35,244 bases of DNA from a virus: positions 1 to 35,244 of the IMG/VR virus record IMGVR_UViG_3300027906_000062, one strand, 5' to 3'. The notes below the pieces were generated by a model, which searched no databases, had not been told where the DNA came from, and saw only the letters and a program-made list of their open reading frames with translations. Shown here piece by piece: positions 1 through 35,244 of this stretch. The translations under genes and the position numbers were made by a program. How positions within the stretch are numbered: position 1 is the stretch's first letter; every line of letters begins with the position of its first letter.

Positions 1-14
1 GCGCGGAAACCTGT
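1..14. repeat. Terminal direct repeat, left copy
   Basis: The first 14 bases, GCGCGGAAACCTGT, are identical to the last 14 (35231-35244). This shows a circular or terminally redundant molecule. Two readings are possible: overlap left by assembly of a circular genome, or filled-in cohesive (cos) ends. The second is attractive because the break falls about 50 bases upstream of the small terminase gene, where cos lies in lambdoid phages. Confidence 0.85.
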
Positions 15-72
15 GGCGAACTATCCTTTAGGAAGGACCCAAAGACCGCGTAGTATAAGGCTTTCAGCACTA
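15..72. other. Non-coding strip beside the genome ends (possible cos-flanking DNA)
   Basis: No gene is visible between the terminal repeat and the stop of the leftward gene at 73. If the ends are joined, this strip plus 35185-35244 makes about 130 bp of non-coding DNA between the gene at 73-654 and the small terminase gene, both leftward. That is a suitable place for a terminase binding and nicking region. No cosB or cosN motif could be proven by eye. Confidence 0.4.
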
Positions 73-654
73 TCATTTTCTTCTCATCTCTTTTTTTAAT
101 GAGAATTTTAATTCTTTTGGAAAGACATTCTTAATAACATTGTTACCAATCTTGTAGAAAGGAAATCTCTTTGTGTAATTGATTGAAGTTTTAAAAGCTA
201 TTAAAAGTTTGGGCGTTCCTTTCTTTGGATTCGTCCATACTCCCATACCTTTCTTAGTTGGTCTTACTATGTTGTTGCTCTTAACTAATTGTCTTCCAGG
301 TATGTTTCCATATTTGTTTAGCTTTCTATTCTCTGTTGGCACGGCTTCTGGTCTGTTAGGTGTAGACACTCCGCCTTCTATCTGCCACTTCAAATACTTT
401 GCTACTACATCTTTAACCTGAACAAACGCTTCAAGATTGTTGCGCCTTGCATACTTAATAAAGAATCCATTGGTAGTGAACTTAGTAGGCCTATCTAATT
501 TCTTTTCTGTTTGAACCTTATAGGCCTTCTGTAGTTTCTTGGCTGTGTTGTTTATTGCCCACCTGGTAGCTTCTGGTATGTGCTTCTTTGATTTCCTGCC
601 TAATGATTTCGCAACCTGCTTTGCGTTAGTTCTTATATCAAATGACTGTGCCAT
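73..654 (-). CDS. Phage protein, possibly minor-tail/HK97-gp10-like
   Basis: A 193-aa basic protein, rich in Lys, Arg and Asn. The N-terminal half is predicted helical, followed by a short AFVQVKDVVAKYLKWQIEGG segment and a basic C-terminal half containing LNKYGNIPGRQ. This layout resembles proteins annotated as minor tail protein Z-like or HK97 gp10-like in marine siphophages. The assignment is by resemblance only. It starts with ATG at 654, sharing one base with the stop of the upstream HTH gene (TAATG), so it is probably translationally coupled. On a joined circle it is the last leftward gene before the small terminase, which fits a morphogenesis role better than its position at the end of the replication operon suggests. 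Confidence 0.6.
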   Translation of the reverse strand: MAQSFDIRTNAKQVAKSLGRKSKKHIPEATRWAINNTAKKLQKAYKVQTEKKLDRPTKFTTNGFFIKYARRNNLEAFVQVKDVVAKYLKWQIEGGVSTPNRPEAVPTENRKLNKYGNIPGRQLVKSNNIVRPTKKGMGVWTNPKKGTPKLLIAFKTSINYTKRFPFYKIGNNVIKNVFPKELKFSLKKEMRRK

Positions 655-830
655 TAGTTGTCCCCCTTTGGAAACTTATTGTTAGTTTTAATATTGAACT
701 TCTTTGCCCATCTGGACACTGTTGCTTTATCAACATCCAGGCTCATTGCTATGTCGTGCATAGAATCACCTTGCTTAATTCTCTTGCTCAATACTTCTTT
801 TAGATCTTGTTTATATATTCTATTAGTCAT
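654..830 (-). CDS. Small helix-turn-helix protein (58 aa)
   Basis: A short leftward frame from ATG at 830 to TAA at 654, beginning MTNRIYKQDLKEVLSKR. The centre, GDSMHDIAMSLDVDKATVSR followed by WAKKF, reads as a classic helix-turn-helix: helix, turn at LDVD, then recognition helix. Its stop overlaps the next gene's start by one base, which supports real translation. Upstream is AT-rich with no strong Shine-Dalgarno, so expression may depend on coupling or be low. Likely a DNA-binding regulator or a packaging-associated HTH protein, since on the circle it lies just upstream of the terminase genes. Function is inferred from the HTH alone. Confidence 0.6.
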   Translation of the reverse strand: MTNRIYKQDLKEVLSKRIKQGDSMHDIAMSLDVDKATVSRWAKKFNIKTNNKFPKGDN

Positions 831-861
831 AATTAGAATTTATAATAATCAGTTAAAATTT

Positions 862-1095
862 TTATATCAAATCTTCACCTATCTTTCCATACCCCTGGAT
901 GTCCACCCATGAGTCTTTTAGGTCAGGATTGTTGGCTGCTCTCAATGCTTTAAACGCAACCATCATGGCTACTGCTTCTGTTGTTGAAATCTTTTTACCC
1001 AATATCTGTGTCCATATTTCTGATAACGCTCCAAAAAATAATTCAGGCCTACCATAATCTATTCCTTTTTCTTCTATTAATTTATCTATATCCAT
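862..1095 (-). CDS. Conserved phage protein (DUF6378-like)
   Basis: A 77-aa protein starting at the ATG at 1095, chosen over the upstream in-frame ATG at 1107 because AGGAG lies five bases before it. The sequence carries the pattern I associate with DUF6378-type phage proteins: GIDYGRPELFFGALSEIW, then a KIST-AVAMM-KALR helix, and a C-terminal DSWVDIQGYGKIGEDL. The function of that family is unknown. The invariant-looking D-S-W-V-D-I-GY core suggests a conserved fold rather than a random frame. It lies just downstream of a small membrane protein gene in the leftward replication operon. Confidence 0.65.
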   Translation of the reverse strand: MDIDKLIEEKGIDYGRPELFFGALSEIWTQILGKKISTTEAVAMMVAFKALRAANNPDLKDSWVDIQGYGKIGEDLI

Positions 1096-1103
1096 GTTTC
1101 TCC

Positions 1104-1304
1104 TCATAGGTAAATAATTTCAAAATGTATTTCTGCAACTGTATCTAACCAAAAGAAAGTTACATAAATAAATAAGAAAAACACAGCTAATGCCATGCCT
1201 GCTTTTATATAAGTTCTCCATTTATACATAACTAAGTCTATAACTTTGCTTATTAAGTTAAATACTTTTTCTCTTTTTAATATTTGTTTTTTAGGTCTTC
1301 CCAT
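1104..1304 (-). CDS. Small single-pass membrane protein (66 aa)
   Basis: The N-terminal 30 residues are basic (MGRPKKQILKREK), followed by one hydrophobic segment, AGMALAVFFLFIYVTFFWL, around residues 35-53, and a short tail. The positive-inside rule predicts a cytoplasmic N-terminus. GGAG six bases before the ATG at 1304 supports translation. The stop overlaps the GAGG region of the next gene, so the two are probably coupled. No known family is recognised. Small membrane proteins in early phage operons often alter the host envelope, but nothing here proves that. Confidence 0.6.
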   Translation of the reverse strand: MGRPKKQILKREKVFNLISKVIDLVMYKWRTYIKAGMALAVFFLFIYVTFFWLDTVAEIHFEIIYL

Positions 1305-1336
1305 TATTTTCTCCTTTTGTTGTGTAATTTTTCATA

Positions 1337-1888
1337 TCATCCTAAGAAGGGACTTATTGGGCCTTCTTCTTTTATTTCTTCTTCTGTTACTGGTTTAACT
1401 TCCGCACCAGGGAAGTTGCTCTTTATTGCATCTGTAAACACAAATGATTCTTTAGGTATTAGTTTTAGCAATTCTTCTATGTGCCAAACACTATCCATAC
1501 AATTCTCTTTCTTGGCCATTGCTACTGCCTTGGCATAGAAGGCCTTATCCTTCACCACCAGAAACCTTATATCTTTGTAAGTAAACGCCCAGATCTCACC
1601 ATTCAATTCTTTATGGCCGCGTTCTTTTACATTCTGCTCACACTTATCGTATGCCCTCAACATACCTTCTGCTATTTGCTCAACGCTAAAGTAATTAGTC
1701 TTATTCTTAACTGATTTAAACTTATCGCACATTTGGATATAACGAGCGCACAAATCAGGATCTAGTAGATCCGCAAATCTATCTTCTCCCCATCTAAGGC
1801 TTATCTCAGATCTTCGTTGTTCAACTCTTGCCAATAATCTCATTACTCTATCTTTCTGTGGGTTAGGCGGTGCCTTATATTTAGTCAT
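1337..1888 (-). CDS. Hypothetical phage protein (183 aa)
   Basis: A soluble, charged protein beginning MTKYKAPPNPQKDRVMRL. Predicted largely helical with several Cys residues (at LCARYIQMC, KCEQNV and ENCMDS) and an acidic C-terminus ending GPISPFLG. No domain is recognised with confidence. It is the first gene after the repeat-rich gap at 1889-2017 and so is transcribed away from, or through, the candidate origin. The gene is long, unbroken and in the operon direction, so it is certainly real although its role is unknown. Confidence 0.65.
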   Translation of the reverse strand: MTKYKAPPNPQKDRVMRLLARVEQRRSEISLRWGEDRFADLLDPDLCARYIQMCDKFKSVKNKTNYFSVEQIAEGMLRAYDKCEQNVKERGHKELNGEIWAFTYKDIRFLVVKDKAFYAKAVAMAKKENCMDSVWHIEELLKLIPKESFVFTDAIKSNFPGAEVKPVTEEEIKEEGPISPFLG

Positions 1889-2017
1889 CGCTTAAATATG
1901 TAGCGCATAAACGAATAGCGCATAAACGCATAAACCCTATAGGGTTTTTATGCGTTTTAAGCGTTATTTCTTGTTTCATTTATGCGTTTTATGCGTTTTA
2001 TGCGTCACTTTATGCGT
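1889..2017. repeat. Octamer-rich gap: candidate replication origin or operator array
   Basis: Eight copies of TTTATGCG or its complement CGCATAAA lie in 113 bp. Three read CGCATAAA (starts 1904, 1919, 1927) and five read TTTATGCG (starts 1947, 1979, 1988, 1997, 2009). Copies at 1979, 1988 and 1997 are spaced exactly nine bases. A perfect 16-bp palindrome, AAACCCTATAGGGTTT (1932-1947), separates the two orientations. Iterons in AT-rich DNA directly beside the PrimPol-helicase gene are typical of a replication origin. An operator array for a phage repressor is the main alternative. Confidence 0.6.
1927..1954. other. Palindrome/hairpin at the centre of the octamer array
   Basis: The left arm CGCATAAACCC and right arm GGGTTTTTATGCG pair around TATA, with a two-base bulge on the right side. 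The inner 16 bp (1932-1947) are a perfect palindrome. It may form a cruciform in an origin, a protein-binding dyad, or a terminator hairpin after the leftward primase gene. There is no clear run of U after the stem in the leftward transcript. Confidence 0.5.
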
Positions 2018-4021
2018 TTAAAACAACTCCTTATCAGTTGGAATAAACACCCCAGGCCCCACTTCTTCTATCTTTTTATGATCATCAATTAACGCCTTTT
2101 TGGCATTACTTAGACCAGATGTAGTCATATCTCCCACTTCTTCTTTTAATTCTTTTTGCGTAACCGTAACCTCATGCACTTCTTCGCCTTTACCTCTAGC
2201 TGCTCTTACCTTCCTGGAATATACAGTCTCTAATGCTTCCAGAACGATCTTCTGATTAGGCCCTAATTGCTTTTCCTTATTTGGTGCAACGTATATATCA
2301 GTAACCAACGCTCCTGATGTTGTGGGTTGCCCTTCTTCGTCCAATAAGTGCATAAATTCACACTCATTAAAACTAAATCGCATAGGAGACATACCACGGC
2401 CGTCTTTAATAAGGGTTTGTTCCAGATCTAATGACCAATGGCTGTTGTCTATACCTTCGTCATTCTTAGATACCTTATATTCAGCATCCAACGCAGCAGG
2501 TAACACGCTAGATCCTCTACCCCTGGATCCTTCTAAATGCCCTGTATGATGCACCAACATAACAGCGCATCTAAATTCTTCTCTTATATAACGATCCACG
2601 TTAGCCACAAATCTATTCATGTCCTCTGTGCTGTTCTCATTACCTGGCCCAAAGTTCCTGGCTAATGTGTCTATTACAATTAGGGTAGGGCGTTCTTTAT
2701 AAGTATCTTGCAACACCAACGCTTCATTACGCATCATTTCAGCGTCTAAATTATCTAAGATCTGCACTCCTCTTTCTGAATAGTGCAATTTGCTATCCTT
2801 CAATGGTTTATCGTTTATTTGCTCCCATCCTAATAAACGTCTACTTAGTCCTCTGTGTCCTTCACCTGCCAGGTATAAACATAGGCCTTGTTTTGTCTTC
2901 TTTTCATGCCAATCAATACCTGTGGCCACGCAAGCTGCCATATCTATAGTGACAAATGATTTACCTGCTTTGGGTGGGCCAAACATACCTATTAATGAAT
3001 CTTCCTCTGCTACGCCTTTAATCACCCATTTTGGTGGGGTAGCGTTATCAATAGCTTCTGATGCGTGAAAGAATTTAAACGGCCTAACGTCTATTGGCTT
3101 TTCATACACCACTTGTTCCATACCAAGATTAGATCTAGCGTTATTAAATGCCGTTTTCCAGTCTGAATTGGCTTCCAGGATCCTGGCTACATCGAAAGCA
3201 TCGTGAGAATGGCCATCACCTAATAGATCTCCGCCGTGATGGCTATAAATAGTGCCATCGTCCAATAAGACGATGCCTGGCGTTTTGCTTGTAGAGTGGG
3301 GAGACAAGAAACGATTAGATCCTTTCTTTTCATACCCATTCTTCTCTAAGATTTCACTAACCGTGAATTTCTTATTAAACAGATCTATCACATCTGCACT
3401 ATCACTCTTTGTTGGTAATTGCCTTTTAATAGGCTTTGGGGAAAACCTGTCCAGGCAATGCAACATTGCTTTCTCCTCAACGTCCCAATTCTCCCAGAGT
3501 TCGATCAATCTATCTGGGAGAAGCGGGATTTCCTCAAATGAAGCAGGTAACGGAGTTACCCACTCATAAGGAACGCCAGTAGGGTGGATGCTTGGCGGAA
3601 GCAGATCTTGGCAACCTGCATTTCCAGTAGAACCGCGTAACTCGAAAACGGTAACTACTTTATCGGCTTCTTTATAGGTCAGCTTCTTAATGCCTATGCG
3701 TTCAAGATTAGGCATACGGAAAAGAAACTTAATACCTTCGCGCGAACCGCGCCAACAAGGATGCGCACTTTTCATTGCTGTTGCATCCATCCCTAAATAG
3801 TCTTGAAAGACTTTTATAGCATCATCTCTATTGTCTATATCAAGACTGCATGTGCTTGATAGGTTATGTATCAAGCCAATGTTCTGATTATCAGTTAATT
3901 GTTCAATGTCTACGCCTTTATGATGCCAATTAGCGGTCTGTGGCCCTTTATGGCCACTTTTCATCGCTACTAATTGAAAGCCTAATGCGTTGTATTGCCT
4001 AGCTGATTCCTTAATCCCCAT
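2018..4021 (-). CDS. Bifunctional PrimPol primase-helicase
   Basis: A 667-aa fusion. Residues 1-160 match the primase-polymerase (AEP/PrimPol) domain: SLDID metal site at 59-63, GSREGIKFLFR around 92-102, and ELRG...QDLLPPSIHPTG ending near 149 with its conserved His. Residues about 310-520 form a RecA/AAA_25-type helicase core: Walker A GPPKAGKS at 348-355, Walker B TLIVID at 446-451, and a following LVHHTGH sensor motif. The C-terminus has a small winged-helix-like segment. It would prime and unwind DNA at the phage origin. It sits between the SSB-like gene (9-bp gap) and the octamer-repeat gap, giving a compact replication module. Confidence 0.9.
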   Translation of the reverse strand: MGIKESARQYNALGFQLVAMKSGHKGPQTANWHHKGVDIEQLTDNQNIGLIHNLSSTCSLDIDNRDDAIKVFQDYLGMDATAMKSAHPCWRGSREGIKFLFRMPNLERIGIKKLTYKEADKVVTVFELRGSTGNAGCQDLLPPSIHPTGVPYEWVTPLPASFEEIPLLPDRLIELWENWDVEEKAMLHCLDRFSPKPIKRQLPTKSDSADVIDLFNKKFTVSEILEKNGYEKKGSNRFLSPHSTSKTPGIVLLDDGTIYSHHGGDLLGDGHSHDAFDVARILEANSDWKTAFNNARSNLGMEQVVYEKPIDVRPFKFFHASEAIDNATPPKWVIKGVAEEDSLIGMFGPPKAGKSFVTIDMAACVATGIDWHEKKTKQGLCLYLAGEGHRGLSRRLLGWEQINDKPLKDSKLHYSERGVQILDNLDAEMMRNEALVLQDTYKERPTLIVIDTLARNFGPGNENSTEDMNRFVANVDRYIREEFRCAVMLVHHTGHLEGSRGRGSSVLPAALDAEYKVSKNDEGIDNSHWSLDLEQTLIKDGRGMSPMRFSFNECEFMHLLDEEGQPTTSGALVTDIYVAPNKEKQLGPNQKIVLEALETVYSRKVRAARGKGEEVHEVTVTQKELKEEVGDMTTSGLSNAKKALIDDHKKIEEVGPGVFIPTDKELF

Positions 4022-4030
4022 TTCAAGATC

Positions 4031-4591
4031 TTAAAATGGAATATTGTCTTCTGGTTTCTCCTCTACTACTGGCTCAGGAGCAGCTTCCACTACTGGCTCC
4101 GCATCCCAATCACCTGGGCGTTCTACCCATTTAATGATTTCAAATTGTGGGATTCTGCTAGAACCTACGCTGAACTTCTTTTCCTCGGATCCTGTGTATT
4201 TGATAACAGGCAGTAATCCTTCCTTCTTTTCTGGGTGATTAGCAACACTTTGGTAGATTTCATTAATACCAGTTACAGGCCCCCATCCATTGGTAGTCCA
4301 GGAATAAACACCTTTTAAATGCTCGTCATTAAAATACAGATCTACAGATCTGGCAGGCTTGAAATCTTGACCTGGGTTGGGATCTGGTTTTAATAGATCT
4401 TCACGCCATAGATATTCAGGCGGCGCACCTGCTTGCACCTTACCCCATCCTGCTTTGATATTTACATAATCAAAGATAAAAGCGCTCATGGCTTTTTCGG
4501 AGATCTCTCCATCGTTATACACCCATTCATCTTTTTGTGGTTTATAAGCTACCCACTTAGCTTGGCTTTCGCCCATGTCGTCATTCAACAT
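4031..4591 (-). CDS. Probable single-stranded DNA-binding protein (SSB-like)
   Basis: A 186-aa protein with an ordered N-terminal region, a Pro/Glu/Val/Ala-rich linker (EPVVEAAPEPVVEEKP), and the C-terminal tip PEDNIPF. That tip copies the acidic DDDIPF tail through which bacterial SSB proteins bind replication partners. The body contains aromatic-rich segments (WTTNGWGPV) that could stack on ssDNA. No OB-fold signature is identified with certainty, so the call rests on tail plus location directly upstream of the primase-helicase. Start ATG 4591 has AAGGAG seven bases upstream. Confidence 0.6.
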   Translation of the reverse strand: MLNDDMGESQAKWVAYKPQKDEWVYNDGEISEKAMSAFIFDYVNIKAGWGKVQAGAPPEYLWREDLLKPDPNPGQDFKPARSVDLYFNDEHLKGVYSWTTNGWGPVTGINEIYQSVANHPEKKEGLLPVIKYTGSEEKKFSVGSSRIPQFEIIKWVERPGDWDAEPVVEAAPEPVVEEKPEDNIPF

Positions 4592-4644
4592 ATTACACTC
4601 CTTATTATTAATAATTGTTACCTTTAGATTGTATAAATTTTAGG

Positions 4645-4929
4645 CTATAAAGATTTTTGAAACTCCTCTTTAAGATACTCCAAGTTTTCAGCACAAAACC
4701 CATCAAAGTCCAAAGGAACTTCTTTATAGGCTCGCTTCTCCTCAATGTATTTTCCGTGCGTTTCTTTACAAAAGTTAAAAAAGTGATCCGTCTTAAACTC
4801 AGACCTGAATAAGTTGGTAACAATAACCTTTATATCCTGTTGTCTTAATTTAGCCAGGCCCTTAATGTCTTCATGTAGCTTCTTATCCACATAGAGTTGT
4901 GATAGTTCTCTCATCTTAATTTTGTCCAT
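4645..4929 (-). CDS. Small protein with ribbon-helix-helix-like N-terminus
   Basis: 94 aa. After MDKIKMREL, the stretch QLYVDKKLHEDIKGLAKLRQ continuing QDIKVIVTNLFRSEF has the beta-strand/helix/helix rhythm of Arc/MetJ-type ribbon-helix-helix repressors: alternating strand QLYVDKKL, then two amphipathic helices. The C-terminal half is acidic, aromatic and unassigned. It is the first gene of the leftward operon and faces the rightward early operon across 113 bp, a classic location for an autoregulating repressor. The RHH reading is from pattern and context only; a plain hypothetical protein is the alternative. Confidence 0.5.
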   Translation of the reverse strand: MDKIKMRELSQLYVDKKLHEDIKGLAKLRQQDIKVIVTNLFRSEFKTDHFFNFCKETHGKYIEEKRAYKEVPLDFDGFCAENLEYLKEEFQKSL

Positions 4930-5042
4930 AATTTATAAACTTAAATACTTACAATTACTTGTTGCAAAGTATATCAATAGGAGTATTATTACAATAACAA
5001 AAGGCAACAAATAGAAACAATAAATAAATAAACGGAGAAAAT
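4930..5042. promoter_or_regulatory. Divergent early control region
   Basis: 113 bp between divergent genes, strongly AT-rich. For the rightward operon, TTGCAA followed 17 bases later by ATTATT is a plausible sigma70 promoter, and CGGAG precedes the ATG at 5043. Leftward, TATACT (within GATATACTTTGC on the complement) is a plausible -10. The two candidate promoters overlap, so one bound regulator could switch both operons. No convincing operator dyad was found. Confidence 0.5.
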
Positions 5043-5360
5043 ATGAATACTTTAAGCAAAGAAAGAAGGGCGCAAATTGATAGATACTGCACCATAACAA
5101 GCGCAATAGAACATAACTTCACGCCACTTAAAATTGTAGATCTGAACTATGACGAAAAAAAAGGATGGGTTAAAACTTTTGAAAAAGTTGATCCAAGTAT
5201 TTTTGATGATTCTGAAACTGAACTTACAGAAATATTAGACACAGTAGATACAAAAAAAATCAAATATTGTGAACATAACGTAACAGGCAAAAGATACAGA
5301 ATTAATCAAAGAATGAAGTTAATGCGTTACGATTTTGATGTAAAAAAAGGGGTAGCGTAA
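5043..5360 (+). CDS. Hypothetical early protein (105 aa)
   Basis: First gene of the rightward early operon, with a good CGGAGAAAAT-ATG ribosome site. The protein is Lys/Asp-rich and hydrophilic, without signal peptide or membrane segment. It has an N-terminal helix (MNTLSKERRAQIDRYC) and a strand-rich C-terminus with CEHNVTGKRYRINQRMKLMR. No family is recognised. First-position early genes in phages are often host-takeover or regulatory proteins, but the sequence gives no direct sign of this. It is followed three bases later by the methyltransferase gene. Confidence 0.65.
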   Translation: MNTLSKERRAQIDRYCTITSAIEHNFTPLKIVDLNYDEKKGWVKTFEKVDPSIFDDSETELTEILDTVDTKKIKYCEHNVTGKRYRINQRMKLMRYDFDVKKGVA

Positions 5361-5363
5361 ACA

Positions 5364-6008
5364 ATGAAAATATTAATAGGGTGCGAAACAAGCGGAACTG
5401 TTAGGGATGCTTTTTTAGAGAATGGCCACGATGCCTGGTCATGTGATGTGTTGCCTGCTGATACGCAGACCAATAGACACATTCAAGATGATGTTAGATA
5501 CGTCCTTCAATATGAACAATGGGATATGTTGATGGTTGCCCATCCACCATGCACCAGATTATGCAATAGCGGCGTTAGATGGTTGCACGTTCCACCACCA
5601 GGAAAAACAAAACAACAGATGTGGGAAGAATTAGAGGAAGGGGCCGCCTTGTTTTCAGATCTTTGGAATGTTGACGTTCCCAGGATAGCTATTGAGAACC
5701 CAGTTATGCACAAGCACGCAAAAGCAAGGATCCAGAACTTTGAACCGTTTACACAAAGCGTGCAGCCGTATGAGTTTGCCAAGTCTGTTGATGCAGAGGA
5801 CAACGTGACAAAGCGCACTTGTCTTTGGTTGAAGAACTTACCAAAACTGATCAAGACAGGAAGCCTGACAAGAGAAACAGCCAGGCAGGATATACACCTA
5901 GCCAGTCCTGGCCCTGATCGTTGGAAGATTAGGAGTAAGTTTCACAAAGGCCTTGCAAAAGCAATGGCTGATCAATGGGGTGGCAACTTAACAAAAGAGG
6001 TAGCGTAA
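5364..6008 (+). CDS. Short C5-type DNA cytosine methyltransferase-like protein
   Basis: 214 aa. It begins with an SAM-binding motif I (ILIGCETSGTVRDAFLENGH). The catalytic PPC of motif IV is at 61-63 (AHPPCTRLCNSG), and IENP at 110-113 stands for the ENV motif VI. VTKRTCLWLKNLPKL further on is typical of the short phage branch of this family. Classic C5 enzymes exceed 300 aa and have a target-recognition domain; this one has little room for it, so target choice is unclear. Likely role: modifying phage DNA against host restriction. The start ATG 5364 has GGGGTAG upstream, inside the end of the preceding gene. Confidence 0.75.
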   Translation: MKILIGCETSGTVRDAFLENGHDAWSCDVLPADTQTNRHIQDDVRYVLQYEQWDMLMVAHPPCTRLCNSGVRWLHVPPPGKTKQQMWEELEEGAALFSDLWNVDVPRIAIENPVMHKHAKARIQNFEPFTQSVQPYEFAKSVDAEDNVTKRTCLWLKNLPKLIKTGSLTRETARQDIHLASPGPDRWKIRSKFHKGLAKAMADQWGGNLTKEVA

Positions 6009-6011
6009 ACA

Positions 6012-6701
6012 ATGAAGACAATAACTACAAGCGCGCGTTCATTTGGACGCTATATTGGTTATCTGTCTAATGGAATAGACATAGAAGAAGCAAACAAGAT
6101 ATGCAAGAAAACACTTGGCATAGGATCCTGGACATTAGATCAATGGTTCGTGGAACCTAATCCTAAGAGGAGATTCCATAAACCTGAATTGGAGAAAGCA
6201 TTAGATATGTGCGTTGAAAGAAACGCCACGCTAATCATTCCTAAAGTTCAACATCTAGTTCACAATACAGTTTTTGTGGAACTTTGTTTTAGGGCGCAGT
6301 TCAAGGTGGATCAATTTAAAGTAAAAGATAAGAGGTTAGATGTTCTGGGTTGTGATCTCATGGGATCTGAACCTATGCAAATGGGCCTGCTTTACAGTCT
6401 CGCCCTGGCTAAGTCTGAAAAGACATCCAAGAGCGTTAAAAAGAAAATGAAGGAACTGAAAGAGAAGGGCGTTAAACTCGGCGCACCAGACCTAAGCATT
6501 GCCAGGGCGCACTCGTCCGCAGCACTTAGGGCCAGAGCAAAAGAGCGCAGGGTGAAGATCCTTCCCATCATTAAAGAGATCCAAAAGGACGGCAACAGAA
6601 CACTACAAGACATTGCCAGGCAGTTGAACAAAAGAGGGGTGCCAACAGCCAGGGGTGGTAAATGGTATGCCACTAGTGTTAAAAATATATTAAGAAAATA
6701 A
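6012..6701 (+). CDS. Serine-recombinase-like protein with lost catalytic residues
   Basis: 229 aa. The order of a small resolvase is visible: N-terminal strand YIGYLSNG, a helix EKALDMCVERNATLIIPKV, a CDLMGSEPMQMGLLYSLALAKSEK long-helix region, KEKGVKLGAP, then the C-terminal Recombinase-type HTH (ILPIIKEIQ...TLQDIARQLNKRG, PTARGGKWYATSVKNIL). The KLDRLxR signature of active enzymes is replaced by KVQHLVH (78-84), the RVS around the nucleophile is not intact, and the ER pair of the long helix is EK. It therefore probably binds DNA without cutting it. Located between the methyltransferase and an unknown gene in the early operon; an RVS-like N-terminus missed by eye remains possible. Confidence 0.7.
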   Translation: MKTITTSARSFGRYIGYLSNGIDIEEANKICKKTLGIGSWTLDQWFVEPNPKRRFHKPELEKALDMCVERNATLIIPKVQHLVHNTVFVELCFRAQFKVDQFKVKDKRLDVLGCDLMGSEPMQMGLLYSLALAKSEKTSKSVKKKMKELKEKGVKLGAPDLSIARAHSSAALRARAKERRVKILPIIKEIQKDGNRTLQDIARQLNKRGVPTARGGKWYATSVKNILRK

Positions 6702-6711
6702 GGAGATTGAT

Positions 6712-7251
6712 ATGAGTGAAGTTAAATTCAGCAAAGAGACCAGTTGTGCATTAATGAAAATTGAAGCAGAGCAAATGAGCCTGCTAAGACTTTCCAGATA
6801 CATAAACACGGAATGGTATAAGTTCTTTTTCAAAGATCGTGTGTCTCATAATCTGGCCAGAGTGTTCTTTGAAAGACACGCTGTTGAAGGCGAGGTGGAG
6901 TTAATAGATATTCTGGACAGCTTGCCAGTTGTTGATGGAAGACGATTAGTTGGCGAACATTCACTAAAAAAGAGGGTGGATCAAGGAATAGCGAAAAAGA
7001 TTATAAAAAGACAAAGATGTAAGCATGACCAACGTAGAAGCTGCTATACCTTTTATAACAATCAGATAGCAGAAGAAGTGGCCATGCATTGTAGTGAGCA
7101 AAATGAATTAAGGCTCAACTTGATGCTTGATGCTCTGGACGGCGCACCAGATAGTTTGTTGGAACACTACACGCGATTAGTGTCACAACGCATTGAAGGC
7201 AGCACTAATCGTTTAAGGGCGTATGATTTTTTAACGGCTTTAAGAAAATAG
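6712..7251 (+). CDS. Hypothetical early protein (179 aa), possibly DNA-binding
   Basis: AGGAG precedes the ATG at 6712. The sequence is helical and charged. DSLPVVDGRRLVGEHSLKKR followed by VDQGIAKKIIKRQRCK and QRRSCYTFYNNQIAEEV resembles a MarR-like winged helix: recognition helix, then a basic beta-wing with short strands. The C-terminal part is helical (NLMLDALDGAPDSLLEHYTR). No family is recognised with confidence. The context is the early operon between the recombinase-like and exonuclease genes. A regulatory role is inference only. Confidence 0.6.
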   Translation: MSEVKFSKETSCALMKIEAEQMSLLRLSRYINTEWYKFFFKDRVSHNLARVFFERHAVEGEVELIDILDSLPVVDGRRLVGEHSLKKRVDQGIAKKIIKRQRCKHDQRRSCYTFYNNQIAEEVAMHCSEQNELRLNLMLDALDGAPDSLLEHYTRLVSQRIEGSTNRLRAYDFLTALRK

Positions 7252-7260
7252 AGTTAAAAT

Positions 7261-7289
7261 TTTACCCTGTAAATATTAACCACGATAAT
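7261..7289 (+). promoter_or_regulatory. Candidate sigma70 promoter inside the early operon
   Basis: TTTACC (7261-7266) and GATAAT (7284-7289) are separated by exactly 17 bases in the 117-bp non-coding gap after the gene ending at 7251. Matches to consensus are 4/6 and 5/6. Transcription would start near 7296 and leave about 70 bases of leader before the ATG at 7369. Nothing else is evident in this gap. Confidence 0.4.
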
Positions 7290-7368
7290 GGAACAAAACG
7301 ATAGACGGATAACAGAATGTCAATTATAAATACAAACTAGACACAATGACGGCAAAAGGAAACAAAAA

Positions 7369-7641
7369 ATGAAAGACAGCTACTACTATTACCAAAACTT
7401 GCGTAACCAGGGATCCAAACGATGGACAATCCCCATGGATAAATCTGAACACCTGGAAGTAGCTATAGAAACTGCAACCGCATTAGTGGAAGAATTGAAG
7501 GCCATACAGAAGCAACGAATTAAGAGTTACTTAAAACTATTTCATGCCAGGCACGCCATTGATGAAGCCAGTCAACGAACCAAACTACTGGCCAACGGCA
7601 ATGACGATACCAAGCATAAAAGCTATAAAGGAGCCGTGTAA
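7369..7641 (+). CDS. Hypothetical protein (90 aa)
   Basis: Starts ATG 7369 after AAAAGGAAACAAAAA, an acceptable ribosome site. The N-terminus is aromatic (MKDSYYYYQNLRNQGSKRW), followed by a predicted amphipathic helical hairpin (HLEVAIETATALVEELKAI... SYLKLFHARHAIDEASQRTK). No signal or membrane segment and no known family. The stop codon lies inside the left arm of the inverted repeat at 7636-7682. Its own candidate promoter at 7261 suggests timing distinct from the first early genes. Confidence 0.6.
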   Translation: MKDSYYYYQNLRNQGSKRWTIPMDKSEHLEVAIETATALVEELKAIQKQRIKSYLKLFHARHAIDEASQRTKLLANGNDDTKHKSYKGAV

Positions 7642-7682
7642 AGCCTAAAGGTTGCGAGTGCAAGAACCTTTAAAGTTTACAC
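7636..7682 (+). other. Interrupted inverted repeat (terminator-like or operator)
   Basis: GTGTAAA-gcc-TAAAGGTT (7636-7653) pairs with AACCTTTA-aag-TTTACAC (7665-7682): arms of 8 and 7 bp with a three-base mismatch between, around an 11-base loop. It begins in the stop codon of the preceding gene and ends 32 bases before the next ATG. There is no T-run after it, so it is a poor intrinsic terminator. A protein-binding dyad, RNA processing stem or attenuator is more likely. Confidence 0.5.
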
Positions 7683-7713
7683 ACCATTTGTAAAATCTAA
7701 ATTGGAGAAAACC

Positions 7714-8076
7714 ATGATTAACAAGAACCATGTAAAACCTTCCCAAGTTGTTGATTTTACTAGCACTACATATAGACATACCGCAGCTATAGACCACATT
7801 TTGTCGTGTTCTATACTTCGTATAATATATATAAGTTTAAAGACTAGTAAAACAGCTAACCTTCCCAGACAACCCAGACCTGCTTACCTAGCTAAACCTG
7901 CTAGAATCTTTGAAGTTTTGCAATACATTAGCGATTCCAAAGGGCATTACAGCAAAGACAATTACGCTATTTCCATGCGAACACCAGACGAGGAAATGGC
8001 CATGGACAAAGTAAAAAGGAATATAGCGCAGGGGTTTAGATCCCAAATTAGGGAAAGTGGGGTGGCAGCATGGTAG
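7714..8076 (+). CDS. Hypothetical protein (120 aa)
   Basis: I choose the ATG at 7714 because GGAG lies at 7704-7707; an in-frame TTG at 7702 overlaps that site and is unlikely. The protein begins MINKNHVKPSQVVDFTSTTY. The middle is basic and Pro-rich (NLPRQPRPAYLAKPARIFEV), followed by a helix and a segment with DNYAISMRTPDEEMAMDKVK. No family recognised. The 3' end overlaps the exonuclease gene by seven bases, so the two are coupled and may act together in recombination. Confidence 0.6.
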   Translation: MINKNHVKPSQVVDFTSTTYRHTAAIDHILSCSILRIIYISLKTSKTANLPRQPRPAYLAKPARIFEVLQYISDSKGHYSKDNYAISMRTPDEEMAMDKVKRNIAQGFRSQIRESGVAAW

Positions 8077-9074
8077 GGAAGCTAACAGAAGACAATAGGA
8101 TGTCTTGTTCTATCGTGGCCACGGCGGCAGGCTTTAATCCTTGGAAGTCTAAAAATGAATTGCTAGACGAGATGATTAAAGCAAATCATGGTGAAGACAT
8201 TAGGAAGGAACAAACTGCCATTATGTCCAGGGGAGATCTCTTAGAGCCTGTTATTCTAAAACAGGCACAAAAGGATTTAGACTTAGACGATGTAGAAACA
8301 AATGTTCCTCTGCCATTAAGTCACCCTGACATTCCCTTGAGCGGATCTGCGGATGGTTTCTGTTGGTCTACTGATCTGTTTATTAGGGAAGATCAAGAGA
8401 AGGGCATATTCGTTATGACTCCTACCAAAGAAATAACCCTACATGGTATAGGCGCAATGGAGTGCAAAATAACTTCCGCTTACCCAGAAGAAGAACCACC
8501 ACTCTGGCGTGGCCCCATGCAGTTGCAAGCCATAATGGATATTCAGAAGATAAAGTATGGCATTTTGGCCATCTGCTATCAAAGTGTGCATTGGCGTTAT
8601 TTCATATACCCACGCGATGAAGCAATGGTAGATATGATCCATGCAACAGTATTGGATATGGATAGAAGGATAAGGGAAGAAGATTTTTTTGCACTTGAAA
8701 CTGCTGATGATGCAGCCATTGTCCACGCTGAATCAAATGAAAATCATATAGACCTTGAAGAAGATGCTTTGGATCATATTGATCTATTTAACCAAGCCAA
8801 CAAATCTATTAAACATTGGCAAGAAGTTAAAGAAAGATCTCAATTAAGTTTGATGGATATTCTTGGGCGTAATACTAAAGGATCTATAGCGGTTAATAAT
8901 GGCCTTAATACAACTACCTACATAGTTAATTGGGGAACCAGGAACATAAAGGCCAAGCCTGCAACCTGGAAGCCTGCGGTGGAAGCGAATGTAGTCCGTA
9001 ATAAATCAATTAACATTAAGCAATTTATAGATGAAGGTGTAGATCCTTCTAAATCTACCCAGGCGGGGAATTAA
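8070..9074 (+). CDS. YqaJ/lambda-exonuclease-type recombination nuclease
   Basis: 334 aa with the PD-(D/E)XK nuclease order of the YqaJ family: RGDLLEP (E59), SGSADGF (D95), MECKIT (E131, K133) and MQLQAIM (Q151, Q153). These form the metal site that degrades one strand of duplex DNA from an end, giving ssDNA for annealing. The N-terminal MSCSIVATAAGFNPWKSKNEL is also typical (cluster of small residues then W). The C-terminal 100 residues are an extra helical and strand region of unknown role. No annealase gene is obvious beside it; the SSB-like gene at 4031 or one of the unknown early genes may supply that partner. Confidence 0.85.
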   Translation: MVGKLTEDNRMSCSIVATAAGFNPWKSKNELLDEMIKANHGEDIRKEQTAIMSRGDLLEPVILKQAQKDLDLDDVETNVPLPLSHPDIPLSGSADGFCWSTDLFIREDQEKGIFVMTPTKEITLHGIGAMECKITSAYPEEEPPLWRGPMQLQAIMDIQKIKYGILAICYQSVHWRYFIYPRDEAMVDMIHATVLDMDRRIREEDFFALETADDAAIVHAESNENHIDLEEDALDHIDLFNQANKSIKHWQEVKERSQLSLMDILGRNTKGSIAVNNGLNTTTYIVNWGTRNIKAKPATWKPAVEANVVRNKSINIKQFIDEGVDPSKSTQAGN

Positions 9075-9076
9075 TA

Positions 9077-9292
9077 ATGGATTATAAAATAAGCGATACA
9101 CCACTTAAAAAGGGTAGGTATGACCATTTGGTGGATATATTGATGGACGGCAAGACTTTGCATGACTTAGATAAATCAACCTGCCAAGGAGCCAGGCAAA
9201 GGTGTTATCAATTAGATATACCTGGTGCAACCATGAAGATCCAACCTAATGGCTTGTATTCTTTAGGATTAAGGGAAGTAGAGAAAGTTTAA
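9077..9292 (+). CDS. Hypothetical protein (71 aa), possible HTH
   Basis: Follows the exonuclease stop by two bases with TAATAATGG spacing. RYDHLVDILMDGKTLHDLDK, then STCQGARQRCYQLDIPGATM, could form a short helix-turn-helix (helix, GKTLHDL, then ARQRCYQL). This resembles small HTH add-ons in phage early operons but is not definitive. Charged, soluble, no signal sequence. Function unknown. Confidence 0.55.
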   Translation: MDYKISDTPLKKGRYDHLVDILMDGKTLHDLDKSTCQGARQRCYQLDIPGATMKIQPNGLYSLGLREVEKV

Positions 9293-9294
9293 AA

Positions 9295-9459
9295 GTGAAA
9301 GATAGTCTACTTGCATACTGTAATTATTGTGGGGCAACTGGCCCCTGGGAAGGTTATATAAGTGCTTTAAACCACAAAGAAAGAAGTGGGGAAATTACGG
9401 CCACTAACTGCGGAACGTGCCATAAACCTTTTTCAATCTCATATAAACAAGAGGATTAA
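9295..9459 (+). CDS. Small zinc-ribbon protein (54 aa)
   Basis: A short frame starting GTG 9295 and ending TAA 9457-9459. The product contains CNYCGATGPW near the N-terminus and CGTCHKPF near the C-terminus, so two CxxC knuckles about 29 residues apart: a four-cysteine zinc ribbon. It is the last gene of the rightward operon and its stop overlaps the 3' end of the convergent lysozyme gene by four bases. No Shine-Dalgarno is clear, so translation may be coupled to the preceding gene, which ends three bases earlier. Probable nucleic-acid or protein-binding role. Confidence 0.65.
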   Translation: MKDSLLAYCNYCGATGPWEGYISALNHKERSGEITATNCGTCHKPFSISYKQED

Positions 9460-9890
9460 TCCGTAGACGGCAATGTATGATCGTTAGCAGTTTCCAACAA
9501 GTGAGCGTTATACGTTGCCCTTCTTCCCACTTGTTCCGCGTATTTAGAATCTAATAGATTCTTTGCCGCACCTTCCCAATTTTCATCTGCTAGATCTTTC
9601 AACATATTCTGGAAGTTAGAGATAGCAGGAACACCCATATTAAAAGCTAAGTCATACATTACTAACTTGGCCCTGGGTGGCAGATCTTCAATCCATGGCC
9701 ATCTGGCCAGTAATTCTTCTTGCACTATAGTTATATCGTTTTTAAGCATAACCATAGCTTCGTCTTCGCTTATCCCTCTATCGTCAAGATTTCGGCCTAT
9801 ACCAATAGTAAGTTTGCCAGAAGTGCAATGATAAGGTTTCAGTCTTAAACCCTCAAACACAATAAGGTGTTCTGTTAATTCTTTAATCAT
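9456..9890 (-). CDS. Endolysin, GH24 lysozyme (T4/P1 type)
   Basis: 144 aa from the ATG at 9890, chosen because it overlaps the holin stop (ATGATTAA); an upstream TTG at 9911 is less likely. The catalytic arrangement E-(8)-C-(5)-T is visible: E13 in FEGLRLKP, C22 in YHCTSGK, T28 in LTIGIG, followed by RNLDDRG. Cys in place of Asp is also seen in P1-type lysozymes. It cleaves peptidoglycan at the end of infection. No signal-arrest-release segment is visible, so it should depend on the adjacent holin for release. Confidence 0.9.
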   Translation of the reverse strand: MIKELTEHLIVFEGLRLKPYHCTSGKLTIGIGRNLDDRGISEDEAMVMLKNDITIVQEELLARWPWIEDLPPRAKLVMYDLAFNMGVPAISNFQNMLKDLADENWEGAAKNLLDSKYAEQVGRRATYNAHLLETANDHTLPSTD

Positions 9891-10356
9891 CGCTAGTGTG
9901 TGATGCACCAAAGTAGAAAGAGATAATGGCAGAAGCCAGTCCGCCCAGATAACCCAACACCAGGCTAACTATAGTGTCACTATTGGCATCAGGTGGCATC
10001 AAAGTTACTGTGAATATATAACCTAAGAAACCACTTATAATCAAAACGCCTATAATCTTAGAAGTCCAATCCTTAGAAAACATAGATCTAGCGTTCTGTA
10101 TGTCTGCTGTTTCCAGGGCAAATAGATCTACGTCTAATTCCTTCATTTTAACTTCAAAGTCGTTATCAACCTTTTTAAGTTCTGCAAGTTGCTCAGGCGT
10201 GGCGTTCTGCACAGCTTTTTCAATATCTTTTGGAGTGTTGTTGCATCCCAACGCCTGAGAAACCATATTTGCGGCCATTCCGCCCATTGGGCCACCTAAA
10301 GCAGTCCCCAATGTTGGTGCTACGGCACCAATTACACCTTTTAATAGTTCTTTCAT
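9883..10356 (-). CDS. Holin (GTA_holin_3TM-like)
   Basis: 157 aa. The glycine-rich N-terminus MKELLKGVIGAVAPTLGTAL continues GGPMGGMAANMVSQALG and can form a first membrane helix. A charged coiled region follows (residues 42-90), then two strong membrane helices, SKIIGVLIISGFLGYIFTV and IVSLVLGYLGGLASAIISFY. This matches the three-helix holins found next to lysozymes in gene-transfer-agent-like and marine phages. It would open the inner membrane for the lysozyme, whose start it overlaps. The start codon is only eight bases after the repeated control element at 10365-10391 and has no clear Shine-Dalgarno. Confidence 0.8.
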   Translation of the reverse strand: MKELLKGVIGAVAPTLGTALGGPMGGMAANMVSQALGCNNTPKDIEKAVQNATPEQLAELKKVDNDFEVKMKELDVDLFALETADIQNARSMFSKDWTSKIIGVLIISGFLGYIFTVTLMPPDANSDTIVSLVLGYLGGLASAIISFYFGASHTSDD

Positions 10357-10364
10357 GGGTTAAG

Positions 10365-10391
10365 TTGTAAGTTGCATTTTAAGAACGTCAA
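10365..10391 (-). promoter_or_regulatory. Late control element, copy C (before holin)
   Basis: Leftward strand: TTGACG, eight bases, ATGCAACTTACAA. It matches copies at 18881-18907 and 32867-32893 with identical spacing. TTGACG contains the TGA stop of the cyclase gene. If TTGACG is a -35, transcription would start about at the holin ATG, giving a leaderless or nearly leaderless holin mRNA. Probably lets lysis genes be timed separately from the cyclase operon. Confidence 0.65.
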
Positions 10392-12169
10392 CTCCTGTAG
10401 GTGTATATTTCTATCTTTTCTTCTTTACCTTTTACGTTTATTTCGTCTACATAATGGAAAGTCATACCTTCTACTGTTTTGATAGTTTCATAAGGGAATA
10501 GGGTATCTGCGTCATAGTTCCTAGTCTGTCCTTCTAACCTGGCTCCCAGGTTAACGGCATCACCTATAACTGATAGATCCATTCTTAATTCAGATCCCAT
10601 GTTGCCCACAATACAAGTGCCTGTGCTAATACCTGTGCCTACTTTTATTAAGGGCAACCCTAACCTTATAAACTCATCTCCTACCTTCTTGGCTTCTATT
10701 TCAATGGCCCTTCCTGCCAATAAGGCCTGCTTTCTGTGTTCTTCGCATGGGATAGGGTAGTTCCACCAGGCCATAATACAATCGCCCATATACTTATCTA
10801 TGGTGGCCCCATGATCCAGTAAGATATTGGTCATTTGATCCAAGAAGCCATTGATTAGATCTACTAGGCCCTCTGGATCATCTTTATTCTTAAACGCTTC
10901 ACTTATTGGAGTAAAGCCAACTATATCCATAAACAGAAAGGTCATTTCTTTACGCTCTCCGCCTAACTTCATAAGGCTCGGATCTTCAACAATCATGTCC
11001 ACATATTCTGGGGATATGTATTTACTGAACTGGCCTTTTATTTGTTCCCTTAGTTTCCATTGTTCTCTAAAACGTAAATAGTAAGACACGCTTCCTGTAA
11101 TGAATGAAGCTATTAATGTCCAGGTAACATCTAACAAAATGCCTGCTTGGATAAGCCAGTAACCACTACCTGTAAGCATAAAAAGGCTTAAACTGGTTAA
11201 TACTAACCCTAGGCTCATGCTTAGTTTGTTCGTTAGAAGCCACGCAAATGAGAGGAAAATTAGAAAAATAGCGATTTCTGCGCCCAAATGCCATTCTGGG
11301 ATCCTGGGAGAGTCCTGGATTAATATAGACTCAGCTAATGCGGCCTGTAAGTGATGCGGATTCATTAAACCGTTAGGCGTAGAAACTTGCGGAAGGATCC
11401 CACCACCGCTAGTTCCTATAATCACATACTTATCTTTTGCAGCTTCTAAGTTGTCCAGGTTAATAATCGGAGTGTCTACATAACTAACCCACTTACGCAT
11501 CAATGGATCTACTGGTATAGGTGGCAATGATGGAACCCTTATCTCCCCATCAGTCATATTAATTATGTAAGTATCTTGGCCTGTAAGCTGTTTAAGGATC
11601 TCTATTGCAAAGCTAGGGGTGAATCCATCTGGGGATCTTAATAATAATGGGATCTGTCTAACCAGGCCATCCACGTCTGTTGGTGCTGATGCGATACCTT
11701 GTGCGGCCTTTTGTTTTAATAGATCTATGTTCTCAACAACTCCCCTGGCCATATAGCCACCGCCTGTATCTTCTCCAAGTATTACCGTTCCTACAACTGG
11801 TGGGAAGGATCCATTGTCATTTTCAAACATAGCCAGGACAGAAGGCCCATATCCTAATGCTTCTGCAAAGGCTTCATCTCCGCCCATCCTATCTGGTTGT
11901 GGGAAGGTAAATGCCCAGGCCTGGCCAAAACTACCAGAATTTAATAGATCTACCTGGATCTCCGCTAATCTTTGCCTGGGTAATGGCCAACCACCTTCAT
12001 TAGCTATGTCTTCTTCCGTTATATCCAGGATAACGAAATTCCCAGATGGGGCCTGTTCTTTAATAAAAGCATCAAAGGTTTTTAGCTTTAAGATCTCCAA
12101 AGGGGTGAGTTGCATCAATAATGGCAATGCCAGGAGAATAAAGAGAATAGGGAATATAAGTCGTTTCAT
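10388..12169 (-). CDS. CHASE2-domain class III adenylate/guanylate cyclase
   Basis: 593 aa. Membrane helix at about 4-20, then an extracytoplasmic CHASE2 sensor at about 25-285 (VILDITEEDIANEGGWPLPR at 46-65 is its hallmark), three membrane helices at about 295-365, a linker, and a class III cyclase domain at 405-590. Catalytic residues are intact: metal Asp D415 (FLFMDIVGF) and D463 (YMGDCIMAW), purine-contacting K459, and N540 and R544 in VIGDAVNLGARLE. K459 with S533 at the Asp/Thr position favours ATP, so cAMP, as product; not proven. It starts one base into the FecR stop (TAATG) and ends at late element C. A cyclase in a phage late operon is highly unusual. Confidence 0.9.
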   Translation of the reverse strand: MKRLIFPILFILLALPLLMQLTPLEILKLKTFDAFIKEQAPSGNFVILDITEEDIANEGGWPLPRQRLAEIQVDLLNSGSFGQAWAFTFPQPDRMGGDEAFAEALGYGPSVLAMFENDNGSFPPVVGTVILGEDTGGGYMARGVVENIDLLKQKAAQGIASAPTDVDGLVRQIPLLLRSPDGFTPSFAIEILKQLTGQDTYIINMTDGEIRVPSLPPIPVDPLMRKWVSYVDTPIINLDNLEAAKDKYVIIGTSGGGILPQVSTPNGLMNPHHLQAALAESILIQDSPRIPEWHLGAEIAIFLIFLSFAWLLTNKLSMSLGLVLTSLSLFMLTGSGYWLIQAGILLDVTWTLIASFITGSVSYYLRFREQWKLREQIKGQFSKYISPEYVDMIVEDPSLMKLGGERKEMTFLFMDIVGFTPISEAFKNKDDPEGLVDLINGFLDQMTNILLDHGATIDKYMGDCIMAWWNYPIPCEEHRKQALLAGRAIEIEAKKVGDEFIRLGLPLIKVGTGISTGTCIVGNMGSELRMDLSVIGDAVNLGARLEGQTRNYDADTLFPYETIKTVEGMTFHYVDEINVKGKEEKIEIYTYRS

Positions 12170-13287
12170 TAGCTTCCTTGTTTAATTTTGATGGTATTAG
12201 ATGATCCACCGTTAACTTTAACGATGTTCTCCACGCCATTTTGAAAAAGAATTAACGTATAAGCGCTTGATCCGTCCAGATCTATCCTAAAACTATCACC
12301 TACGGCCCTTCTTATGCTTACTTGCTGTCCTGTGATTATGGTGGTGATCTGCGTTTCTTTGTCCTGGCCAATCTTTGTGCCTGCTATCTTTATACCTGTA
12401 GCAACCTGGTTTAATTGTTCGTCTTCTTTAATAATAGCCAGGGCATCTATAATCTTTAATAGATCTTCCAGGAAGTTAACATCCAGGTAATTTATATCTA
12501 ATTCAGTAAATTCAAGATCTGCTTCATTATCCAACATATCCTCTGCCAATAGATCTACGTCCAGATCTGTAAAGTCCAAATAGTCTGCTGTGCCTTGTTG
12601 TGTGCTTTCCTCTGTTGTGTCTTCCCTGGTATCTGGTCGATTAACAATAAGCATATTGTCTATTAACTCTAGGCTTATATCTAAGATCACAGGCTTAGAA
12701 GGGGCCTGGTTGTAAGTGATAGCTGTTGTGGCTTGATACGCTTCATTAAGTAAGACTTCTCCCATTGCTGTTTTTACTAATATCTCACCACTTGGGTTGC
12801 CGTATTCATCTGGGAGCAATATCACCAAACTAGATCCTAATTCTGGTGTTGTTGTAATGGTGAAATCAGTTCCACGCACATAAACATCAGCAGAAGGTGT
12901 TTTAATACTAATGGCTTTCTTATTGTTGAATTTACCTGTAACAAATCTGGCCGTGCCACTAGCAAAACGCAGGGCCATCTCTGACTTCTTAGGATCTGCG
13001 TCATAGACATAGCTGTTTATAACTAAACGGCTATGCGGCATTACTCTTACAATAGTATCATCCGCAAAAGTTATACCAACTCTGCCTGCTTCTGTCTTGA
13101 CGTTATCCATCTGTTGGATAGGAAACGCCAACTCTGCCCCATAAGGCTTATCTCTTAATACCTGGGCATTGCCTTTTAGTTCACTTATAGAACCAATATC
13201 AACAGCTTGTGCTTGTGCCTTGGTCGTTTTGAATAACACAAATGGTGCTAGTAGTAGAGCCAATGCTAAGTATTTTGAGCCAATCAT
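12169..13287 (-). CDS. Secreted FecR-domain protein with curlin-like C-terminus
   Basis: 372 aa. Signal peptide KYLALALLLAPFVLFKTTKA with likely cleavage after AQA near residue 27. A FecR-type beta domain follows: NAQVLRDKPYGAELAFPIQQ, GITFADDTIVRVMPHSRLVI, RFASGTARFVTGKF, KTPSADVYVRGTDF. The middle is highly acidic (LDFTDLDVDLLAEDML, LDINYLDVNFLEDLL). The end, FQNGVENIVKVN-GGSSNTIKIKQGS, fits the Q-x4-N-x5 rhythm of a curlin repeat. FecR-domain genes beside CHASE2 cyclases are known in bacteria, so it is a likely periplasmic ligand or partner of the next gene's sensor. Its first 89 bases overlap the curlin-like gene in another frame. Confidence 0.85.
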   Translation of the reverse strand: MIGSKYLALALLLAPFVLFKTTKAQAQAVDIGSISELKGNAQVLRDKPYGAELAFPIQQMDNVKTEAGRVGITFADDTIVRVMPHSRLVINSYVYDADPKKSEMALRFASGTARFVTGKFNNKKAISIKTPSADVYVRGTDFTITTTPELGSSLVILLPDEYGNPSGEILVKTAMGEVLLNEAYQATTAITYNQAPSKPVILDISLELIDNMLIVNRPDTREDTTEESTQQGTADYLDFTDLDVDLLAEDMLDNEADLEFTELDINYLDVNFLEDLLKIIDALAIIKEDEQLNQVATGIKIAGTKIGQDKETQITTIITGQQVSIRRAVGDSFRIDLDGSSAYTLILFQNGVENIVKVNGGSSNTIKIKQGS

Positions 13288-13912
13288 TATCTAATGTAGA
13301 TGCTTGTGTAACATTAAAGGTGCGATTAGATCCTTCGTGATCTAAGTAGAAATATCCGCCTGCATACCCATCTCCATTGTAGTTAACAGCATTGTCTGAG
13401 CCGTCAATGTCCATGTAGTTTGTAGCGTTATCAACATCTATAGCAGAAATAATCGTGTTACTAGATCCATTGATTATCCAGTCCAGATCTAAGGTGCTTG
13501 CTAAAGCCGCCGTGGCGTGATTGAGCGTAAGGTTGTTACTATTCCCAGTCACATCCACGTTCACATTACTTGAGTCTGCCCCATAGGTCGCAGTCTTGTC
13601 TGTGTTCATGGTGAATGTGTTGGAATTTCCATCAAATTCAAAAAAACCAATATAAGAATCTGAAACAATATCACCCAGAAACTTATTGCTATCTCCAATC
13701 TGGTTTATGTCTAATGTCATAGCTGTGCCATCAAGATCAAGTCCTGTCATGTCACCTGCCACGGCATCTGCGCCACCTATTATATTTCCAGATCCTAGTT
13801 GTTCTATATCCATATTTGAATGGGAAGAACCAGAACTCTGGTCTATAAATATTTCGTTATCCGCACCAAATAAAGGTGTAGATAACATTATTAATAAAAG
13901 TAATTTTTTCAT
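13199..13912 (-). CDS. Curlin-like repeat protein (putative amyloid subunit)
   Basis: 237 aa from the ATG at 13912, which overlaps the csgG stop (ATGA); GGAG lies upstream. Signal peptide MKKLLLLIMLSTPLFGA. The mature part is a run of about eight irregular repeats of pattern hydrophobic-x-hydrophobic-x-(Q/x)-G-x-S-N: IEQLGSGNI, INQIGDSNKF, FEFDGNSNTF, VDVTGNSNNL, WIINGSSNTI, MDIDGSDNAV, LDHEGSNRTF, LSIGSTTSTI. These resemble curlin (CsgA/CsgB) repeats but are more Asp-rich and less Gln-rich. Position after csgF and csgG makes it their probable export substrate. Amyloid formation is inferred. The last repeat is encoded in the DNA that also encodes the FecR signal peptide. Confidence 0.8.
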   Translation of the reverse strand: MKKLLLLIMLSTPLFGADNEIFIDQSSGSSHSNMDIEQLGSGNIIGGADAVAGDMTGLDLDGTAMTLDINQIGDSNKFLGDIVSDSYIGFFEFDGNSNTFTMNTDKTATYGADSSNVNVDVTGNSNNLTLNHATAALASTLDLDWIINGSSNTIISAIDVDNATNYMDIDGSDNAVNYNGDGYAGGYFYLDHEGSNRTFNVTQASTLDNDWLKILSIGSTTSTICVIQNDQGTSTSC

Positions 13913-14694
13913 TCTTTTAATCTCCAATAGTTATGATTTACACCCTCTATAATTGTTTCCAATACGGCCTTTTCAATGGCCATTTGCAAAGCAATACTGG
14001 TAGGCTCGTTTTTAACTGCGCCGCCTTCTAGTTCAACTAATTCTGTGTTGTCTGAAACAAATCTAAATACATCATTATCTAATGATGCAGATAATACTGT
14101 CTTCGTTACTAAGACCTCTATTAATACCTTTCCTGTGCTAACTGATACAGTTCTAAGGCTTATTGTAATAATATCTTCTCTATAGGACTTGGATAATCCA
14201 ATTCCCAGATAACGTGCGCCTGCACCACCAGATGTTATATTAGCCTGGTAACTTAGAACTCCGCCTACCATTATCATATCGCCAAACTTTAGGGGCATTA
14301 GCTTCTGTTCTTCATCAAAGTTTTCTCTGGTGGATCTAATTAACTGTCGTTCTTTTGTTAAGTTGTCTAATCCTACTCTTTCAACAACATCAAAGAACTT
14401 TGAATGTTTTAAGGCCCTGATTAGATAGGCGTGTGGGGCCTGGGAGATGGCACTAGAGAAGGTGGCGTATTTAGAGTTGGATCTTCTTGCTCCTGTTTGA
14501 TCCATAAAGCCATCAGCATATACAGCAATAACAGGCTTTCTTTCTGGTTCTCCTATTTGTGATAGATCTGTAAATAGGGAATGAACTACTGCAACTTCTG
14601 GCCTTCCTACGCCTAAATTGTTATCAAGCGGATCTATCATAAGACTACAACTAGAAAGTAAAGCCGCCAATAGGCACAATGACTTCTGTAACAT
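13909..14694 (-). CDS. csgG: CsgG-like outer-membrane curli secretion lipoprotein
   Basis: 261 aa from the ATG at 14694 (GAGG six bases upstream; another in-frame ATG lies at 14706). Lipobox LLSSC at residues 12-16 gives an N-terminal lipid anchor. Strong family matches: ALKHSKFFDVVERVGLDNL, LTKERQLIRSTREN, SGGAGARYLGIG, LRTVSVSTGKVLIEV, KTVLSASLDNDVFRFV, and NEPTSIALQMAIEKAV near the end. Length is close to E. coli CsgG (277 with signal). CsgG forms a nine-subunit pore for unfolded curlin export. In the constriction loop (SNSKYATFSSA) the Phe is kept, while the positions of E. coli Tyr51 and Asn55 appear as Ser and Thr. It overlaps csgF by 44 bases and the curlin-like gene by four. Confidence 0.93.
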   Translation of the reverse strand: MLQKSLCLLAALLSSCSLMIDPLDNNLGVGRPEVAVVHSLFTDLSQIGEPERKPVIAVYADGFMDQTGARRSNSKYATFSSAISQAPHAYLIRALKHSKFFDVVERVGLDNLTKERQLIRSTRENFDEEQKLMPLKFGDMIMVGGVLSYQANITSGGAGARYLGIGLSKSYREDIITISLRTVSVSTGKVLIEVLVTKTVLSASLDNDVFRFVSDNTELVELEGGAVKNEPTSIALQMAIEKAVLETIIEGVNHNYWRLKE

Positions 14695-15139
14695 TTCCGT
14701 CCTCATCAGTTATTTTAACGCGCACTTCTTCGTCTGTTATTTCATATTCTATGGTGTTGCCATCCAATTCCATGGATCCGCTTTTGTTGGTTTCTTCACC
14801 AAACAAAGACGCTTCTACTTGCCTGGCTATGTTTGCATAGATCCTGGAAGTTAAATTACGCATAAATCTAGCTTCTACCGTGTTGGTTTCCTCTCTCTCT
14901 AATTCGTCTTTTAAAGCCTGTATCTCATCTTTGATGGCCTGTTTGCGGTTGGTTTCTTGATTCTCAATAGTTAGATAATGACTAGAAGTATTTTGGCCGT
15001 TGAAAGAGGGTGATTTAAACTCATGCACCATTTCGTCTGCATTGGCCACAGATACCATAACTACTACGGTAATAAGAATGGATGAAATAAATAATATTTC
15101 ACCGTAACCGTCTTTCTTTTTAGTCTTTTCTTTGGTCAT
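14651..15139 (-). CDS. csgF: CsgF-like curli assembly factor
   Basis: 162 aa. A lysine-rich start (MTKEKTKKKDGYGE) and a hydrophobic stretch ILFISSILITVVVMVSVANA end in a probable signal cleavage after ANA. The mature N-terminus, MVHEFKSPSFNGQN followed by a helix with IENQE, matches the CsgF segment (E. coli MTFQFRNPNFGGN) that plugs into and caps the CsgG pore. A charged coil (KDELEREETN), a helix with NLTSRIYANIARQVEASLFG and a final beta part (IEYEITDEEVRVKITDEDGN) follow, as in CsgF. It overlaps csgG and the upstream membrane-protein gene, so expression is coupled. No csgE, csgB or csgD was found in the window. Confidence 0.85.
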   Translation of the reverse strand: MTKEKTKKKDGYGEILFISSILITVVVMVSVANADEMVHEFKSPSFNGQNTSSHYLTIENQETNRKQAIKDEIQALKDELEREETNTVEARFMRNLTSRIYANIARQVEASLFGEETNKSGSMELDGNTIEYEITDEEVRVKITDEDGNVTEVIVPIGGFTF

Positions 15140-15470
15140 CTCTATCTGCTTTTGCTATCTTGTTGCTGTCTATCAACTGCGGAACACCTAGTATTGTTTT
15201 TATTAATGTGTCCTGGCGTATTATTTCATTATCTAAAGATCTTACGCGGTCTATTAGTGCTACCAGGATCCCATGTTGGGAATCTAACTTAGTGCCTAAC
15301 CTTTCTTCCATTAGTGAGATCTGTTCAGCCACTTTATCGTCCAGGACATCTAACTTGGTTTCCATGCCATCAATAATTCTATTGATTAGCTTCCAGATAA
15401 AAAAACCTAAACCACCTGCGGCAGCTATTGGAAAGCCTACCTCATTAATAAAGGTAACGGCTTGCTCCAT
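15120..15470 (-). CDS. Membrane-anchored coiled-coil protein (holin-like)
   Basis: 116 aa. One N-terminal membrane helix (VGFPIAAAGGLGFFIWKLI) followed by a long charged coiled coil (MDGME-KLDVLDDKVAEQISL, LDSQHGILVALIDRVRSLDN). This plan resembles BhlA/UviB-type holin-like proteins that are common in phage lysis or tail regions. The start shares a base with the preceding stop (TAATG) and the 3' end overlaps csgF by 20 bases. A holin or antiholin role is possible, but a dedicated three-helix holin exists at 9883, so this could serve the curli module or membrane depolarisation instead. Confidence 0.6.
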   Translation of the reverse strand: MEQAVTFINEVGFPIAAAGGLGFFIWKLINRIIDGMETKLDVLDDKVAEQISLMEERLGTKLDSQHGILVALIDRVRSLDNEIIRQDTLIKTILGVPQLIDSNKIAKADRDDQRKD

Positions 15471-15655
15471 TATTTCTTATTAGGTTTCTTTTTAACTTCT
15501 ATAGTCTTATATGCTTCATTAACTTCTGGAGTTGTAGGATCATCAGCAACAAATTTACCTTCATCTGTTCTGGCCCTAACTTCTTTATCTTCTACACCTC
15601 TTATCTTCTGTGAAATGTATTTAATAGTTTCGTAATATGTGTCTGCTAGTCTCAT
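15470..15655 (-). CDS. Hypothetical phage protein (61 aa)
   Basis: Small hydrophilic protein beginning MRLADTYYETIKYISQKIRG and ending in a lysine-rich tail (VKKKPNKK). Start ATG 15655 overlaps the nuclease stop (ATGA). The layout of an N-terminal helix, RARTDEGKFVADDPTTPEVN and basic tail is something I recognise from small proteins in uncultured marine phages, but no function is known. Confidence 0.6.
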   Translation of the reverse strand: MRLADTYYETIKYISQKIRGVEDKEVRARTDEGKFVADDPTTPEVNEAYKTIEVKKKPNKK

Positions 15656-16080
15656 GTTTGCACCTCTGGATTAAAAATATTTAGATCTATAAGTTTCTGA
15701 CGATTCACTAAATGCTCGTCTTCAACATCTTTTTTTGATTGACCAAAGTAAGCAACCGCCAAATGATTATCTATTAACGCTTGATTGATGTTTACTCCGT
15801 CCACCCAAATTGTTCCCAGGACTCTACCGTATTTACCTCTGGAATCTTTTAATTCTGTTTTAACAACAACTCTTTTACCGTTCTCTATTGAGTCTTTTAA
15901 GAAATCTTTAGCCAATAATCCTCTAGCTTTCTCATCAAGGTTACGAGTGCGTGACTCGGGAGTATCAATACCATATAAACGAATACTAGACTTAAAAGAA
16001 ACATCGAACCCAAGACATAGAACCCCAACGAGACTATCCCCATCAATAATTCTGTCAATTTTACAAGAATACTCATACAT
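15652..16080 (-). CDS. Thermonuclease (staphylococcal nuclease-like)
   Basis: 142 aa from the ATG at 16080, which overlaps the preceding stop (TGATG); a GTG one codon upstream is possible. SNase active-site residues are all present: D15 in IIDGDSL, R34 and D39 in IRLYGIDTPE, E42, and R86 in GKYGRVLG, corresponding to D21, R35, D40, E43 and R87 of the staphylococcal enzyme. Ca2+-dependent cleavage of DNA or RNA is expected. No signal peptide is visible, so it acts in the cytoplasm or after lysis. It sits in the late operon among small membrane proteins, not in the replication region. Confidence 0.85.
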   Translation of the reverse strand: MYEYSCKIDRIIDGDSLVGVLCLGFDVSFKSSIRLYGIDTPESRTRNLDEKARGLLAKDFLKDSIENGKRVVVKTELKDSRGKYGRVLGTIWVDGVNINQALIDNHLAVAYFGQSKKDVEDEHLVNRQKLIDLNIFNPEVQT

Positions 16081-16262
16081 CACAGATACCTAGTAGCTAT
16101 TAGGGCAGTAATCAATACAGGATAAATACCCCATATAAGCGTTTCTAATCTTTTAAACTTAGTAGATCCCTCGTCTAACCTGTCTTCTATATACTGAAAG
16201 CGAATAGCGTTTTCACGTTGATGTGCTTCAAGGGTTGTTATTGTTTCAGCTTGGTTTTCCAT
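16080..16262 (-). CDS. Small coiled-coil, C-terminal membrane protein (XhlA-like)
   Basis: 60 aa. The charged N-terminal two thirds are predicted coiled coil (MENQAETITTLEAHQRENAI then FQYIEDRLDEGSTKFKRLE), followed by a C-terminal membrane helix TLIWGIYPVLITALIATRYL. This is the plan of XhlA-type haemolysin/lysis accessory proteins that work with a holin. It overlaps the previous gene by 17 bases and the nuclease start by three. A lysis role is inferred from architecture. Confidence 0.6.
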   Translation of the reverse strand: MENQAETITTLEAHQRENAIRFQYIEDRLDEGSTKFKRLETLIWGIYPVLITALIATRYL

Positions 16263-16569
16263 CTGGCGGAATCATCTCCTGCAATTCTTTTTGTTTTAAT
16301 CTAAAGTGATCTTGCTTCATGTTAAATTCTGCAACGTGCCTAGATAGTTCCTCTAACTGGCGTTGTAAAAACTGTAAGCTACTAGCAGTAGCATATTGTT
16401 CATCACTCATAGACTCAGTATTTATCTTTCTACCATCTGGCAGTTCTACTTCAAACGCTTGCCTTTGAATGGGGATTTCATTTTCTCCCATATCATCTTG
16501 AAGAACTTTTTGATCTTCTCCCAGATTGTCTTTAAGGTTTTCTTTATTTTCTTCATTGTTGTTTTCCAC
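16246..16569 (-). CDS. Hypothetical acidic protein (107 aa)
   Basis: GTG start at 16569 with AGGAG upstream (an overlapping ATG lies in another frame). N-terminal 30 residues are Asn/Glu-rich and probably disordered (MENNNEENKENLKDNLGEDQ). Then FEVELPDGRKINTESMSDEQ forms a short strand-turn, and a coiled coil (ASSLQFLQRQLEELSRHVAE, FRLKQKELQEM) ends the protein. No known family. It lies between tail-fibre-associated and lysis-type genes, and may be a tail or lysis accessory. Confidence 0.55.
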   Translation of the reverse strand: MENNNEENKENLKDNLGEDQKVLQDDMGENEIPIQRQAFEVELPDGRKINTESMSDEQYATASSLQFLQRQLEELSRHVAEFNMKQDHFRLKQKELQEMIPPDGKPS

Positions 16570-16591
16570 ATTTGCACTCCTGGTTAATGGT

Positions 16592-16936
16592 TTAAGAAAT
16601 CTTTTTAATTACTGTAGTTGGCGTAACCTTTTCTGCTATTTGTGCATCAAGATCTGCCTTAATATCTTTAACTTTATCTGCTGTTAATGCAGACTCTACC
16701 CACCCCTGAACATCGCTTGGTTTTAAATCAGACCAATTAGTAAATGATGATAAATCAGATGTATCTAATAGCTGCGTTCCAATAACCCTGGATCTTTGTG
16801 GATCTCCGTTATTATCATTATTACTATCATCGGTTGCCGTTAAACTCCAATGAACGGTATGAACCACGTTTGACTTACTGCTTTTTGTTGGATAAGTCTC
16901 GCAAGTGCCAACATCCCAGGTATAATTTATGGCCAT
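16592..16936 (-). CDS. Conserved phage protein (DUF7936-like)
   Basis: 114 aa, beginning MAINYTWDVGTCETYPTKSS then NVVHTVHWSLTATDDSN, and ending with SDVQGWVESAL, IKADLDAQIAEKVTP. I recognise this pattern from small conserved proteins that follow tail-fibre genes in marine phages (DUF7936, from memory). Function unknown; a tail-associated role is likely from its place one base after the tail-fibre stop. GAAGG lies shortly before its ATG at 16936, inside the end of the fibre gene. Confidence 0.65.
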   Translation of the reverse strand: MAINYTWDVGTCETYPTKSSKSNVVHTVHWSLTATDDSNNDNNGDPQRSRVIGTQLLDTSDLSSFTNWSDLKPSDVQGWVESALTADKVKDIKADLDAQIAEKVTPTTVIKKIS

Positions 16937-16937
16937 T

Positions 16938-18839
16938 TTATCCTTCTAATGTTTTCACTCTAGCTTCTAATTCTTTTAATGCTTCAACCAATAAAGCAGA
17001 CATATTTGCGTAATTAACAACCTTTGGCGCGTCATTACCTGAGTTATCTTTACCAAGTCCGCCATCACTTACTAATTCTGGAACTACTGTCTCAACCTCT
17101 TGGGCAACGAAACCAATATTAGTGTCAGTTCCCCTGGATGCGTCTTTCCATTTAAAAGTCCTGCCTTTTAGTTGAAGAACTTTGGCCAAACTGCCTGACA
17201 GATCTGCTATATTCTTTTTTAAACTAACGTCTGATACGTTCCATGCTCCACTAGAGCCAACATAGGCAACGTAAGATGATCCTATTTTGAAATAAATGTT
17301 ATTTGCTGTTGATCCAAATACACCATAATCACCTCTGGTGTAACCTGGTAATAAATCTGACATAAAAGCACTATTATTATCACCCACACAAACAACATCA
17401 CCACCATGAGATGTGATCCTTGCATCTGAATAAGCTGCGGAAGTAGCATCAAAATAGGCTTGTCCATATTGGTTAATAACAAACTTTGTAGTGCCACCTG
17501 CGCCATCATCTACTGTTATTGCATTACCAGTTCCATCATTTCTCACATATAGTGCGGCACCGCTATTACCTGCTCCATCGTTTATAACTTGTAAACAATT
17601 TTGCGCTCCTGATGTATTTTGATAAAAATATCCGCAAGGTTCATCTGTTGCTGTTTGAGTTACATGAAGTTTGGCGGAAGGACTAGTATTGTCTATACCT
17701 ACATCTCCATTGGCATCAATGCGGACTCTTTCACTATTATTTGTATGAAAACTTATAGGTATATTGGCAACAGCTTTTACTTTTAGTTCTGTAGAAAGAC
17801 TTTGAAGTTGACTATAAGTAGTTCCGCTATCATTGCTCTCAAATGTTAATTGGCCAATATTATCGGCACTTCTACCTCTGAGTTCTATACCATTGGCAGA
17901 ACTGTCAGAAACTATGTCTAGGGCAGCATTAGGGCTCGCAGTTCCTACACCTACGGCTCCGCCACTTTTTATAGTAAGTCTTTCTGTAAATGCGCCACCT
18001 GTGGCTTCTGTCCAGAAAGATAAAGCTACTGCATCATCAGCACCATCTCTAGTAGCACGCATACCTGCATTTGCTGTAAATGCGCTGCCACCATCTAAAT
18101 TACCAAATCTGACTTCACCAATTCTATTGCTGCTTGTTACATCTGGGCTGATTAACTCTAATACACCAAAATCATCTGCTGCTGCACCTTGTATTGATAA
18201 TACTCTTGATCCTGCGCCAAATCCTGCTTCGTTGGGTGTGGTTGTTCCCAATCCTGCGTTCCCAGAAGATCTATAAACATTGCCGCTACCTTCTGTCCAT
18301 GCTCCGCCTGCGGATGCCCAAGATAAAGTTCCAGAGCCATTGGTGGTAAGAACCTGACTGGCAGAACCATCTGCTGTTGGTAATACCCATATTTGATCGC
18401 CTGTTAGGGCAGGTGCTTCAAATCCAACGTAATTAGATCCTTCATAAAACCTTAATTCATTAGCAGATCCATCTAAAGAAACAGTGCCAGATACAGCCAA
18501 TGTAGAGTTAAGATCCGTAGCACCAGAAGCAGCTAATGTCGTAAATGCTGCTGTTCCTGCTGAACTGGCACCTACGTTAGTTCCATCTATTGTGCCACCA
18601 TTTATATCAACGGTATTACTAGCCGTTACAGATAAAGGCATAGTTATCCAGGCATTATTGGCCGCGTTTCTTAGTTTTAATAAACTATTTCCTGTGTCTA
18701 CCCAAAACTCGTAAGCGTAAGTTGTAGAAGGTGCGGAAGATCCGCTATTGTTTGAAGATATGGCCAACGCCATACTGTTAATGTCTGCTCTGACTGTAGC
18801 GCCAGATGCGTTAGCTATTACATAATCATGTTGCGCCAT
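16938..18839 (-). CDS. Tail fibre/spike with C-terminal S74 chaperone
   Basis: 633 aa, low-complexity and rich in Ser, Gly, Ala, Thr and Asn, with repeated beta motifs (ASGATDLNSTLAVSGTVSLD; DVGIDNTSPSAKLHVTQT) typical of trimeric fibres. The last 100 residues form an intramolecular chaperone of the peptidase S74 type: SDVSLKKNIADLSGSLAKVL, RTFKWKDA, NIGFVAQEVETVVPELV, then VNYANMSALLVEALKELEAR. The Ser-Lys dyad in SDVSLKKN should cut the chaperone off after trimer folding. It probably binds the host receptor. It is the first gene after control element B and has AAAGGTGG upstream of ATG 18839. Confidence 0.88.
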   Translation of the reverse strand: MAQHDYVIANASGATVRADINSMALAISSNNSGSSAPSTTYAYEFWVDTGNSLLKLRNAANNAWITMPLSVTASNTVDINGGTIDGTNVGASSAGTAAFTTLAASGATDLNSTLAVSGTVSLDGSANELRFYEGSNYVGFEAPALTGDQIWVLPTADGSASQVLTTNGSGTLSWASAGGAWTEGSGNVYRSSGNAGLGTTTPNEAGFGAGSRVLSIQGAAADDFGVLELISPDVTSSNRIGEVRFGNLDGGSAFTANAGMRATRDGADDAVALSFWTEATGGAFTERLTIKSGGAVGVGTASPNAALDIVSDSSANGIELRGRSADNIGQLTFESNDSGTTYSQLQSLSTELKVKAVANIPISFHTNNSERVRIDANGDVGIDNTSPSAKLHVTQTATDEPCGYFYQNTSGAQNCLQVINDGAGNSGAALYVRNDGTGNAITVDDGAGGTTKFVINQYGQAYFDATSAAYSDARITSHGGDVVCVGDNNSAFMSDLLPGYTRGDYGVFGSTANNIYFKIGSSYVAYVGSSGAWNVSDVSLKKNIADLSGSLAKVLQLKGRTFKWKDASRGTDTNIGFVAQEVETVVPELVSDGGLGKDNSGNDAPKVVNYANMSALLVEALKELEARVKTLEG

Positions 18840-18880
18840 CTAAAAACCACCTTTAGATATTATAAAATTTATATAAAAGA

Positions 18881-18907
18881 CCGTAAGTTGCATATTCATA
18901 TTGTCAA
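18881..18907 (-). promoter_or_regulatory. Late control element, copy B (before tail fibre)
   Basis: Leftward strand: TTGACA, eight bases, ATGCAACTTACGG. TTGACA contains the TGA stop of the tail-tip gene. Downstream DNA is AT-rich with TATAAT at 18864-18859, too far (37 bases) from TTGACA to be its sigma70 partner. The element should start the transcript that runs through tail fibre, small lysis/nuclease genes and the curli/cyclase module. Confidence 0.7.
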
Positions 18908-21900
18908 TATCCCCTTGCTAAATAGTAAGCAGTCCTGGATATTCCAGTCCCACCAGAATTGTAAAACCTTAAAGTGAACCCTGTAGCAGACGAACTGGTA
19001 ATAGCATAATAATCTCCTGTGGCCATGTCATTAGCAGTTATAGCTATCTGTGGTGTTGATAAAAAGGCAGATCCATAAGTAAAAGCAGTTCCCGCAGAAT
19101 TTGTGGTTCCTGTTTCTGACTCGAAACGATAATAAACCTCTGCTTTAGCTGTTAGTGAAGAAATGTTTATCTGATGTGTTGCGTCTTCGGAAGTGCAATT
19201 AACCTTAAATTTAAAACCTCTCCCAACGTAGTTACCTATAGTGAACTCTTGATATGAAGACCAGGTTGCAGATCCACTAGCAGGATCATCATTGGTGCTA
19301 GATATAAACATAGTTGCATTAACATCATCAAATGTGTTTGCATCTACAGCTTCCCAATCATCTATATTCTGTAAAAAGTTATCCCAAATATCGGTGGTAG
19401 AAACAGTAGTAAAGATAATGCTGCTTGATAAAGTCGCATTTGCTACCGCTCCCAGATCTATTTTGTTAGTAAATTCATAATATCCTGATAGATCCGCACC
19501 ACCTACTGAATCTATTAACCCCCAAGTATCAATATTCCCTGCAACACTATCCCACGGAGTATCGGCTTCAAACTTTAAACGTCCAGTATCGGAATCTATA
19601 ACCATGTTTGATTTAGTTCCTGCAAATGTAGTATCTGTGACTGTTGCTGCTGTCCTCTTATCAAAAATAGAAGGGGAGACAGTATTAACAATAGATTTAG
19701 CGTTTGTTGACTTATTGTTTGTTGAATCAACGGCCTTTATTAAATATGTTCCTACTAATAAAGGCATGGAAGCTGAATTTGAAGATCCTGCTATATCTGA
19801 ACCTACTTTTATAGAAGATCCCCATGTGGCCCCACTTGTTGCTACAGAATGTCTTATTTCAAATGTTCCACCTACCTTTACATCTATATCTGGTGATGGA
19901 GTCCAAGAAAGATTGGCTTGAGTGCTTTCTGCCCTTAAATAGAAATTTGCAACATCCGTAGGTGCTGCACTTAATCCTGTTATCTCTGCTGTGCTTTCTG
20001 CATAAATTGACTTTATGCCTGCATCATTTATTGCGCGAACTATAAATTCATAATTACCAGGAGTTATATCAAAGAACTCAAAGAAAGTGCCAGTTGATAA
20101 TCCTGCTATCTGGTAAGGATTTGTTGTGCCTGCTAACTTAAAACCAACTTCATAATTTTCTATAGTTACTCCCAACGCTTCCCAATCTGAATTTGCTACT
20201 GCCACCCAGGACAATACCGCTTTTGCTTTAATGCCTGATCCTGCTGTAGATGATACAAGGGATTCAGTAATACCAGTAATTCCTGGTGGATTAACAGAAG
20301 GCAATATAGATTTTCCTTTTACTCTAATTTCTGTTGTTGCGTAGTCAGAAGAAAAGCCTGCTGAATTAACTGCCTTAACTGAAAAGTAATACACGCCAGG
20401 ATCTAGGTTATCTATTGTGAATTGTTTACCTGTAACCGTCCCTGCTTGTATATAAGTTCCACCTGGCGTTCCAGACATATAAGCAATCTCATATTTTGTT
20501 ACATAAGAAGATTTTGCCGATTCCCAGTCCAAACTAACTCTGTTTGTTACCCTTGGATCGTTGAACATTAATGATTCTGTTGCAGTTAAAGACGTAGGTG
20601 CATTAACTGAACCCATAGAAGGAAGATCTGTATTAGGAGATGTATCTATTGCACTTGCAGTTCCATGGTCATAAACACCTGAGTCATATTCTCTAGCAAT
20701 TATTGATACTTCGTCTGTTGATTCTATTGTGACACTGATAACTCTAAATAATTTACCAGAACCACTATTAAGACTACTCCACCCTGGCGCATCTAGTTTT
20801 ATATAAATAACATCTCCTACCTCTGCCAATAGGCCCTCTTGGAAGGTAGAAAATTCTATCAATATACCTTGCCTAGTTTGCTTCATTGTTTGCTCTGCAA
20901 TATAAAAGGACATCAACCTGTCTGCTGTAAAAGGTAACTCAATTTTTGCTTCCATTAATAAGTTATTATCAGCAAGTTTGTAGGCAGAACTTTCAACGTA
21001 TTCAAAATCAGATTGCCATTCTTTGGCAGGATTAAAATAGTTGGCACTTATCCTGTTGGTTAAAGTGTTTTTACCTGGCAATGTTATATCGTAATTAGTC
21101 ATTATATTTGACTCATCAAAAGTCAAAGATGGCGTTTCCGCCTTATCTAATATCAACTTATATACACCGCCACTAAAAACTAGCATACCCCTACAACTTG
21201 TAAGCAATTTATTAAGAATATCTAAGCTAGATTCACCTATAGTTACTACACCATTCAAGGTGTATCTTTTTTGTGTTTCTTGGTGTCCTGTAGACAATGT
21301 ATAGGTTATCTTTTCGTCACAATAATTTGCAGCAGCTTCAAAAGAACTATCACTAATCTGGCTTCCTGATATACCTCTGCCATAAGTTGAATTCATTAAA
21401 TAATCCCTGATGCAAAGGGCAGGGTTGTTGGAAAACCTGTTTATAGAATAGGCTGTGCCTGCGTAAGTATTCCTGGTATCTTCTACCATCCTTCCTTTTA
21501 CATCAGCATTAATGGTTGGCATCCCTGCACCCCACACTTCCTCGTCCGCTTCTAATCTTACATATAGATAAGCTATTCCCCTTAATCTGTGATCGTCACC
21601 CCACGCAAAGGTAGAGGAATCACTTTCTGCTACTGCTTTTAATTCTTGATCTACAGCCTGATTGCTTTCTCCTAGATGCACATTAACGAATACTTTATTC
21701 TGGAACCTTGGATCTAGTTGTGGCCAAATTTCAACATTATTGGCGTAAACCTTTTCTACTGCGCTTATTGGGCCTTCACATAAAGCGATAACCAAATTTA
21801 AGTATTCATTAGGAAATTCGTCCGTTACTTCTCCTTCTTGTGTATAGCCATCGGATGCACTCATAAAAACCATAACCCCACCCACACGCCTAACTCCATA

Positions 21901-22134
21901 GATAACAGGCAAAGGGGCGGTATTAGATCTGGAATTGCTTAAAACCGCGCCTGCCGTTTCTCCAAGACCTATCGTTGGGATTTGGCTTTTTATAAGGGAA
22001 CCAATGGCATAAAAAGTTCCTGCGGTGGCCACATAAGATAAAGCTAATGCAGCCTTGAAACTAAACCCTAACCTTCCAAAAACACCAATAAAAAAGTTTA
22101 CTACGGTTCCTATAAATTGGACTGTTGCAGGCAT
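18904..22134 (-). CDS. Tail tip host-specificity protein J-like, with fibronectin III domains
   Basis: 1076 aa. The first 500 residues resemble the gpJ/TipJ core: a membrane-like N-terminal helix region, NTAPLPVIYGVRRVGGVMVF, LNLVIALCEGPISAVEKVY, RGIAYLYVRLEADEEVWGA, then ALCIRDYLMNSTYGRGI. Three fibronectin type III-like repeats follow at about 525-860 (for example YEIAYMSGTPGGTYIQAGTV...YFSVKAVNSAGFSSDYA; NYEFIVRAINDAGIKSIYA). The C-terminal 200 residues are beta-rich and end with SRTAYYLARGY. It forms the central tail spike that contacts the cell. Start overlaps the previous gene's stop. Confidence 0.88.
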   Translation of the reverse strand: MPATVQFIGTVVNFFIGVFGRLGFSFKAALALSYVATAGTFYAIGSLIKSQIPTIGLGETAGAVLSNSRSNTAPLPVIYGVRRVGGVMVFMSASDGYTQEGEVTDEFPNEYLNLVIALCEGPISAVEKVYANNVEIWPQLDPRFQNKVFVNVHLGESNQAVDQELKAVAESDSSTFAWGDDHRLRGIAYLYVRLEADEEVWGAGMPTINADVKGRMVEDTRNTYAGTAYSINRFSNNPALCIRDYLMNSTYGRGISGSQISDSSFEAAANYCDEKITYTLSTGHQETQKRYTLNGVVTIGESSLDILNKLLTSCRGMLVFSGGVYKLILDKAETPSLTFDESNIMTNYDITLPGKNTLTNRISANYFNPAKEWQSDFEYVESSAYKLADNNLLMEAKIELPFTADRLMSFYIAEQTMKQTRQGILIEFSTFQEGLLAEVGDVIYIKLDAPGWSSLNSGSGKLFRVISVTIESTDEVSIIAREYDSGVYDHGTASAIDTSPNTDLPSMGSVNAPTSLTATESLMFNDPRVTNRVSLDWESAKSSYVTKYEIAYMSGTPGGTYIQAGTVTGKQFTIDNLDPGVYYFSVKAVNSAGFSSDYATTEIRVKGKSILPSVNPPGITGITESLVSSTAGSGIKAKAVLSWVAVANSDWEALGVTIENYEVGFKLAGTTNPYQIAGLSTGTFFEFFDITPGNYEFIVRAINDAGIKSIYAESTAEITGLSAAPTDVANFYLRAESTQANLSWTPSPDIDVKVGGTFEIRHSVATSGATWGSSIKVGSDIAGSSNSASMPLLVGTYLIKAVDSTNNKSTNAKSIVNTVSPSIFDKRTAATVTDTTFAGTKSNMVIDSDTGRLKFEADTPWDSVAGNIDTWGLIDSVGGADLSGYYEFTNKIDLGAVANATLSSSIIFTTVSTTDIWDNFLQNIDDWEAVDANTFDDVNATMFISSTNDDPASGSATWSSYQEFTIGNYVGRGFKFKVNCTSEDATHQINISSLTAKAEVYYRFESETGTTNSAGTAFTYGSAFLSTPQIAITANDMATGDYYAITSSSATGFTLRFYNSGGTGISRTAYYLARGY

Positions 22135-22541
22135 TAATCTATCCTCAAGGCCCAGTCATAAATTGAAAAATCAGAAATTTTGGCGGTTGCCGTTGAACCA
22201 TCCTCTAATACTGAAAGACATTGGCTACCTAAACAAATATGGCCCATCTCATATACACCACTATGAACAATAAGGATGTCTCCTGTCCTGGCTAACTTAG
22301 GCGGTAATTTAACTGCGCCAAGTTCTTCAATTATGCCTTCTGAGAAAGTGTATTTTTGTTTTTTGTTAAATTTAACTGCTCCTATTTTTGTAGTGTATTT
22401 GCCATAGATCTTATTCAATACATCTTTGCCAAGAACCTCGTCAATATATTTAAGGACTAAGGTATTGCAATCATTTTTACCCCAAGCAAAGGGTGTATGT
22501 AATTCCTTTTCTGCAAAAGCTATACTTTCTAAATCCTTCAT
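22134..22541 (-). CDS. Tail-tip assembly protein, NlpC/P60-like (DUF6950-like)
   Basis: 135 aa with FAWGKNDCNTLVLKYID near residue 18, the Cys-containing helix start of NlpC/P60-type folds and DUF6950. A later ARTGDILIVHSG and MGHICLGSQCLSVLEDG supply the beta core with a His. In siphophages a protein of this type sits between the L-like and J-like genes (lambda gpK position) and may locally cut peptidoglycan during DNA entry. It is short and its catalytic His is uncertain, so it may be structural. Confidence 0.75.
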   Translation of the reverse strand: MKDLESIAFAEKELHTPFAWGKNDCNTLVLKYIDEVLGKDVLNKIYGKYTTKIGAVKFNKKQKYTFSEGIIEELGAVKLPPKLARTGDILIVHSGVYEMGHICLGSQCLSVLEDGSTATAKISDFSIYDWALRID

Positions 22542-24322
22542 TGCGGTGTTGCCTTTTTAGGTCTTTTACTTGGTTCTGCTATCAAGACTTTAATATTGGT
22601 ATTGATTTGGCCGCCCCTAGCTGCACTTGTGGCCTTGACTGGTAGGATAACGTAACTATATGCACCACCACCTACAGCAGTTGAAGTTGCGGTTGTGCTA
22701 ACTACAACAGTAAAAGAATTGGCATCTGGAACACTAGCAACTGTGTGGGAAGTGTTAAGTTCTTCCGCAGGGATCCCACCAACACTACTGCATCCAATTA
22801 TAGAAACAGCATCACCTACAGCCAGGCCATGCGCGGTATGATGGAACGTAACTGTGGTGCTACCTGATGTAGTAGCTACAAATGGAGTATTGGGTGAAGC
22901 ACCGTCTATAGTAACTGAATTACCCCCACCGTAATTAACTGTGCTGCTAACCGTGTCTGTTACTGTTATGTTATAAGCATCATTATCTTTTATGGCCGCT
23001 ATTGTTTTTGTGCCATTAATACTTGATGAGCCAACTCCACCTACAGAAGCGGATCCTGCTATAACCACGGTATCACCAACATCTCTATTGTGGTCAGCTT
23101 CATTAACTGTAAAAGTATTATTAACGGAAGTGATTGTTGATATAGGTGGAGCAGTTGTTTTTTCTGTTTCTACAACCTCAATTATTGCTTTTTTCGCACC
23201 TGCGCCACTACCTACCTCTTTTACTTCGTAGGCCCTATCAGTTAATTTTTCTTCTGTAATACCACCAACTGCGCCTGTGTTTTCTAATTGAATATAATCT
23301 CCCACTTCTATTTCGTCTGTGGGATCTATTACCTGAACATAATGTTGTTTGTTTGTGGTGGTTTGTGTCTCAATTCCTGCCGTGGGCGGAACTTCATCAT
23401 AAATAGTAAAATCCTTACCGCCCAGATAGTCTTCATCTACAGTAATGTCTTCATCTACCGCTATTTTGTAGCTGTCTGCATCTATAACGGTTACAGAGTG
23501 TTCTCCGTTTATTGAAGAAGCAGGAACGTCAGTAGTGCCAGTTGCACCTTCTATATTTACAATATCCCCTGTTTGATAAGCGTGGCCTGCTTCGTGTATT
23601 ACCACTCTGTTAGGAACGTCTATCGTTACACTCATTATGCCGCCAACCATTCTTATATTTACAGGAGACCAACTTCCCACATCTGCTGTATCAATATAGG
23701 AAGCACCAGTTATTGCACCTGTTAATCCACCAGAACCAGTAATTCTGTTTCCTGCTTCAAACTCTCTGCCCCAGGCAACGTCCTTTATTATTTCTGCTGT
23801 GTAATCTAACCCCTTGTCTCCTGGATAATATAATTCTTGATTTTGCTTATTTAAAAAACGGCCAGGAACCTTCTCAAAGTCTATAAATTGATTTGACACT
23901 ATTATAGTTGCAGTTGCCATCCCTGATTCTGCGTCCTCATTAATCAATGCGTTATCTATACGCCCATCAAATATAGTGACTGGATTAGCAATAAGAGCAT
24001 TGGAATCGTTTATAAATGCTTTTCTAATAATCACAGTTCTATCAACATAATCCTGAGAAAGAAGTTCGTTGGTATATTGTGAACCAATCCCAGACAATGT
24101 TAGGCCCAAAGTAGTGGCCCCTAATTCAGAAGATTCTTCAATAGCATCAAAACTCAAAAAATAACCCAATGCTGTATAAGTGTTGCCGTTATAAGTAATG
24201 TTTCTATAAAAGTCAGTTACATAATGAGTTTCATTAAAATGCACTTCTATTAGATGGCATGGATGAGATTGGTCTTTAACAATCTCAGTTCGGAAAGCGG
24301 TAGAACTTCCTCTATTTGACAT
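22538..24322 (-). CDS. Tail-tip protein (DUF2163/gpL-like) with inserted repeat domains
   Basis: 594 aa. The N-terminal 190 residues look like DUF2163/gpL-type hub proteins: HLIEVHFNETHYVTDFYRNI, LGATTLGLTLSGIGSQYTNE, VTIFDGRIDN, and FEKVPGRFLN then YPGDKGLDYTAEIIKDVAWG. Residues 190-570 hold three or four tandem repeats of about 75-90 aa, each with a pattern like ADHNRDVGDTVVIAGSASVG ... SSINGTKTIAAIKDNDAYNI. They resemble FCCH-type small beta domains. Ordinary DUF2163 proteins lack this insertion, so it probably decorates the tail tip and aids adhesion. Confidence 0.75.
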   Translation of the reverse strand: MSNRGSSTAFRTEIVKDQSHPCHLIEVHFNETHYVTDFYRNITYNGNTYTALGYFLSFDAIEESSELGATTLGLTLSGIGSQYTNELLSQDYVDRTVIIRKAFINDSNALIANPVTIFDGRIDNALINEDAESGMATATIIVSNQFIDFEKVPGRFLNKQNQELYYPGDKGLDYTAEIIKDVAWGREFEAGNRITGSGGLTGAITGASYIDTADVGSWSPVNIRMVGGIMSVTIDVPNRVVIHEAGHAYQTGDIVNIEGATGTTDVPASSINGEHSVTVIDADSYKIAVDEDITVDEDYLGGKDFTIYDEVPPTAGIETQTTTNKQHYVQVIDPTDEIEVGDYIQLENTGAVGGITEEKLTDRAYEVKEVGSGAGAKKAIIEVVETEKTTAPPISTITSVNNTFTVNEADHNRDVGDTVVIAGSASVGGVGSSSINGTKTIAAIKDNDAYNITVTDTVSSTVNYGGGNSVTIDGASPNTPFVATTSGSTTVTFHHTAHGLAVGDAVSIIGCSSVGGIPAEELNTSHTVASVPDANSFTVVVSTTATSTAVGGGAYSYVILPVKATSAARGGQINTNIKVLIAEPSKRPKKATPQ

Positions 24323-24924
24323 TAAGGAACCTCTATAAGCGCTATATCGTAAGAGTAATACCCAGAAGCGTCTGTGTTGTATTCTCTTGTGTCATTTGCA
24401 AAAGCAACCTGGAAGGGGACGGAGTTAGTAGTTATTGTTTCGTTATTAGCTACAGCACTTTCTAAATTTGGACTAAAACTTAACGTAGCATCACCAGATC
24501 CGTCACTAGACATATCTGCTGTAACCATATAAACCTTACTGTGTCCTGAAAACTTAAAAAAATCACCAGATCGTAATATATTGGCTGTGCTTGCTGTCAG
24601 TCCATCAACACTTGCTTGTGCAACCCCTACAGCTAAAGCACCATCTACTACAGGTGATTCACTTGTAATACCCCTGGTTGTTCCAATCGTTGTAGGAACC
24701 CAATTAAAGGTTTCATATTGTCCTTTCTGTTTTACACTAAAGGCATAAATACTGGCCATGTCTGCCCTAGTTAATGGCGGAAAAGTTACAGTAAAGAGCC
24801 ATCTCTGGCCGCCCCTAGATCTAACCTGCCTTCTTAGGCTAGTAGAAACACTAACAAGATTAGGCTCTACGCTTTCTACTTTTATGCTAGTTGGGGCAGG
24901 GGTGCTTGGGAAAGTTCCACTCAT
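24322..24924 (-). CDS. Minor/distal tail protein
   Basis: 200 aa, beta-rich. VESVEPNLVSVSTSLRRQVR, QRWLFTVTFPPLTRADMASI then YAFSVKQKGQYETFNWV match a marine siphophage tail protein found directly after the tape measure, occupying the place of lambda gpM or a distal-tail (Dit) protein. The C-terminal half is a beta domain (GDFFKFSGHSKVYMVTADMS, SYDIALIEVP). Starts in the overlap with the tape-measure stop (TAATG). Confidence 0.7.
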   Translation of the reverse strand: MSGTFPSTPAPTSIKVESVEPNLVSVSTSLRRQVRSRGGQRWLFTVTFPPLTRADMASIYAFSVKQKGQYETFNWVPTTIGTTRGITSESPVVDGALAVGVAQASVDGLTASTANILRSGDFFKFSGHSKVYMVTADMSSDGSGDATLSFSPNLESAVANNETITTNSVPFQVAFANDTREYNTDASGYYSYDIALIEVP

Positions 24925-26585
24925 TATCCTAATGGCCCCCTCTTACCGCGTTTTCTAAATGATTGTTCTACAACACCAACAATGGTGGGTGCTTGTTCCG
25001 CTACAGCTTGAGCCGCATCTTTAGCATTAAAGGCTTTAATATTGTAGTTTATGCTGATGTTTGTTCCGCCACCTGCACCTGCTAGTGCATGATTAGGAAC
25101 AATATTGCCGTTTCCTGATGGCGTAAATAACTCTGGGCCGCGTTCTCCTACTAGGTAAGTCTTACCACCAGTTACAGGGCCACCAGATGCTTTGCCTGGA
25201 ACACCAAAGAAGCTACTAACAGCACCCACGGCTCTTTGTATAATAAATACTCTTATTAATTCAGCTACTATTTGTTTTAAGATGTTGTCCATTAAGTCTT
25301 TAAGGCCTTCAATGCCGTTGGATATATTCATAAAGGCATTAACCAATCCATCCTCTAAAGTTTTTGCTACTGTCTGTCCTAACTTCTCCATGTCCTCAAA
25401 TTTATTTCTTCCATTGTTAAACACTAAATCAAATCCTGCTCCAAATCTGTTTAGGGATTCTGCTGCTGTGGACAGGTTTACTGACAGTTCTTCTAATTCA
25501 TCATTCAGGCCGTCTGGGCCTTTTTGGGGGGGATCAGTAAATAAACTCCTTAAATTATCAGCTATTTTTTTATACCTTGCCTCAAAGTCTTCAATTTCTG
25601 CTATATCTTTTTTTACCTGTATATTTATTTTTTTTAAATCTCTCCAACCCCTTACAGGATTCCAGTCCCACAGGGCATCCCATCTGGCATTAGACGCTTG
25701 CATTTCTACTTGCATTTCTTTGAAGAACTGAACCACACTTCCAAGCGATTCTATAGCTAAAGCGGCTCCTTCTACAAAACTGCTTGCTATAACTGTGCCT
25801 ATTGCTTCAAGACCGCCGTGTGTTTTGTTTACTTCAACTATCCAATCTCTAAACTTGGTAATCAAATTATCAAGCATAGGGGCCAAGGCACCAAAGGTCT
25901 GATTGACTAGACCGCTTGCTATAAATTTTAATTCTGCAAAACGATCATTAAAACTTTCAACGGCCTTTATGACTTTGCCACTTACAATAAAACCCATTTC
26001 CTCTGCTTTTTGGATCCAGGCATCAAAGGCTACTACTCCATCGCCAAAGACCTGATTCATTTTGATACCTGCTCTACCAAACATGGACTGTAGAATTGAT
26101 GCTCTTTCTGATTCTCGGCTTAGCTTACCTATACCTTCTACTACTTCTCTTAGCAGTTCATCGTTAGTCTTTAAATGGCCATTATTATTTCTTAGTTGTA
26201 TGCCCATTCTATCTAGGGCGTATGTGGCTTCACCTGTGCCTTTCACAACTACGTCACCAATATTTTTGGCAAACTTCTCTAAACCTTTATTAAGATCTTC
26301 AACTGACGCGCCGCTTTCTACTGCGGCTAATCGTAGTGCTTGTATCTGTTCGGCGGCAAAACCTGTTCGGTCTGCCGTCTTTCCTATATCGTCTAGGGCA
26401 TCAAAGGCTTTCTTGCCCAGGGCAACAAAAGCTGCGGCTGCGGCTGTAACAGCCACCATCAGGCCAGTTACTACTTTGGCAGCAGCTTTAGCAGCACTAC
26501 CTAGTTTCTTCACCATGCCAGTGGCGAGTTTAAATTTACTGCTAAACTGATCTTTAGCAGCAATTATCATCTTAAACTTATCCAC
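24924..26585 (-). CDS. Tape measure protein
   Basis: 553 aa from a GTG at 26585. It has a long helical body, Ala-rich hydrophobic segment VVTGLMVAVTAAAAAFVALG near residues 38-57, and TADRTGFAAEQIQALRLAAV, then GASVEDLNKGLEKFAKNIGD, typical of siphophage tape measures. The C-terminal part holds GKASGGPVTGGKTYLVGERGP then ELFTPSGNGNIVPN, a motif very common at the end of these proteins. At about 1.5 angstrom per residue the tail would be about 80 nm. The start is overlapped by the end of the frameshifted chaperone extension. Confidence 0.92.
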   Translation of the reverse strand: MDKFKMIIAAKDQFSSKFKLATGMVKKLGSAAKAAAKVVTGLMVAVTAAAAAFVALGKKAFDALDDIGKTADRTGFAAEQIQALRLAAVESGASVEDLNKGLEKFAKNIGDVVVKGTGEATYALDRMGIQLRNNNGHLKTNDELLREVVEGIGKLSRESERASILQSMFGRAGIKMNQVFGDGVVAFDAWIQKAEEMGFIVSGKVIKAVESFNDRFAELKFIASGLVNQTFGALAPMLDNLITKFRDWIVEVNKTHGGLEAIGTVIASSFVEGAALAIESLGSVVQFFKEMQVEMQASNARWDALWDWNPVRGWRDLKKINIQVKKDIAEIEDFEARYKKIADNLRSLFTDPPQKGPDGLNDELEELSVNLSTAAESLNRFGAGFDLVFNNGRNKFEDMEKLGQTVAKTLEDGLVNAFMNISNGIEGLKDLMDNILKQIVAELIRVFIIQRAVGAVSSFFGVPGKASGGPVTGGKTYLVGERGPELFTPSGNGNIVPNHALAGAGGGTNISINYNIKAFNAKDAAQAVAEQAPTIVGVVEQSFRKRGKRGPLG

Positions 26586-27056
26586 TTTTCTTACTCTCTA
26601 ATATTTTTATATAAGCTAACCATCCCATAAATTCGTCAACCGTTATCACGCTTAACTCATCAAGAGTCTTATGTAACCTATCTGCCAATGCGTATTGCGT
26701 GAATAAATCCGCATTAGCTCTTATTTTTTTTCTGCGGTCTCCAAGTCGTCAGTTCCCATTATCCAACTACCAATCTTTGTCAAAACACTTACATCAACGC
26801 TATTCATTAATTTGTGCTTGTCGTCCATCGTAAATAATTTATCGCCATTTTCATCTAATGCTTTGTGGATCAAGGCATAAGCTAATAAAGCCAAATCATC
26901 ATTCTTAGATAAACGGTATAACTTTGAACTTTCCTGGAGAGTCAAAGGTTTAGCATAGATCTTGAAGGTGCCACTCTCGTCTGCCCATTCTTCAACTTCC
27001 ATAGATCTAATGTCCATGGAGTTGAAGTGGGAGACCGCTCTGTCTATTGCGCTCAT
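26578..27056 (-). CDS. Tail assembly chaperone, -1 frameshift fusion (gpGT-like)
   Basis: If ribosomes slip back one base on the A8 run at 26731-26724, the short chaperone gains 48 residues, beginning IRANADLFTQYALADRLHKT and ending GWLAYIKILESKKSG, stop TAA at 26580-26578. The product would be about 159 aa. The extension, with its EFMGWLAYI helix, looks like lambda gpT-type tails. The gap between chaperone and tape measure would otherwise be 135 non-coding bases in a tightly packed genome. This is the same strategy as lambda G/GT. Confidence 0.8.
26721..27056 (-). CDS. Tail assembly chaperone (gpG-like, unshifted product)
   Basis: 111 aa beginning MSAIDRAVSHFNSMDIRSME. A small alpha-beta start (VEEWADESGTFKIYAKPLTL) is followed by helices (ALLAYALIHKALDENGDKLF, HKLMNSVDVSVLTKIGSWIM). 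It lies between tail tube and tape measure, the usual gpG place. Its end reads GCA GAA AAA AAA TAA, giving the slippery run used for the longer fusion. AAGG stands before ATG 27056. Confidence 0.85.
   Translation of the reverse strand: MSAIDRAVSHFNSMDIRSMEVEEWADESGTFKIYAKPLTLQESSKLYRLSKNDDLALLAYALIHKALDENGDKLFTMDDKHKLMNSVDVSVLTKIGSWIMGTDDLETAEKK
26724..26732 (-). other. Slippery sequence for programmed -1 frameshift
   Basis: Leftward strand GAAAAAAAA followed by TAA. A AAA AAA is an efficient -1 slippery heptamer, and the zero-frame stop is immediately downstream. After slippage, reading continues ATA AGA GCT AAT. No strong downstream stem-loop was recognised by eye. Confidence 0.75.
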
Positions 27057-27060
27057 AGCC

Positions 27061-27450
27061 TTACACCGTTGCTGTTGTTACTGCGCCTGTATAAGTCGCA
27101 CCAATACTTGCTTCAACCATGCCATCAAAAGATCCTGTTATAGATTTTGATGTAACTAAAGCCGTTCCTGTGTAATAAGTATCACCTGAAGCTGCTCCTT
27201 CTGGGTAAAGAATCAAAGTGACAGATGATCCTGGTGCTAATGCAACCTGACCATTTGTATCTGTTTCATCCCAGAATACATCAACTGATGCGTCAGCAGA
27301 TGTTAGACCTGCAAGATAAGTTCTTGCTGAATCTCCCATAGCTGTATCTTCAATAGTATCTGCTGAAGTATTAAGAGTCCATGAACGAACTTCTGCAACT
27401 GTGTTAGAAGCTACTTTTACAAGTCCTTCTTTTCCTGCGTGTGTTGCCAT
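27061..27450 (-). CDS. Major tail tube protein
   Basis: 129 aa, beginning MATHAGKEGLVKVASNTVAE then VRSWTLNTSADTIEDTAMGD, with a beta-sandwich pattern and a C-terminal GSFDGMVEASIGATYTGAV. This is the compact tail-tube fold (gpV/HK97 gp6-like) common in marine siphophages: the VRSWTL...DTIEDTAMGD and SASVDVFWDETD motifs are characteristic. Position between terminator and chaperone genes confirms the call. GAGG precedes ATG 27450. Confidence 0.9.
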   Translation of the reverse strand: MATHAGKEGLVKVASNTVAEVRSWTLNTSADTIEDTAMGDSARTYLAGLTSADASVDVFWDETDTNGQVALAPGSSVTLILYPEGAASGDTYYTGTALVTSKSITGSFDGMVEASIGATYTGAVTTATV

Positions 27451-27452
27451 TT

Positions 27453-27596
27453 CTATTCCTCGCTATTTTTGTTATTTTTACTTACAGACTTAGAGGAATT
27501 ACCCTTCTCAGTCCAACCTTTACTTTTTAAATACTCCACCTGGTCAATATGTGCATCAATGCTATCTTTGCCATCTGGAGAAAATAAAATTGCCAT
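27453..27596 (-). CDS. Small hypothetical protein (47 aa) in tail region
   Basis: Start ATG 27596 chosen because AAGGAG lies six bases upstream; upstream in-frame codons reach into the previous gene. MAILFSPDGKDSIDAHIDQV then EYLKSKGWTEKG, ending in a Lys/Ser/Asn tail. No family is known. It sits between tail terminator and tail tube genes, and may be a minor head-tail or tail accessory. Confidence 0.6.
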   Translation of the reverse strand: MAILFSPDGKDSIDAHIDQVEYLKSKGWTEKGNSSKSVSKNNKNSEE

Positions 27597-27606
27597 TTTT
27601 AACTCC

Positions 27607-28050
27607 TTACACCGCCGTTTGTGGTGCATTTTCAATAGTCATGTATTGAACGATGTAAGTCATGGAAACGCTTGCAACAGGCTTGTCTCCTTCTCCATCA
27701 AATTCAATTTCTGTAGATTCCAAGTATGAGTTCTTAGCCAGGCCGTTAAGCGTGACATCATTACCCAGGGCCGTTTCAACTTCTGCCGCTACGGTATCAA
27801 TCGTATCGTCATAGTTGCTTACAGCTTTTACATAGCCTTCTATAACTAAAGATAAATTTCTTAAAACAGTTCTCGTATCACCTATGGTCTGTGGTTCGCT
27901 ATCTTCTGACTTCGTATAGATCAACAATCCTGGAAGATTTGCCGCTCCCATGGGATATACCCTGGATTGATAAACCTTAGATCCAGTAGTGGTTAAACCT
28001 GTAAGGGTTGTAGCCGCTCTTTCTCTTAATTGTTGCCTAGCGTGTGCCAT
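27607..28050 (-). CDS. Tail terminator/completion protein (gpU-like)
   Basis: 147 aa. RERAATTLTGLTTTGSKVYQ and SRVYPMGAANLPGLLIYTKS at the N-terminus, LSLVIEGYVKAV in the middle and SVSMTYIVQYMTIENAP at the end follow the pattern of small alpha-beta tail terminators that cap the tail tube and join it to the head. Position after the head-tail connector and before the tail tube gene agrees. Starts at the base that ends the preceding gene. Confidence 0.8.
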   Translation of the reverse strand: MAHARQQLRERAATTLTGLTTTGSKVYQSRVYPMGAANLPGLLIYTKSEDSEPQTIGDTRTVLRNLSLVIEGYVKAVSNYDDTIDTVAAEVETALGNDVTLNGLAKNSYLESTEIEFDGEGDKPVASVSMTYIVQYMTIENAPQTAV

Positions 28051-28358
28051 TATTGTTGCTCTAACACTAAGGCTGTAACGCCTGTGCCATCTGGTTGCAC
28101 GTTAACTATGTTATAAGTAATGCTGCTTATTTGAATCGTGTCGCCAATCTCAACATTGGTCATATCAGAACTTCTGCCTGTAGCCACAGGTTGAGTTCCT
28201 TCTACTTCCATGCCTAATCCTGGATCTATTGCAAAATATTCTTTATTAAGTATCACGTTAATAGAAGAACCAGATCCATTGATGGTAATTGTTGCAGAAC
28301 TACCATGTGAATCAGTTTCAAAATATCCTGCTAAATCTGCTGACGATTCAAGAGTCAT
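28050..28358 (-). CDS. Head-tail joining protein (lambda gpFII-like)
   Basis: 102 aa, almost all beta: AGYFETDSHGSSATITINGS at the N-terminus and EIGDTIQISSITYNIVNVQP with DGTGVTALVLEQQ at the C-terminus. The pattern FxxxD-GxxAT...I.V...Y...D..-G-..V-G..P....-V-.GD is that of FII-type head-tail connectors. Its start and stop overlap or abut both neighbours. Confidence 0.78.
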   Translation of the reverse strand: MTLESSADLAGYFETDSHGSSATITINGSGSSINVILNKEYFAIDPGLGMEVEGTQPVATGRSSDMTNVEIGDTIQISSITYNIVNVQPDGTGVTALVLEQQ

Positions 28359-28549
28359 TACTTAGCCTTTTTTTTAGGTGCCTTTTTAACGGCCCTATCT
28401 TTTGTAGATTTAGGCTTATCGGAAACATCACTTGCAGTTCCATTACTAACGAACTGTCTAGCTTCGGCAGAAGAAACTTCTACTACCTCGTCTTTTTTTC
28501 GCATGATGCCGCCTATATAAGCGTTCATCTCCATTCTTATCTGTGCCAT
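28358..28549 (-). CDS. Small head-region protein (63 aa)
   Basis: N-terminus MAQIRMEMNAYIGGIMRKKD then EVVEVSSAEARQFVSNGTAS reads as a short beta-strand domain often found after capsid genes. The C-terminal third is lysine-rich and probably disordered (STKDRAVKKAPKKKAK). It may occupy the place of lambda FI, a packaging or DNA-associated head protein. Good AAGGAG before ATG 28549, just after the hairpin at 28566-28585. Confidence 0.6.
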   Translation of the reverse strand: MAQIRMEMNAYIGGIMRKKDEVVEVSSAEARQFVSNGTASDVSDKPKSTKDRAVKKAPKKKAK

Positions 28550-28565
28550 TTTTTACTCCTTGAAA

Positions 28566-28585
28566 GAGGGGAGCGAACTCCCCTC
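28566..28585 (-). terminator. Strong hairpin after the capsid gene (partial terminator or RNA stabiliser)
   Basis: Leftward strand GAGGGGAG-TTCG-CTCCCCTC, a perfect 8-bp GC-rich stem with a UUCG loop, 12 bases after the capsid stop. Only TTTC follows before the next gene's Shine-Dalgarno, so it is a weak intrinsic terminator. It may protect capsid mRNA or lower read-through so that capsid is made in excess. Confidence 0.7.
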
Positions 28586-28597
28586 AAATCAAACTGA

Positions 28598-30643
28598 TTA
28601 GACAGTTATATCCTTAATCGCGCAGAACGCATTAGGGATTCTTACTGCAACATCTACATCCTGGAAGAACGCTAAACGAGTCCCACCAGAAGTGCTTAAT
28701 GTTGAACTATCAACAACTACGTCAACACCTGACCAGAAACCAAGCATAACTTGTGAGAAATCACCAAGTATTAAAGCATGGCAAGATCCAGAAGTTGATC
28801 CTTTGGTTAGGTTGCTAGGCACGTTAGTTGAAACATTGACGCTGTGTCCTAAGATAGAGTTGCTATCGTTTAGGATAAAGTTGCCTTCAACACCAGAACC
28901 CTGTCTAGGTATCTGTCTCATAGCACCCTGGACACCAGGCGTGGTTATGAAGTTGATACTGCTACCCATAGCATTATCGTTCTGAATAGCAGCTTCCATG
29001 TCTACAACTTTGGCGTAAGTTACTGCACCACCGTTTGTTCCAATAGCAACAACCTGAGTATCACCTTCTTGTAAGATACCAGAAGGCTCATTAGAACCAC
29101 CACCATTGATAGCAACTTGGTCAATCTTAGAAGCCATAGTTTGCACTACGTCATTTCTTAGGATTGCTTCAACTGACGGATCAGATTGAAGTGCTAATTT
29201 TCTAGTGTAGTCAACATAAGTAGCTAGAGTCTTAGGTGCCATTGTGACTTGTGCAAATACGGCCGCACCCTCTGATGGTGCTGATCCTTCTGCTACAAAT
29301 GCTGTGTTAGTTACAGATGCAGATAGCTTTGGAATCGCTATATCACCTTGTAAACCACTCATCACTCTGCCGCCTAATTGTGCAACTACTGATGTAGCGT
29401 AAACCTCACCAATGAACTCATTAGCTAGGTGGTCAGTTCCTTTTAAGAAACCACCTTGCGATCCAGTTCCAACAGTTTGGTCACGTTGGCCCCATCCAAT
29501 ATCCATAGGAAGATAGAAACCTCTGGCTGCTTTGCCAGATCTGTTTGCTATCTCATCAGATATTTCTCTTTCAAGACCTGCGTTAGACCAATCACCGCTT
29601 GATGCTGCTCTTACTGCGTTTAAGAAAGAGTATCTACCTCTTTCTTGCTCATTTAATCCAACTTCTGCTACTGGTGTTTCAAGTGGCTTATCATCGGATA
29701 TATTATTAAGAAGGATCCCTCTAAATTGCTCAAGAGAATGTCCTTCCGCTATAGATACATCAGCTAAATCACGTTTTTGGTGTTTAGTAGCTAATGCAAG
29801 TATTTCCTTTGCTTCTTTAGCAACTTCAGATCTAACGCTTACTGCGGTTTCAGATCTAACAGCTTCTAAATCAACTTCAGGGGTTTTATTTTCTTCCATT
29901 GTTTTTTCCTTAATAGAATTGTTTATCTCAACAGGGGTTTCACGTTCTACCACCTCTGCGTTATCTTTTGATCTGGCTACACCAACCATTGGATTAGTGT
30001 CAGCAGGTAAACTGACCAAACTGGCTTCCATTGGAGTCCAGTTCGCTCTGTAAGTCGTATCGTCTAAAGACTCATCTCTTACCATAGAGTTGATTCTGTA
30101 GCCTACTGAAACAGATCTTTTAATTCCGTCTAATACGTCTTGCCAGGTTTCTTGTGCCAGTTCGCTTCTTCCAAAACGAACCGTTGCTAATGTCCTATTA
30201 GTAGCACCGTCTAAATTAAAATCCTGCACTATGCCTACTTGCCTTGTCGTATCATGGTCAAGTAAAACAGGCATATTGCCGCTTCTCGCCCAAGTCATAT
30301 CAACTGACTCAGGGGCATGGTCTAAAACTTCCATGCCAAAACTACGCTCCACAGGCTCCTCTGAACTAAGCGCGATGCGGACAGTTCTCTTGTCCTCATC
30401 TATGAACTCGGCTCTTGAGAGATCTATAGAACGGTAGCTTGTTTCTTCGCTAAAATTGCGATTTTCGTCTTCTTCGGTTTCCACAACTTCTTCTTCAACA
30501 GATTCAGTTACTTCTTCCTCAGATTCGGAAATTTCTACTACTTCATCATCCATATTATTCTCCGTGGATTTTAGTTGTAAATTTGAGCCGTTAGGCTCCC
30601 TTTCTGATGGCGTTTTATCGCCTTCAAAACCTTTTTTAGTCAT
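28598..30643 (-). CDS. HK97-type prohead protease fused to major capsid protein
   Basis: 681 aa. Residues 1-66 are very Glu-rich. Residues 70-230 form the prohead protease, with H130 in MPVLLDHDTTRQVG and Ser in RSVSVGYRI as catalytic residues, then TPMEASLVSLPADTNPMVGV. Residues 249-340 are a helical scaffold (delta-domain) part, and 340-681 are an HK97-fold capsid: GQRDQTVGTGSQGGFLKGTD, FIGEVYATSVVAQLGGRVMS, MASKIDQVAINGGGSNEPSG. The protease should cut the scaffold away after assembly. An in-frame ATG at 29899 (M249) has AAGGA upstream and could give a separate scaffold-capsid product of 433 aa. Confidence 0.93.
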   Translation of the reverse strand: MTKKGFEGDKTPSEREPNGSNLQLKSTENNMDDEVVEISESEEEVTESVEEEVVETEEDENRNFSEETSYRSIDLSRAEFIDEDKRTVRIALSSEEPVERSFGMEVLDHAPESVDMTWARSGNMPVLLDHDTTRQVGIVQDFNLDGATNRTLATVRFGRSELAQETWQDVLDGIKRSVSVGYRINSMVRDESLDDTTYRANWTPMEASLVSLPADTNPMVGVARSKDNAEVVERETPVEINNSIKEKTMEENKTPEVDLEAVRSETAVSVRSEVAKEAKEILALATKHQKRDLADVSIAEGHSLEQFRGILLNNISDDKPLETPVAEVGLNEQERGRYSFLNAVRAASSGDWSNAGLEREISDEIANRSGKAARGFYLPMDIGWGQRDQTVGTGSQGGFLKGTDHLANEFIGEVYATSVVAQLGGRVMSGLQGDIAIPKLSASVTNTAFVAEGSAPSEGAAVFAQVTMAPKTLATYVDYTRKLALQSDPSVEAILRNDVVQTMASKIDQVAINGGGSNEPSGILQEGDTQVVAIGTNGGAVTYAKVVDMEAAIQNDNAMGSSINFITTPGVQGAMRQIPRQGSGVEGNFILNDSNSILGHSVNVSTNVPSNLTKGSTSGSCHALILGDFSQVMLGFWSGVDVVVDSSTLSTSGGTRLAFFQDVDVAVRIPNAFCAIKDITV

Positions 30644-30770
30644 TTCTACCGCCTAGCAGAACAGCAAAATCCCTTAGACCTACGAAAAGAAGATGCCTGA
30701 GAGTGCGCCCAACATCTACATTTTGCTCGTCATTTGATAACAAATGATCCCACCTCAACTGCTTATTCAT
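30636..30770 (-). CDS. Small protein between portal and protease-capsid (44 aa)
   Basis: ATG at 30770 overlaps the portal stop (ATGAATAA), and its own stop overlaps the capsid start (ATGACTAA). Product MNKQLRWDHLLSNDEQNVDV followed by GRTLRHLLFVGLRDFAVLLG. The exact fit between both neighbours argues that it is translated and couples portal to protease-capsid translation. The C-terminal helix is hydrophobic. No family is known. Confidence 0.55.
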   Translation of the reverse strand: MNKQLRWDHLLSNDEQNVDVGRTLRHLLFVGLRDFAVLLGGRND

Positions 30771-32247
30771 CTTCTGCACCCTGTATTTCTGGTTCAACTG
30801 CGCTAGTTTGCGCTCCAAATGGCTGAAATGCCGTAGATACGCCGTATTGTTCTGCTAATTTTGTCTCTCTGTCGTGCTGTTCAAACAATTCCTCTACATC
30901 GCGGCCGTAAGCGGCTTGAATATCGCTCATTGTTACCTGGCCAGACTTTAGGCCCAGGATGTTGGCCTGTATTTCCTTCTGCGGATCTACATAACTCCAA
31001 GATCTAGGAATAAACGTAGTTGATTCAGCAAACTTATCAAATCTAGTCATAGGAAGGGGTATTTGATTCGTAGTCATGGCCATTTCTAACCATTCTTTAA
31101 ATACTGGCTCTATAAAGTGTGCAATTACAAATTCTTGTATAACTCCAAACTGTGCGCGGTCTTCTAGTGAGCCTGCGCGGATAGAACTGTAATTAACTGA
31201 ACTTAAATCGTTAGCTAGTGAGTGATAACTGATATTTAAACCACTAGATATACCCCTAAGTATGGCTTTTTCAAAGGCATCAAAGGCAGATGTGGGGTGA
31301 TTAGGCTCAAAACTCTTAAAATCCATGCCGCTTGGTAGCTGCTCAAAGGTGCCTGGTTCTGCTTCCATGATAGGTGAATAGGTATCTTCGTAGTCTTCAC
31401 CTAAATAACCATCACCACCAGGCGAGGTATAGAACCCCATTTTGCAAGCTGCAAGCCTGGAAGCGGTTAATTCTGCCTGCCTATAACCATTTAAAGTGTG
31501 TATTTTGTCCATTGCTGTGGCTGTCCAAGGAACACCGCGAGTCATTTCTGGCCTTTCTTGCATATAGGCATGGATCATTTCATTGGCAGGGATCCTAATA
31601 TATTTTTCAGATCTTAAAGTTGCATAAGTTGGATCATCGTAGGGGTGTTGTTTGAATAAGTGGTAAGCCAATGGTCTTCCAACGGCATTAGTTTCAACTC
31701 CCATTCTTATATTCGCATCACCTTCTGCTTTTTGACTTAATTCCTCATCTAAGTGGTCAGCTTCTACAAATTGAATGGAATAATTAAAAGGATTATCTTT
31801 TGTCTTAACGTGCTTAACTAAACACTCTCCATCTCTGGCTAATGTCTCAACAAATAGCTTTTGAGAGTCAATAAAACTTAATTTACCTGTTACGGTGCAA
31901 TTTTCTTTCTTACACCACCTGGCAAACTCGCGCTCTATGATCTGATTGCCTACTAAATCTAGCTGACCGTTATCATCTCTGGCCTTGCATGAGAGTCTTA
32001 TACCTTTTGTGCCTATAACATTAGCGGATAATAATGCTAAATAACGCTTAACATAGGAGTCATTTCTGGCTAATTCTCTGGATCTATCTCTTAATGTGCG
32101 TAGGGCAGGGGCCAGTTCTGCATCAGCAGACTTTGAATTGCTAAAAAAATCAGCAAATAAACGGCCTTTGTTTGCACCTGCGTAGCTTCGTAGGTTAAAA
32201 GGTCTTGTTTTTTTTCGTCCACCAAATAGTCTTTTATACCAGGGCAT
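30763..32247 (-). CDS. Portal protein (lambda gpB family)
   Basis: 494 aa. N-terminal RSYAGANKGRLFADFFSNSK, LRTLRDRSRELARNDSYVKR, YLALLSANVIGTKGIRLSCK, FVETLARDGECLVKHVKTKD, and later ERPEMTRGVPWTATAMDKIH, LTASRLAACKMGFYTSPGG and RGISSGLNISYHSLANDLSS are all classic gpB-family portal motifs. It forms the dodecameric DNA gate. The start abuts the connector stop (TAAATG). No clip-like protease fusion is seen; the protease is with the capsid gene. Confidence 0.95.
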   Translation of the reverse strand: MPWYKRLFGGRKKTRPFNLRSYAGANKGRLFADFFSNSKSADAELAPALRTLRDRSRELARNDSYVKRYLALLSANVIGTKGIRLSCKARDDNGQLDLVGNQIIEREFARWCKKENCTVTGKLSFIDSQKLFVETLARDGECLVKHVKTKDNPFNYSIQFVEADHLDEELSQKAEGDANIRMGVETNAVGRPLAYHLFKQHPYDDPTYATLRSEKYIRIPANEMIHAYMQERPEMTRGVPWTATAMDKIHTLNGYRQAELTASRLAACKMGFYTSPGGDGYLGEDYEDTYSPIMEAEPGTFEQLPSGMDFKSFEPNHPTSAFDAFEKAILRGISSGLNISYHSLANDLSSVNYSSIRAGSLEDRAQFGVIQEFVIAHFIEPVFKEWLEMAMTTNQIPLPMTRFDKFAESTTFIPRSWSYVDPQKEIQANILGLKSGQVTMSDIQAAYGRDVEELFEQHDRETKLAEQYGVSTAFQPFGAQTSAVEPEIQGAEDE

Positions 32248-32838
32248 TTAAAATCTCGCTTTTATTAAGGATCCTGTGGCTTCGCCTTTACTAATCCTGT
32301 CTTTCTTCACTTCTAAGTTAACTTTGTATCTGTAAAACTCATACCAATCTCTAATTTCTTCTGGTGTCATACGGCTTAAAGATCTACCTGCAATACTCAT
32401 ACTGGATTGATCTATACTGGCCCTGGACTCCAACATTGCTTCTAGTGCATCAAACACTACTCTTGCGTGGGATCTAGGATCTGCCGTATCGGCATCTAAA
32501 TTAGGTTTTACGGTTACGAACCCAGTATTAACTACAACCCTTTGTGAAGATCCATTTGTAATGTATTCCTGAAATGTATAATCGCCTTTCGTATAGCTTG
32601 CGGTAGTAGCACTAGGAACCTCTATAATGTAGGCCGTAGAACTTTCCGTAATAACTGAACTAGCAAGTGTTATTTCTGTTGCGGCTGAACTTAATAATCT
32701 AAAGCTATAAGTTAGTGTGTAACTAGTAGGGATATAATCTGTTGCTATATCTTCTCTTTTCCATGCCCAACGATCACCAACCGTAAGTGTATCTGGCACA
32801 TTCCCAGGGTAGTTTGTGGAATCAAATAAATTAGCCAA
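32248..32838 (-). CDS. Head-tail connector-like protein (gpW-type C-terminus)
   Basis: 196 aa from a TTG start at 32838, with GAGG seven bases upstream. The N-terminal 115 residues are a beta domain (VGDRWAWKREDIATDYIPTS; YTLTYSFRLLSS). The C-terminal 80 residues, HARVVFDALEAMLESRASID, QSSMSIAGRSLSRMTPEEIR, DWYEFYRYKVNLEVKK, follow the gpW helical-hairpin pattern seen in lambda between terminase and portal. It is the first gene after late element A. Confidence 0.75.
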   Translation of the reverse strand: MANLFDSTNYPGNVPDTLTVGDRWAWKREDIATDYIPTSYTLTYSFRLLSSAATEITLASSVITESSTAYIIEVPSATTASYTKGDYTFQEYITNGSSQRVVVNTGFVTVKPNLDADTADPRSHARVVFDALEAMLESRASIDQSSMSIAGRSLSRMTPEEIRDWYEFYRYKVNLEVKKDRISKGEATGSLIKARF

Positions 32839-32866
32839 CCTTTGACCTCATACAGTTTTTTTAAAA

Positions 32867-32893
32867 CCGTAAGTTGCATTTTTGGCTTGTCAA
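32867..32893 (-). promoter_or_regulatory. Late control element, copy A (before head genes)
   Basis: Leftward strand: TTGACA, eight bases, ATGCAACTTACGG, lying five bases after the terminase stop. The 13-base right part is identical to copy B. It would drive connector, portal, capsid and tail genes. No good -10 lies 16-18 bases after TTGACA (TACGGT at 16), so an activator or altered polymerase is suspected. Confidence 0.7.
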
Positions 32894-32897
32894 CACT

Positions 32898-34724
32898 CTA
32901 CCAATCTTTAACGAATGATTTTTTTCTTTTAGTAGCGCGTCTTTCTTTTATTAGATCTCTTTCCTTTGGTTCCTTAATTGGGATTTCTTCTTGTATTTGT
33001 TCTATTGGATCTGGCTTATTTGCTATTCTTTCAAGGTCAGGGTTTAGTATATGTAGGGCCACTAAGCTATAGTTGTAACAATCCAAGGCTTCGTTTCTAT
33101 CCCTTTTTTGAACCCAGACTACAGATTTACGTCCTCTAACATATTTAATTGCTCTTTTCTCTGCCGTTAACTGTTTAAAGTATTCTTCATCCATTGTGGC
33201 TGCAAAGTGGATATAGCCTGGGCCTGGTTCGTCAACTTGCAACCAACTGAATAAAGTCTCTTTGCAGGTATCTACACCTGCGGCAAACAACTGAACTCTT
33301 TGCCTTCCAGATTGTGAACTCTTACCTGCTATTGGCTTGCCTGCCTGGCTCTGTCCTTTTATTGCAAAGATCCTTCTTCCTTGTCTTGGCTTTACAAAGT
33401 TATATACAGATTGTGTTTGATAACCTGAGTCAATAGACACGCAAGCTATGGACAAACTAGGTAATGTGTCTCTTTCATACCTTCGTTGTAGGTAATCATC
33501 CAATTCTTTCCATACCTGGTATTGTGTGGTTTCTCCCCAAAACACCAAATGCTCTATTACATAAGACTGTGAATCGAGGCCCCAACCAACAACGCTCATC
33601 TCTACCCTGTCTTCCTGGCAATCAACGCCTGCCGTTATAACTAACACTTCATCTGGAATACATGATTCATCCCAATTTTCACGCCTGGTCATTAGGCCTT
33701 CTGATTCTATTTCTTCGCCTTGATCTCGCCACACTTCGCCTAACGATGTATTGATCCATGTCTTTAACATTTCTGGGTGCTTCCTGGCCTGATTAAAACC
33801 AACAGCCATGGATTCCCAAGTTGACCAAGGAGAATACAATTCTGATATATGGAATCCTGCAATAGTGGTTGTTTCATTTTCTGCTCGCCATTCTCCGTTT
33901 CTTAACATCTGTATTTTGTGTTTTTCTTCCATAATGGATCCACATTCTTGGCATACATAATGTGCGGTTTCAGGCTCGTTTTCTTGCCAATGAATGTTGG
34001 CCCATTCCAACGTAATATGTTCATTACAATGCACACACGGCACCCAGAATCGGCGTTTATCGCTACTCTCAAATGCTGTTTGTATGCGAGATAATCCGTC
34101 TATTGTTGGGGTGGATGCCATGATGATTTTACGATTCCAGAAGGTGGTTGTTCTCTTTGTGGCCAACGCTATTGGATCTCCTTCTGTGCCTGCGCTTGGT
34201 GGGTATCTGTCGCACTCATCAACTAATAATATTCTTATAGGCCTACTTGCTAATCCGCTTGCGGAGTTGGCACCTGTTATGGTCATGTGGCCACCAGGAA
34301 ACTTCTTGTGCAATACCGTATTCTCACTATCTCTGGATCTAGGTTCTTTTACTTTATCTTCCAGGGCAGGGGAAGCGGCAAGCATTGGGGCCAATCTATC
34401 TTTTGAAAAGGATCTTCCCATTTCTATAGTTGGTTGTAGGCACATAATAGGGCAGGGATCCTGGGATATATAATATCCTAAGACATTAAGTAGTAATTCA
34501 GTCGCGCCAACTTGTGCGCTTTTCATAAACACTACTGTCTCTATATTGCGATCCACAATACAGTCCATTATTTCTCGTTGATAGGCCGCGCGTGATGTTC
34601 TCCATTTGCCTGGCTCTGCGCTAGATTCAGAAGTTAGAAAGCGGTAGTTATCCGCCCACTCACTAACCAGTAGCTTCTTTGGCGGTTTGAACGCTTTTGC
34701 TGTCTCCATCCATACCCATTCCAT
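32898..34724 (-). CDS. Terminase large subunit (lambda gpA family)
   Basis: About 608 aa from ATG 34724; in-frame ATGs at 34778 and 34709 are alternatives. Motifs: WADNYRFLTSESSAEPGKWR, the Walker-type FMKSAQVGATELLLN, Walker B ILLVDECDRYPPS, coupling motif IIMASTPTIDGLSRIQTAFE, a zinc-like CVHCNEHITLEW...CQECGS, and the nuclease region ITAGVDCQEDRVEMSVVGWG. It cuts concatemers at cos and pumps DNA into the head. Overlap with the small subunit gene is usual. Confidence 0.95.
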   Translation of the reverse strand: MEWVWMETAKAFKPPKKLLVSEWADNYRFLTSESSAEPGKWRTSRAAYQREIMDCIVDRNIETVVFMKSAQVGATELLLNVLGYYISQDPCPIMCLQPTIEMGRSFSKDRLAPMLAASPALEDKVKEPRSRDSENTVLHKKFPGGHMTITGANSASGLASRPIRILLVDECDRYPPSAGTEGDPIALATKRTTTFWNRKIIMASTPTIDGLSRIQTAFESSDKRRFWVPCVHCNEHITLEWANIHWQENEPETAHYVCQECGSIMEEKHKIQMLRNGEWRAENETTTIAGFHISELYSPWSTWESMAVGFNQARKHPEMLKTWINTSLGEVWRDQGEEIESEGLMTRRENWDESCIPDEVLVITAGVDCQEDRVEMSVVGWGLDSQSYVIEHLVFWGETTQYQVWKELDDYLQRRYERDTLPSLSIACVSIDSGYQTQSVYNFVKPRQGRRIFAIKGQSQAGKPIAGKSSQSGRQRVQLFAAGVDTCKETLFSWLQVDEPGPGYIHFAATMDEEYFKQLTAEKRAIKYVRGRKSVVWVQKRDRNEALDCYNYSLVALHILNPDLERIANKPDPIEQIQEEIPIKEPKERDLIKERRATKRKKSFVKDW

Positions 34725-35184
34725 CGGATTCTGTGTATTCTGACTTGGAGAGTTCGTTAAGTGTTTCATATATTTCATTAGTTAATAATTCTTCTGCTTC
34801 TGCATAGTGGTCTAGGCCTATAACTTGGTGCGCTAATTTAGAAGGTAGGTTTAATAGCTTGGCCCTTACGTTAGAAACAAATTCAGTCCAGGTAGATCTA
34901 ACATCATCAGCCTTTATTAAGCTGCTACTCAATACCTGCACTTCCATTTCTGCTTTATCAGCTTGAGCAGACGTTAAGCGCGTCTTATGTTCAGTAATGG
35001 TTCCATCATCGGTGTTTGATGTCATTCTGGCCTTCTTTCTCAAGTAGTTAATATAAGCCACCCTTGCTCTGTCTAAGTCCATTGGCTTACCAGGCGCGGA
35101 TGGCAATACATTTTGGGTTTTCAACCTTGAAACGTGTTCTGGGCGGCAGTCCAGGTGTTCTGCAATTTCTATGTTTGTAGCCAT
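34663..35184 (-). CDS. Terminase small subunit (Nu1-like)
   Basis: 173 aa. N-terminal winged HTH MATNIEIAEHLDCRPEHVSR then LKTQNVLPSAPGKPMDLDRA and RVAYINYLRKKARM is the Nu1 DNA-recognition pattern. The middle is a helical segment (SAQADKAEMEVQVLSSSLIK, ADDVRSTWTEFVSNVRAKLL NLPSKLA...). It binds cosB-type sites and recruits the large subunit, whose gene it overlaps. It is the gene nearest the genome end, as expected for a cos phage. Confidence 0.9.
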   Translation of the reverse strand: MATNIEIAEHLDCRPEHVSRLKTQNVLPSAPGKPMDLDRARVAYINYLRKKARMTSNTDDGTITEHKTRLTSAQADKAEMEVQVLSSSLIKADDVRSTWTEFVSNVRAKLLNLPSKLAHQVIGLDHYAEAEELLTNEIYETLNELSKSEYTESDGMGMDGDSKSVQTAKEATG

Positions 35185-35230
35185 GTGATTGATGTGGTCA
35201 AAAAAGGGCAGTATCTACAAAAATAACGCA
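35185..35230. other. Non-coding DNA upstream of the small terminase gene
   Basis: 46 bases between the small terminase start and the terminal repeat, AT-rich on the inner side. TTGACC is seen on the leftward strand just before the ATG, but no matching copy of the late element. This is the expected place for terminase binding sites. Confidence 0.4.
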
Positions 35231-35244
35231 GCGCGGAAACCTGT
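35231..35244. repeat. Terminal direct repeat, right copy
   Basis: GCGCGGAAACCTGT, identical to bases 1-14. See the left copy for interpretation as circular overlap or cohesive end. Confidence 0.85.

Follow-up and report, generated by a model that had tools for sequence, protein, structure and literature searches.

Genome organization and gene neighbourhood

The window analysed here was a stretch of 35,244 nt which comprised the whole of one virus record, IMGVR_UViG_3300027906_000062. The genome was that of a tailed phage, described as marine, which encodes its own terminase and tail proteins, and the large terminase was nearest to those of Roseobacter phages CRP-821, CRP-822, CRP-831 and their relatives with approximately 50% identity. 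An identical run of 14 bases, GCGCGGAAACCTGT, was found at both ends of the record (1-14 and 35231-35244), which could mean a circular or circularly permuted genome.

The locus is centred on a gene for a PrimPol-helicase (Table 1). A Prim-Pol domain (PF09250) was identified at residues 7-169 of the protein (E 1.3e-12) and an AAA_25/RepA-type helicase domain (PF13481) at residues 320-496, and the profile of the whole protein matched RSF1010 RepA in the PDB (1g8y, E 4.7e-6). The upstream gene probably encodes a ssDNA-binding protein; the roseophage gene in the same position is annotated as such. The window copy of the downstream partner gene showed no match in Pfam, PHROG or NCBIfam. It belongs to a family of 160-190 aa with the motif WGxxRF..L..P.L..R whose conservation 3' of the array extends to distant relatives. 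The intergenic gap between the helicase stop codon and the start of the 183-aa ORF was filled by an array of octamers around a palindrome.

Elsewhere in the window, a small recombinase-like ORF at 6012-6701 (+) matched Recombinase PF07508 over its C-terminal part only (E 5e-7) and adjoined a DNA methyltransferase-like gene (5364-6008). In addition, a curli-like block was identified at 10388-15139 (-) with CsgF (PF10614, E 1.6e-19), CsgG (PF03783, E 7.7e-47), a curlin-like repeat protein, a FecR-domain protein and a CHASE2 adenylate/guanylate cyclase. Relatives of this CsgG were found in pelagiphage HTVC008M (46% identity) and in the Methylophilales phages Melnitz (42% identity).

Table 1. Features of the PrimPol-helicase locus and its intergenic array in the window.
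Feature	Position	Strand	Basis
Downstream partner gene, 183 aa, conserved in relatives	1337-1888	-	ORF
Origin-like element, iteron array and palindrome, intergenic	1889-2017	-	Repeat counts, same architecture in relatives
Degenerate iteron, one mismatch, TTTAAGCG (window strand: CGCTTAAA)	1889-1896	-	
Exact iteron TTTATGCG	1904-1911	-	Word search
Exact iteron TTTATGCG	1919-1926	-	Word search
Exact iteron TTTATGCG, overlapping left end of palindrome	1927-1934	-	Word search
Central perfect palindrome AAACCCTATAGGGTTT, core of longer hairpin	1932-1947	no strand	
Exact iteron TTTATGCG, overlapping right end of palindrome	1947-1954	+	Word search
AT-rich spacer, 6 G/C of 24 (25% G+C), between inner and outer iteron sets	1955-1978		
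Degenerate iteron, one mismatch, TTTAAGCG	1956-1963	+	
Exact iteron TTTATGCG	1979-1986	+	Word search
Exact iteron TTTATGCG	1988-1995	+	Word search
Exact iteron TTTATGCG	1997-2004	+	Word search
Exact iteron TTTATGCG	2009-2016	+	Word search
PrimPol-helicase, 667 aa	2018-4021	-	ORF and domain search
C-terminal winged-helix domain, residues ~588-661, proposed iteron binder	2039-2260	-	Structure model
Predicted recognition helix, residues 634-646, at covariation peak	2084-2122	-	Model and covariation
Upstream 186-aa gene, probable ssDNA-binding protein	4031-4591	-	Acidic tail ending NIPF; roseophage annotation

Iteron array and palindrome

The initial annotation had described eight octamers in 113 bp directly after the PrimPol-helicase gene, three on one side of a 16-bp perfect palindrome and five in the opposite orientation on the other, and the counts reproduced this description. 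Eight exact copies of TTTATGCG were located at 1904-2016 with the palindrome between the opposed groups, and the two one-mismatch copies brought the array to ten. Read along the helicase-gene strand, the element consists of five copies of CGCATAAA, the palindrome and three copies of TTTATGCG. The partial nine-base periodicity also claimed was true of the copies starting at 1979, 1988 and 1997 only, with the other spacings being 15, 8, 20, 32 and 12 bp. Because the octamers on either side share bases with the palindrome, the three together form one longer hairpin. The short iterons fall into two sets (1904-1954 and 1979-2016). The centre between the opposed repeats is the palindrome with its GC core, and the AT-rich spacer, a candidate melting region, lies between the sets.

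A maximum of three copies of any octamer per 113 bp was reached when the whole window was dinucleotide-shuffled 100 times, and likewise in 1000 shuffles of 1889-2017. Outside the array, TTTATGCG was found once, within coding sequence (14859-14866), with 1.2 copies expected genome-wide, and no second cluster of the word was found anywhere in the window. For each of the six arrays examined, the single strand folded much better than shuffled sequences did (z -3.7 to -5.6). A search of named phages with the nucleotide sequence of the region itself gave no match. Finally, GC skew showed no inflection at the array in the window; it is uninformative on an origin because it tracks gene orientation.

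Arrays in relatives and cultured phages

Conservation in relatives, a check proposed in the initial annotation, was seen for the architecture. Relatives kept the order of direct repeats, palindrome and inverted repeats directly 3' of the helicase stop codon (orientation, for example, ++++++----), and the word itself differed between them. The word CGCATAAA was shared by the window with L003, L018, L006 and L012, while GTATAAA was found in L004, ACAGTAAG in L005, ACGCTAAA in L007-L010, CGTACAAA in L014, ACACTAAG in L015, TCCGTAAG in L017 and GATATAAA in L019 and L020. More distant groups used AGTTACAT, TGGTGTC (GGTGTC), TGGTTCC and TGGTTGG.

Arrays were also present in cultured phages, with the word CTACAAA in CRP-811 and CRP-823 (that of CRP-811 also given as ACTACAAA), GTATAAA in CRP-821 and CRP-831, and GGCTGGAA in CRP-406. 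Idiomarinaceae phage 1N2-2 carried CGGTACA, Salicola phage CGphi29 GGGGACA and the spring-water genome ct3Oc712 TGGGACA, and a less regular array was present in Burkholderia phage BcepGomr. In two of these phages the word was largely confined to the array (10 of 10 genome copies in CRP-811 and 10 of 11 in CRP-831), and the CRP-811 word was absent from the CRP-831 genome and vice versa. Use of the repeats as operators elsewhere in the genome, which the initial annotation had named as evidence against an origin, was thus not seen in these two phages or, as a second cluster, in the window. No such array followed the gene in Mycobacterium phage Hetaeria, Gordonia phage Sour or Vibrio phage 168E36-1, which have related helicase domains, and the element therefore does not accompany every helicase of this kind.

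The palindrome was maintained independently of its sequence in one close pair. L019 and L020 were 98.25% identical over 800 bases, with 8 of the 14 differences in the palindrome core, which stayed nearly palindromic though its sequence was replaced. The core at bases 128-139 after the helicase stop codon was swapped as a block for another near-palindrome, perhaps by a template-switch event.

C-terminal domain of the PrimPol-helicase

The last hundred residues of the PrimPol-helicase had no Pfam family, and a PDB search with a profile built from the C-terminal domain sequence gave no relative. A full-length AlphaFold model was made as well as one of residues 569-667, which was predicted as a winged helix with a mean pLDDT of 82, consisting of helices at 588-611, 622-629 and 634-646 followed by a two-stranded wing. 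Structural comparison of the domain gave winged helices including those of Cdc6 and MCM as best matches, a generic fold match only. P4 alpha was absent from the list of structure matches, which says nothing either way.

The initial annotation had left the binder between the PrimPol and HTH proteins, and covariation pointed to the PrimPol-helicase's own putative winged helix. In a close clade of ten PrimPol proteins, few of them independent, word similarity followed recognition-helix identity with a partial r of 0.90 (permutation p 0.0003) when identity over residues 1-560 was held constant, and showed no relation to the remainder of the protein (r 0.09). The partial r was 0.88-0.93 in leave-one-out analysis and 0.75 (p 0.006) after dropping three members with a shortened helix region. 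Larger sets of 27 to 35 members gave partial correlations of 0.52 to 0.56 (p 0.0002). A scan of the whole protein in 327 windows of 14 residues, with no prior choice of region, placed the five top values at starts 623-631, with a median of 0.02 overall. Individual relatives showed the same pattern. L012 was closest to L007 over residues 1-560 (84%) yet had the helix motif SGLSNAKKAL of the window together with the word of the window, and L014 and L015, with 84% identity over residues 1-560 and 17% within the winged helix, had different words. Overall, the covariation strongly supports the helicase C-terminal domain as the putative iteron reader.

The 183-aa partner was considered as the specificity factor and rejected. 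Near-identical partner proteins occur in L004 and L005 with different words, and the partner is therefore not the reader; L012 shares the word of the window, yet its partner shows only 50% identity and is separated from the array by an inserted gene. As to a separate iteron-binding protein, the covariation instead points to the helicase's own domain as the likely binder, and the partner does not follow the word.

Apparent cassette exchange of winged helix and array

DNA identity between L004 and L005 was mostly 80-100% up to approximately helicase residue 565, fell to 49-61% over the winged helix and array, and returned to 90-97% in the partner gene. The same dip (58-77%) with recovery on both sides was found between CRP-831 and CRP-811, an independent lineage. 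The pattern resembles a swapped cassette, in which reader and sites appear to change jointly between conserved flanks. The DNA-reading domain is encoded last in the gene and the sites begin one base after the stop codon, which places both within approximately 0.5 kb; exchanged together by recombination, they would change origin specificity in one step.

Several distant relatives with an unrelated ORF directly after the helicase at first showed no array there. The word predicted from the recognition helix (TGGTTG or GGTGTC) was then located in L030, L036, L038, L046, L050 and L071, in dense clusters with the usual opposed orientations 500-1140 bp downstream. These six loci amount to approximately four independent cases, since L036/L038 and L046/L050 are near-identical pairs. 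Only partial arrays of the predicted word were found in L032, L037 and L039, and none was found within 2-3 kb downstream in L040, L044, L048 and L074 despite a TGGTTG-type recognition helix. These four loci form a minority and count against the origin reading. The contig of L054 was too short to show an array.

Varied unrelated ORFs were found between the helicase and the array or partner in L030, L036, L044, L046 and L071, and other ORFs lay between array and partner gene in L009 and L012 with the array intact, as if the flanks of the array were a hot spot for cargo genes.

Proposed function and alternative explanations

The element is very probably the replication origin of the phage, with the octamers serving as iterons that the C-terminal winged helix of the PrimPol-helicase would bind. 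Architecture, position and conservation agree with the iteron-type origin proposed in the initial annotation, from which the start of replication at the array is inferred. Binding to several iteron copies in the two opposed sets would load helicase rings so that they flank the hairpin-prone palindrome or the AT-rich spacer next to it. The loaded helicase would open the DNA, and the fused primase would then start synthesis.

Other functions of the array were weighed against the same evidence. The octamers might be operators through which the helicase winged helix or another regulator represses or activates the 183-aa gene, with replication starting elsewhere, and the position of the array between two co-directional genes, ending at the start codon of a downstream gene that is conserved in many relatives, would suit such control. 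This is unlikely, as a search of the array gave neither a sigma-70-like promoter nor an intrinsic terminator, the almost identical partner proteins of L004 and L005 are associated with different words, and the array stays intact in L009 and L012 where other ORFs separate it from the partner. The number of sites, eight to ten with a structural palindrome, is also high for a single operator. Dual use as origin and for autoregulation is possible.

It is very unlikely that the array is a cis-acting region resembling P4 crr, to which the initiator would bind and on which replication would depend although it begins at another site. P4 has clusters at both of its sites, and a second word cluster was found neither in the window nor in CRP-811 or CRP-831; the resemblance lies in crr being directly 3' of the alpha gene with octamers in both orientations, approximately 4.5 kb away from the P4 ori. 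A recombination or maintenance site, whether an attP with arm sites, a partition centromere or a packaging site, is extremely improbable. Word specificity tracks the helicase recognition helix, the array adjoins a replication gene and not the terminase genes, and CRP-811 and CRP-831 have the element with no annotated integrase or partition gene, even though direct repeats around a palindromic core resemble att arms and the window encodes the recombinase-like ORF.

Beyond the replication origin itself, a tentative reading, which we rate at somewhat below even, is that winged helix and array together form a cassette that sets origin identity, is exchanged freely and is under diversifying pressure. 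Near-identical replication proteins would then have mutually unreadable origins, and the natural set would hold a legible helix-to-word code. Rival phages, satellites or origin-targeting nucleases are possible sources of such pressure.

The principle that a helicase C-terminal domain reads adjacent iterons is already known. As far as literature searches show, an origin for this group of primase-RepA phages, a reader named by covariation, and reader and sites as one exchanged cassette are new. If true, the finding would assign origins across a large group of marine phages, both cultured and uncultured, whose origins were not found described, and would name the binder from sequence alone. The many word-helix pairs in otherwise similar proteins would also be a ready-made data set on specificity change in winged helices.

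Comparison with known replication systems

SaPI Rep helicases read iterons directly 3' of their own gene through a C-terminal domain, and the isolated C-terminal domain of SCCmec Cch2 binds repeats downstream of its gene (PMC7581432), while in PICI origins two sets of iterons lie 3' of rep (PMC6092414). The array of the window likewise lies immediately 3' of the initiator-helicase gene with two sets of short iterons, in the same position in relatives, and the C-terminal helicase domain is the putative reader from covariation. Origins of the SaPI/PICI type also have an AT-rich region between the sets; in the window the 24-bp spacer with 25% G+C lies there, but the centre of the opposed repeats is taken by the palindrome with its GC core. 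In contrast, SaPI and PICI Reps are related to DUF927 or D5-type (D5/Primase_Cterm) helicases and are carried on satellites, and the window fits neither; a RecA-fold RepA-type (AAA_25) helicase is joined here to a Prim-Pol in a complete tailed phage, and a central palindrome is built into the iterons.

P4 alpha combines primase, helicase and a C-terminal winged-helix origin-binding domain in one protein (PMC4234260), the same layout as modelled here, and the P4 sequence record places the crr octamers as the window places its array. P4 alpha differs in having a TOPRIM primase and a different helicase, compared with Prim-Pol PF09250 here, and P4 has two repeat regions (crr and ori, with type 1 repeats) and no annotated central palindrome, whereas the window has one cluster. 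In pRN1, a stem-loop just downstream of the ORF904 gene is required for replication, its structure being conserved and its sequence not (PMC4234260). The protein resembles that of the window in its Prim-Pol, helicase and C-terminal winged helix followed by a structural hairpin downstream, and the palindrome kept without its sequence in L019 and L020 recalls the pRN1 stem-loop. Unlike the window with its RepA-type helicase and iteron array, pRN1 has an SF3 helicase and no iterons. Sequence-specific binding of the replication protein to the pRN1 origin could not be shown (PMC4234260), which counts against the reading of the array as an origin bound by the winged helix. RSF1010 has a hexameric RepA-family helicase, to which that of the window is related by sequence (1g8y), and likewise an iteron origin, but it divides primase, helicase and iteron binding (RepC) among three proteins (RepA/RepB'/RepC), where the window apparently has one chain.

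A precedent for exchange was found in the Vibrio cholerae PLE RepA and ICP1 Odn, in which origin iterons and initiator specificity change together by module exchange and an origin-directed nuclease selects changed iterons (PMC8263062). PLE differs in having another RepA, semi-palindromic iterons of approximately 30 bp and no cassette at the 3' end of a helicase gene. By analogy, an origin-directed nuclease is a possible driver of cassette exchange here. Finally, a role as origin reader for the terminal winged helix of primase-helicases, RepA-type fusions among them, was suggested by Kazlauskas and colleagues (PMC5862659), and the natural swaps described here make that suggestion directly testable.
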